Below, piece by piece: positions 1 through 64,000 of a stretch of 64,000 nt of DNA. Positions within the stretch are counted from its first letter, which is position 1; each line of letters starts with the position of its first letter. The stretch is from positions 3,365,501 through 3,429,500 of the forward strand of contig NZ_CP023344.1 of assembly GCF_002310495.1 (NCBI RefSeq), read 5' to 3'. The stretch is from Nibricoccus aquaticus. Lineage in GTDB: Bacteria; Verrucomicrobiota; Verrucomicrobiia; Opitutales; Opitutaceae. A model generated the notes under the pieces. The model was not told the DNA's origin. It saw nothing but the letters and a program-made list of their open reading frames with translations, and did no database searches. The translations under genes and the position numbers were made by a program.

Positions 1-121
1 GCCTGCTGACGTTGGCTAGATTATCAGCTTCTGGCGCGGCTCACAGAGGGCACTATTCGGGGAGCGGGCACCGTTTTGTGCCTGCTGGACGTGCGGGCTA
101 GGGCCGGTACATTTTGGCGCG

Positions 122-481
122 ATGGCTTCCAAGCACCTTTCCGTTTCCGAGCGTTCGGCGTATCAGCGTCTTGAGGACGTGGTGGGCTGCAAGTGGTCAG
201 CGGCCGTGGTCGGTGCGTTGCAGCGTGGCGTGAATCGGCCGGGGAAACTGGAGCGTTACATTCCAGGCATCTCGACGAAGGTGCTGACGGAGCGGTTGAG
301 GAAGTTGCTCGATTACGGGCTCATCACGCGCGAGGAGCACGCCGGTGCTGTGCAGCATGTGGAGTATGCTTTAACGCCGACGGGAAAAAAGCTGGCGAGG
401 ATCATCGAGCAGTTGCACGAACTCCAGGGTGAACATGGCAAAGGCGCGGGCGGTGCGAAAAAGAAGGAGAGCGCGTCGTGA
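122..481 (+). CDS. HxlR-family winged-helix transcriptional regulator
   Basis: This 119-residue protein matches the HxlR/MarR-like winged-helix layout. It has an early GCKWS segment (residues 23-27), the recognition-helix region GISTKVLTERLRKLLDYGLI (about 49-68), and a wing ending in YALTPTGKKL. HxlR proteins are dimeric DNA-binding regulators, often sensing electrophiles or redox stress. The only cysteine is Cys23, which in some family members is the sensing residue; a sensing role here is inference. The Lys/Ala-rich tail (from residue 106) looks disordered. The stop codon overlaps the next gene start by 4 bases (GTGA), so the two are co-translated and the regulator probably controls the MOSC gene. 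Confidence 0.9.
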   Translation: MASKHLSVSERSAYQRLEDVVGCKWSAAVVGALQRGVNRPGKLERYIPGISTKVLTERLRKLLDYGLITREEHAGAVQHVEYALTPTGKKLARIIEQLHELQGEHGKGAGGAKKKESAS

Positions 482-1173
482 AGCTGCTGAGCATCCAAGT
501 CGGAATGCCGAAGACGATCGGCGTGGCGAATGCGCAGGAGTTAATGGATCGCGAGTGGACCTCCGGCTTTTTCAAAGACCCGGTTGTCGGTTCGGTGGAG
601 GTGACGCCGACGGGTTTGATCGGAGACGGGCAGGCGGATCTGAAGAACCACGGTGGACCGGATAAGGCGATCAATGCGTACCCGGCGGATTATTTTCCGG
701 TGTGGCGCGAGGAGCTGGGCGTGGAGTTTTCGGCGGGGGCGTTTGGGGAGAATTTTACGACGGAGGGCGCGCTCGAAAAGGATGTGTGCATCGGGGATGT
801 CTTTCGCGCGGGGGGAATCGTGGTGCAGATCACGCAGCCGCGGCAGCCGTGTTGGAAACTGGCGCGGCGCTGGCGGATCAAGGAGCTCGCGGCGCGCGTC
901 GAACAGACGGGGCGGACGGGGTGGTATTTTCGCGTGTTGCAGACGGGAACGGTGCAGGCGCCGGCGGAGTTAACGCTGGTCGAGCGTCCGTATCCGCAGT
1001 GGACGGTCGCGGAGGCGAATGCCGTCATGCATCACCGGAAAACTGATTGGGCGGCAGCTGCGGCGCTGGCGGAGTGCGCGGCGCTTTCGGCGAGTTGGAA
1101 AGCGAGTCTGATGAATCGCGTGGAGACGAAAGCGGTGGCTTCGTCGGCGGGGCGACTTGGCGGGAACGAATGA
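478..1173 (+). CDS. MOSC domain-containing protein (YiiM-like)
   Basis: The 231-residue protein begins at a GTG inside the stop of the preceding regulator. It carries a MOSC beta-barrel: GLIGDGQADLKNHGGPDKAI (residues 46-65) is the conserved entry region, GAFGENFTTEG follows, and the conserved cysteine lies in QPRQPCWKLA near residue 124. MOSC domains handle sulfur or molybdenum-cofactor chemistry. YiiM-type proteins with a short C-terminal helical extension, as here from about residue 165, reduce N-hydroxylated compounds through molybdenum cofactor. The substrate is unknown. Linkage to an HxlR regulator suggests an inducible detoxification role (inference). Confidence 0.88.
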   Translation: MKLLSIQVGMPKTIGVANAQELMDREWTSGFFKDPVVGSVEVTPTGLIGDGQADLKNHGGPDKAINAYPADYFPVWREELGVEFSAGAFGENFTTEGALEKDVCIGDVFRAGGIVVQITQPRQPCWKLARRWRIKELAARVEQTGRTGWYFRVLQTGTVQAPAELTLVERPYPQWTVAEANAVMHHRKTDWAAAAALAECAALSASWKASLMNRVETKAVASSAGRLGGNE

Positions 1174-1193
1174 GAGCCGGCTTAGGGCGCGAG

Positions 1194-1217
1194 AGCCGTG
1201 TCTTAAGTGACGCGGCT
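1194..1217. repeat. REP-like hairpin with TTAAGT loop
   Basis: A 9-base stem (1194-1202 with 1209-1217, one G-T wobble) closes a TTAAGT loop. The same loop, stem core and trailing GGCTAC recur at 32745-32768. It lies between two convergent genes and lacks a T-run on either side, so a repeat element is more likely than a terminator. Confidence 0.6.
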
Positions 1218-1243
1218 ACCTCGGAGACGCGGAAAGTGTGCGA

Positions 1244-2539
1244 TTACTTCGCGACTTCGAAGGGGGCGAAGAGGGCTTTTTGAGTGGCGGGGAAACGGCC
1301 GTGGATGCGGACGCCTTCGTCTTCCTGCTCTTCGCTTTGGACGTGGCCGAAGGCGTGAAGCTTGGCGATGACGTCGTAGCGGGAATGCGGGATGAAGAGT
1401 TCGGTGGCGCCGAATTGGTGGGCGATCTGTTCGATGCAGCGGTCTTGGAGTCCGTCGAGATTTTCGCCGGTGAAGGCGCTGACAAAGAGGGCGTCGGGAA
1501 CGAGTTGACGGGCGCGCTGGCGAAGAGCGTCGGTCGTGGTGTCGTTTTTGTTGAAGACGGTGATGATCGTCTGGTCGGCGGCACCGAGTTCGCCGAGGAC
1601 GCTGAGCGTGGTGGCGTGGTGTTTCTCGAAGTCGGGATTGGAGACGTCGATGACGTGGATCAGGAAATCGGCGATGATGACTTCTTCGAGCGTGGCCTTG
1701 AATGCATCGACGAGACGGTGCGGAAGGCGGCGGATGAAGCCGACGGTGTCGGTGACGAGGAGTTTTTGATTTCCGCGCAGGAGCAGCTGACGCGTGGTGG
1801 GATCGAGCGTGGCGAAGAGTTTGTCTTCGGCGAGGACGTTGGAGCCGGTGAGCTTGTTGAGGAGCGTGGACTTGCCGGCGTTGGTGTAGCCGACGACGGC
1901 GGCGGTGGGGACGGGGACGCGCTGGCGTTTGTGGCGCTGGACGCCGCGTTGTTTTTGGACGGCGACTAGCTCCTGTTTGAGACGCGTGATGCGATCGCGG
2001 ACGAGGCGGCGATCTTGCTCGAGTTGAGTTTCACCTTCGCCGCCCATGCCGCCTCCGCCGCTGCGCTGACGGGATAAGTGGGTCCAGGCGCGAGTGAGTC
2101 GAGGAAGTGAATACTCCATGCGCGCGAGGGCGACTTGTAGAACGGCTTCGCGGGTGCGGGCGCGGTCGGCGAAGATATCGAGGATGACTTCTTCGCGGTC
2201 GATGACGGCGAGACCGGAGAGTTTTTCCCAGTTGCGCTGCTGGGCGGGGGACAGGGATTCGTCGATGACGATGAGGTCGGCGTTTACGGCCTTCGCCTGC
2301 GCGATAATTTCCTCGGTCTTGCCGCTGCCGAGGAGGGTAGCGGGCGTGGGAGCTCTGAGGTTGATGAGCTCGCGGCCGACGATGCCGATGTGAAGATTTT
2401 CCACGAGTTCGTTGAGTTCTTCGAGAAGCTCGGCGGCTTCACCGGGGTGCATTTCGTTGGTCTGGACGCCCACGAGAAAAGCGCGGTCGCAGCGTTTGGA
2501 GTCGTCGGTGGAAGGAGTCGAATCGAGGAAGTCGGCCAT
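1244..2539 (-). CDS. hflX: GTPase HflX
   Basis: The 431-residue protein has the HflX architecture. An N-terminal nucleotide-binding domain contains LLGSGKTEEI. A glycine-rich linker GGGGMGGEGETQLEQDRR is the family hallmark. The GTPase domain shows G1 GYTNAGKST, G3 DTVGF and G4 NKND, and a short C-terminal domain follows. HflX binds the large ribosomal subunit and splits stalled or stress-inactivated 70S ribosomes. Length is normal for the family. The gene stands alone and converges on the MOSC gene across a 70-base gap holding a REP-like hairpin. Confidence 0.97.
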   Translation of the reverse strand: MADFLDSTPSTDDSKRCDRAFLVGVQTNEMHPGEAAELLEELNELVENLHIGIVGRELINLRAPTPATLLGSGKTEEIIAQAKAVNADLIVIDESLSPAQQRNWEKLSGLAVIDREEVILDIFADRARTREAVLQVALARMEYSLPRLTRAWTHLSRQRSGGGGMGGEGETQLEQDRRLVRDRITRLKQELVAVQKQRGVQRHKRQRVPVPTAAVVGYTNAGKSTLLNKLTGSNVLAEDKLFATLDPTTRQLLLRGNQKLLVTDTVGFIRRLPHRLVDAFKATLEEVIIADFLIHVIDVSNPDFEKHHATTLSVLGELGAADQTIITVFNKNDTTTDALRQRARQLVPDALFVSAFTGENLDGLQDRCIEQIAHQFGATELFIPHSRYDVIAKLHAFGHVQSEEQEDEGVRIHGRFPATQKALFAPFEVAK

Positions 2540-2632
2540 TGAGGAGGGCGGTCAGGCTACGGGGGAGAAGGGGAGAGTCAAACGGGTGATGGGTCCGTTG
2601 ACGCGGGGGATTTTTGCGGGAGAGTGTCGGCC

Positions 2633-3472
2633 ATGAATAGAGCCAGGCCAGCGATGTGGTGTGTCGTGTGCGTTGTGATCGCGGTGTTGCTTGGTGGATG
2701 TGTGGACGGGCCGGTGGTCAATGCGTCGGGTCCGGGGAACCGTTTGGGGAAGGCGGTGGATGCGAAAGGAACGCCGGTTCGGGCACCGTTCTATTATGAA
2801 CCTTTGCCGGTGAGGAATGCGTGTTTTGTGGAGTCGGTGCGGCTTTACGATCAGTACCTGGGGCGAAACATCGGAGGGGAAAGTGGATGGGTGAAAGTGC
2901 TTCAGTGGGGGAGCCGGGAGAGCGACGACAAGATCGGGCTGGGCCATGCGGTGGCGGTGTTCACGGCGCGGGGGACGTTATGGACGTATGACATCAATCA
3001 CGGATTCACGCAGCTGGCGGTGGCGGTTGACCGGCGGGCGGATCTGACGGATGTGACGCCGGAGATTTTCGCGAAGTATCCGCAGCAGCGGCCGGTGCTG
3101 GCGATGTACCGGGAGGATGGTTTCCAGCAGGAGCGGACGAAGGTGCCGGAGAATTTATTTTATCACGCGAGCCAGGATGTGCGCGAGGTGACGAAGGTGG
3201 CGAGCGAGCTGGGGCGGGTGCGGCCGGTGAAGGTGGTGGAGTTTAAGTTCAACGCAGGCGGGGAGTTGAAGACGGGGATGGCGGCGGCGTTTCTTTTTGG
3301 GAACCGGCCGTGTCTGTACATGCCGGCGAAGGGGACGCAGATCGGGCGGGTGCGGGTGACGACGATCGACGATCTGCCGTTGATCGTGAACATGCTGAAG
3401 CAGCTGTATCCGAATGCCACGGACGTGAAGTGGGGCGGGGGCGGGTACTGGTTTATGCCGCCGAAGGGGTGA
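2633..3472 (+). CDS. Putative lipoprotein with Cys/His hydrolase-like motifs
   Basis: The ATG at 2633 is preferred to a GTG at 2624 because GGGAGAG lies about 9 bases before it. The 279-residue product has a lipoprotein signal, VIAVLLGGC, with the lipidated cysteine near residue 23. The mature part has NACFVES, then GLGHAVAVF and LWTYDINHGF. This Cys, then Gly-His on a strand, then Asp/Asn order resembles the triad layout of bacterial transglutaminase-like cysteine peptidases. That assignment is inference, because no full domain match is recognised. The gene diverges from hflX and stands alone. Confidence 0.75.
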   Translation: MNRARPAMWCVVCVVIAVLLGGCVDGPVVNASGPGNRLGKAVDAKGTPVRAPFYYEPLPVRNACFVESVRLYDQYLGRNIGGESGWVKVLQWGSRESDDKIGLGHAVAVFTARGTLWTYDINHGFTQLAVAVDRRADLTDVTPEIFAKYPQQRPVLAMYREDGFQQERTKVPENLFYHASQDVREVTKVASELGRVRPVKVVEFKFNAGGELKTGMAAAFLFGNRPCLYMPAKGTQIGRVRVTTIDDLPLIVNMLKQLYPNATDVKWGGGGYWFMPPKG

Positions 3473-3654
3473 AGGGGGCCGCGTAGAGGCGTTGCCCACG
3501 CGGTCAGGGGAGGTGGCGCGATGCGAACCGCAGGCTGGTGACTGTCATCAATTTTTTGAGACGCGGGCGGCTTGCGCGGCTTGGGCTAAGGTATTGAGCT
3601 GAGTGCGCCGATAAGGGGGATAGCTTTTTACCCGGACGGCGTTTCCCCTTCCAC

Positions 3655-4731
3655 ATGCTTGTGTCCAAAAAAATCCTGATCGCCGACGATGATCGCGGCG
3701 CGAGTGCGGTGCTGGCTGCGCGGTTGCGGGGGCTGGGGTGCGAGGTGCTGCCGGTGGCGGTGTCGCTTGAGGAGGCGTGCGGGATAGCGGTGCGGGAGCT
3801 GCCGAGCGTGGTGCTGGTTTCGATGACTTCGATCGATGGGGCGAGTGGCGGGCTGACGGCGGTGCGGGGGCGTTTCGCCATGCCGGTGGTTTTTATCGCG
3901 CCGAATGCGGGGATGGGGGCATCGCTGGGGCTCGAGCCTTTGGATTATGTGGTACGCGGGGGGAGCGAGCGGGAGTTGCAGCTGGTGCTGGTGGCGGTGT
4001 TGGGGCGGGTGGCGGGGGAGGCGCGGGTGCAAGAGGTGGAGTCGAAGCTGATTGCGGAGCAGGCGTTCGGCGATCTGGGGCGGGTGGCGGGATCGGTGGC
4101 TCACAAATTTAATAATGTGCTGATGGCAGTGACGAGCGGGGTGACGCTCGTACGGCTGGATCTGCCGGAGAATTCTGCGGCGGAAGGATCGCTGAAGAAG
4201 ATGGAGGACGCGGTGGAGCGCGGGGCGGAGTTGTGCCGGCAGTTGCTGACGGGGGTGAAGCGGGAGGGCGGGACGTTGATGCCGGTGGCTGTGGCGACGG
4301 AAACGGCAGGAACGTCACTGGCTGCGGCGGGTGCGAATCCGCTGGCTCCGGCGGCGAAGCGCCCGGGGGCGCGGGGGGCGGTGTTGATCGTCGATGATGA
4401 CGAGTCGGTGCGGGCTCTCGCGCGGTGGGTGGTGGAGAAGGCGGGTTATCCGGCGGTGGCGGCGCGGGACGGGGACGAGGCGCTGGAGAAATTTCGGGCC
4501 GATCCAGGGTCGTTCGGGCTGGTGCTGCTGGATCTGACGATGCCGCGGATGAGCGGCGAAGAGGTGCTTGTGGGGCTGCGCTCGATACGGCCGGGAGTGC
4601 GGGTGGTCATCATCACCGGCTACGGCGAGGAGTCGGTGCGGGAGGGTGAGCGCGAGGGGATCGCGGGGTTTTTGCAGAAGCCGTTCAGTCCGGATGCGCT
4701 GCGGGCGATGTTGCAGCGGTGTGCGGAGTGA
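3655..4731 (+). CDS. Hybrid two-component protein: degenerate receiver, HisKA-like helix, receiver; no ATPase domain
   Basis: The 358-residue protein has three parts. Residues 6-118 look like a receiver with the acidic pocket (DDD 11-13), but the phospho-acceptor position after beta-3 is Ser56 (VVLVSMTS), so it should not be phosphorylated there. Residues 137-205 resemble the dimerisation helix of hybrid kinases, with His150 in GSVAHKFNNVL. No HATPase_c domain (N or G boxes) follows. After an Ala/Pro linker, residues 242-358 form an intact receiver with Asp293 in LLDLTMPRMSG and the lysine in LQKPF. The protein probably acts as a phosphotransfer intermediate needing a partner kinase (inference). 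Confidence 0.85.
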   Translation: MLVSKKILIADDDRGASAVLAARLRGLGCEVLPVAVSLEEACGIAVRELPSVVLVSMTSIDGASGGLTAVRGRFAMPVVFIAPNAGMGASLGLEPLDYVVRGGSERELQLVLVAVLGRVAGEARVQEVESKLIAEQAFGDLGRVAGSVAHKFNNVLMAVTSGVTLVRLDLPENSAAEGSLKKMEDAVERGAELCRQLLTGVKREGGTLMPVAVATETAGTSLAAAGANPLAPAAKRPGARGAVLIVDDDESVRALARWVVEKAGYPAVAARDGDEALEKFRADPGSFGLVLLDLTMPRMSGEEVLVGLRSIRPGVRVVIITGYGEESVREGEREGIAGFLQKPFSPDALRAMLQRCAE

Positions 4732-4750
4732 GGCGCCGCCGGGCGCGGCG

Positions 4751-4820
4751 TGATTTTCGATTGGAGCGAGGACGCGGGATCGGCTTTGTGCGCGGTGAGG
4801 GCACCGCGCCTCCATCGGAG
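4751..4820. repeat. Interspersed intergenic repeat, copy A
   Basis: This segment starts with GATTTTCGATTGGAG and ends with CGCCTCCATCGGAG. A diverged partner with the same two end blocks in the same order lies at 5925-6007, on the other side of the gene at 4821-5918. The centre is not conserved. Confidence 0.4.
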
Positions 4821-5918
4821 TCAGAGTTTTAAGAACGGCTTGAGTTTTGCGTGGAGTTTGGGGCCGAGGCCTTTGACTTCGAGGAGGGCGTCGAGGGTCT
4901 TGAAGGGGCGGGCGGCGACAATGGCGGAGGCGACGGGTTTCGAGAGGCCTTTGATCGCGGAGAGCTCGGCGGCGGTGGCTTTGTTGATGGAGATGGGGGC
5001 GGCGGTCTCGGCGGCGGCGGGCGCGGCTTTGGTTGGAGGCTTCTTTTTGGGAGTGTTGGAACGCCGAGCGGGTTTGGACGGAGGGGCGGACGCGGCTGGG
5101 GCGGAGATGGGATCGGGGGAGGACTTAGTGGTGGTCTCGGCGGTGAAGGGGGCTTGGGTCAGCGGGCTTTCGCCGACGGCGGGGGGCTCGGCGGTGTAGA
5201 CGACGGGTTCGGCGAAGGTGGTGAAGTCGCGCGTGGTGTAGCCGGTGCCGGTCCATTCGCGAAGCATGAGGCAGAAGTGCCAGGTGCCGTCGGGCGGGGC
5301 TTTGAAGGCGAGGTCGAGGGGCGGGGGATTCCATTCGCTCTGGCCGGCAAGCGTACCGAGGACGGCGGCGGCGAGAGGAGCGCCGTTGAAGGGGCCGCCT
5401 GAATACGGTGCGGCGAGTGCCCAGAGCTCCAAGGCGAGCGTGCCGGTGAGGTTGGCCGCATCGCGGGGGTTTTCGATGGCGGCGACTTCGAGGGTGATGC
5501 GGCGACCGTCGATTTTGTAACCGACATGGCCGCGGAGGCACGGGAGGAGGAAAGTCTCGGGGCGCGGGTAGCTGGCGTAGCCGTGGATCTCGCCGGGAGA
5601 GGCGACGAGCAGGAGGACGAGCGTGAAGGAGCCGCCGCCGGCGGGTGGGTGAAATGCGGTGGTGGCGTGCAGCGGGGACGGTGTGCCGGTGAATCCGGCG
5701 AGCGAGCCGATGCCGATCTCAGCTATGAGGTGTCCGCTGATGGTGCCGCCAGAGAATGCTTCGTCACAGGCCCAGAGCTGGAGTGACCAGTCGTGTGTGG
5801 CGGCAGCGGTGGCGTCGTAAACGACGAGGTCGGCGTGGAGGTGAACGGAGTCACCGTCGATGGTGTAGCCGTGGTTGGTGCCGAGGCCGGCGGCGAGGAT
5901 GGTGACGGTGGAAGGCAT
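4821..5918 (-). CDS. Tandem beta-domain protein with C-terminal helix-hairpin-helix domain
   Basis: I place the start at the ATG at 5918, giving 365 residues, because the 28 codons upstream are AT-rich repeat sequence. Residues 1-110 and 115-240 appear to be two copies of one beta-rich domain. Both have GYxIDG, then LxLWA, then xSGGxxxG, then GxLAG, ending near an aromatic-rich strand. I do not recognise the domain. An Ala/Pro/Lys-rich linker follows. The last 55 residues form a helix-hairpin-helix unit, INKATAAELSAIKGLSKPVA then LLEVKGLGPKLHAKL, as in ComEA-like DNA-binding modules. There is no signal peptide. Function is unknown; DNA contact through the tail is inferred. Confidence 0.75.
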   Translation of the reverse strand: MPSTVTILAAGLGTNHGYTIDGDSVHLHADLVVYDATAAATHDWSLQLWACDEAFSGGTISGHLIAEIGIGSLAGFTGTPSPLHATTAFHPPAGGGSFTLVLLLVASPGEIHGYASYPRPETFLLPCLRGHVGYKIDGRRITLEVAAIENPRDAANLTGTLALELWALAAPYSGGPFNGAPLAAAVLGTLAGQSEWNPPPLDLAFKAPPDGTWHFCLMLREWTGTGYTTRDFTTFAEPVVYTAEPPAVGESPLTQAPFTAETTTKSSPDPISAPAASAPPSKPARRSNTPKKKPPTKAAPAAAETAAPISINKATAAELSAIKGLSKPVASAIVAARPFKTLDALLEVKGLGPKLHAKLKPFLKL

Positions 5919-5924
5919 GATGCG

Positions 5925-6007
5925 AAATTTTCGATTTTGGAGTATCGATTTTTGATTGAGGAGGCGGAGGAGGAAGCGGGGTGTGGGGCGCCCCGCCTCC
6001 AACGGAG
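5925..6007. repeat. Interspersed intergenic repeat, copy B
   Basis: AT-rich start (AATTTTCGATTTTGGAG, a further TCGATTTTTGATTG) and GC-rich end (CGCCTCCAACGGAG). It pairs with copy A at 4751-4820 in the same orientation. Confidence 0.4.
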
Positions 6008-6012
6008 GTGAT

Positions 6013-9000
6013 TTATCGGCGGAGTTTTACCGGGTCGCGGAGGTCGAGGGTGTGCGGGTGCTCCATCGTGACTTCGCGCGGCTCGACCGCGAGCGGCTGG
6101 CCGGGCGTGTGGCCGTAGGGGAAGAAACGCGCGAGGCGGCGGCTCTCGGCTTCGTAGGCATTTACCGGGAAGGTGTTGTAGTTACGGCCACCGGGATGCG
6201 CGACGTGGTAGGTGCAGCCGCCAACGGCGAGGCGGTTCCATGAGTCGAAGATGTCGAATACGAGCGGCGAGTCGGCGAAGATCGTTGGGTGCAGGCAGGA
6301 CGGCGGTTGCCACGCGCGGTAGCGGACGCCGGCGACGAACTCGCCGTTGACGCCGGTGGGCTGAAGCGGGACGCGGTTGCCGTTGCACGCAACGTAGTAG
6401 CGCTCGGAGGTGAGGCCGGTGACTTTGACCTGGACGCGTTCGACGGAGGAATCGACGAAGCGGACGGTACCGCCCGCCGAGCCTTCTTCGCCGAGGACGT
6501 GCCAGGGCTCGAGGGCGTGGCGGAGTTCGAGCTCCATACCGCGATGTTGGATACGGCCGTTGAGCGGGAAGCGGAATTCGAAGTGTGGCGCGAACCAGCT
6601 CTCGTCGAAGGGCATTCCCCAGCTCTTGAGATCGGAGACGACGTCGGAGAAGTCCTGCTGGCAATAATGCGGGAGGACGAAGCGATCGTGGAGATCGGTG
6701 CCCCAGCGGGCTAGGCGGGTGGGCTCGTAGGGATTATCCCAGAAGCGGCTGACGAAGGCGCGGAGCAGGAGCTGTTGCGCGAGCGACATGCGCGCGTGCG
6801 GCGGCATTTCGAAGGCGCGGAGTTCGAGCAGGCCGAGGCGGCCGGTGGCGCTGTCGGGCGAGTAGAGTTTATCGATGCAGAACTCGGCGCGGTGGGTGTT
6901 GCCCGAGGCGTCGGTGAGCAGGTTGCGGAAGATGCGATCGACGAGCCAGGGTGGCGTGTGGCCGCGCTGCTGCTGGCGGTCGAGTTCGCGGAAGGCGATC
7001 TCGAGCTCGTAGAGGATGTCGTTGCGGGCTTCGTCGACGCGCGGCGCTTGCGAGGTCGGGCCGATGAAGAGCCCGGAGAACAAGTACGACAGCGACGGAT
7101 GCTGGTGCCAGTAGGAGAGCAGGCTCTTGAGAACGTGCGGGCGGCGCAGGATCGGTGAGTCGGATGGGCGTTCGCCGCCGATGATGATGTGGTTGCCGCC
7201 GCCGGTGCCGGTGTGGCGGCCGTCGATCATGAACTTGTCGGTGCCGAGGCGGCACTCGCGGGCGTTGTCGTAGAGGAAGTTGGTTTTCTCGGTGAGCTCG
7301 CTCCACGAGGCTGACGGGTGGATGTTCACCTCGATGACGCCGGGATCGGGCGTGACCTTGATGTTGTTGAGGCGCGGATCGTGGGGCGGCAGGTAACCTT
7401 CGATGACGACGGGCATCGAGAGTTGGGCGGAGGTCGCTTCGATGGCGGCGAGGAGATCGAGGTAGTCCTCGGTGGTCTCGACGGGCGGCATGAAGATGAA
7501 GAGATGACCTTCGCGCGGTTGCACGCAGAGAGCAGTGCGGGTGATCCACGCGGCGGATTCTTGCGAGGACGGCGTGCGATCGCTGGGCGGGAGGGATTGC
7601 GGACGCGGACGCAGGTGGCCTTCACCGACTTCGCGGAGCCACGCGGCGAACGCGGTGGGGTCGGCTGGCTGGCCGGGAAGTGAGTACTGGCGCGCGAGCG
7701 CTTCGCGGTCCGGCAGTGGCGGAAGTTCGAGGAGCGGGTCAGGAGGCGTGAGATAACGGACGTCGGTCGGGGCGACCCACGGCTGAGAATCGAGCGGGAG
7801 GCGGAAGCCCATCGCGGAGTCGCCGGGGATCAAATACATCGTCTCGGGACGGAGGAACCACGGGCCGGAGACCCAGCCGGGGTTGCCTTTGACATAGCCG
7901 CGTTCGAGCGGGAGGGCGTAGCCGATGACCTGGTCGAGACCTTGCTCGAAGACGCGGGAGAGGCGTTCGCGCTCGAGCGGGTCCTTCAAGTTGCTCTTGA
8001 GCGGATCGACGTTGGTGGGGAGGCGGCGTTCCTTCCAGAGATAGTAGAAACTGTCCTCGTAGCCGGGGATGAGCCACTGTTCATCGACGCGGAGATTGGC
8101 GGCGAGAGCGTGAGCGTATTTATTGGCGTCGGTGGCGGTGCGGCCGAGCGGTTTTGCGATGTCGGCGAGCAGTGCGGGATTTTGCCAGAGAGGTTGTCCA
8201 TCGCGGCGCCAGATGGAGCTGAAGGCCCAGCGGGGGAGTTGTTCCCCGGGGTACCATTTGCCCTGGCCGTAGTGGATGAAGCCGCCTTTGCCGTAGTGCT
8301 GCCAGAGACGTTTGATGAGCTGCTCGGCGAGGCGGCGCTTGTGCGGGCCCATGGCGGCGGTGTTCCATTCGGCGCCGTCCATGTCGTCGATGGAGATGAA
8401 GGTGGGTTCGCCGCCCATGGTGAGGCGGACGTCGCGCTCGCGGAGGGCCTTGTCGATTTTTTCGCCGAGGGCATCGATGTCGGCCCATTGTTCGTCGGAG
8501 TAGGGCAGCGTGACGCGGGGAGATTCGTAGATGCGGTTGACGGACATCTCGAAGCCGAACTCGGTTTCGCATTCGTCGACGCCGCCACTGATCGGCGCGG
8601 CAGAAGACGGTTCAGGCGAGCAGGCGAGCGGAATGTGGCCTTCGCCGGCGAGCAGGCCGGAGGTGGGATCGAGGCCGATCCAGCCGGCGCCCGGGAGGAA
8701 CACCTCGGTCCATGCGTGGAGATCGGTGAAGTCCTTTTCAGCGCCGGAAGGGCCGTCGAGGGATTTTTGATCGGCGCGGAGCTGGATCAGATAACCCGAT
8801 ACGAAGCGGGCGGCGAGGCCGGCGTGGCGGAGGAGTTGAACGAGGAGCCAGGCGGAGTCGCGGCAGGAGCCGGAGAGATTGGTGAGGGTTTCCTCGGGCG
8901 TCTGGACGCCGGGTTCGAGGCGGATGAGGTACTTGATGTCGCTCTGGAGGCGCTGATTGATGGCGACGAGGAAATCGATGGTGCGCTGTTTTCCGAAGTT

Positions 9001-9402
9001 GAGGGATTTGAAGAGCGCCTCGAACTTCGGCGTAAGCGCGTCTTTGCGCAGATAGGGGGCGAGTTCGGCGGTGAGCGCGGGGTCGTACTTGAAGGGGAAT
9101 TCCTCGGCGCCGGGTTCGAGGAAGAAGTCGAATGGGTTGTACACGGCCATCTCGGCCACGAGGGAGACTTCGACGGAGAAGTGGCGGACTTTTTCGGGGA
9201 AAACGAGGCGGGCGAGGTAGTTGCCCTGCGGATCCTGCTGCCAGTTGATGAAGTGGCCGGTGGGCTCGATCTTGAGCGAGTAGCTCAGGATAGGGGTGCG
9301 ACAATGCGGGGCCGGGCGCAGGCGGACGATTTGCGCGCCGAGCGTGACGAGCCGGTCATAGGTGTAGCTGGTGCGGTGGTGGAGGGCGACGTGGATGGCC
9401 AT
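6013..9402 (-). CDS. Transglutaminase-like / DUF2126 fusion protein
   Basis: The start is the ATG at 9402 (MAIHVALHHRTSYTYDR), the usual N-terminus of this family; the reading frame is open further upstream but unlike a protein. The 1129-residue product has a Bact_transglu_N beta domain (about 1-90) and a transglutaminase core with the triad Cys180 (GSCRDSAW), His229 (DLHAWTE) and Asp245 (GLDPTSG). The DUF2126 region (about 290-1129) includes LTMGGEPTFISIDD and TGTGGGNHIIIGG. Such proteins often travel with a second transglutaminase, an alpha-E protein and a permuted ATP-grasp enzyme in predicted peptide-ligation loci. Those partners are not adjacent here. The substrate is unknown. Confidence 0.93.
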   Translation of the reverse strand: MAIHVALHHRTSYTYDRLVTLGAQIVRLRPAPHCRTPILSYSLKIEPTGHFINWQQDPQGNYLARLVFPEKVRHFSVEVSLVAEMAVYNPFDFFLEPGAEEFPFKYDPALTAELAPYLRKDALTPKFEALFKSLNFGKQRTIDFLVAINQRLQSDIKYLIRLEPGVQTPEETLTNLSGSCRDSAWLLVQLLRHAGLAARFVSGYLIQLRADQKSLDGPSGAEKDFTDLHAWTEVFLPGAGWIGLDPTSGLLAGEGHIPLACSPEPSSAAPISGGVDECETEFGFEMSVNRIYESPRVTLPYSDEQWADIDALGEKIDKALRERDVRLTMGGEPTFISIDDMDGAEWNTAAMGPHKRRLAEQLIKRLWQHYGKGGFIHYGQGKWYPGEQLPRWAFSSIWRRDGQPLWQNPALLADIAKPLGRTATDANKYAHALAANLRVDEQWLIPGYEDSFYYLWKERRLPTNVDPLKSNLKDPLERERLSRVFEQGLDQVIGYALPLERGYVKGNPGWVSGPWFLRPETMYLIPGDSAMGFRLPLDSQPWVAPTDVRYLTPPDPLLELPPLPDREALARQYSLPGQPADPTAFAAWLREVGEGHLRPRPQSLPPSDRTPSSQESAAWITRTALCVQPREGHLFIFMPPVETTEDYLDLLAAIEATSAQLSMPVVIEGYLPPHDPRLNNIKVTPDPGVIEVNIHPSASWSELTEKTNFLYDNARECRLGTDKFMIDGRHTGTGGGNHIIIGGERPSDSPILRRPHVLKSLLSYWHQHPSLSYLFSGLFIGPTSQAPRVDEARNDILYELEIAFRELDRQQQRGHTPPWLVDRIFRNLLTDASGNTHRAEFCIDKLYSPDSATGRLGLLELRAFEMPPHARMSLAQQLLLRAFVSRFWDNPYEPTRLARWGTDLHDRFVLPHYCQQDFSDVVSDLKSWGMPFDESWFAPHFEFRFPLNGRIQHRGMELELRHALEPWHVLGEEGSAGGTVRFVDSSVERVQVKVTGLTSERYYVACNGNRVPLQPTGVNGEFVAGVRYRAWQPPSCLHPTIFADSPLVFDIFDSWNRLAVGGCTYHVAHPGGRNYNTFPVNAYEAESRRLARFFPYGHTPGQPLAVEPREVTMEHPHTLDLRDPVKLRR

Positions 9403-9553
9403 GCAGGTAAAGTGGGTTAGCGGAAGCCGGACTGTATTTAGCAAGACGCGGGCCGCACGCGGATTTGTTTCATAATGCGGGAATGTTGATTGATGGCGAT
9501 TGGACGGAGGTGAGGGAAAGCGGAATGCGGGGTGTGAGCATTTTTGGTGAGAC

Positions 9554-9585
9554 AAAAAAAGCCTCCCTCGAGGAGAGGGAGGCTT
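9554..9585 (-). terminator. Intrinsic terminator of the pectate lyase gene
   Basis: Perfect 9-base stem (9561-9569 with 9575-9583, loop GAGGA) followed on the minus strand by seven T (A-run at 9554-9560). It lies 29 bases past the pectate lyase stop. Confidence 0.92.
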
Positions 9586-9614
9586 GGGATGTGAAGGCGG
9601 GGCCGCAGTGAAGA

Positions 9615-12600
9615 TCAGGGGGCGGTGACGACGATCTGGTCGATGTTGGCGAGATCCTGGCCGTTGGTCTGGAAGCGGATCGTGTTGATCGCGCCGGCGT
9701 TTAATGGAATGGTGACATTCATGGTCTGCCAGGTGGTCCATGCGCCAGTGGCGTTGAACGTGATGGCTTGGGTCACGCCGTTGATGAGGAGCTGGCCGGT
9801 GCGAGAACCCGAGGCGAGCGCGTAGCGAATGGTGAGCGTGGCGGAGCCGCCGATGCCGCCGTTGACACTGGTGAACTGGCAGAAGCCGCCAGTGGTCGGT
9901 GCGTTGACGTAACCGGTGCCGAGCCAGCCGGCGTTGGTGGTTTCGGTGACGGTGCCGCCGCCGATGGAGGCCGCTTCGGCTTGAAGCGTGGTGGTCGTGC
10001 CGGTGCCGCCAGCGGACTGGGTCGTGGCGTTGGCGATGCCAGTGTAGGCGGAGTTGCCGCCGCCGTTGTACGCGCGGACTCGGTAGTAATAAGCGGTGGA
10101 GGCGGACAGGCCGGTGTTTTGGTAGCTGGTCGCGTTGGAGCCGGTGGTGGCGATCTCGGTGTAGGTGCCGCCTGAGGACGCGGCGCGCTCGATCTTGAAG
10201 CCAGTTTCGTTGGTGGAGTTGTCGGTCCAGGTGAGGTTGATCTGGCTGCTGGAGGCGGCGCTGGCGGCGAGGTTGGTGGGAGCGGTCGGCGCGGGCGTGG
10301 CGGCGGAGGGCTGCACGGCGACCTGGACCTGCGTGGTCATTGTGGTGGTGCCGTCGTTAACTGTGAAGGTGAAGCGGCCGATGCCTGCGAAGCCGGACGT
10401 GGGGACGAAGCGGGCGGTGTTGCTGTTCACGACGCTGACGGTGCCGCCGGTGGGCGCGCTCACGGTGTAGGTGGACGTCGTGGCGAAACCCTTGGTGAGC
10501 GGGAGGAGCGGGACGTCCACGGCGGTGCCGGCGGTGGTGGCGACGTGCGGGACGGCGAGCCAGTTGAGGTAATCTTCGAGGTGGGTGAAGCCGTCGCCGT
10601 CGGGATCGGCGTTGCTATCCGTGAAGTTACCGGAGCCGGAGTTGGGGTTGAGGCCCTTCATCGTCTCCCACCAATCGGGGAGGCCGTCGTTGTCGGTATC
10701 GAAGTTCGTGGCACGCGTGACGGTCGGATAACTTTCCCAGCCGCCGACATCGGCCTGAGAGTCGGGGAAGCCGGCTTTGTTGGTGTAGCTGCCGCGGTAG
10801 GTGAAGGTGCCGTTGAGCGTCTCGGTGAGGATGCGTGTATCCTGATTGTCGATCTGGGGCTGGTTGGCGCCGACGTCGGAGAGGACGTACTTGTAGGCGT
10901 TGCCGGCGGTCTGCGTGGTGACGTTTGAGGCGAAGAACGCGGCGCTGACCCACGGGCTGTAACTGGTGGGGACGCTGCCGCCGTTGGAGCCGGAGGCGGT
11001 GCGACCGGCGGCCTGGTTGGATTCGGTGAAGCGGCCGGGCATGACGTTTCCGCTCATGAAGTACTGCTGCGTGCCGGGGAAGTTATCCCACGTGGGATTT
11101 AGCGCGGTGAAGAGCGTGGTGCCGGCGCCGGGCTTGTAGTAGTTGTTCACGAAGTTGACCTCGTGAGCGCCGCCGTCGGTGGTGCGGGATCCCCAGTTGT
11201 AGACGACGTTGTTGCTGATATCGAGACGGCCGGCGAAGAGGCCGCCGGCGTCGAGGCCACCGGCGAGCGACCAGTTGCGGCCGTAGCAGTGGGCGAGAAG
11301 GTTGTGATGAAAGGAGCCGATGTCGCCGCCGATGGATGCGGCGTAACCGTGCTCGGTGCCGGCGGGATAGTTTTGGTGACCGGCGGCGTTGAGGGCCTCG
11401 GAGATCAGTGTGCGCTGGAGTGTGATGTTGTGCGCGGCGCGCGAGCTGAAGGCCTCGTCGAGCGTCCAGCTGATGGAGCAGTGATCGAGGATGCAGTGGT
11501 TGCTGCCCTGCATGCCCATGCCGTCCACGGTGGCGCCGGAGATGTTGCCGGGGCGCGAGCGGATGTGGCGGACGATGACATCGTCGGCGCCGCTAAGGCC
11601 GAGGGTCCATTTGCGGACGGTGATGCCTTTGCCGGGGGCGGTCTGGCCGGCGATGGTGATGTACGGCTGGCTGACGGTGAGGCGGGACTCGAGCGTGATG
11701 AGACCGGCGACATCGAAGACGACGGTGCGCGGACCGACATCGGCGGTGAGCGCCTCGCGAAGGCTGCCGGCACCGCTGTCGTTGAGATTGGTGACTTTCA
11801 CGACGACGCCACCGCGACCGCCGCGGGCGAAGCGGCCGTAGCCCTCGGCTCCGGGAAAGGCGAGGCGGCGGGGGCGGAAATACCAGACATTACCCTTGGT
11901 GGTGCCGGACGTGCTGACTTCGTCGATACGCCAGTAATAGGTGAGGTGCGGATTGATGCCGGTGACACCGTAGGTGAGGCCGGTCTGGTTGCCCTTAAAG
12001 ATGCCCGACGTGGAGCGTGTGGCGTTTTTAACGGTGTTAAGATCGGTGCCGAAATAGACATCGTGCGACGTGGCGGAGGCGGCCTTGGTCCAGCTCAGCG
12101 TGGTGGTGCCAGAGTCGGCGTTGATGTGTTCGTCGCCGTCGAAGGGAGCGGGTTGGGTGGCCTGGAGCTTGAGGTTGGGCGTGTCGATTTCGAAGCCGTC
12201 GATGGAAACGTTCTTGATCGTCTGGGAACCCGTGGTGACGGCGGCGAAGAGGATGACGACATCCTGGCCGCTGACGGCGTTGAAGGTGAGGTAGGACGTG
12301 GCGGCGAGAGCGTCGTCGGTCACGCGATTGGTGACGGGGAGGGCGGAGACGACCTGGGTGCCATTTACGGAGATGTTGAGCGGGCTGAAGGTGTTGGTGG
12401 CGGGATTGGCCCAGGTGTTGTGATAGGTGAGCAGTGTGTGCTGGCCGGCGGTGAGGCCGGCGATGCGCATCTCGATCTGGCCGCCGGCGTTGCCGCCATC
12501 GACGGTGATGCCGTCATTGGCGAGGGTGGCTCCGTAAGTCGTGAGGCCTTCTTTCCACCAATCGGTTTTGAGCGCGGTGCCTTGGGGTCCGACGCGGGTG

Positions 12601-12851
12601 AACGTGATGGTGACGCCGCTAAAAGTGGCGGAAATGGTGTTTGCACCGGAGGTAAACCAAGTGGCGTTGGGCGACCAGGGAGTGAAGCCGACGGAGCCAG
12701 TTTCGGTGAGAGGTCGGCCGTTTTGGTTGAAGTCGACTTTGAGTTCGGCCGCGACGGTTGAGGTAATAACGAACAGGGCAAACAAAGCGGCCGAGGTGGC
12801 CGCGCAGAGGCGGGCGAAGCCGGTCGGGGAGACCGGTGGATGCGTCTTCAT
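9615..12851 (-). CDS. Secreted multidomain pectate lyase (PL1-like)
   Basis: The start is the ATG at 12851, which opens a signal peptide ending near VITSTVAA. The 1078-residue product continues with a beta-sandwich carbohydrate-binding-like domain (about 36-225), a fibronectin-like segment (240-330), and a right-handed beta-helix pectate lyase core from FPGAEGYGRFARGGRGG to about residue 660. A calcium-binding block DTDNDGLPDWWE / DSNADPDGDGFTH follows, then an Ig-like domain, an fn3 domain and a C-terminal CBM35/CBM6-like domain (LQAEAAS to the end). Pectate lyases cleave polygalacturonate by beta-elimination. No transporter, regulator or other pectin gene lies beside it, and it has its own terminator. 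Confidence 0.93.
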   Translation of the reverse strand: MKTHPPVSPTGFARLCAATSAALFALFVITSTVAAELKVDFNQNGRPLTETGSVGFTPWSPNATWFTSGANTISATFSGVTITFTRVGPQGTALKTDWWKEGLTTYGATLANDGITVDGGNAGGQIEMRIAGLTAGQHTLLTYHNTWANPATNTFSPLNISVNGTQVVSALPVTNRVTDDALAATSYLTFNAVSGQDVVILFAAVTTGSQTIKNVSIDGFEIDTPNLKLQATQPAPFDGDEHINADSGTTTLSWTKAASATSHDVYFGTDLNTVKNATRSTSGIFKGNQTGLTYGVTGINPHLTYYWRIDEVSTSGTTKGNVWYFRPRRLAFPGAEGYGRFARGGRGGVVVKVTNLNDSGAGSLREALTADVGPRTVVFDVAGLITLESRLTVSQPYITIAGQTAPGKGITVRKWTLGLSGADDVIVRHIRSRPGNISGATVDGMGMQGSNHCILDHCSISWTLDEAFSSRAAHNITLQRTLISEALNAAGHQNYPAGTEHGYAASIGGDIGSFHHNLLAHCYGRNWSLAGGLDAGGLFAGRLDISNNVVYNWGSRTTDGGAHEVNFVNNYYKPGAGTTLFTALNPTWDNFPGTQQYFMSGNVMPGRFTESNQAAGRTASGSNGGSVPTSYSPWVSAAFFASNVTTQTAGNAYKYVLSDVGANQPQIDNQDTRILTETLNGTFTYRGSYTNKAGFPDSQADVGGWESYPTVTRATNFDTDNDGLPDWWETMKGLNPNSGSGNFTDSNADPDGDGFTHLEDYLNWLAVPHVATTAGTAVDVPLLPLTKGFATTSTYTVSAPTGGTVSVVNSNTARFVPTSGFAGIGRFTFTVNDGTTTMTTQVQVAVQPSAATPAPTAPTNLAASAASSSQINLTWTDNSTNETGFKIERAASSGGTYTEIATTGSNATSYQNTGLSASTAYYYRVRAYNGGGNSAYTGIANATTQSAGGTGTTTTLQAEAASIGGGTVTETTNAGWLGTGYVNAPTTGGFCQFTSVNGGIGGSATLTIRYALASGSRTGQLLINGVTQAITFNATGAWTTWQTMNVTIPLNAGAINTIRFQTNGQDLANIDQIVVTAP

Positions 12852-13201
12852 GAGGGATTTGGGAAATGATCGGCGGGTGACCGATCCGGGGTGTACGGGG
12901 TGGGGCTTGCTGACGCTGGGTGAGTGCGCCGACAAGCGACAGAGGGGACACGCAATGTCTGAGAAAGGCACGCCTGCGCGCTGTCCCGTGAATTGATGAC
13001 ACGCGCGGGAGGGATCGCCAGCTTCGGATCGTGCGCATCGTTGCTGGCTGGGTGATCGGGCCGATTGATTGAAAGTAAGGGGGAGGGATGAGCGCACTAT
13101 CAAACCCACGGCTCTGTGGGTGGGCATGGAATGAACTACCCATGGGGTGGTGAGTAGTCGCGTCGATACCCGGTGCCGCTGCTTTTCGGTAGTTTGAGGG
13201 C
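12852..13201. other. Intergenic region between divergent secreted-protein genes
   Basis: This 350-base gap must hold the promoters of the pectate lyase gene (minus) and the gene at 13202 (plus). A short perfect hairpin ACCCAC-GGCTCT-GTGGGT is present at 13104-13121. No credible small gene, RNA or clear -35/-10 pair was recognised. Confidence 0.6.
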
Positions 13202-13771
13202 ATGAACATCCTTCTCTCCTCTCTGAGCGGCTCGCTTCAGGCCGACTATTCCGCGCTTCCGGTGACTTCGGGCGCGTCTTCCCGCCGCAGCTGTGCCCGC
13301 GCCTTGTTTTTGGCTGTCGCAGTTTTTCTCGGTTCGACCGCCGAGCTTAGTGCTGCGCAAAAGAATGATCTCGAAATCGCGCTCAGCGCCCAACGGGTAA
13401 ACAAAGTCGATGCTTCGCAGGAGTCGCTGGATGACGACGACAACGTCGCGCCCGGTGACGTGGTTCAATATCGCGCGGTTTATCGCAATCAGTCAGACCA
13501 CGCTTTGCGCAATCTCGCGCCGACGCTGCCCATTCCGGCGGGCACCGAGTATGTGGATGGCAGCGCCTATCCCGCTCCGGTTGAAGGCAGTCTGGACGGC
13601 AAAACCTTCGAGAGTTTCCCGATCCGCCGTTCCGTTAAAACGCCTGACGGCCGCTCGCTCCTCGTGGCCGTGCCGGTGAGCGCTTATCGCGCCCTTCGCT
13701 GGAAAGCCGCCGAGCTCCCCGCCGCCGCTACGTTCGTCACCACGGCCCGGGTACAGATCGTCGCCCAGTAA
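13202..13771 (+). CDS. Secreted DUF11-like protein
   Basis: This 189-residue protein has a long polar start, a hydrophobic stretch ARALFLAVAVFLGSTAELSA (about 33-52) consistent with a signal peptide, and a mature domain. VAPGDVVQYRAVYRNQSDHA followed by PIPAGTEYVDGSA is the DUF11 (conserved repeat domain) pattern, a beta-sandwich common in surface proteins. Only one DUF11 unit is present, and the function is unknown. The neighbour at 13821 carries another DUF11 unit, so they may form a pair or be pieces of one former gene. Confidence 0.75.
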   Translation: MNILLSSLSGSLQADYSALPVTSGASSRRSCARALFLAVAVFLGSTAELSAAQKNDLEIALSAQRVNKVDASQESLDDDDNVAPGDVVQYRAVYRNQSDHALRNLAPTLPIPAGTEYVDGSAYPAPVEGSLDGKTFESFPIRRSVKTPDGRSLLVAVPVSAYRALRWKAAELPAAATFVTTARVQIVAQ

Positions 13772-13820
13772 CAAGTGTCTACTTTCAGCATGAAAACGCC
13801 TTCACTCAACGGAAGGGCAG

Positions 13821-14288
13821 GTGGTTTCCCTGATTCTTAAGGTGAGCACGCCTGCTGGAGCTGCCTTCGGCTCGCGAGATCAGACGGTGATCCAGGCAGT
13901 TTTCACACTCGCCGGAGCATCGCCTGCGCTTAGCGAGACGCTGGCGCGGACGGATCTCACGCTGATCGGCGACCGCGGAGAAGCCGGTCTGGTGCTGGTC
14001 AAAACGGTGAACAAAACCACGGCGAAACCGGGCGATACGATTCTCTACACGATCACGTACACGAACCGCGCGGCCGAGCCGCTTACGCAGGTGATCATCT
14101 ATGATGCGACACCGGCGTTCACGCGTTTCGCATCGGCGGCGGCGGGCGCGTTACCGACGGGAATGACGGCGGTGAACATCGCGGCTCCGTCGGTGGGAGC
14201 GAGCGGTGCGGTCAAGTGGACTTTCACGGGCCAGCTCAATCCGGCGGCGACCGGTGCGGTGACGTTTTCCGTCACGGTCGATCTGTGA
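13821..14288 (+). CDS. DUF11 domain protein, probably truncated at the N-terminus
   Basis: A GTG at 13821 preceded by GGAAGG opens 155 codons. There is no signal peptide, and the product starts in what looks like the end of a preceding domain (LKVSTPAGAAFGSRD). It then contains a complete DUF11 unit: KTVNKTTAKPGDTILYTITY, then VIIYDATPAFTRF and a closing strand VTFSVTVDL. DUF11 proteins are normally exported, so the missing signal suggests a decayed or truncated surface-protein gene. An ATG at 13790 opens only 16 codons. It may still be expressed. Confidence 0.55.
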   Translation: MVSLILKVSTPAGAAFGSRDQTVIQAVFTLAGASPALSETLARTDLTLIGDRGEAGLVLVKTVNKTTAKPGDTILYTITYTNRAAEPLTQVIIYDATPAFTRFASAAAGALPTGMTAVNIAAPSVGASGAVKWTFTGQLNPAATGAVTFSVTVDL

Positions 14289-14292
14289 CGGG

Positions 14293-14994
14293 TCAGCTAC
14301 CGGCGGCGGGTTTGCCTTGTTGAAAGCCGGGACGCGACTGAGTGCGGACGAGGCCGAGACTGAAGGCTTCGCGGGTGAGATCGGCGGCGTTATGCGCGCC
14401 GAGTTTTTCCATGATGTGGTGCCGGTGATTTTCCGCGGTCTTCACGCTGATGCCCAGCTTGGTGGAAACTTCTTTATTGGAAAAACCCTCGGCGATGAGC
14501 TGGAGCACCTCGTGTTCGCGAGGCGTGAGCGTGCCGGGTGTGCGGGTGGTGGCTGGATCGATGAAGGCTTGCTGCAAGGCCTGGGTGATTTTTTCGCCGA
14601 AGTAGGCTTTGCCGGAGCCGACGATCTCAATGGCTTGAAGGAGGGTTTCCGCCCGGCTGGTTTTTTCGATAATGCCGCGCACGCCGGCTTCGAGGACCAT
14701 GCGGATGGTGGCGGCGTCGTTATGCGAGCTGAAGATGAGGATCTGTGTCTCGGGTTGCGCGAGTGTGAGGTTGCGCGCGATGGAGATGCCGTTGAGTCCG
14801 GGGAGGTCGATATCGAGCAGGAGCAGCCGGGGTTTCAGTTTGAGGCACTGAGCGACGACCTCGTGACCGTCGGAGGATTCGCCGACGATCTGGATGTGCG
14901 ATTTGGAATTCAGGAAGAGCGCGAGCACCTCCCGGATGGCGACATGATCTTCCGCGATAAAAACGGTTAAGGCGGACGTCTTTCCCGGACCCAT
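14293..14994 (-). CDS. NarL/LuxR-family response regulator
   Basis: The start at the 14994 ATG puts the receiver at residue 8, as expected, and leaves a 193-base divergent promoter region; a longer frame to 15168 is unlikely. The 233-residue protein has a receiver with acidic residues ED (15-16) and phospho-acceptor Asp61 in LLLLDIDLPGLNG. A LuxR-type helix-turn-helix follows (LTPREHEVLQLIAEG, then ISVKTAENHRHHIMEKL). Phosphorylation of such regulators promotes dimer binding to DNA. It diverges from the hybrid kinase at 15188, its most likely partner (inference). Confidence 0.92.
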   Translation of the reverse strand: MGPGKTSALTVFIAEDHVAIREVLALFLNSKSHIQIVGESSDGHEVVAQCLKLKPRLLLLDIDLPGLNGISIARNLTLAQPETQILIFSSHNDAATIRMVLEAGVRGIIEKTSRAETLLQAIEIVGSGKAYFGEKITQALQQAFIDPATTRTPGTLTPREHEVLQLIAEGFSNKEVSTKLGISVKTAENHRHHIMEKLGAHNAADLTREAFSLGLVRTQSRPGFQQGKPAAGS

Positions 14995-15187
14995 GTGCGG
15001 ATGAGAGGGAAGGACGCGCGCGATTTCAACCGGGATTTTGGGTTTTTGACCGGCGATAAAAGCCGTGGTGTGCGGGGAATGTGCGGGAAATTGGGTTGCA
15101 GGGATGAGGCGTATAAATTGCTTAGGGCGCAGATAATCACTCACGGAAGGAAGGGCGGGACTCTTCATTTTCGCGGCCTAAACTGAC

Positions 15188-17104
15188 ATGAAGATACTCC
15201 ATTTAGACGATTCGCCTGAAGATCTTGAAATCGTGCAGGATCGGCTGGTGGGCGTTTTTCCAGGGTGTGAACTGACGAGCGTGCTTGGACAGACGGAGTT
15301 CAAGCGCGCGTTGGATGAAGGCGGTTACGATCTGGTGCTTTCGGATTATCACATCCCGGGATTCAACGATCTGGATGCGTTGCGGATGGCGCAGGAGGTG
15401 TGTCCGGGTGTCCCGTTTATATTTTGTTCGGGCACGATCGGTGAGGACAAGGCGATCGAGGCTATGCGCGAGGGAGCGACGGATTATGTGCTCAAGCAGC
15501 GTCTCGACCGGCTGGTGCCGGCGGTGGGCCGGGCGCTCAAGGAAAGCGAGGAGCGGCGCAAGCGGCGCGAGGTGGAGGAGGCGTTTCAGAAAATCCAGGC
15601 GACGCTGCGGGAGCAGAACGAAATCCTCACGCGGGCGCGCGACAGCATCATCATCCTGGATCTGGAAGACCGGGTGAAGTTCTGGAACGAAGGCGCGGCG
15701 CAGCTGCTGGGATGGAAGGCGGCGGAGGTCGTCAACCGGGTGCCCGAGGGCATCCTGGAATCGGATACGCGAGACCAGAAGGGCGAGATCAAGTCACGGC
15801 TGTTGAGCGAAGGCGGCTGGAGCGGGCCGCTGCGGCTGACGCATCGCGACGGGCGGACGGTTTTTGTGGAGGCTCGTGTGAGTGTGGTGAGAAACGAACG
15901 TGGTGAGCCGCAGGCGCGGTTGGTCATCCTGACCGACGTGACGGAGAAGAAGGCGCTGGAGGAGCAGTTGTTTCGCGCGCAGCGGCTGGAGAGCCTCGGG
16001 TTGCTGGCGTCGGGGATTTCCCACGATCTGAACAACATCCTCGCGCCGATCCTGATGGCCGCGCCGCTGCTGCGGAAACAGGAGAGCGATGCGGGGCATC
16101 TGCGGCTGATTGACAGTCTGGAGCGCAGTGCGGCGCGGGGTGCGGACATGGTGCAGCAGATCCTAGCCTTTGCGCGTGGCGTGAGTGGAGAACCGCAGCT
16201 AATCCAGTTGAAGCACGTGATCCGGGATTTGTTGAAGCTCGCCTACAGCACGTTTCCCCAGTCGATCAAAGTGCAGGAGGATATTGGCGAGTTGTGGCCG
16301 GTGCGCGCGAACCCGACGCAGATGCATCAGTTGTTGCTCAATCTCTGCGTCAACGCGCGCGATGCGATGCCTGCGGGCGGGACGCTGCGGTTGAGTGCTG
16401 AAAACAAACTCATCGATGTGGTCCAGGCCGGAGCGATTCGCGGCGGGCGCACGGGGCCGCATGTCGTGATCGAAGTCGCTGACACTGGGACGGGCATCCC
16501 GCCGCAGATCCTGGAGCGCATCTGGGAGCCGTTTTTCACGACGAAAGGCGAATCGAAGGGGACCGGACTGGGGCTTTCCACGGTGCGAGGCATTGTTGAG
16601 AATCATCACGGCTTCATCGAGCTGCGCTCTGAAGCGGGTAAAGGAACGAGTTTTCGCATCTATCTGCCCGCTGATGAAGCGCTGATCGCGGAAAGCGCCT
16701 CACGCCATCCGTTCGAGGCTCCGCGCGGGCAAAACGAAGTCGTGCTCATCGTGGACGACGATCCGACCATCCGGGAATTGCTCGGGGCTACGCTGACCGA
16801 TCATGGCTATCGGGTGCTGCTGGCGAGAGACGCTACCGAGGCGATCGAACATGCGTCGCACGCGCGAGACATCGCCTGTGTCATCACGGACTTCGGGATG
16901 CCTGAAATCGATGGCCTGACGTTGCTGCGGGTTTTGAAGCGGCTGCTGCCCGCGGCTAAATTGATTTTAGTCAGCGGCCACGCCGATCCTTCGGAGGCAC
17001 AACGAGAGGGCGGAGGATTGATCGCCTGCTTTGTGGCCAAGCCCTTCCGTCCGGAGGTGTTGCTTGGGACGATCCGCCGGGTCTTGTCGGTGACGAGTGC
17101 TTGA
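15188..17104 (+). CDS. Hybrid histidine kinase (REC-PAS-HisKA-HATPase-REC)
   Basis: The 638-residue protein is soluble, with no membrane segment. The first receiver (1-120) has Asp53 in LSDYHIPG, and a short coiled coil follows. A PAS domain (about 143-255) is next, then a HisKA helix with His279 in GISHDLNN. The HATPase_c domain (about 370-495) shows N-box LCVNARDA, G1 DTGTGIP and G2 GTGLGLS. A C-terminal receiver carries Asp568 in VITDFGMPE and the lysine in VAKPF. It should phosphorylate its own C-terminal receiver and possibly pass phosphate to the divergent NarL-type regulator. The signal sensed by the PAS domain is unknown. Confidence 0.95.
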   Translation: MKILHLDDSPEDLEIVQDRLVGVFPGCELTSVLGQTEFKRALDEGGYDLVLSDYHIPGFNDLDALRMAQEVCPGVPFIFCSGTIGEDKAIEAMREGATDYVLKQRLDRLVPAVGRALKESEERRKRREVEEAFQKIQATLREQNEILTRARDSIIILDLEDRVKFWNEGAAQLLGWKAAEVVNRVPEGILESDTRDQKGEIKSRLLSEGGWSGPLRLTHRDGRTVFVEARVSVVRNERGEPQARLVILTDVTEKKALEEQLFRAQRLESLGLLASGISHDLNNILAPILMAAPLLRKQESDAGHLRLIDSLERSAARGADMVQQILAFARGVSGEPQLIQLKHVIRDLLKLAYSTFPQSIKVQEDIGELWPVRANPTQMHQLLLNLCVNARDAMPAGGTLRLSAENKLIDVVQAGAIRGGRTGPHVVIEVADTGTGIPPQILERIWEPFFTTKGESKGTGLGLSTVRGIVENHHGFIELRSEAGKGTSFRIYLPADEALIAESASRHPFEAPRGQNEVVLIVDDDPTIRELLGATLTDHGYRVLLARDATEAIEHASHARDIACVITDFGMPEIDGLTLLRVLKRLLPAAKLILVSGHADPSEAQREGGGLIACFVAKPFRPEVLLGTIRRVLSVTSA

Positions 17105-17154
17105 GCCTCGGGAAAACGAGCGACTGAGTTCCCTGATTGTTTGGCGAAGCACAC

Positions 17155-17244
<90 letters not shown>

Positions 17245-17478
17245 AGGTGTATCAGTAAGCGCCGTTTTCAGGTGCTTCCCGAGATCGAAGGGGGCGAACT
17301 AAGGGCAGCGGTACAAACTTGGTCAACGGAAAATCCATGCGCGCGACCACCTTCCGTTTGAAGCGCTCTTGCGGAGCGTAGATCTGGCATGTTTTTGCCG
17401 TTGGAGTAGCTGACCGACGGCTTGGCTGGTGAGTGTCACTGGTCAGCGAAGCGAGTCTTTGCGCAGACCTGAGCCAGC

Positions 17479-18546
17479 TTATAGAGTGAAGGGGATGGCG
17501 ACGCTTTTAACGGTGGGTACGCCATTTTCGATGGCCGGCAGGAAGCGCCAGGACTTCGCGTCGTTCACGAGCATGGCTTCGCTCACTGCGGGAAGTGCGG
17601 GGTCGGTGCGTGCGTCGGTGACAGTTCCTTGTTCATCGATGGTCGCGCGCAGCATGAAGTTTTTAACCGGGAGGTCCGCGTAGCGCGAGAGGTCGAAGTC
17701 GATGAGGTAAGGCTTGGGCGGAAGATTGGTGGTCGCGCCTGCTAGAACGTACTGACGGATGGCGAGGCGGTGGCGCGCGAGCTTGGTTTCGGGGTGGGTG
17801 GGGGCGCTCTGGTCCATGAGGGCGATGAATTTGTCCAAAGGATCTTCCGGCCCGAGGTATTCGGCTCCTTGATAGCTGTGAAAAAGAATGTGTCCCTTGC
17901 GGTTCACGACGACGAGGCATGGGATGCCGTTGCCTTTTAGGTGTTCGAGGATGCCGACGGAACCGAGGCTGTTGAACCCGACCATGGGCCAGGGCATGGA
18001 GGCTTCCTGGGCGTAGTGGCGCTGCTCGTGGACGTTTTCGTCGCTTGAGATGAAGATCAGTTCAAAGCGATCCGACACGGCTGGGTGGGCGCGTAAACGT
18101 TGATACGTTTCCCGTAGTTTGGGTGTGAATCGCCGGCATGGTCCGCACCAGTGAGCAGAGAAATACACCAGATAAAATTCCGGTTCAGGGCGTTGGGCGT
18201 AGTCGAATGGGGCAAGTTTTTCGCCTTGGAGGATTTGCAGGCGTTTACGCAGCGCCCGAGAGACGTCGCTGGATGAGTCTTTCCAGAGCGGGGCCTGTTG
18301 AGGCTGTTGGGCGAGAAAATTGGCGACGCGATCAAGCGAAGGAGTGTCGAGCCAGACGAGCGGCATGAAAGAACTCTGGGTCTTCGAGGCGATCAGTGCG
18401 TATGGGCCGTACACTCCGCTTAATTCGCCGTGAACCTCCTGGCCGATTTCGTTGCGCCAGACTGTGGTCGTTTGGGGAGCGGCGGGCAGACGGAGGGATA
18501 ATGCGAATACAGCGAGCGCGCAGAAAAGGAGACGTTTGCCGGTCAT
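17479..18546 (-). CDS. Exported nucleoredoxin-like protein with TonB_C-like tail
   Basis: The start at the 18546 ATG opens a signal peptide (MTGKRLLFCALAVFALSL, cleavage near residue 22). The 355-residue product has a short N-terminal domain (30-85, RNEIGQEVHGELSG). A thioredoxin-fold domain (about 122-255) follows with the active site WCGPC at 133-137, in a nucleoredoxin/TlpA style context. The last 60 residues (FMLRATIDEQGTVTDARTDP to SVAIPFTL) look like a TonB C-terminal domain. A periplasmic disulfide reductase role is likely. The reason for the TonB-like tail is unknown. Confidence 0.85.
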   Translation of the reverse strand: MTGKRLLFCALAVFALSLRLPAAPQTTTVWRNEIGQEVHGELSGVYGPYALIASKTQSSFMPLVWLDTPSLDRVANFLAQQPQQAPLWKDSSSDVSRALRKRLQILQGEKLAPFDYAQRPEPEFYLVYFSAHWCGPCRRFTPKLRETYQRLRAHPAVSDRFELIFISSDENVHEQRHYAQEASMPWPMVGFNSLGSVGILEHLKGNGIPCLVVVNRKGHILFHSYQGAEYLGPEDPLDKFIALMDQSAPTHPETKLARHRLAIRQYVLAGATTNLPPKPYLIDFDLSRYADLPVKNFMLRATIDEQGTVTDARTDPALPAVSEAMLVNDAKSWRFLPAIENGVPTVKSVAIPFTL

Positions 18547-18711
18547 GGTCGGTTGAGCTTGGATGAGCTGGGCGGGGAGTGGCGTGGATGGTGCCTGAAA
18601 TCTGCCGACAGTTATTCGCGCCAAAGTTTGAAGGTGACGTGAGAAAGCGCGCCAGGTGTGTCGAGTCAAGCGACCGGCCTGAAGGCCTTATTGCGCGCGC
18701 TACCGCTGTGC

Positions 18712-18770
18712 AAAAGCGCAGGTTGTGAAAGCGCTTTTCCCGAAAAGCGCCTTGCACGACCTAGGGTCGT
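18712..18770 (+). promoter_or_regulatory. Clustered palindromes upstream of the nuo operon
   Basis: AAAAGCGC at 18712-18719 is followed by a perfect 9+9 inverted repeat, GCGCTTTTC-CC-GAAAAGCGC, at 18731-18750, so the half-site occurs three times. A second perfect palindrome, ACGACC-TAG-GGTCGT, lies at 18756-18770, 60 bases before the nuoB start. There is no T-run, so these look like operator sites. The regulator is unknown. Confidence 0.5.
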
Positions 18771-18830
18771 TGCTACGGTGCGCCGTCTTTTGGCTTTCAC
18801 TGACCGAAGCCAACGCACCCGTAAACAATC

Positions 18831-19337
18831 ATGGTTTCCGCTAACAACGAACTGGCTTATGATCGCAACATCGAGGGCGCTATCGTGCCCACGAATTTGG
18901 ATGCGGCTATTAACTGGATTCGCTCGAACTCCATGTGGCCTATGCCCATGGGGCTCGCGTGTTGCGGTATCGAACTCATGGCCGTTGCCGCCAGCCGTTT
19001 CGACATCGCGCGCTTTGGCGCTGAAGTGATGCGTTTCTCCCCTCGCCAGTCGGACTGCATGATCGTCGCTGGCACCGTTACCTACAAAATGGCCCCGCAC
19101 GTTCGCCGCATCTATGATCAGATGGCGTCGCCAAAGTGGGTGATTGCCATGGGTGCCTGCGCCAGTTCTGGCGGCATGTACCGCAGCTACGCAACGCTCC
19201 AAGGTGTGGATAAAATCATCCCGGTCGACGTATACGTCAGCGGATGCCCTCCACGTCCCGAAGCGCTGCTCGATGCGCTCATGAAACTTCAGGGCAAAGT
19301 TAAAAACGAACGCTCACTCAAGGCTCTCGCAGGCTGA
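18831..19337 (+). CDS. nuoB: NADH-quinone oxidoreductase subunit B
   Basis: This is the 168-residue peripheral-arm subunit that holds the terminal iron-sulfur cluster N2 next to the quinone site. The cluster ligands are visible: the adjacent pair Cys44-Cys45 ([11 protein letters not shown]), Cys110 ([12 protein letters not shown]) and Cys139 ([15 protein letters not shown]). It is the first gene of a 13-gene operon. The usual preceding nuoA is not found in the 284-base region upstream or elsewhere in the window. Confidence 0.98.
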
Positions 19338-19388
19338 GCGGTTCACTGAAACCACCACGCGTTTTATATCACGGCCCTCCCATTTACG

Positions 19389-20015
19389 ATGACCGCGCCC
19401 GCCGACGTTATTGCCGCCCTTCAGGCCAAATTTCCGGAAAAGATCACGCCACGCGCGTCCTTGGATCATCCTGCGTTTAACATCCCGGTCGGCGATGCCG
19501 TCGCGGTACTGAAAACGCTGCGCGATGAATTCGGCTACGATATGCTGGTGGACGTCACCGCGATCGATTGGGCGGAAGGCACGACACCGCGCTTTACGGT
19601 TGTCTGGCATTTGTTGTCCACGACTGCTCATGGCTATCTCCGCGTTGCTGCCGATTGCTTGAGCGATACCGAGCCGACCGCACCGACGGTAACGTCGCTG
19701 TGGGGTGGGGCGGACTGGCACGAGCGCGAGACGTGGGATCTCCTCGGCATTAAGTTCACCGATCATCCGGACCTCCGCCGCATTTTGATGTGGGACGGTT
19801 ATCCGTATCACCCACTGCGCAAAGAATTCCCGCTGGCCGGTATCGAGACCGCACTTCCCGACCTTGAAGTCGCGGAAGAAACTGGCGCGAAAGTTATCGC
19901 CGCTCCCATGGCGGGTGGTCCGTTCGTTGCTTCGCCCGGCGAGATGAATCTCACCGACGCCGAGCCTCGCGCTAAAGACGAGAGCTGGACCGAAAACCGT
20001 CCCAAATCCGAGTGA
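19389..20015 (+). CDS. nuoC: NADH-quinone oxidoreductase subunit C
   Basis: This 208-residue subunit of the complex I connecting module corresponds to the 30 kDa subunit. The family region WHERETWDLLGIKFTDHPDL, then RRILMWDGYPYHPLRKEFPL, is intact. It is separate from nuoD, unlike the fused nuoCD of enterobacteria. About 45 extra C-terminal residues (from LEVAEETGAKV) are weakly conserved. It lies 51 bases after nuoB and 30 before nuoD. Confidence 0.97.
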   Translation: MTAPADVIAALQAKFPEKITPRASLDHPAFNIPVGDAVAVLKTLRDEFGYDMLVDVTAIDWAEGTTPRFTVVWHLLSTTAHGYLRVAADCLSDTEPTAPTVTSLWGGADWHERETWDLLGIKFTDHPDLRRILMWDGYPYHPLRKEFPLAGIETALPDLEVAEETGAKVIAAPMAGGPFVASPGEMNLTDAEPRAKDESWTENRPKSE

Positions 20016-20045
20016 GCCCGCGTCACCGCCTAAAAATTTAATCAG

Positions 20046-21278
20046 ATGGCCACCGAGTATTCTTTTCCAGACAGCGCCGCAAAGACGGCCGCTGCCGCCC
20101 AGGAGTTCGAGACCGAAAAAATGTCGCTCTCGATGGGCCCGTCCCACCCATCCACGCACGGCGTTTTGCGCCTGCAGATGGAGCTCGATGGCGAAGTCCT
20201 CACGAAGTGCGATCCGGTTCTCGGATACCTTCACCGCGGCGACGAAAAAATCGCCGAGAACATGACCTACAACCAGTTCGTGCCGTACACGGACCGGTTG
20301 GATTACCTCGCCCCGCTCGCTAACAACGTCGCGTACGCGATCGCCGTTGAGCGTCTCGCGAAACTCGAAGTCCCCGCCCGCTGCCAGGCGATCCGCGTGA
20401 TCTGCTGCGAGATGGCGCGCATCTCGTCGCACCTCCTCGGCCTCGGCGCATTCGGCATCGATACCGGCGCGTGGTCGGTGTTCATGTACTCGTTCACCGA
20501 GCGCGAAAAACTCTACAAGCTCTTCGAAGAACTGACCGGTGCGCGCTTCACCACGAGCTACACCCGCATCGGCGGCGTGTCGCGCGACGTGCCCGCAGGC
20601 TGGAACGAAAAAGTCATCGCGTTCTGCGATCAATTCGAGCCGATCCTCGAGGAAATCCTCGGCCTGCTCACGCGTAACAAGATCTTCATGGATCGCACCG
20701 TCGGCATCGGCGTCATTTCGAAGGAAGACGCCATCAGCTTCGGCCTTACCGGGCCGAATCTCCGCGGCTCCGGCGTCCCGCTCGATTTGCGCAAAGACAA
20801 ACCGTACTCCGGCTACGAGCAGTACGATTTCGATGTCGCCATCGGCAAACACGGCGACTGCTACGACCGCTACCTCGTGCGCGGCGAAGAAATGCGCCAG
20901 TCCGTCCGCATCATCCGCCAGGCCATCGCGAAATTCCCCGAGGGCGATTACTACGCGAAGGAAGCCGTCCGCATCTTCGCTCCGAAGAAGGAAAAGGTCC
21001 TCACCTCGATGGAGGAGTTGATCAACAATTTCATGATCGTGACCGAAGGTCCGCAGATGCCCGCTGGCGAAGTTTACTTCGAAGCGGAAAATCCGAAGGG
21101 CGCGCTCGGCTTCTACGTCGTGAGCAAAGGCGGCGGCGTTCCGTGGCGCCTCAAGATCCGCAGCCCCTCGTTCTGTAATCTCTCGATCCTTCCCAAAGTC
21201 TGCACCGGCCAGATGGTGTCGGACGTCGTTTCGATCCTCGGCTCCCTCGACTTCGTCATGGGCGAGTGCGACCGCTAA
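20046..21278 (+). CDS. nuoD: NADH-quinone oxidoreductase subunit D
   Basis: The 410-residue 49 kDa-type subunit forms the quinone pocket with NuoB. The hallmark segment SMGPSHPSTHGVLRL (about 32-46) contains the quinone-coordinating His, and GYLHRGDEKIAE and YTDRLDYLAPLANN follow. The C-terminus MGECDR is the family's usual end. An N-terminal Ala-rich extension of about 25 residues precedes the conserved part. Confidence 0.98.
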   Translation: MATEYSFPDSAAKTAAAAQEFETEKMSLSMGPSHPSTHGVLRLQMELDGEVLTKCDPVLGYLHRGDEKIAENMTYNQFVPYTDRLDYLAPLANNVAYAIAVERLAKLEVPARCQAIRVICCEMARISSHLLGLGAFGIDTGAWSVFMYSFTEREKLYKLFEELTGARFTTSYTRIGGVSRDVPAGWNEKVIAFCDQFEPILEEILGLLTRNKIFMDRTVGIGVISKEDAISFGLTGPNLRGSGVPLDLRKDKPYSGYEQYDFDVAIGKHGDCYDRYLVRGEEMRQSVRIIRQAIAKFPEGDYYAKEAVRIFAPKKEKVLTSMEELINNFMIVTEGPQMPAGEVYFEAENPKGALGFYVVSKGGGVPWRLKIRSPSFCNLSILPKVCTGQMVSDVVSILGSLDFVMGECDR

Positions 21279-21293
21279 AAACTTTTCCGCGCG

Positions 21294-21794
21294 ATGAATC
21301 TTAAGCCAGAAACTCTCCAGCGCATTGACGAGGTGATCACCCATTACCCCGTGAAGCGGAGCGCCACGCTCCCGCTGCTGCACCTCATCCAGGAAGACGT
21401 CGGGTTCATCTCCGACGAGACCATCGAGTGGATCGCCGCGAAGCTCGAGCTCCAGCCGATCAACGTGTATGAAGTCGTCACGTTCTACCCGATGTTCCGC
21501 CGCAAGCCGATCGGCCGCCGCCACATCAAGGTTTGCCGCACGCTCTCCTGCGCGCTCTCGGGTGGCTACAAAACCTGCGAGACCTTCAAGGAACAGTTCG
21601 GCGTCGAGCTCGGTGAAACCTCCGCCGACGGCGAAGTCACCGTCGAGTTCGTCGAGTGTCTCGCTAGCTGCGGCACCGCTCCCGTCGTCCTCATCGACGA
21701 CGACCTCCACGAAAAAGTGGACAGCGCCAAAGCCCGCGAAATCGCCGCCAAGATCAAAGCCGAAGCCGCGAAAAACGCGCCCGTCGCCCGCTAA
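21294..21794 (+). CDS. nuoE: NADH-quinone oxidoreductase subunit E
   Basis: The 166-residue 24 kDa subunit has a thioredoxin-like [2Fe-2S] domain. The four ligands are Cys81 and Cys86 (VCRTLSCALSGG) and Cys122 and Cys126 (VECLASCGTAP). It docks on NuoF in the NADH dehydrogenase module. It starts 15 bases after nuoD and ends 17 before nuoF. Confidence 0.97.
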   Translation: MNLKPETLQRIDEVITHYPVKRSATLPLLHLIQEDVGFISDETIEWIAAKLELQPINVYEVVTFYPMFRRKPIGRRHIKVCRTLSCALSGGYKTCETFKEQFGVELGETSADGEVTVEFVECLASCGTAPVVLIDDDLHEKVDSAKAREIAAKIKAEAAKNAPVAR

Positions 21795-21811
21795 CCCTTT
21801 TCTCCCGCGCC

Positions 21812-23173
21812 ATGCCCGCTCCCGAACAACGCCGCATTATCTTTCAGCACATTGACGAGCCCGGCTACACCAACGACATCGACTGCTACATCCGCAACGG
21901 TGGCTACGAGGTCTTGAAGAAGGCGGTCACTCGCAAGCCCGAGGAGATCATCGAGGAAGTTAAAAAGTCCGGCCTGCGCGGTCGTGGTGGTGCTGGCTTT
22001 CCCTGCGGCGTGAAGTGGGGTCTCGTCGATCGTAAGAGCGGCAAGCCGATCTATCTCATCGTCAACGCCGACGAATCCGAGCCCGGCACCTTTAAGGACC
22101 GCTACATCATGCACCAGGATCCGCACCAGCTGATCGAGGGCACGATGATCTCCTGTTTCGCGAACAACGTGAAGCAGGCCTACATCTACATCCGTGGCGA
22201 AATGCCGCACGGTGCACGCATTTTGGAGAAGGCCATCGCGGAAGCCCGCGCGAAGAATTTCGTCGGTCCCAACATTCTGGGTACAGGTTACAGCTGCGAA
22301 ATCTTCGTTCACCGCGGCGCTGGTGCGTACATCTGCGGCGAAGAAACCGGCCTGATCGAATCGCTCGAAGGCAAACGCGCCAACCCGCGCATCAAGCCCC
22401 CGTATTTCCCGGCCGTCCTCGGTCTCTATCAGTGCCCGACGATCGTGAACAACGTCGAGACGCTCTGTCACGTGAAGTTCATCGCTGAACACGGGGGCGC
22501 CGAGTACGCCAAGATCGGCACGCCCGGCAACACCGGCACCCGCATCTTCTGCGTCTCCGGCCACGTGCAGCGCCCCGGTTATTACGAGTTTCCCGCCGGC
22601 ACTATCACGATGGGCCAGCTCCTCAACGACGTCTGCGGTGGCCCGCTTCCCGGCCGCAATTTCAAGGCCGTCATCCCCGGCGGCTCCTCCGCCAAAGTTC
22701 TCCGCTTTGGCGAACGCTATAAGGGCAAACGCAAGGTCGGCGCCGACATGGTCGACTACGATTGGGGCGTCGAAGACGTGCCCATGGATTTCGATTCGCT
22801 CGCGATGATCGGTTCGATGGGCGGCTCCGGCGGCGTGATCGTGATGGACGACACCGTCAACATGGTCGAAGCCCTCGCGAACATTAACGCGTTCTACTCC
22901 CACGAAAGCTGCGGCCAGTGCACACCGTGCCGCGAAGGCTCTTTGTGGATGAAGAAAATCACCACGCGCATGGTCCACGGCGACGCCCGTCCGCAAGACG
23001 GCGCATTGCTCAAGAGCGTGGCCGATCAGATCCCCGGCCGCACGATCTGCGCCTTCGGCGAAGCCTGCTCGTGGCCGACGCAAAGTTTCTACCTGAAGTT
23101 CAAAGACGAATTCGATGGCTACGCCGCCACCAAGAAACAACCCAAGCCCGACAACGCTCTCGAACTCGTCTAA
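21812..23173 (+). CDS. nuoF: NADH-quinone oxidoreductase subunit F
   Basis: The 453-residue subunit binds NADH and FMN. The NADH site is GLRGRGGAGFPCGVKWG, the FMN site includes NADESEPGTFKDR, and the [4Fe-4S] N3 ligands are in SCGQCTPCREG. Length and order are normal. The C-terminus ends in a short charged tail after the AFGEACSWP segment. Confidence 0.98.
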   Translation: MPAPEQRRIIFQHIDEPGYTNDIDCYIRNGGYEVLKKAVTRKPEEIIEEVKKSGLRGRGGAGFPCGVKWGLVDRKSGKPIYLIVNADESEPGTFKDRYIMHQDPHQLIEGTMISCFANNVKQAYIYIRGEMPHGARILEKAIAEARAKNFVGPNILGTGYSCEIFVHRGAGAYICGEETGLIESLEGKRANPRIKPPYFPAVLGLYQCPTIVNNVETLCHVKFIAEHGGAEYAKIGTPGNTGTRIFCVSGHVQRPGYYEFPAGTITMGQLLNDVCGGPLPGRNFKAVIPGGSSAKVLRFGERYKGKRKVGADMVDYDWGVEDVPMDFDSLAMIGSMGGSGGVIVMDDTVNMVEALANINAFYSHESCGQCTPCREGSLWMKKITTRMVHGDARPQDGALLKSVADQIPGRTICAFGEACSWPTQSFYLKFKDEFDGYAATKKQPKPDNALELV

Positions 23174-23197
23174 CGCGTTTTTCAAAAACTTTCCGCA

Positions 23198-24910
23198 ATG
23201 AGCCAGCCCGCGCCAGCACCCAAACCCGACCTCGTCACCGTCAACATCGACGGCAAGGAGATCGCCGTGCCGAAGGGTACGAACGTGATCGAAGCTGCCC
23301 GCATGTTGAGCGTCGACGTGCCGCATTATTGCTACCACCCGAAGCTCTCGATCGTGGGCAACTGCCGCATGTGTCTCATCGAAATGGGCATGCCCGCCGT
23401 CGATCCCGCCACCAAGGCGCCGATCATGGACCCGGCCACCGGCAAGCAAAAGATCAATTGGATACCGCGCCCCCAAATCGGCTGCGGCACCAACGTTTCG
23501 CCCGGTCTCCACGTCAAGACTACGTCGCCGATGGTGAAGGACGCCCGCGAAGGCGTGATGGAGTTCCTCCTCATCAATCACCCGCTCGACTGCCCGATCT
23601 GCGACCAGGCCGGTGAATGCAAACTCCAGGAACAGGCCACCGGCTACGGCCGCGGCTACTCGCGTTTCGTCGAACAGAAGAACGTTAAGCCGAAGCGCAC
23701 CCAGCTCGGGCCGCGCGTCACGCTCGACGACGAACGCTGCATTCTCTGCTCCCGCTGCATCCGTTTCTCGAAGGAAATCGCGAAGGACGACGTTCTCGGT
23801 TTCATCGACCGCGGCAGCTACTCGACGCTGACCTGCTATCCCGGCAAGAAGTTGGAAAACAACTACTCGCTCAACACCGTGGACATCTGCCCGGTGGGCG
23901 CGCTCACGAGCACCGACTTCCGCTTCAAGATGCGCGTCTGGTTCCTCAAGCAGACCAACAGCATCGACACCGAGTCCTCCGTCGGCGCCAACACCGTCGT
24001 CTGGTCGCGCGAAGGCATCATCTACCGCATCACCCCGCGTCGTAACGACGAGGTGAACGACACCTGGCTCGCCGATTCCGCCCGCGTTCTCTACAAACAA
24101 GTCCGCGACGAATCCCGCCTCACCGCCGTCAAAGCCTCCGGTCAGGTCGCTTCGTTCGAAGCTGCAATCACCGCCGCCGCCGAGATCCTGAAAGGCGGCT
24201 CCGTCGCCGTCGTCGGTTCCGGCCGCAGCTCGGTTGAAGAACAATTCCTCACGAAGAAAATCGCGGACGCGCTCAAAGCCACGACATCGCTCGTCGCGCG
24301 GGCAGGGCAGGGCGACAAGCTCCTCATTTCCTCGGATCGCAATCCCAACGTCCGCGGCGCGCTCGTCACCGGCCTCATCAACAAGCTCCCCGAAACGAAG
24401 CTCGCCGACCTCGGCGCCGCGATCGACTCCGGCAAAGTGAAGACCGTCCTCGTCATCAACGAAGACCTCAGCGCCGCCGGTCTCACCGCCGCGCAGCTCG
24501 CGAAGGTGAAGATCGTTTACGTCGGCACACACGCCAGCGCCACGACCGAAGCCGCCGCCGTGATCCTCCCGACCACGACCGTCTTCGAAAAAAGCGGCAT
24601 ATTCATCAACCAGCAGTTCCGCCTCCAGAAATTCTCGCAGGCGATTCCCGCGCTCGCCGGCACGACCAACGACCTCGTCGTCCTCAGCAAGCTCCTCGCC
24701 GCTGTCGGTGGCGCCGCCGTTTCGTCCGACCTCGCCGCGCTCTGGAAATCGCTCTCCGAAGAAGTCCGCATCCTCGCGGGCGTCTCCTTCGCGAGCCTCG
24801 CCGAAACCGGCCTCGTGTTGAACGCGACCGACTTCGCCAACGTCACCTTCACCGAAGGCGAAACGCTCCACTTCAAGCCCGCCGCCAAACCGGCTGTAGC
24901 CACCGCCTGA
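23198..24910 (+). CDS. nuoG: NADH-quinone oxidoreductase subunit G (short form)
   Basis: The 570-residue subunit carries the electron wire. The N-terminal [2Fe-2S] ligands lie in VPHYCYHPKLSIVGNCRMC. The His/Cys cluster is HPLDCPICDQAGEC. Further cysteines are in CILCSRCIRF and DICPVGALTS. The molybdopterin-oxidoreductase-like part is much shorter than in the roughly 900-residue enterobacterial NuoG and is probably only structural. Conservation by eye drops after about residue 300. Confidence 0.96.
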   Translation: MSQPAPAPKPDLVTVNIDGKEIAVPKGTNVIEAARMLSVDVPHYCYHPKLSIVGNCRMCLIEMGMPAVDPATKAPIMDPATGKQKINWIPRPQIGCGTNVSPGLHVKTTSPMVKDAREGVMEFLLINHPLDCPICDQAGECKLQEQATGYGRGYSRFVEQKNVKPKRTQLGPRVTLDDERCILCSRCIRFSKEIAKDDVLGFIDRGSYSTLTCYPGKKLENNYSLNTVDICPVGALTSTDFRFKMRVWFLKQTNSIDTESSVGANTVVWSREGIIYRITPRRNDEVNDTWLADSARVLYKQVRDESRLTAVKASGQVASFEAAITAAAEILKGGSVAVVGSGRSSVEEQFLTKKIADALKATTSLVARAGQGDKLLISSDRNPNVRGALVTGLINKLPETKLADLGAAIDSGKVKTVLVINEDLSAAGLTAAQLAKVKIVYVGTHASATTEAAAVILPTTTVFEKSGIFINQQFRLQKFSQAIPALAGTTNDLVVLSKLLAAVGGAAVSSDLAALWKSLSEEVRILAGVSFASLAETGLVLNATDFANVTFTEGETLHFKPAAKPAVATA

Positions 24911-24925
24911 GCCTGACGCGCCGCC

Positions 24926-26086
24926 ATGTTCGACTTCTTCTTCAATCTTCCGCTCTGGGTTCAAATCGTCGCCAAAGGCCTCGCGGTCATTGCCGTGGTC
25001 TTCCCGATCGCCGGTGCCTGCTCGCTGGCCGAGCGCAAAGTCTCTGCTTGGATTCAAGGCCGCCCCGGCCCGAATCGCGCGCTTCCTTGGGGGCTCGGTT
25101 ACATCCCGGTCATCGGCCCGATGCTCCAAAAGCTCGGCGTTTTCCATCTCATGGCCGACGGCGGCAAACTCCTCTTCAAAGAGGATCCGGTCCCCGGAAA
25201 CGTTAACAAGTTCTACTTCATCCTCGCCCCGATTATCGCGATTATCCCGGCGTTCACGACGGTCGTCTTCGTTCCGTTCGGTGCATACTTCAACGAAGCG
25301 GGCCGCATCGTTCCGCTGATCCTCGCCAATCTCGACATCGGTCTGCTCGGTGTCTTCGCCGTTTCTTCGCTCGGCGTTTATTCGCTGATCCTCGCCGGTT
25401 GGGCGTCCAACTCGAAGTATCCGTTTCTCGGAGGCGTCCGCGCCTCGGCCCAGCTCATCTCTTACGAACTCTCGATGACGCTGTCGGTGGTTCCGGTTTT
25501 CCTCTGGATCAACGCTCCCGGCCAGCCCGGCACGCTCAGTCTCGCCAAGGTCGTGGAGTTCCAAAGCCTTCCCGGTTTCCTCGGTGGCGCCTGGTTCGTC
25601 TTCCTGATGCCGCTTTCGGCCTTCCTCTTTCTCGTCGCACTCTTCGCCGAAACCAACCGCCAGCCGTTCGACATGCCCGAGTCCGAGTCCGATCTCGTCG
25701 GCGGTTTCCACACCGAGTACGGCTCCTTCAAGTGGTCGCTGTTCTTCGTTGCCGAGTACGCGCACATGACGGTCGGTTCCGGCATCTTCGTGCTGCTCTT
25801 CCTGGGCGGTTGGAATCCGCTTCCATGGATTCCTCTCGAAACAGTTGTGGGCTGGCTCTCCGGCCTCGGTGAATTCGCGACGCATCCGCTCTTCGTCGGC
25901 ATCCTCTCGATCAGCATTTTCCTCGGGAAGGTTCTTTTCTTCATCTTCTTCTTCATGTGGGTGCGTTGGACGCTCCCGCGTTTCCGCTACGATCAAGTTA
26001 TGAAGATGGGCTGGCAGATCCTTCTCCCGCTCTCCATCGCGAACCTGATCTTCTACATGATCGCGATCGCCTTCATTCAAAAGTAA
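24926..26086 (+). CDS. nuoH: NADH-quinone oxidoreductase subunit H
   Basis: The 386-residue membrane subunit has about eight helices and links the quinone cavity to the proton-pumping arm. The conserved loop AERKVSAWIQGRPGPNRA and the segment FAETNRQPFDMPESESDLV, whose acidic residues face the quinone channel, are both intact. It sits between nuoG and nuoI with 15- and 13-base gaps. Confidence 0.98.
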   Translation: MFDFFFNLPLWVQIVAKGLAVIAVVFPIAGACSLAERKVSAWIQGRPGPNRALPWGLGYIPVIGPMLQKLGVFHLMADGGKLLFKEDPVPGNVNKFYFILAPIIAIIPAFTTVVFVPFGAYFNEAGRIVPLILANLDIGLLGVFAVSSLGVYSLILAGWASNSKYPFLGGVRASAQLISYELSMTLSVVPVFLWINAPGQPGTLSLAKVVEFQSLPGFLGGAWFVFLMPLSAFLFLVALFAETNRQPFDMPESESDLVGGFHTEYGSFKWSLFFVAEYAHMTVGSGIFVLLFLGGWNPLPWIPLETVVGWLSGLGEFATHPLFVGILSISIFLGKVLFFIFFFMWVRWTLPRFRYDQVMKMGWQILLPLSIANLIFYMIAIAFIQK

Positions 26087-26099
26087 ACCGCTCCGCGCC

Positions 26100-26639
26100 A
26101 TGGCCGTCATCGAAGTCGAACGCAAATCCCTCACGCTCGTCGAGCGCACCTACATCCCGGCGATTCTCTCAGGCCTGAAGACGACCTGGAAGCGCATGCT
26201 CGCGCCCAACGTCACGCTCTCGTACCCCGAGCAGCGCCCCGAGATTCCCACCGGTTACCGCGGCGTTCCCACGCTCGTGAAAGACCCGAACGGCCGCGAG
26301 AAATGCGTCTCCTGCCAGCTCTGCGAATTCGTCTGTCCGCCCAAAGCCATCCGCATCACGCCCGGCGAAATCGCTCCTGACTCGCCCACTGCGCACGTTG
26401 AAAAAGCCCCGCAGGAATTCGAGATCGATATGCTGCGCTGCATCTACTGCGGCCTTTGCCAGGAAGTCTGCCCCGAGGAAGCGATCTGGCTTCAGAATCA
26501 GTATTCCATGACCGGCTTCACCCGTGCCGAGATGGTGAACAACAAGGAGAAGCTCTACGCCATCGGCGGCACGCTCCCTGACAATCACTTCAAGTGGGAC
26601 AAAAAGAAGTCCGCCGAAGAACACGGCAACGCCCACTAA
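26100..26639 (+). CDS. nuoI: NADH-quinone oxidoreductase subunit I
   Basis: The 179-residue ferredoxin-like subunit holds clusters N6a and N6b. Its two 4Fe-4S motifs are Cys69/72/75/79 (CVSCQLCEFVCP) and Cys114/117/120/124 (CIYCGLCQEVCP). It passes electrons to NuoB. It is followed by a 98-base AT-rich gap, the longest in the operon. Confidence 0.98.
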   Translation: MAVIEVERKSLTLVERTYIPAILSGLKTTWKRMLAPNVTLSYPEQRPEIPTGYRGVPTLVKDPNGREKCVSCQLCEFVCPPKAIRITPGEIAPDSPTAHVEKAPQEFEIDMLRCIYCGLCQEVCPEEAIWLQNQYSMTGFTRAEMVNNKEKLYAIGGTLPDNHFKWDKKKSAEEHGNAH

Positions 26640-26644
26640 GACCA

Positions 26645-26726
26645 ATTAAGAATTAGGAATGAAGAATTAAGACCTCTGGCTCTGCGCTCGCCGCCTTCAT
26701 TCATAATTCCTCATTCATAATTCTTC
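26645..26726. repeat. AT-rich imperfect inverted repeat between nuoI and nuoJ
   Basis: The left arm (26645-26671) contains GAATTAGGAATGAAGAATTA, and the right arm (26697-26726) carries its reverse complement with about two mismatches over 20 bases. It is strikingly AT-rich against GC-rich flanks. It resembles a short inserted repeat rather than a terminator, as no T-run follows a GC stem. Confidence 0.6.
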
Positions 26727-26737
26727 CTTCGACGTAA

Positions 26738-27256
26738 ATGTCCGACACCTACTTCTACATCTTCGCCGCCCTGACGGTCGGCTCTGCGCTCGCCGTCGTG
26801 TTCAACAAGAACGCCGTGGCCGCCGCGCTCGCATTCCTCTTCAGCCTGTGCGGCGTCGCGGGACTTTTCCTCCAGCTCGACGCCCAGCTCCTCGCGATCC
26901 TGCTCGTGCTCGTTTATGCCGGCGCCGTCGTCGCCCTGTTCCTTTTCATTATCATGCTCCTCGACATGCAGGGTGGGGAACGAAAGCCGTTCAAAAAAGT
27001 AACCATCTTCGCCAGCACCATCGCCGGTGCGCTCCTCCTGCTGGGCGTGTACAGCTTCGCCAAGCGCCCCGAGCTCACCCAATTCCCAGCCGCCGGTCAG
27101 GCCTCCAATCTCCTGCTCGATCTCAAATTCTACGGCGCGCAGCTCTTCACGACTTATCTGCTGCCCGTGCAGGTCGTCGGCTTCCTGCTGCTCATCTCGA
27201 TGCTTGGCGTGATCGTACTCAGCAAAAAATTCGAAGGACTGGAGGACGTTAAATGA
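26738..27256 (+). CDS. nuoJ: NADH-quinone oxidoreductase subunit J
   Basis: The 172-residue subunit has five predicted membrane helices. The conserved third helix region [20 protein letters not shown] is clear. It lies in the membrane arm beside NuoK. Its stop overlaps the nuoK start (ATGA), indicating coupled translation. Confidence 0.96.
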
Positions 27257-27558
27257 ACATCGGCCTGAATCACTTCATCGTCCTGAGCGCGCTGCTCTTC
27301 GCTATCGGTTTCTTCGGCGTGCTCCTGCGCAAGAACACCCTCGTGATTTACATGTGCCTTGAGCTCATGCTCGTCGCCTCGACCTTGGCGCTCGTCGCGT
27401 TCTCGCGCTTCAACGGCACGCTCGATGGCAACGTCTTCGTGTTCTTCATCCTCACGGTGGCTGCCGCCGAAGTCGCCGTCGGTCTCGCGATCATCGTGGC
27501 ACTCTTCCGCCGCCGCCAGACCGTGCAAGTTGAAGAGCTTAACGCTCTCAAAAACTAA
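27253..27558 (+). CDS. nuoK: NADH-quinone oxidoreductase subunit K
   Basis: The 101-residue subunit has three membrane helices. Helix 2 carries the family glutamate in [16 protein letters not shown], and helix 3 has the second one in [16 protein letters not shown]. Both are part of the proton path. Length is exactly typical. Confidence 0.97.
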
Positions 27559-27590
27559 CGCCGCCCTTTGGCCCAAACTTTTCGACCACT

Positions 27591-29519
27591 GTGACGCCAT
27601 TCCCGATCTCTCAACCCGTTATGCAGGCGCTGCTCGTGCTGCTCCTGCCGCTCGGCTCCGCCGCGCTGATCGCGCTCTTCCTGCGCCGCCAGGGCACGCT
27701 CGCGTCGATCATTTCGACTGCCGCGTGTGCCGGACTGGCCGCCATCGCGCTCAAGCTCGTCTTCAGCAACGAACGCTTCGTCGCCTCCGCCAACTGGCTG
27801 GAAATCGGCAGCCTCACGATCTCGCTCGGCATCAAGTTCGATGACCTCTCCGCGCTCATGCTCGCCATCGTCGCGATCGTCGGCCTGTGCGTTCACGTCT
27901 TCTCGCTCGGCTACATGCACGAAGACGGTGCCAAGGCGCGCTACTTCGGCGGACTCTCGATCTTCATGTTTTCGATGCTCGGCATCGTTTTCGCCGACAA
28001 TCTTTTCATGATGTTCATCTTTTGGGAGCTGGTCGGTTTCAGCTCCTACCTGCTCATCAATCATTTTTGCGACAAGCAGTCCGCTGCCGATGCCTCGAAG
28101 AAAGCCTTCATCGCCAACCGCGTCGGCGACTTCGGTTTCATCCTCGGCATCGTTTGGTGCTACTACGCGTTTGGCACGGTCAACATCGGCGAACTCTCCG
28201 TCCTCGCTGAAGCGAAGTTCAAAGCCGGTGAGTTCATCGTCGCCGGTATTCCGCTCCTCCTGTTTTGCGGCGCGGTCGGTAAATCCGCCCAGCTCCCACT
28301 CCACGTCTGGCTCCCGGACGCGATGGAAGGTCCGACGCCTGTCTCTGCACTCATCCACGCCGCCACGATGGTCGCTGCCGGTATCTTCATGCTGTGCCGC
28401 CTTGAGCCGCTTTTCGCCGCCGCTCCGGCCGCGCTCAATGTCGTCATGTGGATTGGTGTGATCACAGCTGTTTACGCCGCCCTCTGCGCGATCACCCAGA
28501 GCGACATCAAAAAAGTCCTGGCATACTCAACGCTCTCGCAGCTCGGTTACATGGTCGCGGCTTTCGGTCTCGGCCGTTTGTCCGAGACGCAAACCCACGA
28601 AGGCCAAACGAATACCTTCCTTCTCAGCGCCGGCGCAGGCATCGCCATGTTCCACCTGATGACGCACGCCTTTTTCAAGGCGCTCATGTTCCTCGGCTCC
28701 GGCTCCGTGATCCATGGCTGCCACCACGAACAAAATATCTTCAAGATGGGCGGCCTCTCTTCGCGCATGAAGTTCACCTTTGTGACCTTCACACTCGGCG
28801 TACTCGCGATCATCGGCTTCCCAATGCTCTCCGGCTTCTTCTCCAAGGACGCGATCCTCCTCCTCGCCTTCGAAAAGAACTTCGTGGTTTTCGGCCTCCT
28901 CGCGTTCACCGCCGTGCTGACCTCGTTCTACATGGTCCGCATGTGGAAGCTCGTCTTCCTCGGCAAACCTCGCAGCGACGAAGCCGATCACGCGCACGAA
29001 GGCGGCCTCACGATGACGCTCCCGCTTCTCGTCCTCGCGATCCTCGCGGTGGTCGGCGGTTACTCGTTCATTTTGGACAACGGTGTTTTCAGCAACGTCT
29101 TCAACGACGTTCCCGACGGCCATAATCACCACCACGCTCACAACGTCGTCTTCGCGACCAGCATCGGCGTGATGCTCCTGGGTTCGCTCTCCGCTTACTT
29201 CTTCTACAAGCCGCAGCCGGTGGACTCACTCGCGATGAAGAGCCCGGGCCTTTTCAACGGCCTCTCGCTCCTCAAGAGCTTCCCCGACGATCTCTACAAT
29301 TACTATGTCGCGAAGATCCAGCAGCGCTTCGCGCTCTTCGTGAACTTCCTGGAACAGATCTTCGTCGCAGGCCTGCTCGTCCGCGGTCTCGCCGGCATCG
29401 TCGGACTCTTCGGCATGGGTGCCCGCGCTCTCCACGTCGGCAGCCTCCACGCTTACGTTTACTGGTTCCTCCTCGGCACCGTCCTGGTGTGGGGTTTCGC
29501 CTCAGGCCTCTTTCTCTAA
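27591..29519 (+). CDS. nuoL: NADH-quinone oxidoreductase subunit L
   Basis: The 642-residue antiporter-like subunit is at the tip of the membrane arm. The start is a GTG at 27591; an ATG at 27621 is possible. The conserved core includes FWELVGFSSYLLINHF (helix 5 glutamate), KSAQLPLHVWLPDAMEGPTP and VSALIHAATMVAAGIF. A His-rich loop lies near residue 505. The C-terminal lateral helix region is present. Confidence 0.97.
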   Translation: MTPFPISQPVMQALLVLLLPLGSAALIALFLRRQGTLASIISTAACAGLAAIALKLVFSNERFVASANWLEIGSLTISLGIKFDDLSALMLAIVAIVGLCVHVFSLGYMHEDGAKARYFGGLSIFMFSMLGIVFADNLFMMFIFWELVGFSSYLLINHFCDKQSAADASKKAFIANRVGDFGFILGIVWCYYAFGTVNIGELSVLAEAKFKAGEFIVAGIPLLLFCGAVGKSAQLPLHVWLPDAMEGPTPVSALIHAATMVAAGIFMLCRLEPLFAAAPAALNVVMWIGVITAVYAALCAITQSDIKKVLAYSTLSQLGYMVAAFGLGRLSETQTHEGQTNTFLLSAGAGIAMFHLMTHAFFKALMFLGSGSVIHGCHHEQNIFKMGGLSSRMKFTFVTFTLGVLAIIGFPMLSGFFSKDAILLLAFEKNFVVFGLLAFTAVLTSFYMVRMWKLVFLGKPRSDEADHAHEGGLTMTLPLLVLAILAVVGGYSFILDNGVFSNVFNDVPDGHNHHHAHNVVFATSIGVMLLGSLSAYFFYKPQPVDSLAMKSPGLFNGLSLLKSFPDDLYNYYVAKIQQRFALFVNFLEQIFVAGLLVRGLAGIVGLFGMGARALHVGSLHAYVYWFLLGTVLVWGFASGLFL

Positions 29520-29531
29520 CGCGACTTCGTG

Positions 29532-31070
29532 ATGAACGATCATCTCCTCCTATTGTCCATCCTGACGCCGCTGGCCGTCGCCCTCGCCATAGCGCTCGGG
29601 CTGCCCAAACGGTTCTCGGTCAAACTCGCGTACATCGGTTTCGGCGTCCCCGCCGCCATCGCGCTGTACTTGTGGTGCCAGTACTCGGCGGCCTCGGCCT
29701 CCGCTTACGAAGGCTACGCGTTCTACACGCGCTACGACACTGGCCTGTCGGACATCGGCATCCGCCTCACGCTTGGCCTCAACGGCATCGCCCTCCCGCT
29801 CTACGTTCTCGCGGGCATCGTCGGTCTGGCCGCCGGTCTCTACGCGATCCAGTCGGGTGCCGAGCGCCTGAAAATCTACCTCATGCTGCTCCTCATCATG
29901 CAGGCGGGGTTGATGGGCGTCTTCTGCTCGATCGATATTTTCTATTTCTACTTCTTCCACGAACTCGCGCTCATCCCGACCTTCATCATGGTCGGCATCT
30001 GGGGCGGACGCGACCGCAGCTACGCCGCGATGAAGATGACGATCTATCTCACGGTCGGCGCGATGCTCTCGCTGATCGGTTTGATCGCGATCTACGTGAA
30101 GAGCGGCATGGAGCTAAGAACCTTCGATCTCATTTCGCTCCGTTCCATTCTGAGCCATCAGAGTCTGTCGGCCGTCGCTCAAAATAATATCTTCGGCCTC
30201 CTCATGGTCGGCTTCGGTATTTTGGTTTCTCTCTGGCCGCTGCACACGTGGGCACCGCTCGGTTACGGCGCTGCTCCGAGCTCCGCCGCCATGCTTCACG
30301 CGGGCGTGCTGAAAAAATTCGGTCTCTACGGCCTGATCCAGATTGCTCTGCCCCTCCTTCCACAAGGCGCCGCCCACTGGGCCTGCCCGCTGGCCTGGCT
30401 CGCCCTCGGCAACATCCTCATCATCGGTTTCGTCGCCATCGCCCAGCGCGATTTGAAACAGATGATCGGTTACAGCTCGGTCATGCACATGGGCTATGCG
30501 TTTCTCGGCATCGCGGCGTTTTCGACCGTCGGTGCAGGCGGCGTTGTCCTCCTGATGGTTGCGCACGGTCTGTCGGTTGCCCTCCTGTTCCTGCTCTCGA
30601 CGAGCATCTATCACCGCACGCACACCTTCGACATGAACGAAATGGGCGGCCTCGCTCAAAAAGCTCCCGTCCTCGCCGCCTTCTTCGTCGCCGCCACCAT
30701 GGCAAGCATCGGTCTCCCCGGCTTCGCCAACTTCTGGGGCGAACTCGCGATCTTCGTCGCCGTCTGGGATTTCTCGCCAGCCTTCACCGTCGCGGCAGTT
30801 TCCGGCGTCGTGATCTCCGCGATTTACGGCCTGCGCTCGGCCGCGAAAGTTTTCTTTGGGCAACCCTCCGAGGAGTTCGCGCGCGTCTCCGCAGCCAACA
30901 CCGTCACCGATCTGCGTTGGGCGGAAAAAATCCCCGCGCTTCTCCTCCTCGCTGCGCTGCTCTTCATCGGCTTCTGGCCGAAGTCGCTCTCCACGCCGCT
31001 CAACAATACGCTCCAGTCGATCTATCCGGCCGCCGTCCAGGCCGCCGAGGCCTCGGTCGCCAGCAAGTAA
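29532..31070 (+). CDS. nuoM: NADH-quinone oxidoreductase subunit M
   Basis: This antiporter-like proton-pumping subunit has about 512 residues. A GTG immediately before the ATG at 29532 could also start it. Family features include FYFFHELALIPTFIMVGIWG (helix 5 glutamate) and PLHTWAPLGYGAAPSSAAML. It lies 12 bases after nuoL. Fourteen membrane helices are expected for the family. Confidence 0.97.
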   Translation: MNDHLLLLSILTPLAVALAIALGLPKRFSVKLAYIGFGVPAAIALYLWCQYSAASASAYEGYAFYTRYDTGLSDIGIRLTLGLNGIALPLYVLAGIVGLAAGLYAIQSGAERLKIYLMLLLIMQAGLMGVFCSIDIFYFYFFHELALIPTFIMVGIWGGRDRSYAAMKMTIYLTVGAMLSLIGLIAIYVKSGMELRTFDLISLRSILSHQSLSAVAQNNIFGLLMVGFGILVSLWPLHTWAPLGYGAAPSSAAMLHAGVLKKFGLYGLIQIALPLLPQGAAHWACPLAWLALGNILIIGFVAIAQRDLKQMIGYSSVMHMGYAFLGIAAFSTVGAGGVVLLMVAHGLSVALLFLLSTSIYHRTHTFDMNEMGGLAQKAPVLAAFFVAATMASIGLPGFANFWGELAIFVAVWDFSPAFTVAAVSGVVISAIYGLRSAAKVFFGQPSEEFARVSAANTVTDLRWAEKIPALLLLAALLFIGFWPKSLSTPLNNTLQSIYPAAVQAAEASVASK

Positions 31071-31085
31071 TCCTTTTTCGCCGCG

Positions 31086-32612
31086 ATGAATCCCGAATTT
31101 CTCAAAGCCGCCGCGGAGTCCAACAACTGGATCGCGATCATGCCCGAGCTCCTGCTCGGCTGTCTTGCGCTCCTCTTGCTGGTGCTCGAAGTCGTGCTGC
31201 CAAAAAATAAACACGACCTCATCCCGGGCGTCGCGATCATCGGCCAGCTCGGCGTGCTCGTCGGGTTGATCATCAATTACCGCACGCCGTTTCTCGATCC
31301 AGCCGAGGCTGCGTTGGCCAACTTCAACGGCCTGCTCGCCTACTCGCCGCACGGCCAGTTCATGCGGATGTTTTTCCTGCTCACGTCGCTGCTCGTCAGC
31401 GCGCTCGGCACGGTCGCCCTCGCGAAGCAGAAGATGCCGAAGATCGAGTTCTTCCACATCGTGCTGGTGATCTCCGCCGCCATGATGCTCCTCGCGCAGA
31501 GCAACCACTTCGTGATGCTCTTCGTGGCGCTCGAGACCGTCACCGTCGGTTTCTACATCCTTGTCAGCTACGTCCGCACCAATCCGCTCTCGCTCGAAGC
31601 CGGTCTGAAATACCTGATCATGGGCGCGCTCAGCTCGTCGCTCCTGCTCTTCGGCATCGTGCTGCTCTACGGCGCAGCCGGTAATCCGCTCCTGCCGGGC
31701 CACACGTCCGACGCGATGAACTTTGGAAAGCTCACCGCCTTCCTCGCGCAGAATCCCGATAACTTCCTCGCCCAACTCGGTGTCGTCCTCGTGCTCTCCG
31801 GCGTCGCCTTCAAGATCGGCGCAGTCCCGTTCCAGATCTGGGTGCCCGATGTTTATCAGGGTGCGCCGACGCCCGTCACTGCGTTCTTGGCCGTCGGCTC
31901 GAAGGCCGCCGGTTTCGCGATCCTCATGACGCTCGTCTACGTCTTCGCCCCGTACAAAGGCATCGTCATCCCGCTCCTCGCGATCATGGCCGCCGCGACG
32001 ATCCTCTTTGGTAATCTCGCCGCGCTGACTCAGCACAACGTCAAGCGCCTCATCGGTCTCTCCGGTGTTTCACACGCGGGTTATCTGCTCCTCGGTGTGA
32101 TCGCCTCGATCACGGTTCCGATGGCGACTTCCGCTATCTATTTCTACCTCGTCACCTACCTGCTGGCCTCGTTCGCCGTGTTCGGCGTGATGACGCATGT
32201 CGCGGGCGTGAACGACGCCGATCAAGAGCTGGAGCACTACACCGATCTCGTGAAGACGCATCCGTTCCTGGCGACGATTCTCGCTGCCGGTCTCGGCTCG
32301 CTCGCGGGCATTCCTCCGCTGGCTGGATTCATCGGAAAGCTGCTGGTCTTCATCGCCGCGTTTCAGGCCGGGCTCACCTGGCTGCTGGGCATCGCGATCA
32401 TCGGCGTGGTTATCTCGATCTATTATTACTTCGGATGGATCAAAGCGGCGTTCTTCGCGACTTCCCCGACTGCGGCTGAAACGGTCGCCCGTCCTGAGCG
32501 CACGCCGGTCAGCGCTGGCATCGGCGCGTTGCTGGCAGTGCTCGCCCTGGCTTCCGTGCTCTTCGGTTTCTACCAGAAGCCGGTCATCGCCTGGCTCACG
32601 GCGGCGCTGTGA
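31086..32612 (+). CDS. nuoN: NADH-quinone oxidoreductase subunit N
   Basis: The 508-residue antiporter-like subunit is the last gene of the operon. FVALETVTVGFYILVSY holds the helix 5 glutamate, and GAVPFQIWVPDVYQGAPTP and LSGVSHAGYLLLGVIA are the conserved broken-helix regions. A strong terminator begins 36 bases past the stop. Confidence 0.97.
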   Translation: MNPEFLKAAAESNNWIAIMPELLLGCLALLLLVLEVVLPKNKHDLIPGVAIIGQLGVLVGLIINYRTPFLDPAEAALANFNGLLAYSPHGQFMRMFFLLTSLLVSALGTVALAKQKMPKIEFFHIVLVISAAMMLLAQSNHFVMLFVALETVTVGFYILVSYVRTNPLSLEAGLKYLIMGALSSSLLLFGIVLLYGAAGNPLLPGHTSDAMNFGKLTAFLAQNPDNFLAQLGVVLVLSGVAFKIGAVPFQIWVPDVYQGAPTPVTAFLAVGSKAAGFAILMTLVYVFAPYKGIVIPLLAIMAAATILFGNLAALTQHNVKRLIGLSGVSHAGYLLLGVIASITVPMATSAIYFYLVTYLLASFAVFGVMTHVAGVNDADQELEHYTDLVKTHPFLATILAAGLGSLAGIPPLAGFIGKLLVFIAAFQAGLTWLLGIAIIGVVISIYYYFGWIKAAFFATSPTAAETVARPERTPVSAGIGALLAVLALASVLFGFYQKPVIAWLTAAL

Positions 32613-32647
32613 GCGGGTTGAGAACTGCGATCTCGTTTTTCAGATAA

Positions 32648-32681
32648 CAAAAGGCCCGGCATCGCTGCCGGGCCTTTTTTG
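32648..32681 (+). terminator. Intrinsic terminator of the nuo operon
   Basis: AAGGCCCGGC-ATCGCT-GCCGGGCCTTTTTT forms a GC-rich stem ending in six T, directly after nuoN. Confidence 0.95.
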
Positions 32682-32700
32682 TGGCGAATGATTTCCTCAC

Positions 32701-32768
32701 GTAGCCGCGCCATTTCAGGCGCGGAATTTATGGCGAGGGTTTCACCGCGCCTTAAGTGGCGCGGCTAC
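32701..32768. repeat. Paired REP-like hairpins with 11-base terminal inverted repeats
   Basis: GTAGCCGCGCC (32701-32711) and GGCGCGGCTAC (32758-32768) are perfect inverted ends. Inside are two adjacent hairpins of the form CCGCGCC-N6-GGCGCGG, at 32705-32724 (loop ATTTCA) and 32745-32764 (loop TTAAGT). The second matches the hairpin at 1194-1217. This is a BIME-like arrangement between the nuo terminator and a convergent gene. Confidence 0.7.
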
Positions 32769-32781
32769 ACTTCGGTTGCGT

Positions 32782-33813
32782 TTACTTTGAAAGCGACTTC
32801 GCGCGGGCCGCGACATCGTTCCACTTCCCGTCGGGAATGATCGGGCCCATGTGGCGGACGGTTTCCGCGCCGACGAGCGACGCGACCTTGCCGCACGCTT
32901 CGAGCGATTGACCGCGCAACCACGCGGACAAAAAGCCGGCGGCCCACGCATCGCCCGCGCCGTTGGAATCGACGGCGTCGGTCACGACAACGGGAGCGAC
33001 GCGGTGCAATTCTGAGCCGCGGGCGATCCATGCGCCGTCTTTGCCCAATGTGATGGCGGCGGTGCCGCCGAAGCTGGCGAGGCGTTTCGCGTGCGCGGCG
33101 TAATCTTCGAGCGTGTTGGCGGGAAGATCGGGAAAAAGCGCTTTCGCTTCGTCTTCGTTGGCGAAGCTGACCGCGAGACCGAGCTTGAGTTGATTGAGCA
33201 GCCAGTCACGTGACGCGCCGACGACCTCGAATGAGGCGAACGAAAGGCCGACGGTGCAGCCGGCGGCGCGAGCCGACGTGAGGATTTTTTCCGCGAGCGC
33301 TTGATTGAAGACGACGTAGCCTTCGATGTGGACGTGGCGTGCAGCGGCAAAATCTGCCGGGGAAATTTCGTCGGGAGAGAGTGTCATCACCGCGCCGAGG
33401 TAGGTGCGCATAGTGCGCTGCGTGTCGGGCGTCGTCAGGATGAGGCAGCACGCGTTGGCGATCGTGCCGCGTTTGAAACGATCTGTTGCGACGCCGGTGG
33501 ATGCGAAGCGCGCCTCGTACATGCGGGCGAGTTCATCGTTACCGAGTTTGCCGATGAAGGCGGTCTTCAGACCGAGACGGGTTGCGTTGAAAGTCGTGTT
33601 GGCTGCCGAACCGCCGGGCGTGATGGCGGGAGGCTGCGGGAGTTTCGCCACGAGGCGGGCCATCTCGTCGGCATCGACCATGACCATGCCGCCCTTTTCG
33701 CCTTTGGCTTCGACGAGAAAGCTGTCGGGCACACCGACAACGAGATCCATGATGGGGGCACCGACGCCGATGAGATCGAGCGGGGCAGGAGAGGGCTGGA
33801 TGGGCAGGGTCAT
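32782..33813 (-). CDS. PfkB-family sugar/adenosine kinase
   Basis: The 343-residue protein has the ribokinase fold: an early Gly-rich strand LIGVGAPIMDLVVGV, the substrate-side motif GGSAANTTFNATRLG, and the C-terminal signature DSNGAGDAWAAGFLSAWLRG with the catalytic Asp in GAGD. The whole pattern resembles bacterial adenosine/inosine-guanosine kinase-like enzymes that phosphorylate a hydroxymethyl group using ATP. The exact substrate cannot be read from sequence. The DUF6941 gene lies 25 bases upstream on the same strand, so they may be co-transcribed. Confidence 0.9.
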   Translation of the reverse strand: MTLPIQPSPAPLDLIGVGAPIMDLVVGVPDSFLVEAKGEKGGMVMVDADEMARLVAKLPQPPAITPGGSAANTTFNATRLGLKTAFIGKLGNDELARMYEARFASTGVATDRFKRGTIANACCLILTTPDTQRTMRTYLGAVMTLSPDEISPADFAAARHVHIEGYVVFNQALAEKILTSARAAGCTVGLSFASFEVVGASRDWLLNQLKLGLAVSFANEDEAKALFPDLPANTLEDYAAHAKRLASFGGTAAITLGKDGAWIARGSELHRVAPVVVTDAVDSNGAGDAWAAGFLSAWLRGQSLEACGKVASLVGAETVRHMGPIIPDGKWNDVAARAKSLSK

Positions 33814-33838
33814 GTGAAGACGTTTGGGAGAGAGAAAA

Positions 33839-34222
33839 TCAGGCGCTGACGGTGATGTTGGTGGCGAGAAGCGGTTCCTCGTCGATCTCGATCAAGATCG
33901 AGTAGTCACCGGGGGCGGCGAAGCTGAGGTTGCGGATTTCGTTGATGAGGTTGATGCGCTGGAGGGGGCCTTCGGACTTGAACGGGCGCTCGATGAGAGG
34001 AGCGAGGCGGGTGGCGTCGAGGCCCATGGAAATGCGCAACTTGTGCTCGCCCGTCGGGACGTCGGCGATGGTCAGGAACCACATCATGTGCGGGTGGACC
34101 ACTGGGAACTGGCGGGCGCGGATGTTGGAGAAAATGCCGAGCAACGTGTGCTTGCCGGAACCGGGATCGACGTGGACGCCGTCGCAGGTGATCCAGGCGA
34201 GGACTTGGGGTTTGGATTGCAT
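33839..34222 (-). CDS. DUF6941 family protein
   Basis: The start is the ATG at 34222 ([20 protein letters not shown]), which matches the family's usual beginning. The 127-residue protein continues with [18 protein letters not shown] and closes with a beta-rich half ([13 protein letters not shown]). This small cytosolic beta-domain family has no known role that I can state. The gene diverges from pyrG across 129 bases. Confidence 0.8.
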
Positions 34223-34351
34223 GAAGGCGCGGATGGTGGGCGTCCGCCGCCGGTCGGAGCAAGCGGGGAAATTCACCTCCCGGGCGACTCGTGTCACATC
34301 GCGGCTACGTTTGGCTTGTCAGGGTTGCGGGCGGGTTCATATCCGTCTGCG

Positions 34352-36007
34352 ATGAAGTATATTTTTGTCACCGGTGGCGTCGTTTCTTCCCTCGGCAAGG
34401 GACTCACGGCGGCGGCGCTCGGCGCTCTTCTTGAGCTGCGCGGACTCACGGTGCGCATCCAGAAATTCGATCCGTACCTGAACGTCGATCCGGGCACGAT
34501 GAGCCCGTTCCAGCATGGCGAAGTGTACGTGCTCGAAGACGGCGCGGAGACCGATCTCGACCTCGGTCATTACGAGCGTTTCACGAGTGGAAAGCTTTCC
34601 CGCCTCAACAACCTTACCTCGGGCCAGGTGTACGAGAGCGTGATTCAGAAGGAACGCCGCGGCGCTTATCTCGGCAAAACCGTGCAGGTGATCCCGCACG
34701 TCACGAACGAGATCAAGGAGCGCATTTATCAGGCGGCTAAAGACGTCGATATCCTCATCACGGAAATCGGCGGTACGACGGGCGACATCGAAGGCCTCCC
34801 GTTTCTCGAAGCCATGCGTCAGTTCGCCCTCGAGGTCGGTCCGCGCGATGTGATTTTCATCCACGTCACGCTCGTGCCGTTCCTCAACGCGGCAGGCGAG
34901 TTGAAGACGAAGCCCACGCAGCAGTCGGTCGCGAAGCTGCGCGAGATCGGCATCCAGCCTCACATCCTGGTGTGCCGTTGTGAAGACCACGAACTCGACC
35001 ACAGCCTACGCGACAAGCTCTCGATGTTCTGCAACGTCCCGGTCAAAGGCGTGATCGAGTGCCGCGACGTCAGCTCGATCTACGAATTGCCGCTTGCGTT
35101 GAAAAAAGAGGGTATGGACGAACTGGTCGTCGAACTTTTCGGCCTGAAGAATCCGCCGCCCGATAAAAACATCTGGGATGAAATCGTGCGCCGCGTGAAG
35201 AACCCCGCGCACGAAGTGAAGATCGGCGTCGTCGGCAAGTACATCGAACTCCAAGACGCGTACAAATCTGTCTACGAATCGATCACGCATGCGGGCATCG
35301 CGAACAATGCGAAGGTCACGATCGTCCGCATCGATGCCGAGGATCTGGAAAAGAAAAACGGCACGGCCGCACTCAAGGGACTCGACGGTATCCTCGTTCC
35401 CGGCGGCTTCGGTGATCGCGGCACGGAGGGCAAAATCATCGCGGCGCGCTACGCTCGTGAGAACAAAGTTCCCTACTACGGGCTTTGCCTCGGTCTCCAG
35501 ATCGCCGTCATCGAGTACGCGCGCAACGTGCTCAAACTCGAGGGTGCGAACTCGACTGAGTTCGACGTCAATTCGCCGCATCCCGTCATCAACATGATGG
35601 AGGAACAAAAGAAGATCATCGATAAGGGAGCGACCATGCGCCTTGGCAGTTACGAGTGCGCCCTCACACCTGGTACGCACGCGGCGAAAGCGTACGGCAA
35701 GGACAACATTCGCGAGCGCCATCGCCATCGCTATGAAGTGAACAATGCGTACGTCGGCCAGCTTCAGCGCGCGGGCATGACGATCAGCGGTATCAACCCG
35801 CGTCGCAATCTCGTCGAGATCGTCGAGATCAAGGATCACCCGTGGTTCCTCGCGGTGCAGTTTCACCCAGAGTTCCAGTCGAAGCCCAACGCGCCGCATC
35901 CGTTGTTCGCGGCGTTCATTGGCGCTTCGATCAAGGCTTCGCGTGGCGGAAAAAAGAAAAGTGGCAAAGCCGCCAAGCCGACGAAGAAGCCGGCTAAGAA
36001 AAAGTGA
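34352..36007 (+). CDS. pyrG: CTP synthase
   Basis: The 551-residue enzyme converts UTP to CTP using glutamine and ATP. The start at 34352 gives the canonical [20 protein letters not shown]. The amidoligase domain (1-270) includes [20 protein letters not shown] and [12 protein letters not shown]. The glutaminase domain has the nucleophile Cys in YYGLCLGLQ and His/Glu in [10 protein letters not shown] Lys-rich tail of about 20 residues is extra. A terminator-like hairpin follows. Confidence 0.98.
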
Positions 36008-36017
36008 TTTCCCAATT

Positions 36018-36048
36018 GGGCCGGACTTCGATCCGGCCCTTTGATTTT
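36018..36048 (+). terminator. Putative terminator after pyrG
   Basis: A perfect 8-base stem GGGCCGGA (36018-36025) pairs with TCCGGCCC (36032-36039), loop CTTCGA, followed by TTTGATTTT. The T-tract is interrupted, so efficiency is uncertain. Confidence 0.7.
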
Positions 36049-36088
36049 CCGCGCTTCCGTTCTTTGGTGATTTCGTGATTTTCGATGC

Positions 36089-36883
36089 ATGATCTACGAC
36101 CCCAAGAAACTGCTGCTCATTGCCGGTCCGTGTTCGTTGGAGAATGAAAAGGTCTGCCGCGCGGTCGCGGAGACACTCACGAAGATCCAAAAAGAGCAGC
36201 CGGATGTCCGGATCATTTTCAAAGGCTCTTTTGACAAGGCCAACCGCACGTCGATCGCCGGGCCGCGCGGCACAGGACTCGACGAAGGGCTGAAGCTCCA
36301 CGCGCTCATCAAGCGCGATTACGGGTTTCCGTGTGTGACGGACATTCACGAGACGTCGCAGATCAAGCCGGTGGCCGAAGTGTGCGATGTGTTGCAGATC
36401 CCGGCGTTTCTCTGCCGGCAGACTGATTTGCTTCTCGCGGCGGCCGCGACCGGCCGCGTGGTGAACGTGAAGAAAGGGCAGTTTCTTTCACCGCAGGAAA
36501 TGGTGCACGTCACAGGGAAACTCAAAGACGGACATGCGACCGAAGTGTGGCAGACGGAGCGCGGCACGACGTTTGGTTATCAGAACCTCGTCGTGGATAT
36601 GCGCTCGTTCTCGATCATGAAGACAAACGGGTTTCCGACGGTCTTCGATGCGACGCACGCGGTGCAGTTACCGGGCGCCGGTGGTGGAAAGAGCGCGGGT
36701 GAGCGTCAGTTCGTGCCGCCGCTCGCGAAGGCGGCACTGGCGGCGGGCGCAGATGGTTTGTTTATCGAAACGCATCCGAATCCGGCCGAGGCGATCAGCG
36801 ACGGGCCGAATATGGTGCCGCTCGCGGAGATGCCGGCGCTGGTGGAGAAGTGCGTGGCAATCTGGAAGCTCGTGCGGAGCTGA
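36089..36883 (+). CDS. kdsA: 3-deoxy-8-phosphooctulonate synthase (KDO-8-P synthase)
   Basis: This 264-residue TIM-barrel aldolase condenses phosphoenolpyruvate with arabinose 5-phosphate to make KDO-8-P for lipopolysaccharide. Key segments are [43 protein letters not shown] (shown in part), the PEP/phosphate region [11 protein letters not shown], and [10 protein letters not shown]. Its presence supports an LPS-bearing outer membrane. The next gene begins 36 bases later and may be in the same operon. Confidence 0.97.
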
Positions 36884-36919
36884 TTTAATCTGGAACTCAG
36901 GAACTCTGGAAACCGATCC

Positions 36920-37600
36920 ATGAAAGCCTCTGAACTCTTTGCGTTGCCCGCGTCGCTTCAGGTTTTTGCTGCGCATTTTCCGGCTGAGGTGGGGCCGTGG
37001 GAGTGGCTGAAGCAGATTGGTGCGGCGTTGAAGGCAGCCAGTTTTTCCGCGACGAGCCGTGCGCTGCCGCCGGGCGTGCATGTCGAAGGCGCGGTGGTCA
37101 TCGATCCGTCGGTGAAGCTGCCGCCTCATGCAACGATCATCGGGCCGGCGTGGATTGGTGCGGGGACGGAAATCAGGCCGGGCGCTTATATTCGCGGCAA
37201 CGTGATCGTGGGTGCGAACTGTGTGCTGGGGAATTCCTGCGAGTTTAAGAACTGCCTGCTGATGGATGGCGTGCAGGTGCCGCATTTCAGCTATGTCGGC
37301 GACTCGGTGCTTGGGAATGGCGCGCATCTCGGGGCAGGAGTGATTTTGTCGAACCTGCGGCTCGATCAGCAGGCGATCAGCGTGCGGCTGCCAGAGGGCG
37401 TGGTGGACACGGGGCTGCGAAAGTTTGGCGCGATACTCGGCGACAAGGCGGAGGTGGGCTGCAACGCGGTGCTCCAGCCGGGAACGATTTTGGGGAAGCG
37501 CGCGCTCGTGATGCCGACGGTGGCGTTTGCCGGGTATCTGCCAGCGGAGACGATTGCGCGCGTGCGTGTGGCTGTGACGACGATGCCGAGGCGGGACTGA
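36920..37600 (+). CDS. Left-handed beta-helix (hexapeptide) transferase-like protein
   Basis: The 226-residue protein has a helical start and then hexapeptide repeats from about residue 57 (VVIDPSVKLPPHATIIGPAW, IGAGTEIRPGAYIRGNVIVG, and so on) to PGTILGKRALVMP. The set resembles the C-terminal acetyltransferase part of GlmU-like sugar nucleotide enzymes, without the nucleotidyltransferase domain. The HLGAGVILSNLRLDQ segment is the usual acyl-CoA-side region. A role in cell-envelope sugar acylation is plausible from the neighbouring kdsA; the substrate is unknown. Confidence 0.85.
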   Translation: MKASELFALPASLQVFAAHFPAEVGPWEWLKQIGAALKAASFSATSRALPPGVHVEGAVVIDPSVKLPPHATIIGPAWIGAGTEIRPGAYIRGNVIVGANCVLGNSCEFKNCLLMDGVQVPHFSYVGDSVLGNGAHLGAGVILSNLRLDQQAISVRLPEGVVDTGLRKFGAILGDKAEVGCNAVLQPGTILGKRALVMPTVAFAGYLPAETIARVRVAVTTMPRRD

Positions 37601-37609
37601 GGGATTTTT

Positions 37610-38095
37610 ATGTGCCTACGTTTTGGGATTATCGTTATCAGTCTAAGTTTTCTTTCGGGATGTGCGTCTAACTCGGTGGAAAATCCCAATCTGAAGTTGC
37701 AGGTTAATCCGCTGAAAGCGGAAGTGGTCGGGTCAAAAATCGCTGGGGACGGAGGGGTGCCGCATCAAATCTGGATAAGCTCGATAGATGGCCAACGCCG
37801 TAGACATATCGCATTGGATGTTACTCTGAAAATCTGGCCTTTAGAACCGGGCAGTCACGAATTCGAAGTGGAGTATGGGGGCTCGTCGGGAAAGATCTTC
37901 CTGAAACCATTTACCGCATCAGGAAAGATACAGGCTGAGTTATCTGCGGGACACCGATACATTTTGAAGATCAAGGCAGCTAGCGAACACAGCTTAGTGT
38001 TTTTCTTTGAAGACCAATCAGACGGAAAAGTTGTAGCGAAAAGTGATGCCGTCGAACTGAGTGGAGTTGTTCTACCTGTTTTTGTGCCGCGTTAA
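37610..38095 (+). CDS. Hypothetical lipoprotein, AT-rich gene
   Basis: The 161-residue product has a short lipoprotein signal, IIVISLSFLSGC, with Cys18 as lipid site. The mature part contains alternating strand-like segments, WPLEPGSHEFEVEYG then LSAGHRYILKIK, a pattern often seen in small bacterial proteins with a PEGA-like beta fold (inference). The DNA is visibly richer in A and T than its neighbours, suggesting recent acquisition. It starts 9 bases after the beta-helix gene. Confidence 0.7.
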   Translation: MCLRFGIIVISLSFLSGCASNSVENPNLKLQVNPLKAEVVGSKIAGDGGVPHQIWISSIDGQRRRHIALDVTLKIWPLEPGSHEFEVEYGGSSGKIFLKPFTASGKIQAELSAGHRYILKIKAASEHSLVFFFEDQSDGKVVAKSDAVELSGVVLPVFVPR

Positions 38096-38144
38096 ATCAG
38101 GCTTTGCCTCTATCCAGCCGAAATTGCCAACTTCCGATTTATTC

Positions 38145-39113
38145 ATGCGCATCCTCACTGGAATCCAGCCTTCGGGCACGCTTCATATCGGCAACTATTT
38201 CGGCGCCATGAAACCGGCGATCGAGCTGCAGGCGCGTGGCGAGGCGTATTACTTCATCGCGGATTATCACTCGATGACGTCGCTGACGGACGCGGCTCAG
38301 CGGCGGAAGAACACGCTCGATGTGGCGCTCGATTTTCTCGCGTGCGGACTCGATCCGAAGCGGAGCGTTTTCTGGCGGCAGAGCGACATTCCGGAAGTCT
38401 GTGAACTCATGTGGATTCTCGGGACGCTCACGCCGATGGGGCTTTTGGAGCGCGCGCACAGTTACAAGGACAAGACGGCGAAGGGCATTTCACCGAATTT
38501 CGGACTCTTCGCTTATCCGGTGCTGATGGCGGCGGATATTTTGCTCTACGATGCGAATCTCGTGCCGGTCGGGAAAGACCAGCGGCAGCATTTGGAGATG
38601 ACGCGTGATATCGCGATCAAGTTTAACCAGAGCTATGGAGAGTCGTCGCTGGTCGTGCCTGAGGCGGAGATCCGTGAGGAAGTTGCCACGGTGCCCGGTC
38701 TCGACGGGCAAAAGATGAGCAAGAGCTATGGCAACACGATCGATCTGTTCGGCGATGAGAAGGCCACGAAGAAGAAGATCATGGGCATTGTGATGGACAG
38801 CCGTACGCCGGCGGAGCCGAAGCCGGATGCGGAGAAGAATCTGGCGATCCAGTTACTCAAGCTTGTGGCTCCGGCGGAGGTGTCGGCGGACTTCGAGAAT
38901 CGTCTGCGCGCGGGCGGGATGGGTTATGGCGATTTGAAGAAGGCGCTGTTCGAGCATTACTGGAATCATTTCGCCGAAGCGCGGGCGCGTCGTGCGGAGC
39001 TGTCGAACAATCTGGATTACGTGAACCAGGTCTTGAAGGACGGCGCGGAGCGTGCGCGGGCGACGGCGAGCGGTGTGATCGCGCGTGCGCGCAAGGCGTG
39101 CGGGCTGGCGTGA
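38145..39113 (+). CDS. trpS: Tryptophan-tRNA ligase
   Basis: The 322-residue class I synthetase has TGIQPSGTLHIGNYFGA with the HIGN signature and GQKMSKSYGN with the KMSKS loop. The start at 38145 is the only one giving the family N-terminus; the frame upstream lies inside the preceding lipoprotein gene. It charges tRNA-Trp. It converges on the transglutaminase gene across a 23-base gap. Confidence 0.97.
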   Translation: MRILTGIQPSGTLHIGNYFGAMKPAIELQARGEAYYFIADYHSMTSLTDAAQRRKNTLDVALDFLACGLDPKRSVFWRQSDIPEVCELMWILGTLTPMGLLERAHSYKDKTAKGISPNFGLFAYPVLMAADILLYDANLVPVGKDQRQHLEMTRDIAIKFNQSYGESSLVVPEAEIREEVATVPGLDGQKMSKSYGNTIDLFGDEKATKKKIMGIVMDSRTPAEPKPDAEKNLAIQLLKLVAPAEVSADFENRLRAGGMGYGDLKKALFEHYWNHFAEARARRAELSNNLDYVNQVLKDGAERARATASGVIARARKACGLA

Positions 39114-39136
39114 TCCGAGTGCTGAAGTAGAGCGGT

Positions 39137-39997
39137 CTACTCGATCCGCTCGATCAGCAGGCGGGTTGTCAGCTGTGAGGAAACCGGGACGGTGCTGAAG
39201 AAGGAGCCTTGGATGGGGCTGACCTCTTCGGTGTGGCGCGCGTGGGCGATGGGGATGTAGGCGCTGGTGGTGAAGATGCCGTGAGTGGGATCGAGGCCGC
39301 GCCAGCCGGCGCCGGGAAGATAGATCTCGGCCCAGGCGTGCATCGCACCGGCGGATACGCGGTTGTCTTCCGGGTAGGTATGGAAGTAGCCGCTGACGAA
39401 GCGGGCGGCGAAGCCGAGGGCGCGGCACATATCGACCAGCAGCATGGCGTAGTCGCGGCAGTTACCGGTGGTGAGTTCGAGCGTTTTCACCGGCGACTGC
39501 ACGCCGGGATCGTCGCGGCGTTGGTAGTTGAGGTGACAGTAGAGGACGGTGTTGAGGCCTGTGAGAAAGGAGATGGTTTCGGTGGGGCGTTCTACGTAAT
39601 GTTCGTCGAGCCAGTTGCGCAGGAGGGGGTGGTTTCCCTCGAATGGAGTGGCGAGGTAGGGCGTGAGCGCGAACTGCTCAGCGGGAGTGTAGTTGAAGGG
39701 GAACTTGGTGGCGTCGAGACGCAGGATGAAGTCGAAGGGGTTCACTTCGAGGGTCTCGATTTCGAATTCGCTGCGGATGCTGAGGGCGTCGGCGCGGTCC
39801 CAGAGGTGGAGCCAGGTGAGGGTGTTGTCGTAGGCATCGCGGGTGTGGGTGAGTTTGAAACTCGGCGCGATGTTGAAGGTGAAGCGCGTCACGCGGTGCA
39901 GCGGGGTCTCGCGCGGGCGCAGGAAGAGCGCGTGGGGCGAGAAGGCGACGGCCTGCTCGTATTGGTAACGGGTCAGGTGGGTGACGCTGAATTTCAT
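39137..39997 (-). CDS. Transglutaminase-like cysteine protease family protein
   Basis: The start is the ATG at 39997 (MKFSVTHLTRYQYEQAV). The 286-residue protein has a Bact_transglu_N beta domain and a core with Cys180 (TGNCRDYAM), His220 (AMHAWAEI) and Asp236 (GLDPTHG). It aligns by eye with the first 250 residues of the larger protein at 6013-9402, so the two are paralogues. In other bacteria such proteins sit beside alpha-E and permuted ATP-grasp genes; neither is here. It diverges from aroK, and their start codons are about 115 bases apart. Confidence 0.92.
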   Translation of the reverse strand: MKFSVTHLTRYQYEQAVAFSPHALFLRPRETPLHRVTRFTFNIAPSFKLTHTRDAYDNTLTWLHLWDRADALSIRSEFEIETLEVNPFDFILRLDATKFPFNYTPAEQFALTPYLATPFEGNHPLLRNWLDEHYVERPTETISFLTGLNTVLYCHLNYQRRDDPGVQSPVKTLELTTGNCRDYAMLLVDMCRALGFAARFVSGYFHTYPEDNRVSAGAMHAWAEIYLPGAGWRGLDPTHGIFTTSAYIPIAHARHTEEVSPIQGSFFSTVPVSSQLTTRLLIERIE

Positions 39998-40112
39998 GGG
40001 CGCAGACTGCATCGGCGCGAGCCGGGGGCGGCAAGTGCGGAACCTCTGGGAATTGGCGGAGGGTTTTCGTGTTTGGCATGAAGGGAATGGCTTCAATAGT
40101 GCCGCGACACAC

Positions 40113-40682
40113 ATGCACGCGCCTGACGTTAATCTTTATCTGGTGGGCTTCATGGGCACCGGTAAAACCACGGTCGGCCGGGCGCTGGCGCAGCGGATCG
40201 GGTTTCAACTGCTCGACAGCGATGTCGAGATCGAGCGACAGGCGGGGAAGACGATCCCGGAGATTTTTGCGGAGCAAGGTGAGCCGGCGTTTCGAGTGCG
40301 AGAGCGGGCTTTTATCGAAGGCGGACATTCGCAGACGCGGTGTGTGGTGGCGTGCGGTGGAGGCCTCGTGGTGCAGCCGGGGATGTTGGATTTGCTGAAA
40401 AGCAAAGGGGTGGTGGTGTGCCTGCATGCTTCGCTGGAGACGGTTTTGAAGCGGACGCAGGGGAGCAAGAACCGGCCGCTGCTCAACGTGGAAGATCCGA
40501 TGGAGCGTATCCGCGCGCTGTATGCCGCGCGTGAACATGTTTACCGAAACTCGGGCACGCTGGTGCTGACGGATGGGCGTCCGTTGCTGGAGATCGTGGC
40601 GCATGTGTTTCGGATCTGGAAACGCGAGGCGGTGGATTTCGCGACGGCGGCGGATCGTGCGGCCGCCAAGGCGGCACGATGA
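40113..40682 (+). CDS. aroK: Shikimate kinase
   Basis: The 189-residue enzyme phosphorylates shikimate in the chorismate pathway. It has the P-loop GFMGTGKTTVG (12-22), the shikimate-site LDSDVEIERQAG, the conserved EPAFRVRE arginine segment and the ACGGGLVV loop. A C-terminal Ala-rich helix extends past the usual end. The start at 40113 puts the P-loop at the expected distance. The stop overlaps queG by 4 bases (ATGA). Confidence 0.95.
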   Translation: MHAPDVNLYLVGFMGTGKTTVGRALAQRIGFQLLDSDVEIERQAGKTIPEIFAEQGEPAFRVRERAFIEGGHSQTRCVVACGGGLVVQPGMLDLLKSKGVVVCLHASLETVLKRTQGSKNRPLLNVEDPMERIRALYAAREHVYRNSGTLVLTDGRPLLEIVAHVFRIWKREAVDFATAADRAAAKAAR

Positions 40683-41848
40683 GCGAAGCGCGCGAGGAGC
40701 TGCGGCGCAGGCTGCGGGCGCTGGGTTTTGACGAGGTGCGTTTCGCGCGGATGGATGCGCCGTTTGGAGCAGGTCTGCGCGCGCGGATGGAAGCGGGGCA
40801 GTTTGCCGACATGGATTGGATGGGACGTACGGCGGATAAGCGGACGAATCCGGATCTGGTGCTGCCAGGGGTGAAGACGATGATCATGCTCGGCGTGAAT
40901 TACTGGCCGGGGGCCGAGGCGATGAGCAGCGGAGGCGGAGATGAAGTGGGGAAGCCGGTGTGGGCGCGATATGCGTTGCACGCGGATTATCACGACACGA
41001 TCAAGCCGGCGCTCGTAGCAGCGGGAAAGGTGCTGGAGGAATTGTGCGGAGCGACGGCGGAGGATTATCGGTACTATGTGGATACGGGGCCGGTGCAGGA
41101 ACGCGGGTGGGCGGAGAGAGCAGGGCTTGGGTTCATCGGGAAGAACGCGATGCTGATTTCGCGGGAGTTCGGGAACTGGCTTTTTCTGGCGACGATTTTG
41201 ACGCGGGTGGAGATCGCGCCGGATGAGCCGTTATCGGCGAAGCATCAGCCGCATGAAAGTGGTGAGCCGCGTGTGGGGCTGTTGTGTGGAAAGTGTTCGC
41301 GGTGCATGGACGAGTGTCCGACGGAGGCGATCGTGGCGCCGGGAGTGGTCGATGCGCGGCGGTGCGTGTCGTATCAGACGATAGAGAACAAGGGGACGAT
41401 CCCGCGGGAGCTGCGCGCAGGGATCGGGCGACGGATTTATGGGTGCGATGTGTGCGCGGAGGTGTGCCCGTGGAATCGGTTCGCGCAGGAGAGCCGGAAG
41501 GTGCTGCTGGCGGCGCGGTACGAGCTGGCGGACTTGTCGTTGCGCGAAGTCTTGGAACTGACGCCGGTGCGGTTTGCGGAGGTTTTTCGGAAGACGGCGA
41601 TCAAGCGGGTGAAGCTGGCGGGGCTTTTGCGGAATGCGTGTGTGGTGGCGGGCAACACGCGGGCGGAGGAGTGTGTGGAGATACTGGTGCGGCTGGCGGG
41701 GCATGAGTCGGCGCTGGTGCGCGGTCATGCGGTGTGGGCGGTGTATCGGATCGCCGGGCACGCGCGTGCGGGGGAGTTGCTGGCGGTCGCGAAGGCGGGC
41801 GAGCGAGATGAAGGCGTGCTGGCGGAGTATGGGGCGGAGGGCGGGTAG
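40679..41848 (+). CDS. queG: Epoxyqueuosine reductase
   Basis: The 389-residue enzyme performs the last step of queuosine synthesis in tRNA, reducing epoxyqueuosine with cobalamin and two 4Fe-4S clusters. The cluster ligands are CGKCSRCMDECP and, later, CDVCAEVCPWN with the extra Cys in RRCVSYQTIENKG. The substrate region TGPVQERGWAERAGLGFIGK is intact. HEAT-like repeats fill the C-terminus. It is translationally coupled to aroK. Confidence 0.95.
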   Translation: MSEAREELRRRLRALGFDEVRFARMDAPFGAGLRARMEAGQFADMDWMGRTADKRTNPDLVLPGVKTMIMLGVNYWPGAEAMSSGGGDEVGKPVWARYALHADYHDTIKPALVAAGKVLEELCGATAEDYRYYVDTGPVQERGWAERAGLGFIGKNAMLISREFGNWLFLATILTRVEIAPDEPLSAKHQPHESGEPRVGLLCGKCSRCMDECPTEAIVAPGVVDARRCVSYQTIENKGTIPRELRAGIGRRIYGCDVCAEVCPWNRFAQESRKVLLAARYELADLSLREVLELTPVRFAEVFRKTAIKRVKLAGLLRNACVVAGNTRAEECVEILVRLAGHESALVRGHAVWAVYRIAGHARAGELLAVAKAGERDEGVLAEYGAEGG

Positions 41849-41888
41849 CGGTGATTGGGCGGGGGCGGAACTGATTCGAAACGGACTC

Positions 41889-41967
41889 GGAGTTTGAGAA
41901 CCACTGATGAATTTCCCCAACGGGGAAATTTTGGAGATGTACTGCGGCCAATGGCCTCCGTTTAAAA
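41889..41967. repeat. Interspersed palindromic repeat, copy 3
   Basis: Contains AACCACTGATG, a perfect 9-base hairpin AATTTCCCC-AAC-GGGGAAATT (41910-41930), TTGGAGATG, and CTGCGGCCAATGGCCT. The order of blocks matches copies 1 and 2 at 57495-57609 and 58473-58594, but the hairpin stem has a different sequence with pairing kept. Confidence 0.65.
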
Positions 41968-42040
41968 ATGGCGGGTGCGCTAATCGCGCACGGACCGATC
42001 CGTTCGGAGGTGCGGGATGTCGGAGTAGCCGGCTGCGTTT

Positions 42041-42925
42041 TTAACTTTTGCGGACGAGCATGGTTTCGACGAGCTGGCGGAGGAAGGCGGTGTCGCCGGG
42101 GAGTTGGGCGAGGGCTGCGAGGGCGGCGTCGGTGTGTTCGCGGGCGTGGCGGCGGGCGCCGTCGAGGCCGTGGAGTTTCACGAAAGTGGTCTTGTCGGCT
42201 TTGGCGTCTTTGCCGGCAGTCTTGCCGAGGGTGGCGCTGTCGGCGGTGGCATCGAGGATGTCGTCGATGATCTGGAAGGTGAGTCCGAGTTCGCGACCGA
42301 GAACGCGGAGCGTGTCTAGCGCGGGAGCGTCCAGGCCGGCGCAGAGGCCGCCCATGACGAGGGAGGCGCGGATCATGGCGGCGGTTTTGTTGAGGTGAAT
42401 GAACTCGAGCTGATCGGGGGTGGCGTCGGATTTTTTCTCGGCGAGGAGGTCTTCCATCTGGCCGCCGATGAGTTGTTCGCTGCTGGCGGCGTTGGAGAGT
42501 TCGAGGGTGAGCGCGTGCGAGAGGGTTGGATTGGCGGCGTACTGTGTGGCGAGGAGGCGGAAGGCGTGGGTGAGGAGGGCGTCGCCGGCGAGGAGGGCGG
42601 TGGCTTCGTCGAAGGCTTTGTGGCAGGTGGGGCGGCCGCGGCGGAAGTCGTCGTTATCCATGCACGGGAGGTCGTCGTGGATGAGCGAGTACGTGTGGAT
42701 GCATTCGAGGGCGACGGCGGCGGGAAGCGGGTCGACGCAGGGCTGGCCGGTTAGCTCGGCGGTGGCGAGGGCGAGGACGGGGCGGAGACGTTTGCCGCCG
42801 GCCTGGAGGCTGTAGCGCATGGCTTCGTGGATGCGCGCGGGGCGGGTGGTCGCCGAGGGGAGGAGGGCGTCGAGGGCGGTTTCGGCGCGGGTCGTGTAGG
42901 CGTGGAGGCGGTCAGGGAAGTCCAT
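42041..42925 (-). CDS. ispA: Polyprenyl diphosphate synthase (farnesyl/geranylgeranyl type)
   Basis: The 294-residue all-helical enzyme chains isopentenyl diphosphate units. The first Asp-rich motif is in LIHDDLPCMDNDDFRRG and the second is IIDDILDATAD. The start at 42925 gives the usual MDFPDRLHAY opening. The two residues between the Asp pair (LPCM insertion) are typical of bacterial short-chain synthases. Chain length cannot be fixed by eye. No isoprenoid genes lie nearby. Confidence 0.92.
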   Translation of the reverse strand: MDFPDRLHAYTTRAETALDALLPSATTRPARIHEAMRYSLQAGGKRLRPVLALATAELTGQPCVDPLPAAVALECIHTYSLIHDDLPCMDNDDFRRGRPTCHKAFDEATALLAGDALLTHAFRLLATQYAANPTLSHALTLELSNAASSEQLIGGQMEDLLAEKKSDATPDQLEFIHLNKTAAMIRASLVMGGLCAGLDAPALDTLRVLGRELGLTFQIIDDILDATADSATLGKTAGKDAKADKTTFVKLHGLDGARRHAREHTDAALAALAQLPGDTAFLRQLVETMLVRKS

Positions 42926-42991
42926 CGGGCGGAGGGCGGTACTTTTGCGAGCAGGAGCGGGGCGGCAAGGCTGGCCGCGCTTCCCGCGTGG

Positions 42992-43019
42992 AATGACCAA
43001 TGACCAATGACCAATGACC
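42992..43019. repeat. Heptanucleotide tandem repeat (AATGACC)4
   Basis: Four perfect copies of AATGACC lie in the region between the divergent prenyl synthase and the gene at 43145. The upstream extension of the prenyl synthase frame runs through it but is not believed to be coding. Confidence 0.85.
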
Positions 43020-43144
43020 CGCAGGCGTTTTGGGGTGGGCGTAAATAGTCGATTAAAGCGGGGGTGGGGGCGTGCGCGTCATGGACGGGACGGGGAAAAG
43101 GCTTTAGCAGTCGGGCAGTTAAAAAGCCCAACCCCTGACGATTT

Positions 43145-43876
43145 ATGAAAGACAAAAAACTCGAGCGCGCGTTGTACGGTCCCAGTTTGTTTGAAGTGAC
43201 GCTGGGCGCGGCGTTGAGCGTGGGGCTGGGGCTGGTCGCTGGCGTGGCGTATCTGGTCTATAAGCCGGTGGAGACAGTGAAGGCGCTGCCGAAGGAGGCG
43301 GACCGAGTGCCGGGGCAGATTTATTTCGTCGAGGGCTCGAAGGAGACGGGGAAGGCGAAGCAGTGGCGCACGAAGCGGAAGGCGCTGGCTGAATCGACGC
43401 CGGGCGAGATCGCGTTGATTGAGGATGAGTTGAATTTGTGGTTCGCGCCGGATGCCCCGGCAAAACCGGCTCCGAAGCCGGCGGTTGCGGGGAAGGCGGC
43501 GGAACCGGCCGCGCCGGTCGATGAACCGCTTCCGGATGAGCTGGTGACGTGGTCGCATCCGAGTTTCCGCATCGCGGATAACGCGGTGCAGGTTTCCTGC
43601 TCGGCGACGTTCAACCCGCTGCGGATGCTGGCGCTGGATGTGCCGCTGGTGGTGCAGGCTAACGGTGGTTTCGAGAAGGAAGGCGATGAGTACGTGTACG
43701 CGCCGAAGACGTTTTATGTGGGGTCGCTACCGGTGCATCGCATCCCGGGGGCGACAAGTTATCTGATCAAGCGGGCGAAGGAATCGCAGGCGATGCCGGA
43801 GCAGGGCATCGAGGCGTGGAAGAAGGTCGCGAACGTGACGGTCGATGGGCGCGTGTTGAAGATCGCGATACAGTGA
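43145..43876 (+). CDS. Hypothetical membrane-anchored protein
   Basis: The 243-residue protein has one hydrophobic segment, LFEVTLGAALSVGLGLVAGV (about 15-34), after a charged start, so it is likely an N-in anchor. The C-terminal domain faces the periplasm. A Pro/Ala/Lys linker lies near 104-125, followed by a compact region VTWSHPSFRIADNAVQVSCS. No known domain is recognised. It stands alone and ends in a strong shared terminator. Confidence 0.75.
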   Translation: MKDKKLERALYGPSLFEVTLGAALSVGLGLVAGVAYLVYKPVETVKALPKEADRVPGQIYFVEGSKETGKAKQWRTKRKALAESTPGEIALIEDELNLWFAPDAPAKPAPKPAVAGKAAEPAAPVDEPLPDELVTWSHPSFRIADNAVQVSCSATFNPLRMLALDVPLVVQANGGFEKEGDEYVYAPKTFYVGSLPVHRIPGATSYLIKRAKESQAMPEQGIEAWKKVANVTVDGRVLKIAIQ

Positions 43877-43912
43877 GCGGGCGGCCCCCGCCGAGATCGG
43901 AGGCTTTTGGGG

Positions 43913-43955
43913 AAAACAAAACCCCGGCGTAGATCACGCCGGGGTTTTGTTTTTT
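43913..43955. terminator. Bidirectional intrinsic terminator
   Basis: A perfect 15-base stem (43916-43930 with 43936-43950, loop AGATC) is flanked by A-runs on the left and T-runs on the right. It can end both the gene at 43145 (plus) and the oppA-like gene (minus). Confidence 0.95.
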
Positions 43956-43985
43956 GGAGAGGAAGCGGTGGAGGCGCGGGCGGAG

Positions 43986-45641
43986 TTATGGCTGGAGGTA
44001 GACGCCTTTGAGCGGGTGGTGATCGAGGAGGTTGCCGTACCAGCCTTTGACCTCGGGGAGTACGAGGGTGTTTCTCACGTAGAAATAGATGGGGATGATG
44101 GGCATGTCCTCGGACAGGATTTGCTCGGCGCGCTGGAAGTTTTCGAAGCGTTTCGCCTGGTCCGAGGTGTTGCGGGCTTCGAGAAGAACGCGGTCGTACT
44201 CGGGGTTTTTCCAGTTGGTGTGATTGTTGCCGCTGTCGCCGAGCATGATGTCGAGGAAAGTGCTGGGATCGAGGTAGTCGCCGCCCCAACCGGCGCGAGA
44301 GATTTGATAATTTTTCTGGCGCATCGAATCGAGCCAGACCTTGGCTTCCTGGTTGTAGAGGCCGATGTCCACGCCGAGGTTTTTCTTCCACATCTGCTGA
44401 ATGGCTTCGGCGATACTTTTGTGGCCCTCGCTGGTGTTATAGAGGATTTCGATGCGGGGGAATCCTTTGCCGCCCGGGAAGCCGGCTTCGGCGAGGAGTT
44501 TCTGGGCGGTGGGGATGTCGGTGCCGGTGACTGCTTGAGCGGTGAAGCCGGCGGTGCCGGGCGGAGTGAAGTGGCCGGCGGGGAGCTGGCCGCCGCGCGT
44601 GACGAATTTGACGATCTGGTCGCGGTCGATGGCGAGGGCGAGGGCGCGGCGGACACGGGCGTCGGTGAGAGGCGGTTTCTCGGTGTTGAGGCTGTAATAG
44701 TAGATCGAGAGGACGGGGTCGTTTTTGAGGACGTCGGGGCGTTCCTTGCGGTAGGTGGCGATTTTGGGGATGGGAACTTGTCGTGTGATGTGGAGCTGGC
44801 CGGAGCGGAAGGCGCGCTCCTCGGCGTCGGCGCTTTCGATGGGGTGGAAGAGGACTTCGTTGAGCTTCACGTTGTCACGATCCCAATACGTCGGGCTTTT
44901 GGTGAGGCGGATGAACTGGTTGGGGCGCCAGTCGGCGAGGATGAAGTAACCGTTGCTGACGATGTTGCCGGGGCGGGTCCACGGGAGGCCGCGCTGGTCG
45001 ATGGCGCCGAATTTTTCGATGGTGGCGCGATGGATCGGGTACCACGCGGAGTGGCAGACGAGTCCGGCGAGGTAGGGGACGGGGTGATCGAGGGAGAGCT
45101 CGAGAGTATGGTCGTCGAGGGCGCGGGCACCGATCTGCGAGGCGTCGGTGATTTTGCCGGTGTTGTACGCCTCGGCGTTTTTCAGGACGTAGAGGGTTTG
45201 CGCATACTGGGCGGCGAGGTTGGGCGAGAGCATGCGCTGGAAGCCGAAGACGAAGTCGTGGGCGGTAAGGGGATCGCCGTTGGACCATTTGGCGGCTTTG
45301 CGGAGGTGGAAGGTCCAGACGAGGCCGTCGGGAGAAGTTTCCCAGCGCTCGGCGGCGGCGGGGACGGGTTCGGAGGTTTTGGCGTCGTACTGGGCGAGGC
45401 CTTCGAAGAGGGCGGAGATGATGTTGAAGGTCTCGTGGCTGTCGCCGACGTGAGGGTCGAGGTCGTTGGGTTCGCCGATGTTTCCGAGGTGGAGGGTTTG
45501 CGTGCGGTTGCCGGATTCGACGGGTGTGGGACCGGCCTTGGAGGCGCTTTCGGTATCGGCCTTTTTGCGACATCCGCCGAGAGATGCGGCGGCGAAAGCG
45601 AGGAGTGTGGAGAGTGTGAGGAAGAGTAATCTGGATTTCAT
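43986..45641 (-). CDS. Peptide ABC transporter substrate-binding lipoprotein (OppA-like)
   Basis: The 551-residue protein has a lipoprotein signal (LLAFAAASLGGC, Cys24) and an SBP_bac_5 domain: GNIGEPNDLDPHVGDSHET, YDAKTSEPVPAAAERWE, WKLRK-like core WTFHLRKAAKWSNGDPLTA, and DARVRRALALAIDRDQIVKF. OppA-type proteins capture oligopeptides for import. No permease or ATPase gene lies beside it, so the transporter partner is elsewhere or shared. Confidence 0.93.
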   Translation of the reverse strand: MKSRLLFLTLSTLLAFAAASLGGCRKKADTESASKAGPTPVESGNRTQTLHLGNIGEPNDLDPHVGDSHETFNIISALFEGLAQYDAKTSEPVPAAAERWETSPDGLVWTFHLRKAAKWSNGDPLTAHDFVFGFQRMLSPNLAAQYAQTLYVLKNAEAYNTGKITDASQIGARALDDHTLELSLDHPVPYLAGLVCHSAWYPIHRATIEKFGAIDQRGLPWTRPGNIVSNGYFILADWRPNQFIRLTKSPTYWDRDNVKLNEVLFHPIESADAEERAFRSGQLHITRQVPIPKIATYRKERPDVLKNDPVLSIYYYSLNTEKPPLTDARVRRALALAIDRDQIVKFVTRGGQLPAGHFTPPGTAGFTAQAVTGTDIPTAQKLLAEAGFPGGKGFPRIEILYNTSEGHKSIAEAIQQMWKKNLGVDIGLYNQEAKVWLDSMRQKNYQISRAGWGGDYLDPSTFLDIMLGDSGNNHTNWKNPEYDRVLLEARNTSDQAKRFENFQRAEQILSEDMPIIPIYFYVRNTLVLPEVKGWYGNLLDHHPLKGVYLQP

Positions 45642-45670
45642 CCGGTGGTGGGCTGCTGGTTTTTGGAAAT

Positions 45671-45701
45671 AAAAAAGCTACGCGCAGGCAACGCGTAGCT
45701 T
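45671..45701 (-). terminator. Intrinsic terminator of the coiled-coil protein gene
   Basis: A 10-base perfect stem AAGCTACGCG (45675-45684) pairs with CGCGTAGCTT (45692-45701), and the minus strand ends in six T. Confidence 0.92.
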
Positions 45702-45727
45702 GGGGGATGGCAACTTGCGGGAGCCGG

Positions 45728-46540
45728 TTATTTCTTGGGTAGTTTGGCCTGCTCGGCGTTGAGGCGCTGCTCGATGGAGTTGAGCTGGGCGAAGAGGCGC
45801 TCTTCCATTTTCTTGCGGTCGGAGCTGTTGACGAGGCTCAGGCTGGTGGCGTCTTTGACGACGTTGGCCGGGAGCGAGAGGAGGCGGGTGATGAGGCCCT
45901 GGTCCTTGAACGAAGCGAGGTAGAGGGCGGTGACCTCCTGCGAAAGGCGGAGGGAGTCGCGGGCGACGATCTGGGTGGAGGCGAGGTTGTTATTTAGCTG
46001 TTGATTGCGGGCCATCTCGGCGGTGAGGACGACGCCGAGTTGATCGGAGATGCGCTGGCTGTAGGCGGCGATGGAGTCGCGGGTGAGGTGCTGGTCGCGG
46101 GACATCTCGGCGAGGATGGGCTGGATTTTCTCCGCCATGCGCGAGGAGACTTTGTCGGTCTGTTCGTTCTGGATACGCTCGGCTTCCTCGGGGGTCTTGG
46201 GGAGCGGATTGAAAGGTTGGATCTTGGCGGCGATGGCCTCGGCGAGCTTGTCGTTTTTTTCCTGCTCGGCTTTTTGAGCCTCGGCTTCGGTCATGAAAGC
46301 GTCGGAGGAGCGCTTCTGGATGGCGTCTTTGAGGAGGGTATTGAGGGCGTCGATCTGGCGGTGGGTTTCGTCGGACGAGGCCTTGAGTTCGGCGGCGTGT
46401 TGATCGCGGAGGGCGTCGATGGAGGCTTGATACTTGGCGGCGTCGGCGAGGGATTTTTGGTGGGACCAGAACGCGACACCGATGATGACGATGACGGTGA
46501 TGAGAATCGCGGGGAGCTGCTCTTTAAGTTTTTGCCACAT
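45728..46540 (-). CDS. Membrane-anchored coiled-coil protein of unknown function
   Basis: I prefer the ATG at 46540 because the next residues form a clean anchor (LPAILITVIVIIGVAFW, about 9-25); a start at 46597 is possible. After the anchor the 270-residue protein is almost entirely charged helix. The pattern is rich in Ala, Glu, Lys and Gln (for example AEAQKAEQEKNDKLAEAIAA) and predicts long coiled coils. No catalytic motif is seen. The periplasmic or cytosolic side cannot be settled by eye. Confidence 0.75.
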   Translation of the reverse strand: MWQKLKEQLPAILITVIVIIGVAFWSHQKSLADAAKYQASIDALRDQHAAELKASSDETHRQIDALNTLLKDAIQKRSSDAFMTEAEAQKAEQEKNDKLAEAIAAKIQPFNPLPKTPEEAERIQNEQTDKVSSRMAEKIQPILAEMSRDQHLTRDSIAAYSQRISDQLGVVLTAEMARNQQLNNNLASTQIVARDSLRLSQEVTALYLASFKDQGLITRLLSLPANVVKDATSLSLVNSSDRKKMEERLFAQLNSIEQRLNAEQAKLPKK

Positions 46541-46651
46541 AGAGTTGTCGGGGGGACGGATGGAGAGTGTCGGAGAGGGTGAAGATTGCAATGCCATGGT
46601 TTACGTGGGTTTGCGGTTGTTTTTGAAGAGCGCGGGAGCAGGGTGTGGGTG

Positions 46652-46951
46652 ATGAGTTTGAATCGATGCGAGCAGCAGTTGTTCGACTATGTGCAAAGAA
46701 ATCCCGAGGAGAGACATTATTGGGAGCAGAAAGTTCGTGGGCTCGCGGCGGCGCAGGCGGATGCTCACGCGCTCAGCATGACTTTGGATGGAGAGCTGTG
46801 GCGTTATCTGGAGGAGCGGGCGCGGGTGGTGGCGGAGTTCCGCGACCATGGAGCGCCCGGGGCGAAGCGGGTGAGTCTGCGCAACCTGGCGGAGTATTTG
46901 TTGCGCGTTTGGGTGGAGCCCAAGGCTGCGGCCAAGAAGCGCGTGAACTGA
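46652..46951 (+). CDS. Hypothetical small soluble protein
   Basis: The ATG at 46652 (MSLNRCEQQLFDYVQRNPEE) fits better than the longer frame, whose first 22 residues are not protein-like. The 99-residue product is mostly helical and basic at the end. Features are RHYWEQKVRGLAAAQADAHA, LWRYLEERARVVAEF and LRNLAEYLLRVWVEP. It looks like a conserved small protein of this lineage (inference), with no named domain. It diverges from the coiled-coil gene across 111 bases. Confidence 0.65.
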   Translation: MSLNRCEQQLFDYVQRNPEERHYWEQKVRGLAAAQADAHALSMTLDGELWRYLEERARVVAEFRDHGAPGAKRVSLRNLAEYLLRVWVEPKAAAKKRVN

Positions 46952-47060
46952 CGGACGGGCGTGGGCAGGCGCGGCGGCTAGGAAGACGCGGTGTATCTAT
47001 TGTCTGGATTAAAGAGGCCGGGGCGGCGGACTACACGGAGGTCGTCCCTCCATTAAGGAA

Positions 47061-47465
47061 TCAGGCGCGGAAGGCTTCGTTCATGCGGGTGGCGAAGCGT
47101 GGGGGGGGGCGGACGGGGCGGCCCTGGCGGTCGATGAAGGCGTGGAGGGTTTTCCCCGTGGCGATGAGGGTGTCGCCGTTGAAGAGCTCGTATTCGAGGA
47201 GGATGCGGAGGGTGGGCTTTTCGCGGAGCGTGGTGACGATGGTGATGGTGTCGTCGTAGCGCGCGGGGCGGAGGTAGCGGGCGGTGACTTCGAGGACGGG
47301 GAGGAGAAAGCCCTCGGCTTCGAGTTCGCGGTAAGGAAGACCTTGTTCGCGGAGAAGGGTGGTGCGGCCGATCTCGAACCAAGGGAGGTAGCTGCCGTGG
47401 TAAACGACGCCCATCATATCGGTCTCGGCGTAGCGGACGGTGATCTGGCTGCGGGAGGTGATCAT
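47061..47465 (-). CDS. Acyl-CoA/ACP thioesterase (4HBT, YbgC-like)
   Basis: The 134-residue hot-dog fold protein has VRYAETDMMGVVYHGSYLPW, in which the Asp is the catalytic residue of 4-hydroxybenzoyl-CoA thioesterase-type enzymes and the following Tyr-His are typical. The start ATG at 47465 overlaps the stop of the glycosyltransferase gene by one base (TGATG), so translation is coupled. It hydrolyses acyl thioesters; the substrate may come from the divergent acyl-carrier cluster that begins at 48859 (inference). Confidence 0.9.
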   Translation of the reverse strand: MITSRSQITVRYAETDMMGVVYHGSYLPWFEIGRTTLLREQGLPYRELEAEGFLLPVLEVTARYLRPARYDDTITIVTTLREKPTLRILLEYELFNGDTLIATGKTLHAFIDRQGRPVRPPPRFATRMNEAFRA

Positions 47466-48634
47466 CAAAAAGGAGAGGCGCTGGCTTCGGGCGAAGGATT
47501 GAAGAGGAGGCGGGCGGAGTGTTCCCAGCGGTTGCGGCGGGCCCAGTCGTGGCCGGCGGCGCCGAGTCGGGTGCGGAGAGACGAGTCGCTGATGAGTTTT
47601 TCGAAAGCGGCGGAGAGTTGCGCGGGGTGACGGGGAGGGACGAGGAGGCCGGTGACGTTGTCTATGACGGCTTCGGCTACTCCCCCGACGGAGTGAGCGA
47701 CGATCGGCAGGCCGTGGGCGGCGGCTTCGAGGTAGACCAGGCCGAAGCCTTCGACGCTGTGGCGGTAGTCGATGCTGGTCATGGCGAAGACATCGGCGCG
47801 GTCGTAAACCTGATCGAGCTCGTCGTCGGGGAGATCGCCGAAGAAGCGGACGGGGAAGCCGGCTTGGGAGGCGGCGGTGCGCAGGGAATTTTCGTAGCTG
47901 CTTTTGCCGGAGCCGGGGCCGGTGCCGACGATCCAGTATTCGATTTGAGAGCGGAATCGTGGGGCGAGGGCTTGAAGCGCTTCGAGGGTGATGAGCTGGC
48001 CTTTGCGCGGGTGGAGGCGCCCAACGGTGAGGATGACGAGGCGGTTTTTGGGGGCGGACGGAGCGGTGCTGCTGACGACAGCGAAGTCCGAGCGAAGGGC
48101 ACCGGGGGTGATGAACGTTTTGGCGGCTGCTTCGGGGAAACGTTCGCAGAGCAGGTTTTGGGTGTAGTGAGTCAGGGTGCTGATGCGGGTGGCGTTGCGG
48201 ATGAGGCGGCGGGTGTGGGCGCGGAGGATGTGATTATTGGAAAAGCGCAGGATCTCCGAGCCGTGGAAGGTGAGGACGAGGCGGCGAGGGCGGAAGGTTT
48301 TGAAATACTGGAGGAACATCATCGCGAGCATGGGGCCGGGCTCGGGGAGATAGACGGTGGCATAGCGGAGGCGACGGCGTTGGGCGATGAGCTGGCGTGC
48401 GATGCCGATCTGGCAGGCAATGCCGTGGGTGCCTTTGACGGCGAGGCGGCGGATGTGAAACGGCCAGGGCTTCTCGGCGGTCTCGCGGGCGGACTGGGCC
48501 CAGACCTCGACCTCGTGGCCGAGGCCGACGGCAGCGCGGGCGATCTCTTCGGTGAACGTGGCGATGCCGCCGCGTTTCGGGTAGAATTCGTGGGTGATCA
48601 AAAAGACCGGGTTCAGCGCCTGCCCCTCGTTCAT
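47465..48634 (-). CDS. Glycosyltransferase family 4
   Basis: The 389-residue GT-B enzyme starts at 48634 (MNEGQALNPVFLITHEFYPK). The N-terminal domain has the donor-side GGIATFTEEIARAA. The C-terminal domain has LTVGRLHPRKGQLITLEAL, and the retaining GT4 glutamate region is EGFGLVYLEAAAHGLPIVA. It transfers a sugar to an unknown acceptor. It shares an operon with the thioesterase and diverges from the acyl-carrier/dehydratase gene across 224 bases. Confidence 0.93.
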   Translation of the reverse strand: MNEGQALNPVFLITHEFYPKRGGIATFTEEIARAAVGLGHEVEVWAQSARETAEKPWPFHIRRLAVKGTHGIACQIGIARQLIAQRRRLRYATVYLPEPGPMLAMMFLQYFKTFRPRRLVLTFHGSEILRFSNNHILRAHTRRLIRNATRISTLTHYTQNLLCERFPEAAAKTFITPGALRSDFAVVSSTAPSAPKNRLVILTVGRLHPRKGQLITLEALQALAPRFRSQIEYWIVGTGPGSGKSSYENSLRTAASQAGFPVRFFGDLPDDELDQVYDRADVFAMTSIDYRHSVEGFGLVYLEAAAHGLPIVAHSVGGVAEAVIDNVTGLLVPPRHPAQLSAAFEKLISDSSLRTRLGAAGHDWARRNRWEHSARLLFNPSPEASASPF

Positions 48635-48858
48635 GTGGCGCACATGGAGAGCGTGAAACGCTCCGCTGAAAAGCAAAACCTTGGGTGAAACCGAGCGGTC
48701 GCGAGGATGGGGAGCGTGGCGGTTGCGTTGTGCATCCGCATTTTTCCCTACGGCTCTGTGAGTGTTGGCGGGGAACATTACTCACGCGTATCTGACCAGA
48801 GGCGGGCATATTTCCGTTTACATCATTGGCGAGCCAAACTTACTCCGACGTAATAATC

Positions 48859-49902
48859 ATGGCAGACGTAGCTGAACAGGGCCAGAAACCACGGGACACA
48901 GGGCTGGCCGCACCCAAACCCTTTAGTAGTGCTGAAGACGAAATTGCGCTGCGTGACACGCTGAAACGCTGCTCACCGGCCTCGGTCGAGGCGGCGGTGC
49001 AATTTCGCAAAACCAACGACGCCAATCTCGTGCCTTCGGTGGTGATCGGCGTGATCGAGCGTTTCGTGGAGGCCGACATCCGGCCCAAGCTGCGTCACGG
49101 TGACGATGAGCTGCGACTGGTTGAAGATCTCGGCGTCGATTCGCTGACGATGATGGAGATCGTGATCCTCGTGGAGGATGTGCTCCAGATGCAGATCAAT
49201 AATGAGGAGCTGCGGAATCTGCGCACGGTGGGCGATGTAAAGCTGTTCATCGATTGCAAGGTCCGCGGCCTGCCGTTGCCCAAGCCGACGAAGCACATGC
49301 CGATCGAGCAGATCGCGGCGGTCATGCCGATCCAGCCGCCGTTTCTTTTCCTGAACGAGGCGTCGATCAGCAGCCATGCGGCGCAAGGGAAATACAAGAT
49401 CACGGGGCAGGAATTTTTCCTTCAAGGTCACTTTAAGGATAATCCAGTGATGCCGGCTTCGATGATGTTGGAGGCACTGGGTCAGCTCGGCGTGCTGGCC
49501 TTGATCGAGGGAATCATCCCGGCCGAGGCCGGACGTGTGGTGGACCCGAAGACGATTTTCTTCACGTCGTGCGAGGGCGTGCGCTGCCACCGGGTTTGCA
49601 AACCGGGCGATGTGCTCACGCTTTCGGTGAAGCCTAAGCGCGCGAAAATGCCGCTGGCGACGTTTGAGGGATTGATTCGCGTCGGTCAGGAAAAGGCGGC
49701 TGTCGCTGAGGAGATCACGCTGACTTTCGGTTATCTGGAAGCGGTGGCCACGCCGCCAGCGGCGGAAACGGGCGTCGGCGCTTTGGATGCGGCGGCCGCA
49801 TCTGCTCCGGCTTCGGCAACTGGAAAAGCTTCTGCTGGCTCACCGGCGGTGACTCCGGGACAGGCGGCGGCATTCGTGCAGGTTGGCGTGATGCCTGCCT
49901 GA
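48859..49902 (+). CDS. Acyl carrier protein - FabZ-like dehydratase fusion
   Basis: The ATG at 48859 is preferred to a TTG at 48826. The 347-residue protein has an acyl-carrier domain (about 55-136) with the phosphopantetheine Ser95 in EDLGVDSLTMMEIVI. A hot-dog dehydratase domain (about 145-310) has catalytic-type His191 in QGHFKDNPVMP and Glu205 in MMLEALGQLG. An Ala-rich tail follows. The dehydratase should act on 3-hydroxyacyl chains carried by its own domain. It heads the run carrier/dehydratase, ketosynthase, reductase, glycosyltransferase. Confidence 0.9.
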   Translation: MADVAEQGQKPRDTGLAAPKPFSSAEDEIALRDTLKRCSPASVEAAVQFRKTNDANLVPSVVIGVIERFVEADIRPKLRHGDDELRLVEDLGVDSLTMMEIVILVEDVLQMQINNEELRNLRTVGDVKLFIDCKVRGLPLPKPTKHMPIEQIAAVMPIQPPFLFLNEASISSHAAQGKYKITGQEFFLQGHFKDNPVMPASMMLEALGQLGVLALIEGIIPAEAGRVVDPKTIFFTSCEGVRCHRVCKPGDVLTLSVKPKRAKMPLATFEGLIRVGQEKAAVAEEITLTFGYLEAVATPPAAETGVGALDAAAASAPASATGKASAGSPAVTPGQAAAFVQVGVMPA

Positions 49903-50025
49903 GACGCGCGAGTACCGGCCAACCAAACGCGCTGACGCGTTGACGCAGCTGATCGGTTATAGACTGTCAGAATCAGTTGCGACTGGCCTCCCCCGAGGCT
50001 GGCGTCACCTCTGACTTTTTGCCTC

Positions 50026-51285
50026 ATGCCCAAAGTTTACCTGACCGGCCTCGGCTTCATCACCAGCATCGGCAACGACGTTGCCAGCGTGACGCGCAGT
50101 CTGCGCGAACTGCGGCATGGCATCGAGGTGTACGCGCCGTTTCAGAAGCCGGAGATTCCGGTGAAGGTCGCCGCGCCGGTGAAGGGTTTTCAGACGGACT
50201 CGTACGACTGCGAGGACTGGACGTATCCAGAACGTTACCGGGTGAAGCGCGAGATCCTGCGCGGGATGGGGCCGAATGCGTTCTACGCTTACTGCGCGAT
50301 GCAGCAGGCGCTGGAGGACGCGAAGCTGAGCGAGGCGGACTGGTCCAACGACGACACTGGGCTTTATGCGGCATCGGGGGGCTCGCCTTCTCTGATGGGG
50401 CACATGATCCAGAAGATGCACGCGCAGGGAGTCATGCGCTGTTCGCCGCTGGGGATCGTCGCGGGCATCGCGGGCACGGTGAATTTCAACCTGGTGGCGC
50501 ATTTCAAAATCAAGGGAGCCTCGACGGGCTTCTCGTCGGCGTGCGCGTCGTCGTCGCATGGGGCGGGTTTCGCGTACGATGAAATCGCGCTGGGGCGGCA
50601 GAAGCGGATGTTTGTCGTCGGTGCGGAGGATGGGAACGTGGACAGCATTTTGCCGTTTGCGGGTATGCGGGCGCTGTCGTTGCAGACCGATCCGGCGAAG
50701 GCGTCGCGACCGTTCGATGTGGCGCGTGATGGATTTGTGGGGACGGGCGGCGCGACTGTGCTGGTGCTGGAAAGCGAAGACGAAGTCGCGCGGCGTGGAG
50801 TGAAACCTTACTGCGAACTCGCGGGCTGGGGGCAGGCGTCGGACGGGCACAATGTGGCGATCTCGCATCCGGAGGGGTTGGGGATGCGCGCGGCGATGGA
50901 GCGGGCGCTGAAGGCGGCGAAGGTTTCGCCGGCGGAGGTGGATCACATCAATGCGCACGCGACCTCGACGCCGATCGGGGATTTGTCGGAGGCGAAGGCG
51001 CTGCGCGCGATCTTCGGGCCGTCGGGAGCGAAGCCGCTCGTGAGCAGTACGAAGGCGCTCACGGGGCACGGGCTGTCGCTGGCGGGTGCGATGGAGACGG
51101 GGTTTTGCGCGCTGGCGTTGCGCGAGGGGTTTATCCCGGGGTCGGCGCACATCACGCAGCTCGATCCGGCGTGCGCGGATCTTAACATACCGCTCGTGAC
51201 GCAGGACAAGCAGGCGAACGTGGTACTCAATAACAGTAGCGGCTTTGGCGGGGCGAATGTCTGCCTCGTACTGAAGAAGGCCTGA
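50026..51285 (+). CDS. Beta-ketoacyl-ACP synthase (FabF-like)
   Basis: The 419-residue thiolase-fold condensing enzyme has the triad Cys173 (GFSSACASSSHG), His311 (NAHATSTPIGD) and His348 (STKALTGHGLS). It extends acyl-ACP chains by two carbons from malonyl-ACP. It begins 123 bases after the carrier/dehydratase gene and ends 7 before the reductase. An unusual N-terminal segment (HGIEVYAPFQKPEIPVKVAA) differs from housekeeping FabF as I know it, so a dedicated pathway enzyme is more likely. Confidence 0.93.
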   Translation: MPKVYLTGLGFITSIGNDVASVTRSLRELRHGIEVYAPFQKPEIPVKVAAPVKGFQTDSYDCEDWTYPERYRVKREILRGMGPNAFYAYCAMQQALEDAKLSEADWSNDDTGLYAASGGSPSLMGHMIQKMHAQGVMRCSPLGIVAGIAGTVNFNLVAHFKIKGASTGFSSACASSSHGAGFAYDEIALGRQKRMFVVGAEDGNVDSILPFAGMRALSLQTDPAKASRPFDVARDGFVGTGGATVLVLESEDEVARRGVKPYCELAGWGQASDGHNVAISHPEGLGMRAAMERALKAAKVSPAEVDHINAHATSTPIGDLSEAKALRAIFGPSGAKPLVSSTKALTGHGLSLAGAMETGFCALALREGFIPGSAHITQLDPACADLNIPLVTQDKQANVVLNNSSGFGGANVCLVLKKA

Positions 51286-51292
51286 TCTCAAC

Positions 51293-52135
51293 GTGGCCGC
51301 GAAAGAACTTTCCTCTCGTTATCGCCACGCGTTCATCACGGGCGCGTCGGGCGGGCTGGGGCTGGCGTTTGCGAAGATGTTGCTGGCGGAAGGTATTCGC
51401 GTGACGGGCACGGCGCGCGATGTGGCGCGGCTGGCGAGTCTGGCCAAGGACACGCGCTTCACGCCGCTGGCGCTCGATCTGGCGGACGCGCCAGGAGCGG
51501 AGCGGGCGTTTCGCGAGGCGGAGGTGGCGGCGGGTGAAGGCGGGTTCGATCTGGTGATCAATAACGCGGGGTATGGTTTGTTTGGTGCGTTTACGGAGGT
51601 GGATTTTTCGGTCTGGCAGGCGCAGGTCGATGCGTTGCTCAGTGCGACGGCGCGGCTTTCTCATGTCGGGCTGCGCTCGATGCTGCCACGAAAACGCGGG
51701 ACGTTGGTGAACGTATCGTCGCTGGCGGTGGAGTTTCCGCTGCCGTTTATGAGCGGCTACAACATGGCGAAGGCGGCGCTGTCGGCGCTGAGCGAAAGTT
51801 TGATCTTTGAAACGCGGGGCACGGGCGTCACGGTGATCGACCTTCGTCCGGGAGACTATCGGACGGCTTTCAACCAGGCCATGCAGCCCACCGTTCATCT
51901 CAGTGCCAGCGATCCGCGTCTCGCGTCTGCTTGGCGGGAGCTGGAGTCGCATCTGGCGACGGCGCCACTGGCGGTCGCGGCGGCGCGGGATCTGCGGCGG
52001 GCGTTGATGCGCGGGCGTTCGGGGACGGTGAGGTCGGGATCATTTTTCCAGGCGCGGATCGCGCCCTTGTTTTCGCGGCTGGCTCCGGCCCGCGTGCGTC
52101 GTGCGATCATCGCGCGTTATCAAGGAGCCTCTTAA
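51293..52135 (+). CDS. Short-chain dehydrogenase/reductase
   Basis: The 280-residue Rossmann enzyme starts at a GTG. It has the cofactor loop TGASGGLG (16-23), NNAG (90-93) and the catalytic Ser143, Tyr156 and Lys160 (SGYNMAK). Placed after a ketosynthase, it could be the 3-ketoacyl reductase of the pathway, or the ketone reductase acting on an alpha-oxoamine product. Sequence alone cannot tell. It lies 7 bases after the ketosynthase and 3 before the next gene. Confidence 0.88.
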   Translation: MAAKELSSRYRHAFITGASGGLGLAFAKMLLAEGIRVTGTARDVARLASLAKDTRFTPLALDLADAPGAERAFREAEVAAGEGGFDLVINNAGYGLFGAFTEVDFSVWQAQVDALLSATARLSHVGLRSMLPRKRGTLVNVSSLAVEFPLPFMSGYNMAKAALSALSESLIFETRGTGVTVIDLRPGDYRTAFNQAMQPTVHLSASDPRLASAWRELESHLATAPLAVAAARDLRRALMRGRSGTVRSGSFFQARIAPLFSRLAPARVRRAIIARYQGAS

Positions 52136-52138
52136 AGC

Positions 52139-53398
52139 GTGTCCAAACTCCGGATTCTCGTTCTCACCTCAAGCACGGGCGGCGGTCATGACGCGCGCGC
52201 GCAGGCTTTCGCGGAGTGGTGTTTCCAGCTGTACCGCCACGAGATCGATGTGCGCATCGAGCAGATGCTGGAGAAGTCGTCGTTCGTGAACCGGAGTGGA
52301 GTGAATTTCTACAACTGGATTCAGCGCAAGATGCCGATCCTGCACACGGCGTTTTATACGGTGGTCGAAGTGCTCAGCTTTTTGAACAAGCGCACGGTGA
52401 CGCTTGGGCGCGGTTATTATCTGGAGGTCATCCAGGAGTACCGGCCGCATCTGGTGTTCAGCGTTCACGACTGTCTGAACCGCGGGTATTTTCAGCTCGC
52501 GCGAAAAATCCTCGGCGAGGGCAATGTGCGTTGCGCGACGTATTGCGGGGAGTTTTCCGGTGGCTGGGGTTATAGCTTCAACTGGATCGAGCCGACAGTG
52601 GATCTGTATTTTTCGCGCACGCCGACGGCGATGGATTATGCGGTGAAGCAAGGAATCCCGCGTGAGCGCGCGCGGGTGCGCGGGCATCTGATGTTGCCGC
52701 GCGCGCATCAAGAAGTGATGACGCGCGAGGAGCGCGAGGAGTACCGTGTGAAGAAACTCGGGCTGAGGCGTTCGCGGTTCACGGTTTTTCTGGCGACGGG
52801 AAGCAATGGCGCGAACAACCACTTCGACCTGTTGCCGACGCTGCTGCGCCATGCGGACAAGTGCCAAGTGATCATTATCTGCGGGCGCGATCAGCAGACG
52901 TTTAACGAACTCATTCACTGGCGGGCGAATCATCCGGAGCTGCCGTGCTACATTGAGGCGTACTCTGAGATCGTTCATCTGCTCATGCAGGCGAGCGACG
53001 CGATCGTGAGTCGTGGCGGGACGACCTCGTGCGCGAAGGCGCTGAATTTCCGGTGTCCGATCATCTTTAACGCATTTGGCGGGATCATGCCGCAGGAGTC
53101 GCTCACGTGGAAATTTTTCCGCAACGGTGCGGCATCGGAGAAGATCGCGAGCGCGGGGGATTTTGCGCGGTTGTTCGATCGCTGGATGGGCGAGCCGCAA
53201 TCGTACGCGGAGTATCGGAGAAAATTTCTGGAGCTGCGCTATGACGAAGATCCGACGGTGCTCATCGACGAACTGGTGGGGCTGGCGTGGCAGGCGGGGG
53301 GCGGAACGTTGAACCGGCAGCCGTATCCGCCGCGCAGTGGCGGTGGCAATGGGAGCGGAGCGGCGGGTGAGTCGCATGATCCGCACGGGGTGAGTTGA
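52139..53398 (+). CDS. MGDG-synthase-like (GT28) lipid glycosyltransferase
   Basis: The 419-residue protein starts at a GTG 3 bases after the reductase. The opening SKLRILVLTSSTGGGHDARA is the glycine-rich motif of processive diacylglycerol glycosyltransferases and MGDG synthase. The acceptor region is VVEVLSFLNKR and the C-terminal UDP-sugar region is DAIVSRGGTTSCAKALNF. Family members transfer sugars to diacylglycerol or similar lipids at the membrane surface. It is the strongest hint that this operon makes a glycolipid. Confidence 0.9.
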   Translation: MSKLRILVLTSSTGGGHDARAQAFAEWCFQLYRHEIDVRIEQMLEKSSFVNRSGVNFYNWIQRKMPILHTAFYTVVEVLSFLNKRTVTLGRGYYLEVIQEYRPHLVFSVHDCLNRGYFQLARKILGEGNVRCATYCGEFSGGWGYSFNWIEPTVDLYFSRTPTAMDYAVKQGIPRERARVRGHLMLPRAHQEVMTREEREEYRVKKLGLRRSRFTVFLATGSNGANNHFDLLPTLLRHADKCQVIIICGRDQQTFNELIHWRANHPELPCYIEAYSEIVHLLMQASDAIVSRGGTTSCAKALNFRCPIIFNAFGGIMPQESLTWKFFRNGAASEKIASAGDFARLFDRWMGEPQSYAEYRRKFLELRYDEDPTVLIDELVGLAWQAGGGTLNRQPYPPRSGGGNGSGAAGESHDPHGVS

Positions 53399-53522
53399 AC
53401 GGCCGCTCGCAAGTGAAGGCCGGTGCCGGTGGGATGTGAGAGCCGCGTCGCGGATACGAATCGCTCAACGCGCCGGGACGGCGCGTTCCACCTTGAAGGG
53501 CGGCGGTGGCGCGCCACGCTGG

Positions 53523-54743
53523 GTGGCCTTGTCACACGAGCGCCCCAGCATCGCCTATTTATTCACGCGGTTTCCTCACAGCACGGAGACGTTTCTCCAG
53601 CGCGAGATCGTGGCGATGAAACGGCTGGGTGTGGATCTGCGGCTGTATTCGATGTGGGGCGGAGGCGGGGATTTTCACGGGCTGCACGTGAAGGCGTTCA
53701 ACAAGTGGCGGCTGCTGGAGTTGATCTGGATGATTCCGTGGGTGGCGGTGACGCGGTGGGATGTCTTTGGAGTTGTGTGGCGCGGGCTTTGGACGCGGCG
53801 CGCGCCGTCGTTCATCAATTTTGCGGAGAACATGCTCGGGGCGGGATTCGCGTGCGTGTTTTACCGGGCGTGGCGGAAAGATCCGCCGACGCATGTTCAC
53901 GCGGCGTGGGGCGGGGCGCCGGCGACGGCGGCGTGGTGTCTGGCGCGGATGAACGGACTGCGGTTCAGCGCGGGGGCTCATGCGTATGACATTTATGAGC
54001 ACGGTGGCGACTGGTGGCTGAACGAGAAACTGGCGGATGCGGTGTTCGTGCATACCTCGACAGAGATGGGGAAGGTGTCGCTGGTGGAGCGCGGTGTGAC
54101 GGCGGAGAAGGTGCAGGTGATTCGGCGCGGGCTGGATAAATTTCCCGAGTGGAAGCCGCTGCGGGCGGGGCGTGCGGAGACGCTGCGGATCGTGTGCGTG
54201 GCGCGGCTCGTCGAGAAGAAGGGGCTGGATCATCAGCTGCGGATGTATGCGGCGCTGAAGGCGGCGGGTGTGGCGTTTGAGGCGCGGATCATCGGCGACG
54301 GACCGTTGCGGGAGCCGATGAAGGCGATGAGCGTGGAGCTGGGCGTGAGCGAGTGCGTGGCGTTTATGGGGCATCTGTCGCAGCCGGATGTGTGGGCGCA
54401 GCTGGCGTGGGCGGATGTGCTCGTGCACACGGGTGTGATCGCGCCGAGCGGGGATCGAGATGGGTTGCCGAATGTGATTCCGGAGGCGATGTCGGCGGGC
54501 GTGGCTGTGGTGACGTCGCCTGCGGCGGCTACAACGGAAGCGATTCACGACGGCGAAACGGGGTTGGCTGCGGAGGTGACGGATGTTGCGGCGTGGGTGG
54601 AAGCGTTGAGATTGCTGGCGACGGATGATCAAAAGGCGGAGCGGCTGCGGTGTGCGGCGCGGGAGTGGGTGGAGGAGAATTTCGATGCGCATAAGAACGC
54701 GGCGCGATTGCATGCGCTGTTTATGGAGGCGACGGCGCGATGA
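53523..54743 (+). CDS. Glycosyltransferase family 4
   Basis: The protein is clear from SIAYLFTRFPHSTETFLQRE onward. I place the start at a GTG at 53523; a GTG at 53436 would add 29 basic residues that look non-coding. There is no convincing ribosome site for either. The product has about 406 residues. The donor domain shows RIVCVARLVEKKGLDHQLRM and the EGLPNVIPEAMSAGV-like segment GLPNVIPEAMSAGVAVVTSP. Its stop overlaps the next glycosyltransferase start (ATGA). Confidence 0.88.
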   Translation: MALSHERPSIAYLFTRFPHSTETFLQREIVAMKRLGVDLRLYSMWGGGGDFHGLHVKAFNKWRLLELIWMIPWVAVTRWDVFGVVWRGLWTRRAPSFINFAENMLGAGFACVFYRAWRKDPPTHVHAAWGGAPATAAWCLARMNGLRFSAGAHAYDIYEHGGDWWLNEKLADAVFVHTSTEMGKVSLVERGVTAEKVQVIRRGLDKFPEWKPLRAGRAETLRIVCVARLVEKKGLDHQLRMYAALKAAGVAFEARIIGDGPLREPMKAMSVELGVSECVAFMGHLSQPDVWAQLAWADVLVHTGVIAPSGDRDGLPNVIPEAMSAGVAVVTSPAAATTEAIHDGETGLAAEVTDVAAWVEALRLLATDDQKAERLRCAAREWVEENFDAHKNAARLHALFMEATAR

Positions 54744-55789
54744 TTTATTTCGACGTCACGAAGATGGGAGTGGCGAAGCATCGCTCGGGGTTGATGCGCG
54801 TGAGCGGGCGGTTGCGCGATGAGCTGGGTGCAGCGGTGAGCGAAGTGGTGTGGCGGGAGCGCGCGTGGTGGAGCACTGGGAAAGACGCGGCGCGCGTGGC
54901 GTTGAAGGCGGAGGATTGGGTGCTGACGGCAGAGTTGTTTTGCGAAACGGAGCGGCCGGGGTTCTGGGAGTTTTTGAGGGAGAAGCCGTGCCGGGTGGCG
55001 GCGACGTTTAACGATGCGATTCCGCTGAAACATCCGCACATCACGTGGCCGCAGAGTGTGGCGCGGCATCCGGAGTACATGAAGATGCTGGCGGCGTTTG
55101 ATCGCGTGTTCGCGATTTCGGAGGCGAGCAAGGCGGAGCTGACGGAGTTCTGGCGGTGGCAGGGAGTCGAGCGATGCGCGGCGGTGGAGACGATTTCGCT
55201 CGGGGCGAATTTTTTGAAAGGGTCGAGGCCGCCGATGGAGGCGGTGCGGGTGGGCGCGGTGCCGTCGTTGATGACGGTGGGGATTTTGGAGCCGCGAAAG
55301 AATCAGGAATTTCTATTGGAGGTGTGCGAGGCGCTGTGGAGCGAAGGGGTGGGGTTTGAGCTGCACGTGGTGGGGCGGGTGAATCCGCATTTCGGGAAAC
55401 CGGTCGTGGAGAAAATCGCGGAGTTGCGGAAGCGCGGGCGGCGCGTGACGCATCACGAAGGCGTGAGCGATGAGGTGTTGCTGAAACTTTATCGGGAGGC
55501 GCGCGCGACGATTTTTCCGACGATTGCGGAGGGCTGCGGGCTGCCGGTGCTGGAGTCGTTGTGGCTTGGGGTGCCGTGCGTGTGCAGCGATCTGCCGGTG
55601 CTGCGGGAGAACGCGGATGGCGGCGGATGCGTGGCGGTGGCACTGAACGATCAGGCGGCGTGGGTGAGCGCGCTGCGGCGGGTGATCACGGATGATGCGT
55701 GGTGCGCAAAGCTGCGCACGGAGGCGGCGGGGCGGGTGTTGCCGACGTGGGCGGAGGCGGCGGGGGCGCTGCGCAATCTATGTACTTAA
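54740..55789 (+). CDS. Glycosyltransferase family 4
   Basis: The 349-residue protein is coupled to the preceding gene. It has VKMG-like opening MIYFDVTKMGVAKHRSG, acceptor-side FNDAIPLKHPHITWP, donor-side LMTVGILEPRKNQEFLLEV and AEGCGLPVLESLWLGVPCV. It shares these blocks with the protein at 58621-59790, for example FNDAI/FHDAI and FWRWQG/YWRWLG, so the two are paralogues on opposite strands. The acceptor is unknown. Confidence 0.88.
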   Translation: MIYFDVTKMGVAKHRSGLMRVSGRLRDELGAAVSEVVWRERAWWSTGKDAARVALKAEDWVLTAELFCETERPGFWEFLREKPCRVAATFNDAIPLKHPHITWPQSVARHPEYMKMLAAFDRVFAISEASKAELTEFWRWQGVERCAAVETISLGANFLKGSRPPMEAVRVGAVPSLMTVGILEPRKNQEFLLEVCEALWSEGVGFELHVVGRVNPHFGKPVVEKIAELRKRGRRVTHHEGVSDEVLLKLYREARATIFPTIAEGCGLPVLESLWLGVPCVCSDLPVLRENADGGGCVAVALNDQAAWVSALRRVITDDAWCAKLRTEAAGRVLPTWAEAAGALRNLCT

Positions 55790-56191
55790 CGTCTCAATGA
55801 TCACTTTGGCAGCGTAGTAGGACAGCGCCAAAACAACGATGGCGATGGCAATGCCGGACCAAGCGCTCCTATGCGTCGCAGTTTGACGGACATCTGCGGC
55901 GATTTTTTTTGGGAAATTTCTCCCGTACGCAAAAAACCAGATCATCACGAGAACCAGACCAAGCACAGGACCGAATGCCACCTGCGCAACTGGAGGGAGA
56001 TCAAGCGGCACGAAGCTACAGCTTACGAGAATTGCGAACATCGCAGCGGCCCAAGCTACGCTCTTGATATATTCCTTCGGCTTGCCGGCCGCTCGATAGT
56101 TCAGGGATTGCAGAATAGGCGCCGAAAGCGGGCTAAGTAAAACCCCTGTCCCAATAACAACATTCACGGACCAAAACTTGGCGTTTTTCAT
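55778..56191 (-). CDS. Hypothetical integral membrane protein, AT-rich gene
   Basis: The 137-residue protein has about four hydrophobic segments: VNVVIGTGVLLSPLSAPIL, SVAWAAAMFAILVSCSF, FGPVLGLVLVMIWFFAYG and GIAIAIVVLALSYYAAKVII. It has no known motif. The gene is richer in A/T than its neighbours, and its 3' end overlaps the convergent glycosyltransferase by 12 bases. This suggests a late arrival beside the sugar genes. Confidence 0.65.
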   Translation of the reverse strand: MKNAKFWSVNVVIGTGVLLSPLSAPILQSLNYRAAGKPKEYIKSVAWAAAMFAILVSCSFVPLDLPPVAQVAFGPVLGLVLVMIWFFAYGRNFPKKIAADVRQTATHRSAWSGIAIAIVVLALSYYAAKVIIETLST

Positions 56192-56224
56192 TTTAGCCTA
56201 GGTGAGTGTGTTTCAGGTGGGCGC

Positions 56225-57421
56225 TCAGAGCTTTTTCACCGCGTAGGCCATGGCGTCTGCGATGCGGGCGAGATCTTCGTCGCTGTGGAGGGCGGAGATG
56301 GCGGTGCGGATCAGATCCTTGCCGGGCGGAACGGCGGGGGCGATGGACATGATGGTGAAGATGTTTTTTTCGAGGAGGGCCTGCCAGAAGCGGTAGGCGC
56401 GTTCTTTGGAGCCGAGCACGATCGGGACGGCGGGGGTTTCGCTTTCCCACGTGTCTAGGCCGAGGCTGTGGAGCATGGCGCGGTAGCGTTGCGCGTTTTT
56501 CTGCAGGCGCTCGTGGTGGTGCGGCTCGGTCTGGATGATATCGAGGGCGGTCGAGGCGCAGGCGGCCTGGGAGGGGCTGAGGGCGGCGCTGAAGATGGTG
56601 TGTTTCGAGTGGGTGCGGAGGTACTCAATGAGGTCGCGGGAGCCGGCGACGAAGCCGCCGGTGGAGGCGAGGGACTTCGACATGGAGGCGCAGAGGATAT
56701 CGATCTCGGCGTTGAGGCCGAAGTGATCGATGGTGCCGCGGCCCTGGCGGCCGAGGACGCCGAAGCCGTGGGCGTCGTCGAGGACGGTGAAGCAGCCGAG
56801 GTCTTTGACGGCGGCGAGGAGCTCGGGGATTTTCGCGATGTGCCCTTCCATCGAATACACACCTTCGAGGACGAGCATCTTGGGGGCGTCGGGCGAGAGT
56901 GTGGCCGCGACTTCGCGTAGGTCGGCGACGCTGTTGTGGGAGAAGCGTTCGACGGTGGCGTGGGAGAGGCGGATGCCGTCCCAGAGGCAGGAGTGGAGGT
57001 TTTTATCGGCGAGGATAAGGTCGCCTTTCTGGGCGTAGGCGGCGACACCGGCCATGCAGGAGAGGTAACCGGCGGCGTGGACGTGGCAGGCTTCGCGGCC
57101 GAGGAAGGCGGCGAGTTTTTCTTCGAGCTCGATGTGGTAAGCGCGGGAGCCGTTGGCGGAGCGGGCGCCGGTGGGGCTGGCGCCCCATTGGAGCATGGCG
57201 GCGCGGCCGGCCTCGATGACCTTGGGGTGAAAGGAGAGGCCGAGGTAGTCGTTGCTCGCGAGCATGATCATGTCGCGGCCGTCGTGGCGGATGTGCGTGC
57301 CTTGCTGGGCGTCGATGGGGCGGTAGTACGGGTTGTACTTGAGGCGCATCTCCGTGGCGTGGTCGTCGCGGCAACGCGCGAGGATGGGCTTGGTGTTTTT
57401 GGAGAAGAACGGGAACGCCAT
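56225..57421 (-). CDS. PLP-dependent alpha-oxoamine synthase (serine palmitoyltransferase/BioF family)
   Basis: The 398-residue enzyme starts at 57421 (MAFPFFSKNTKPILARC). It carries NPYYRPIDAQQGTH, SNDYLGLSFHPKV, His143 for ring stacking, Asp215/Asp216 with His218 in LDDAHGFGVLG, and the Schiff-base Lys249 in ASMSKSLASTGGFVAG. Family enzymes join an amino acid to an acyl thioester with loss of CO2. The opening and the SKSLASTGGF loop look closer, from memory, to Bacteroidetes serine palmitoyltransferase than to BioF. No bio genes are adjacent. The specificity is therefore an inference. Confidence 0.85.
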   Translation of the reverse strand: MAFPFFSKNTKPILARCRDDHATEMRLKYNPYYRPIDAQQGTHIRHDGRDMIMLASNDYLGLSFHPKVIEAGRAAMLQWGASPTGARSANGSRAYHIELEEKLAAFLGREACHVHAAGYLSCMAGVAAYAQKGDLILADKNLHSCLWDGIRLSHATVERFSHNSVADLREVAATLSPDAPKMLVLEGVYSMEGHIAKIPELLAAVKDLGCFTVLDDAHGFGVLGRQGRGTIDHFGLNAEIDILCASMSKSLASTGGFVAGSRDLIEYLRTHSKHTIFSAALSPSQAACASTALDIIQTEPHHHERLQKNAQRYRAMLHSLGLDTWESETPAVPIVLGSKERAYRFWQALLEKNIFTIMSIAPAVPPGKDLIRTAISALHSDEDLARIADAMAYAVKKL

Positions 57422-57494
57422 GGGTGGCGGAAAATGGCGGGCGGGCGGGCGGATTGGCAAACGGAAAGCCGGGAGGCCGGGGGGGAGTGACGAC

Positions 57495-57609
57495 GGATTT
57501 CGGAGGGTGAACCGCTCATAGAAAACGCCAACGGGGCGTTTTTAGGAGATGCGGCTGCGGCCATTGGCCTTCGCGTGCAGGCGGAGACGGCCAATGGCCG
57601 CAGTGGGGG
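57495..57609. repeat. Interspersed palindromic repeat, copy 1
   Basis: Blocks in order: TTCGGAGGGT, AACCGCTCATAG, hairpin AAAACGCC-AACGG-GGCGTTTT (57522-57542), TTAGGAGATGCGGCTG, then a perfect 15-base inverted repeat CTGCGGCCATTGGCC (57555-57569) and GGCCAATGGCCGCAG (57589-57603), ending in GTGGGGG. It lies just upstream of the methyltransferase gene. Confidence 0.85.
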
Positions 57610-57670
57610 CGATGGTTGATACTGGGCGCGGGGCTTGCGTCGGGCGGGGAGCGGTGGAGACAGTGCGTGG

Positions 57671-58453
57671 ATGGACTCCGCAACAGCGCATGACCCCAAG
57701 GCTGGTGAGAAGACGTACTATGCGCAGCTCGGCGAGGGCGGGCGGAGGCACGCGAAGGCGAAGCCGTTTTCGGATGCGGATTGCGGGAAATATCTGTGCA
57801 ACATGGGCGCGCTGTTGCTCATGTTGGAAGCGCCGGATGGGAAGAGGAGCTTGCTGGATTTTGGGTGCGGAACGGGGTGGACGTCGGTGTTTCTGGCGAA
57901 GGCAGGGTATGCGGTGACGGGGGTGGATATTTCGGAGGATGCGGTGCGGCTGGCGCGGGAGCTGGCGGCGGAGGAAGGCGTGGGCGGCGTGGAGTTTCTG
58001 GCGGCGGATTACGAGGGGTTCACGGCGTCGCGGGAGTATGACTACGTTTTATTTTATGACGCGTTGCACCACGCGGAAGACGAGCAGGCGGCGGTGAACG
58101 CGGCGTGGGGGGCGCTCAAGCCGGGCGGGGTGATGTTCGCGTTCGAGCCGGGCGCGGGGCACAGTGGGAGCGCGGGGGCGAAGCACGCGGTGGCGACGTT
58201 TGGCGTGCATGAGAAGGACATGCCGCCGGTGTATGTGTGGAAGCTGGGGAAGCGCGCGGGGTTCCGGCGGAAGCTTTTTTTGCCATTGCCGCATGAAGCG
58301 GGGCGGGCGGTTTACCGGAGGGATTTTTTGAAGATCGCCGGTGCGGGTGGGAGCGGCGCGAAGCTGTGGCTGGAGAAGGTGTGGGGGTATTTTCGCGCGG
58401 GGACGAAGGCGGGGCGGACAGGGAGGTCTGGGCTCGTCGTGATGTGGAAGTGA
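57671..58453 (+). CDS. Class I SAM-dependent methyltransferase
   Basis: The ATG at 57671 (MDSATAHDPKAGEKTYYAQL) is preferred to an upstream in-frame start at 57635. The 260-residue protein has motif I LLDFGCGTGWTSVFLA (about 62-77), the acidic end of beta-2 VTGVDIS, and motif IV YDALHHAEDEQ. The C-terminal LKIAGAGGSGAKLWLEK is not recognised. Substrate is unknown; the sugar-transferase neighbours suggest a glycan or lipid. It is bracketed by two copies of the same palindromic repeat. Confidence 0.85.
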   Translation: MDSATAHDPKAGEKTYYAQLGEGGRRHAKAKPFSDADCGKYLCNMGALLLMLEAPDGKRSLLDFGCGTGWTSVFLAKAGYAVTGVDISEDAVRLARELAAEEGVGGVEFLAADYEGFTASREYDYVLFYDALHHAEDEQAAVNAAWGALKPGGVMFAFEPGAGHSGSAGAKHAVATFGVHEKDMPPVYVWKLGKRAGFRRKLFLPLPHEAGRAVYRRDFLKIAGAGGSGAKLWLEKVWGYFRAGTKAGRTGRSGLVVMWK

Positions 58454-58472
58454 GCGCGGGCGCGGGAGCCGC

Positions 58473-58594
58473 GACTTTTTTCGGAGGGTTTAACCGCTAA
58501 TGGAAAAACGCCGACGGGGCGTTTTTTTAGGAGGTGCGGCTGCGGCCAATGGCCTTCGCGGCCGGGCGGACACGGCCAAGGGCCGCAGTGGGGG
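58473..58594. repeat. Interspersed palindromic repeat, copy 2
   Basis: Same block order and orientation as copy 1: TTCGGAGGGTTTAACCGCTA, hairpin AAAAACGCC-GACGG-GGCGTTTTT (58504-58526) followed by further T, AGGAGGTGCGGCTG, and an imperfect TGCGGCCAATGGCC / GGCCAAGGGCCGCA pair, then a G-run. The hairpin plus T-run could also end transcription of the methyltransferase gene. Confidence 0.85.
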
Positions 58595-58620
58595 GGCGGG
58601 CGGCGGGGACTTACTTGAGT

Positions 58621-59790
58621 TTATCTGTGGAGGGGCAGCGTGGGGAGCCAGGCGAGGAGGTCGCGGGCGTAATCGGGCCAGGTGCGGAAGGTGCGGGCGC
58701 GGGCCTGGGCGATGAGGGCGTCGCGGGCGGCGGAATCGGTCAGGAGTTTTTCGATACCGCTGGCGAGGCTCACGGAGTCGACACGGTCGAGGGTGAGGCA
58801 GCCGCCGTCGCGGGTGGATTCGCCGAGGGCGCCGTGGGCGGAGCAGAGGCAGGGTTTGCCGTGAGAGAGGGATTCGAGGACGGGGAGGCCGAAGCCTTCA
58901 TAGAGCGACGGGTAAACGGTGAAGGCGCAGCGGGCGTAGGCGGCGTTGAGCGCAGCTTCGTCGACGGGGCCGTCGTAGCGGAGGGGGTGGCCGGCGGATT
59001 GGAGGACGCGGATTTTTTCGAGGGCAGCGCGGCCGGTTTGGGGTTGGGCGAGGCCGATGAGGTGGAGTTCGAAGCGGAGGCCGCGGGACCAGAGGGATTC
59101 GGCGGCGTCGAGGAGAGCGAGGTGGTTTTTGCGTCCTTCGATGCTGCCGACGGAGAGGACGACGGGGGGCTGATTTTCAGAGGGAGTGTCACGTAATATG
59201 TGACACTTTTCGAGGGCGAGGGGGAGGGCGGCGACGGGTGGGGGGGCGGTGAGGCCGAGCCAGCGCCAGTAGTCGAGGAGGGTCTGGCGGGAGTCTTCGG
59301 AGTTGGCGGCGATGCCGTCGAAGGCGAGGAGTTCGCGGAGGTAGGCAGGGAAGCGGGCGACGGTTTTTGACGGGGTGAGCTCGGGGAATTTGAGAGCGAT
59401 GGCGTCGTGGAAGATGGCGATGCGCGGGCCGCGGACGCGGGCGAAAAGTGCGGGGAACGCGGAGGCGGTGGTGGCGGAGAAGATTTCCGGGACGATGAGC
59501 GCGGAGGCGGCGGGGAGTGCGGGTGGACGGAGGCCGAGGGTGCGCGCGGTGCGGCCGGCGAGGCGGGCGGGGAGGGGCCAGCGGGCGGAGCGTTTGGGGG
59601 ACGGGGCGGTGCTGGCGAGGTTGGCGGTTTCCCACGGGGCGAGCGGGCGCCAGGTGTTGCGATGAGGATCGTGGGTGATCGCGGTGACGGCGGTGGAGGC
59701 GGCGAGCGCGGTGTGGAGGGAGCGGCAGACGCGTTGGACGCCGGTGCGGGCGTGGGTGTGGCTGGTGTGGCTGAGGTCGAGGAGAAGCAT
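58621..59790 (-). CDS. Glycosyltransferase family 4
   Basis: The start is the ATG at 59790 (MLLLDLSHTSHTHARTGVQR), giving 389 residues; the frame is open further up but is the wrong frame of ctaG. The acceptor side has IAIFHDAIALKFPELTP. The donor side has VLSVGSIEGRKNHLALLDAA and YEGFGLPVLESLSHGKPCL. It is a paralogue of the protein at 54740. The linker between the domains (residues around 195-205) is encoded by an AT-rich palindrome. It follows ctaG by 5 bases on the same strand. Confidence 0.88.
   Translation of the reverse strand: MLLLDLSHTSHTHARTGVQRVCRSLHTALAASTAVTAITHDPHRNTWRPLAPWETANLASTAPSPKRSARWPLPARLAGRTARTLGLRPPALPAASALIVPEIFSATTASAFPALFARVRGPRIAIFHDAIALKFPELTPSKTVARFPAYLRELLAFDGIAANSEDSRQTLLDYWRWLGLTAPPPVAALPLALEKCHILRDTPSENQPPVVLSVGSIEGRKNHLALLDAAESLWSRGLRFELHLIGLAQPQTGRAALEKIRVLQSAGHPLRYDGPVDEAALNAAYARCAFTVYPSLYEGFGLPVLESLSHGKPCLCSAHGALGESTRDGGCLTLDRVDSVSLASGIEKLLTDSAARDALIAQARARTFRTWPDYARDLLAWLPTLPLHR
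59185..59207. repeat. AT-rich perfect palindrome inside a glycosyltransferase gene
   Basis: AGTGTCAC (59185-59192) and GTGACACT (59200-59207) flank GTAATAT. It is in frame with the gene and encodes part of the linker between its two domains. The composition is unlike the surrounding GC-rich coding sequence. Confidence 0.75.
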
Positions 59791-59795
59791 CCGTG

Positions 59796-60596
59796 TCAGG
59801 CGGTGCGGGAGGCGGGCTTGCCCTCGGTTTGCTGGTACCAGCGGTAGAAGGCGATGACGAGGGCGACGAAGGTGACGAAGAGTCCGCCGAGTTTCATGAC
59901 GGAGGCGCCGAGGAGCTGGTCCTGGGCGGGGGAGAAGTTGTTGAAGAGGCGCGGGGCGTACTCGTAGGTCGGGTACAGGATGTTGTCGGCGAAGGCGAGG
60001 AAGGCGAAGAGCGGGGTCATGCCGATGGTGACGGCGAGCAGGTAGATCATCTGCGGGCCGTGGCCGAGGGGCGGGAATTCGCGGGAAGGGCTGAGGACGG
60101 GCCACCAGTAGAGGAGCGCGGTGGCGAAGAACATGACGTGTTCGAGGACGTGGATGAATTTATCCTGAAGGGCCCAATCGTAGAGGCCGGGGGCGTGCCA
60201 GATGGAGATGGTGAGGGTGTAGATCACGCCGCAGATGACCGGATGGGTAAGGATGCGCAGGAATGGGCGTAGTGATGGGCGGGCGGTGATGGGGGCGACG
60301 AGCCAGTGGGGGAGGCCGAGGAGGAAGAGGATGGCGGAGCCGTAGATGAGCAGCTGGTGCTGGATCATGTGGGCGGTGAGAAGGAAACGTTCGCCGATCT
60401 GGTCGAGAGGAGAACCGACGGCCAGGTAGAAGATGACGAGGGCGGCGTAGAAACGGACGGCGTGGGCAAGCGGGTAGGCTGCGCCGGGGGCGATGCGGGC
60501 GCGGAGAGGGCCGGTGAAAATCGCGTAGAGCCAGCCGAGGACGATGAGGCCGCCGACGAGGTAGGGTTCGTTATGCCAGTGGCGCCAGTCGATCAT
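59796..60596 (-). CDS. ctaG: Cytochrome c oxidase assembly factor CtaG (caa3 type)
   Basis: The 266-residue protein has about seven membrane helices. AHMIQHQLLIYGSAILFLLG and HVLEHVMFFATALLYWWPVL hold the conserved His residues of the caa3_CtaG family, thought to aid copper delivery or assembly of oxidase subunit I. It is the last oxidase gene of the minus-strand set, 245 bases after subunit IV, with a terminator in between, so it may have its own promoter. Confidence 0.92.
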   Translation of the reverse strand: MIDWRHWHNEPYLVGGLIVLGWLYAIFTGPLRARIAPGAAYPLAHAVRFYAALVIFYLAVGSPLDQIGERFLLTAHMIQHQLLIYGSAILFLLGLPHWLVAPITARPSLRPFLRILTHPVICGVIYTLTISIWHAPGLYDWALQDKFIHVLEHVMFFATALLYWWPVLSPSREFPPLGHGPQMIYLLAVTIGMTPLFAFLAFADNILYPTYEYAPRLFNNFSPAQDQLLGASVMKLGGLFVTFVALVIAFYRWYQQTEGKPASRTA

Positions 60597-60683
60597 CGGA
60601 GGAGAAGAATCACGGATGTGCGGGAAGACGGAAGCGCGGAGATTGATTTAGAGCAGGAAAGACGAGGAAGGCGGATTTTTTAA

Positions 60684-60713
60684 CCACTGATGGGCACTGA
60701 AAGACACTGATGG
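60684..60713. repeat. Decamer tandem repeat, three imperfect units
   Basis: Three 10-base units, CCACTGATGG, GCACTGAAAG and ACACTGATGG, lie between ctaG and subunit IV. The motif AACCACTGATG also opens the palindromic repeat copy 3 at 41899. Confidence 0.7.
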
Positions 60714-60791
60714 CGGAAAATCGGAGAGGAGGATGACCATAGGCTGAGAGGCGCTGAGTGTTTTCGATAAGCGGTGTCTGAAAACGGGCGC

Positions 60792-60822
60792 AAAAAAGGC
60801 GGCTCCAGATGAGGAGCCGCCT
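60792..60822 (-). terminator. Intrinsic terminator after oxidase subunit IV
   Basis: A perfect 10-base stem (60797-60806 with 60813-60822, loop AGATGA) is followed on the minus strand by six T. It lies 20 bases past the subunit IV stop. Confidence 0.94.
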
Positions 60823-60841
60823 GGAAAGAGGTTGCGGAAAA

Positions 60842-61225
60842 TCAGGCGAGAGCGCGAAGAGCGGCTTGGGCGGTTTCCAGCGGGAGGCTGGCCTCGGCGC
60901 TGAAGAGTTTCAGGAGGGCCCACATGGTGCCGCCAGCGAGGACGAGGCCGATGAAGAAGATGATCGTGCAAAAAAGTTTATCCCACTTCAGGTGCATGAA
61001 GTAGAAGATGACGAACATGAACTTCACCGTGGAGAGAACGACCAGTGAAGTGACGATGAGCCACTTCGTGAGCGGGAGGTAGATGAGGACGATTTCGACG
61101 CCGGTGATGACCGCGAGGAGCATCGCGATCTGGACGAAGATGTGGAATTTGCCCTCGCTGTGCGCATCGGCGTGGGCGTGCTCGTCGTGGTGAGGAGCGG
61201 GAGAATGGGCGGCGTGAGAGGCCAT
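60842..61225 (-). CDS. Cytochrome c oxidase subunit IV family protein
   Basis: The 127-residue protein begins with a His-rich tail (HHDEHAHADAHSEGKFH) and has three membrane helices, ending with LVLAGGTMWALL. The middle region VKFMFVIFYFMHLKWDKLF is the hallmark of bacterial COX subunit IV (CtaF/CyoD type), which stabilises the oxidase. Its start lies 3 bases after ctaE ends, so the genes are coupled. Confidence 0.92.
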   Translation of the reverse strand: MASHAAHSPAPHHDEHAHADAHSEGKFHIFVQIAMLLAVITGVEIVLIYLPLTKWLIVTSLVVLSTVKFMFVIFYFMHLKWDKLFCTIIFFIGLVLAGGTMWALLKLFSAEASLPLETAQAALRALA

Positions 61226-61228
61226 GGC

Positions 61229-62068
61229 TTAAAGGTATTCGAGGAGATAGACGGCTGTGAAGATCACGATCCAGACGATGTCCACGAAGTGCCAGTAAAG
61301 GCCCATCGACTCGACATCCATGGCGTTGGCTTCACCGAAATCGACAGGGCCTTCCTGGCGGCTGAGGAGCCAGAGGACGATGAGGCCGAGGATCGAGACA
61401 CCGAATTCGACCGGGTGGTGGTGGAGAAAACCGCCGAAGCCGTCGCCGACCTGGATGGCGTGAACGAGGCCGAGCATGGAGGCCATGCTGGCGACGATGG
61501 TGACGCCCCAGACGATGAGGTGGAAAAAGCCTTTGATGAGCCAGGCGCGGCCCTGGTCGGCGTCGGCGGGTTTGAAGGAGCGGATGTACATGAGCACGAG
61601 CCAGAGGACGCCGATGGCGACGTGGCAGCCGTGGGTACCGGTGAGGACGTAGAAGGTGGAGCCGAAGATGCTGTTGGAGAGCGTGAGGCCCTTCTCGTGG
61701 ACGAAGTGGGAGAACTCGTACACCTGGCACGCGAGGAAGATGAGGCCGAAGAAGATCGTGCCGATGAGGTTCTGGCGGGTGCTGCGGACCTGGCCTTTTT
61801 GCAGCGAGTTCACGGCGAGGGCCATGAGGAGCGACGACATCAGGAGGATGAAGGTCGAGAAGGACGTGAGCTCGATGCTGAAGATGCTCTTCACATCGGG
61901 CGATCCTGGCGGCGGGTGTAGCCGGTAGATCAGATGCGTGGAGATCAGCGTGCCGAAGAACATGCAGTCCGAGGCAAGGAAGGCCCACATGAAGAGCTTC
62001 TTGTTCGGAATACCGGTCGACGTGGTGTGGTCGTGGTGGTGATCGATTGGGCCGGCGTGGCTGCTCAT
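61229..62068 (-). CDS. ctaE: Cytochrome c oxidase subunit III
   Basis: The 279-residue protein has seven predicted membrane helices. The conserved segments are NKKLFMWAFLASDCMFFGTL, GSTFYVLTGTHGCHVAIGVL with the family His, and LYWHFVDIVWIVIF at the C-terminus. It follows ctaD by 56 bases and is coupled to subunit IV. Confidence 0.95.
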   Translation of the reverse strand: MSSHAGPIDHHHDHTTSTGIPNKKLFMWAFLASDCMFFGTLISTHLIYRLHPPPGSPDVKSIFSIELTSFSTFILLMSSLLMALAVNSLQKGQVRSTRQNLIGTIFFGLIFLACQVYEFSHFVHEKGLTLSNSIFGSTFYVLTGTHGCHVAIGVLWLVLMYIRSFKPADADQGRAWLIKGFFHLIVWGVTIVASMASMLGLVHAIQVGDGFGGFLHHHPVEFGVSILGLIVLWLLSRQEGPVDFGEANAMDVESMGLYWHFVDIVWIVIFTAVYLLEYL

Positions 62069-62124
62069 ATCGGAAGAGGTGTAAGCTGAGTAGGAAGTGT
62101 GAGGGAGTAAGCGTTGGTGTGGTC

Positions 62125-64000
62125 TTAGTGCTTACCGTAGCTGCCGGACTTGTCGTCGTCTTCGGAGGGATGGACGTGGTAACCGCCGGGGCCTTCGAGG
62201 GCCCAGAAGTAGATGCCGAGGAACATGACCGTGCCGCCGCAGATGGCGCCGACGAACTTGTGATTCACGAAGAACAGGCCGCCGATGAGCAGGCCGATGG
62301 CAGTCATCAGCGGGAACCAGGACTGGCTGGGCATGTGGACGCCGCCGTGAGCTTCGTCTTCCTTGGCGTGAGCGGACTTTTCCTTGGCGATCTCTTCCTT
62401 GTGGTGTTTTTCGTACCAGAAGGCGTCGCGGGCGTGGACGGTGGGGGTGACGGCGAAGTTGTATTCAGGCGGCGGGTTCGGGATCGACCATTCGAGGGTG
62501 CGGCCATCCCATGGATCGCGGCCGGCTTTTTCACCTTTGAAGTAGGTGTAGAGCATCACGGCGAAGTAGATGCCGATACCGCAAGCGAGGATGAAGGCAC
62601 CGACGGTGGCGATGAAGTTGGCGTCGTTCCAGCCCATGTTGCCGTCGTACACGGCGGTCCGGCGGGGCATGCCGTTGAGGCCGAGGAAGTGCATCGGGAA
62701 GAAGGTGATGTTGAAGCCGGCGAAGATCACCCAGAAGGAGAGCTTGCCCCAGAATTCACCGATGCGGCGGCCGAAGATGAGCGGGAACCAGTAGTGGATG
62801 CCGGAGAGCAGGCCGAAGACGGCGCCGCCGATGAGCACGTAGTGGAAGTGGGCGACGACGAAGTAGGAGTCTTGCTGCTGGGCATCGGCGGGAGCGGCCG
62901 AGTGCATGATGCCGGAGAGACCGCCCATGAGGAACATCCAGACGAAGCCGAGGGCGAACATCATGGGAGTGCGCATCTGGAGGTGGCCGCCCCACATGGT
63001 GCCGATCCAGTTGAACATCTTAACACCCGTCGGGACAGCGATGGCCATCGTGGCGAGGGAGAAAGCGGCGGTGGCCATGGTGCCCATGCCGGTGGTGAAC
63101 ATGTGGTGGGACCAGACGCCGAAGCCGAGAAAGCCGATGGTAGCGCCCGAGAAGACGATGATCGGGTAACCGAAGAGAGGCTTGCGGGAAAAGGTCGGGA
63201 GGATTTCAGAGACGATGCCCATCGCTGGAAGGATGAGGATGTACACCTCGGGGTGACCGAAGACCCAGAACAAGTGTTGCCAGAGAATGGGGAGGCCGCC
63301 GTTGGAGACTTCAAAGAAGTTGGTGCCGAAGGAGCGGTCCATCATAAGCTCGACGAGCGCGATGGTGATGGCGGGGAAGGAGAGGATGATGAGGAACGCG
63401 GTGATGAGCGTCATCCACGTGAAGACCGGCAGGCGCATCATCGTCATGCCGGGGGCGCGCATGTTGATGATCGTGATGATGAAGTTCATCGAGCCGACGA
63501 CCGAGGAGACGCCGAGGATCTGGAGGCCCATGACCCAGAGGTCGGTGGACATGTCGGCTTTAAATTGGTTGGAGAAGTCGGTGGAGGTGAGCGGGGCGTA
63601 GCCGAACCAGCCGGCGTCGGGGAGGCCGGATTTCACGAACCAACCGACGTTGAGAACAATAGCGCCAGCAAGGAAGACCCAGAAAGCGAAGCCGTTAAGC
63701 CGCGGGAAGGCGACGTCGCGAGCGCCGATCTGGAGCGGCATGATGTAATTAAAGAACGCGGCCGAGAGGGGCATGACGGCGAGGAAGATCATCGTCGTCG
63801 CGTGCATGGTGAACATCTCGTTGTAGAACTGATGCGAGATGAAGGTGTTGTTGGGCACCGCGAGCTGGATGCGGATGATCAACGCCTCGATACCGCCGAC
63901 GAGGAAGAAGAGCAGTGCGGAGATGCCGTACATGATGCCGACACGTTTGTGGTCGACGGTGGTGAGCCAGCTGACGATGCCGGTCTTGGCGGTCGGGCGG
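62125..64000 (-). CDS. ctaD: Cytochrome c oxidase subunit I (5' end outside the window)
   Basis: The reading frame stays open to the window edge, and the upstream codons give WLTTVDHKRVGIMYG, the usual subunit I start region, so the true start lies beyond 64000. The copper-B/heme site FGHPEVYILILPAMG and the heme His pair in VAHFHYVLIGG are intact. The C-terminus has an extension of about 115 residues with two further hydrophobic segments and a His/Glu-rich loop, as in caa3-type subunits. It is the first gene visible of ctaD-ctaE-subunit IV-ctaG. Confidence 0.95.
   Translation of the reverse strand, partial: RPTAKTGIVSWLTTVDHKRVGIMYGISALLFFLVGGIEALIIRIQLAVPNNTFISHQFYNEMFTMHATTMIFLAVMPLSAAFFNYIMPLQIGARDVAFPRLNGFAFWVFLAGAIVLNVGWFVKSGLPDAGWFGYAPLTSTDFSNQFKADMSTDLWVMGLQILGVSSVVGSMNFIITIINMRAPGMTMMRLPVFTWMTLITAFLIILSFPAITIALVELMMDRSFGTNFFEVSNGGLPILWQHLFWVFGHPEVYILILPAMGIVSEILPTFSRKPLFGYPIIVFSGATIGFLGFGVWSHHMFTTGMGTMATAAFSLATMAIAVPTGVKMFNWIGTMWGGHLQMRTPMMFALGFVWMFLMGGLSGIMHSAAPADAQQQDSYFVVAHFHYVLIGGAVFGLLSGIHYWFPLIFGRRIGEFWGKLSFWVIFAGFNITFFPMHFLGLNGMPRRTAVYDGNMGWNDANFIATVGAFILACGIGIYFAVMLYTYFKGEKAGRDPWDGRTLEWSIPNPPPEYNFAVTPTVHARDAFWYEKHHKEEIAKEKSAHAKEDEAHGGVHMPSQSWFPLMTAIGLLIGGLFFVNHKFVGAICGGTVMFLGIYFWALEGPGGYHVHPSEDDDKSGSYGKH

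Follow-up and report, generated by a model that had tools for sequence, protein, structure and literature searches.

A candidate pathway for a glycosylated sphingoid-type envelope lipid in Opitutales

A block of acyl-chain, alpha-oxoamine synthase (AOS) and glycosyltransferase (GT) genes in an Opitutales genome suggests an unusual lipid pathway. The block lies within a stretch of 64,000 nucleotides (here called the window), and its genes form one inherited unit. Judged from enzyme families, gene trees and neighborhoods, it is rather more probable than otherwise that the block represents a single pathway for a glycosylated sphingoid-type (alpha-oxoamine-derived) envelope lipid. A preliminary description of this DNA had proposed a dedicated lipid or glycolipid pathway, and this proposal is well supported by the synteny, co-inheritance and joint loss of the genes.

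Gene content and catalytic residues

The genes of the cluster are listed in Table 1. Every gene of the preliminary description is at the position reported there and, by Pfam, in the reported family. One further gene, that for GTd, adjoins the AOS gene and was absent from the earlier set, although it is a member of the conserved block in many relatives. Most NCBIfam matches of the GT genes and of the gene for the short-chain reductase (SDR) fell below the cut-off, and functions were not named from them. The spacing of the genes is tight, with an overlap of 4 bases between the thioesterase and GTa genes, a gap of 7 bases between the ketosynthase (KS) and SDR genes and one of 3 bases between the SDR and GT28 genes; the AOS gene follows the GT28 gene after 2.8 kb.

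Table 1. Positions, strands and assignments of the cluster genes in the window
Gene product	Position	Strand	Basis of assignment and remarks
4HBT/YbgC-FadM-type thioesterase	47061..47468	-	Pfam PF13279/PF03061; divergent arm of cluster
GT4 glycosyltransferase GTa	47465..48778	-	Pfam PF00534
ACP + FabZ-type 3-hydroxyacyl dehydratase fusion (ACP-DH)	48826..49902	+	Pfam PF00550 + PF07977
Beta-ketoacyl-ACP synthase, KAS I (FabB) branch	50026..51285	+	Tree, active site, nearest solved chains
SDR reductase outside FabG clade	51293..52135	+	Pfam PF00106; tree
GT28/MGDG-synthase-like glycosyltransferase	52139..53398	+	Pfam PF04101; PF06925 below cut-off
GT4 glycosyltransferase GTb, EpsE-like	53436..54743	+	Profile matches (Pfam, NCBIfam), synteny
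GT4 glycosyltransferase GTc	54740..55789	+	Pfam, synteny
Alpha-oxoamine synthase (AOS), serine palmitoyltransferase clade	56225..57460	-	Trees, catalytic residues, NCBIfam best match below cut-off
GT4-like glycosyltransferase GTd	58621..60105	-	Synteny; NCBIfam TIGR04047 below cut-off

The ACP-DH fusion, for which the in-frame ATG at 48859 is a likelier start than 48826, retains the ACP serine (Ser106) and the dehydratase residues His202 and Glu216, the latter two being invariant in an alignment of 18 orthologues. Its predicted model matches FabZ structures, and in some relatives the ACP and the dehydratase are encoded by separate adjoining genes. The intact ketosynthase active site claimed in the preliminary description was borne out, with Cys-His-Lys-His aligning with C163/H298/K328/H333 of FabB in every full-length ketosynthase. 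In the tree the window ketosynthase is sister to FabB (support 100/97) and separate from FabF, and the solved chains nearest to it are of KAS I. The preliminary description had also considered that this gene might be the only FabF of the genome and thus a housekeeping gene. Five ketosynthases were found, however, and FabF resides elsewhere, beside FabG and AcpP (locus L057); together with the position of the window enzyme on the FabB branch, this rules out a housekeeping FabF or fatty acid synthesis operon.

The AOS most likely starts at the internal ATG at 57421, where most of its orthologues begin. These form a clade with support of 100/100, which joins the serine palmitoyltransferases (SPT) of S. 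multivorum and E. coli BL21 at 100/96 and falls apart from Kbl, BioF and RkpG. The PLP-binding Lys262 as well as His156, Asp228 and His231 are invariant among the orthologues aligned. The best NCBIfam match is SerpalmtaseCFB, at 351 bits and thus below the cut-off of 640, which weighs against the sphingoid reading.

Conservation and co-inheritance among relatives

The arrangement in which the thioesterase-GT4 pair diverges from ACP-DH, KS, SDR, GT28 and two GT4 genes, with the AOS gene beyond, is syntenic across the family and present in most genera examined. The same order recurs in loci picked solely for ACP-DH, and because of this recurrence and strong class-wide co-occurrence the cluster is more than a chance association. 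Most relatives keep the genes together, and the scattering that the preliminary description had allowed for was not what was found. Beyond Opitutales the set is found again with other gene orders and strands, and in three families of other orders of the class the AOS gene directly adjoins ACP-DH-KS; two of these three loci carry an ABC-2 permease and ATPase gene (a Wzm/Wzt-like exporter) and the third an ATPase-like match. Individual members show the same cohesion. The thioesterase gene is kept beside the GTa gene in many relatives, the divergent placement of GTa and ACP-DH is common to Opitutales and other orders of the class, and the GT28 gene is retained with the set class-wide. Where the cluster is split, as in three cases, the SDR gene stays on the side of the AOS and GT genes.

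Among 236 genomes of the class, ACP-DH and AOS occur together in 44, ACP-DH alone in 6, AOS alone in 1 and neither in 185; the corresponding counts for 95 relatives are 70, 6, 1 and 18. Both genes are absent from the near-complete genomes G043 and G060 and from G046 (84% complete). Six relatives (G009, G075, G079, G080, G082 and G094) possess ACP-DH but not AOS, and thus the acyl module can have another use.

These six relatives, and the sister relationship of the ketosynthase to FabB, are consistent with an alternative in which ACP-DH and KAS I are a FabA/FabB-like or AcpXL-like branch of fatty acid synthesis that supplies phospholipids or lipid A with very long or unsaturated chains, while the AOS and GT genes are neighbors with a separate job. 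Genes of lipopolysaccharide synthesis do lie nearby in several loci: the Kdo transferase gene waaA follows KS within about 10 bases in G075 and G094, heptosyltransferase-like genes occur near GTb in L043, L069 and L108, LpxK is near in L052 and lpxD is found in L065 and L092. However, the placement of waaA after KS reflects one event at genus level, and almost every genome of the order has WaaA (80 of the 81 good ones, also where the cluster is missing; in the present genome it is 385 kb away). A lipopolysaccharide or lipid A origin is therefore kept only as a rival explanation. Moreover, ACP-DH and AOS are co-inherited, jointly lost and re-associated in other orders, and the lack of the set in G060, which is 98% complete, indicates that it is not an essential route to unsaturated chains. 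This side-branch explanation is accordingly considered unlikely.

The AcpXL genes for very-long-chain fatty acids in Rhizobiales comprise a dedicated ACP, a FabZ-type dehydratase, one or more ketosynthases and a reductase, and the present cluster is alike in this respect. It differs in that the ACP and dehydratase are fused and in having AOS and GT genes in place of a lipid A acyltransferase.

Comparison with polyene, capsule and sphingoid pathways

The preliminary description had offered two products, a polyene or hydroxyacyl chain and a glycosylated sphingoid-like lipid. The latter is favored by the position of the AOS in the SPT clade, by the SDR outside the FabG clade and by the adjacency of AOS to ACP-DH-KS in other orders. 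An aryl-polyene (APE)- or flexirubin-like product would be compatible with the absence of an enoyl reductase from the cluster and with its own ACP, dehydratase, KS, reductase and thioesterase, components that APE clusters share. The thioesterase matches ApeK at 29%, and the window KS and ACP have paralogues (57% identity for KS) inside an APE-type cluster of G040 and near one in the present genome, these APE-type clusters having homologues of ApeD, E, H, J, M and O. Nevertheless, the paralogous KS branches as a separate clade, the SDR falls outside the FabG/ApeQ clade, and the AOS and GT28 are without counterpart in APE clusters. The window cluster in turn gave no matches to MMPL exporter, AMP ligase, chain-length-factor, LolA or acyltransferase genes. 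ApeM, ApeH and ApeC have no matches in the window, and homologues of ApeM and ApeH were found in separate clusters (L117 and L111). With a separate APE-type cluster elsewhere in the genome, a polyene product of the window cluster is disfavored and considered very improbable.

A further comparison is with the rkp-1 region of Sinorhizobium (rkpA-G-H-I-J, rkpF; PMC3557214, PMC3908369), in which a large type I FAS/PKS, an AOS and an SDR are combined with capsule genes. A chain-building synthase, AOS, SDR and surface-glycan genes are likewise combined here, and a Wzm/Wzt-like exporter in L257 and L258 adds to the resemblance, suggesting that the lipid might serve mainly as an anchor or carrier of capsular polysaccharide and not as a free membrane glycolipid. 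The exporter was seen in only one arrangement of the cluster, however, and neither an RkpA-type enzyme nor capsule genes of the KpsC/KpsS kind were recognized in the window. RkpA itself aligns solely with the window KS (26%), the fatty acid synthesis here being of type II, with discrete KS, ACP-DH and SDR. Orthology of the AOS with RkpG was rejected, since RkpG falls with a different set, the fused bCerS-linked AOS of G036, G040 and G043 (100/100). A capsule-anchor system of the rkp-1 kind is thus quite unlikely.

For the favored product, a glycosylated sphingoid-type lipid, the proteobacterial ceramide pathway of Caulobacter and E. coli BL21 (AcpR-AasR-SPT-bCerS-CerR) is among the closest known systems. 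Both systems have an SPT-clade AOS and a specialized carrier linked with it, and the proteobacterial ceramide is further decorated in known cases. AcpR is a precedent for an acyl carrier dedicated to SPT (PMC9386255). In the present cluster, by contrast, the SDR is of another type, and the carrier forms a fusion with a dehydratase and is accompanied by its own ketosynthase; thus the chain would be built on the carrier, not loaded from free fatty acid. The E. coli BL21 protein YghO, taken as the bCerS homologue from its place beside the SPT operon, has no match in this genome (G000) and clear matches in eight relatives, near another AOS in five of them. CerR has only partial matches in the genome (E 4e-8 or weaker), and AasR has no close homologue there, its best match (29% identical, E 8e-55) lying about 20 kb beyond the AOS. 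The canonical ceramide pathway is ruled out by these absences, and a complete ceramide would be unexplained unless other enzymes carry out these steps.

The PKS-derived sphinganines of Pseudomonas fluorescens offer a second parallel, as there the SgaA PKS feeds the SPT-like AOS SgaB (PMC12134224), and a dedicated chain-building system is likewise proposed here. Discrete type II enzymes take the place of the iterative type I PKS, however, and several glycosyltransferases and a dedicated SDR are found inside the present cluster.

Proposed pathway and its significance

The reactions that follow, their order, and the chain length, unsaturation, amino acid, sugars and role of the product (a membrane glycolipid or the lipid anchor of a surface glycan) are predictions. 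The KAS-I-type ketosynthase would extend an acyl chain carried by the dedicated ACP and the fused FabZ-type domain would dehydrate it, with keto- and enoyl-reduction performed by housekeeping enzymes or the chain left partly unsaturated. The AOS would then join the acyl-ACP to an amino acid, of which serine is the likeliest, in a condensation that gives a 3-keto long-chain base, the keto group of which would be reduced by the SDR, here proposed to be a 3-keto-long-chain-base reductase. The GT28 enzyme is proposed to add the first sugar to the lipid, and the GT4 enzymes may lengthen the glycan; in some lineages, export of the glycan is probably the task of the Wzm/Wzt-like ABC system. A possible role of the thioesterase is the removal or editing of acyl-ACP that has stalled.

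The route in Opitutales and related orders appears to differ from the known bacterial ways to sphingosine-like lipids. More tentatively, and with somewhat less than even confidence, it may be a third way by which bacteria make sphingoid bases, in which a dedicated module of type II enzymes (KAS I and the ACP-dehydratase fusion) builds the chain to order, the carrier hands it to the SPT-clade AOS, and glycosylation follows without a known ceramide synthase, yielding an unrecognized class of glyco-sphingoid lipids in several orders of Verrucomicrobiota. Spt-like genes without known ceramide partners have been reported in many phyla (PMC11334938), and for one such lineage the cluster provides a concrete and testable gene set, naming candidates for the enzymes that supply the chain, reduce the keto group and add the sugars. 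It also separates the FabF/FabZ/FabG housekeeping genes from a dedicated module with which annotation pipelines would merge them. A literature search on Opitutaceae polar lipids found no lipid data for the group, and the cluster predicts an unusual envelope lipid in these widespread bacteria, whose lipids are little studied. The choice of amino acid by the Opitutaceae AOS could be altered by a substitution in the SPT-typical GSR motif, which reads GAR in these enzymes.

Conservation of the gene set across the class

The genes of the cluster were re-derived from ORF lists and typed with Pfam and NCBIfam. Judged by its named relatives, the genome belongs to Opitutales (Verrucomicrobiota). A thioesterase (TE) and a GT4 glycosyltransferase lie on the reverse strand, followed on the forward strand by a fusion of carrier and FabZ-type dehydratase (ACP-DH), a ketosynthase (KS), a reductase (SDR), an MGDG-synthase-like glycosyltransferase (GT28) and two GT4 genes, and again on the reverse strand by an alpha-oxoamine synthase (AOS) and a GT4 gene. 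The gene run observed in the preliminary description is confirmed by these data, and its intergenic gaps are the same in the ORF lists. Both ACP-DH and AOS probably start later than their longest ORFs, at ATG 48859 and ATG 57421 respectively; most AOS orthologues begin at the latter position. The product is best read, with moderate confidence, as a glycosylated sphingoid-type lipid whose chain, head group and role are predictions only.

Among relatives, loci were selected solely for encoding the ACP-DH protein (36 loci, each up to 20 kb). KS lies directly 3' of ACP-DH in 29 of these; GT28 is found in 22 and AOS in 14, and where AOS has moved from the ACP-DH locus it is still encoded elsewhere in the genome. 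Three relatives (G007, G011 and G047) have a split block, with SDR-GT28-GT4-GT4-AOS at a second site (L082, L084, L087), which suggests that the SDR acts together with the half made up of AOS and glycosyltransferases; this is not decisive, given that the SDR remains with KS in G071 and G081. Of 95 relatives, 70 have ACP-DH together with AOS and 18 have neither; the other 7 have just one of the two, and one of these 7 genomes is 50% complete. Tests of such co-occurrence count genomes rather than independent events, so their p-values overstate the case. Within the family, three genomes that have no ACP-DH (G043, G046 and G060; 84-99% complete) also miss the window-type AOS.

By profile search the ACP-DH fusion was also found in further orders of this class, and the 20 loci read outside the order possess the same partner genes in new arrangements. 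In the first, GT4 and ACP-DH-KS-SDR are accompanied by GT28 on the opposite strand, with AOS 4-14 kb off in several genomes. The second is AOS-ACP-DH-KS with GT28, SDR and two to three GT4 genes on the opposite strand; in L257 and L258, two loci of this type, the last genes of the cluster encode an ABC-2-type permease together with a polysaccharide-export-type ABC ATPase (checked by Pfam for L258). A third locus, L260, has an ATPase-like match at the corresponding position, and an outer-membrane efflux gene flanks L258. A PlsC-type acyltransferase gene divergent from the L258 exporter may be an acyltransferase partner or may lie there by chance. Over 236 genomes of the class, 44 have both ACP-DH and AOS, 6 ACP-DH alone, 1 AOS alone and 185 neither; G308 and G257, whose AOS reads are broken or partial, were scored as AOS-positive, and the dehydratase-only matches of one genus were left out. 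That the gene set persists despite rearrangement argues most strongly for a single pathway; such a pathway, kept across the class, is likely.

Coordinates of the cluster features and of other loci
Feature	Location	Genome
ACP-DH, longest ORF	48826-49902	window
ACP-DH, probable start	ATG 48859	window
AOS, probable start	ATG 57421	window
Kdo-8-phosphate synthase KdsA	36089-36883	window
AMP-ligase-like gene	G000:C1:3443042-3444598	window genome
Second unusual lipid locus	G000:C1:205000-224000 (L058:1392-10478)	window genome
Aryl-polyene-type cluster	G000:C1:2641000-2662000 (L117, L056)	window genome
Long AOS ORF	L217:4833-8792	G043
Long AOS ORF	L218:637-4737	G036
Long AOS ORF	L229:5442-9491	G040
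Proteobacterial-type sphingolipid locus	L216:4153-12557	G008
PlsC-type acyltransferase	L258:17793-18824	G175
KS and WaaA	L074:10236-12780	G075

Affiliation of the alpha-oxoamine synthase

The window AOS shares 37% identity with the serine palmitoyltransferase (SPT) of S. multivorum, 35% with that of E. coli BL21, 37% with RkpG of Sinorhizobium rkp-1, 29% with Kbl and 30% with BioF; its best NCBIfam match is the SPT model, below the cut-off. The class-wide AOS clade (support 100/100) joins the SPTs at 100/96, and nearest to it is an uncharacterised Rubrobacter AOS. RkpG groups instead with three fused, bCerS-linked AOS (100/100), a separate branch that rules out the window AOS as its orthologue. 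The SPT-like 'GSR' motif is kept in several AOS orthologues outside the family; in the window AOS and those of other Opitutaceae it reads 'GAR'. Long ORFs of ~1,320-1,370 aa in three relatives contain an RkpG-like AOS adjoining a bCerS homologue.

Partners of the known proteobacterial ceramide pathway were searched with E. coli BL21 proteins in the window genome (one contig, 4.73 Mb), YghO being taken as bCerS because it adjoins the BL21 SPT operon and has its matches near AOS genes. These probes found no bCerS homologue, no good match to CerR and no close homologue of AasR in this genome, in which case the pathway would have to end at a glycosylated long-chain base or employ an unrelated N-acyltransferase. 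Beyond the window end, ~20 kb past AOS, lies an AMP-ligase-like gene; over 520 aa its product shares 29% identity with the acyl-AMP ligase of E. coli BL21. A clear homologue of bCerS occurs in eight relatives, in five of them near another AOS (G008, G036, G040, G043, G059); seven of the eight retain the window-type AOS, and this coexistence makes it unlikely that the two kinds are redundant. The separate sphingolipid locus of G008, apparently acquired, encodes an SPT 50% identical to that of E. coli BL21 and homologues of AcpR, AasR and bCerS.

The cluster shares its logic with systems in which a specialised ACP supplies SPT (PMC9386255) or a PKS supplies an SPT-like AOS (PMC12134224), and with rkp-1, whose locus was also read and where FAS, AOS and SDR presumably supply a lipophilic molecule that carries or anchors a capsule (PMC3557214). 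By the tests applied here it belongs to none of these systems, though its AOS lies within the SPT clade. A survey of the Black Sea reports Spt-like genes in Verrucomicrobiota, and this cluster is not described in the sections consulted (PMC11334938).

Chain building and the ketosynthase

In 18 of 18 orthologues ACP-DH retains both the serine that bears phosphopantetheine and the His/Glu pair of FabZ. A conserved N-terminal helical extension carries an invariant Arg-Cys, found as Leu-x-Arg-Cys at residues 46-49 of the longest ORF, before the ACP domain, in the same 18, and the AlphaFold model (pLDDT 79) matches FabZ structures over the dehydratase domain (TM ~0.9). No enoyl reductase was found within the cluster; because the genome has a single FabI elsewhere, the chain may be fully reduced in trans, and from sequence it could be called neither saturated nor unsaturated. 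The SDR clade stands apart from FabG and ApeQ (98/99), in keeping with a putative dedicated keto-lipid reductase; RkpH is placed beside it, but on a long branch. The only FabI detected lies in a second lipid locus of unusual composition, which recalls ole or ladderane-type gene sets; encoded with it are a 3-oxoacyl-ACP synthase III (above cut-off), a haloalkane-dehalogenase-like hydrolase, FabZ, a FabF-like KS and two CrtI/carotenoid-isomerase-like proteins.

The possibility that the window KS is the housekeeping FabF is ruled out: the genome has five ketosynthases, FabF is the KS adjoining FabG and AcpP at another locus (L057), and a tree of 38 KS places the window KS with its orthologues as the sister group of E. 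coli FabB (100/97), separate from FabF. Cys-His-Lys-His is kept in all full-length KS of this tree. The window KS has its nearest paralogue (57%) in another KS clade, whose member in G040 sits inside a cluster of the aryl-polyene type (with homologues of ApeD, E, H, J, M and O) and whose member in the window genome lies ~9 kb from one. The polyene chain proposed in the preliminary description has a basis in this link, but the polyene cluster is located elsewhere and not in the window. The cluster of the window genome has homologues of the same six Ape genes, and the KS ~9 kb from it is paired with an ACP, both paralogous to those of the window. In G075, and likewise in G094 of the same genus, the gene for the Kdo transferase WaaA follows KS at a distance of no more than ~10 bases; in the window, KdsA lies ~10 kb upstream of the cluster.
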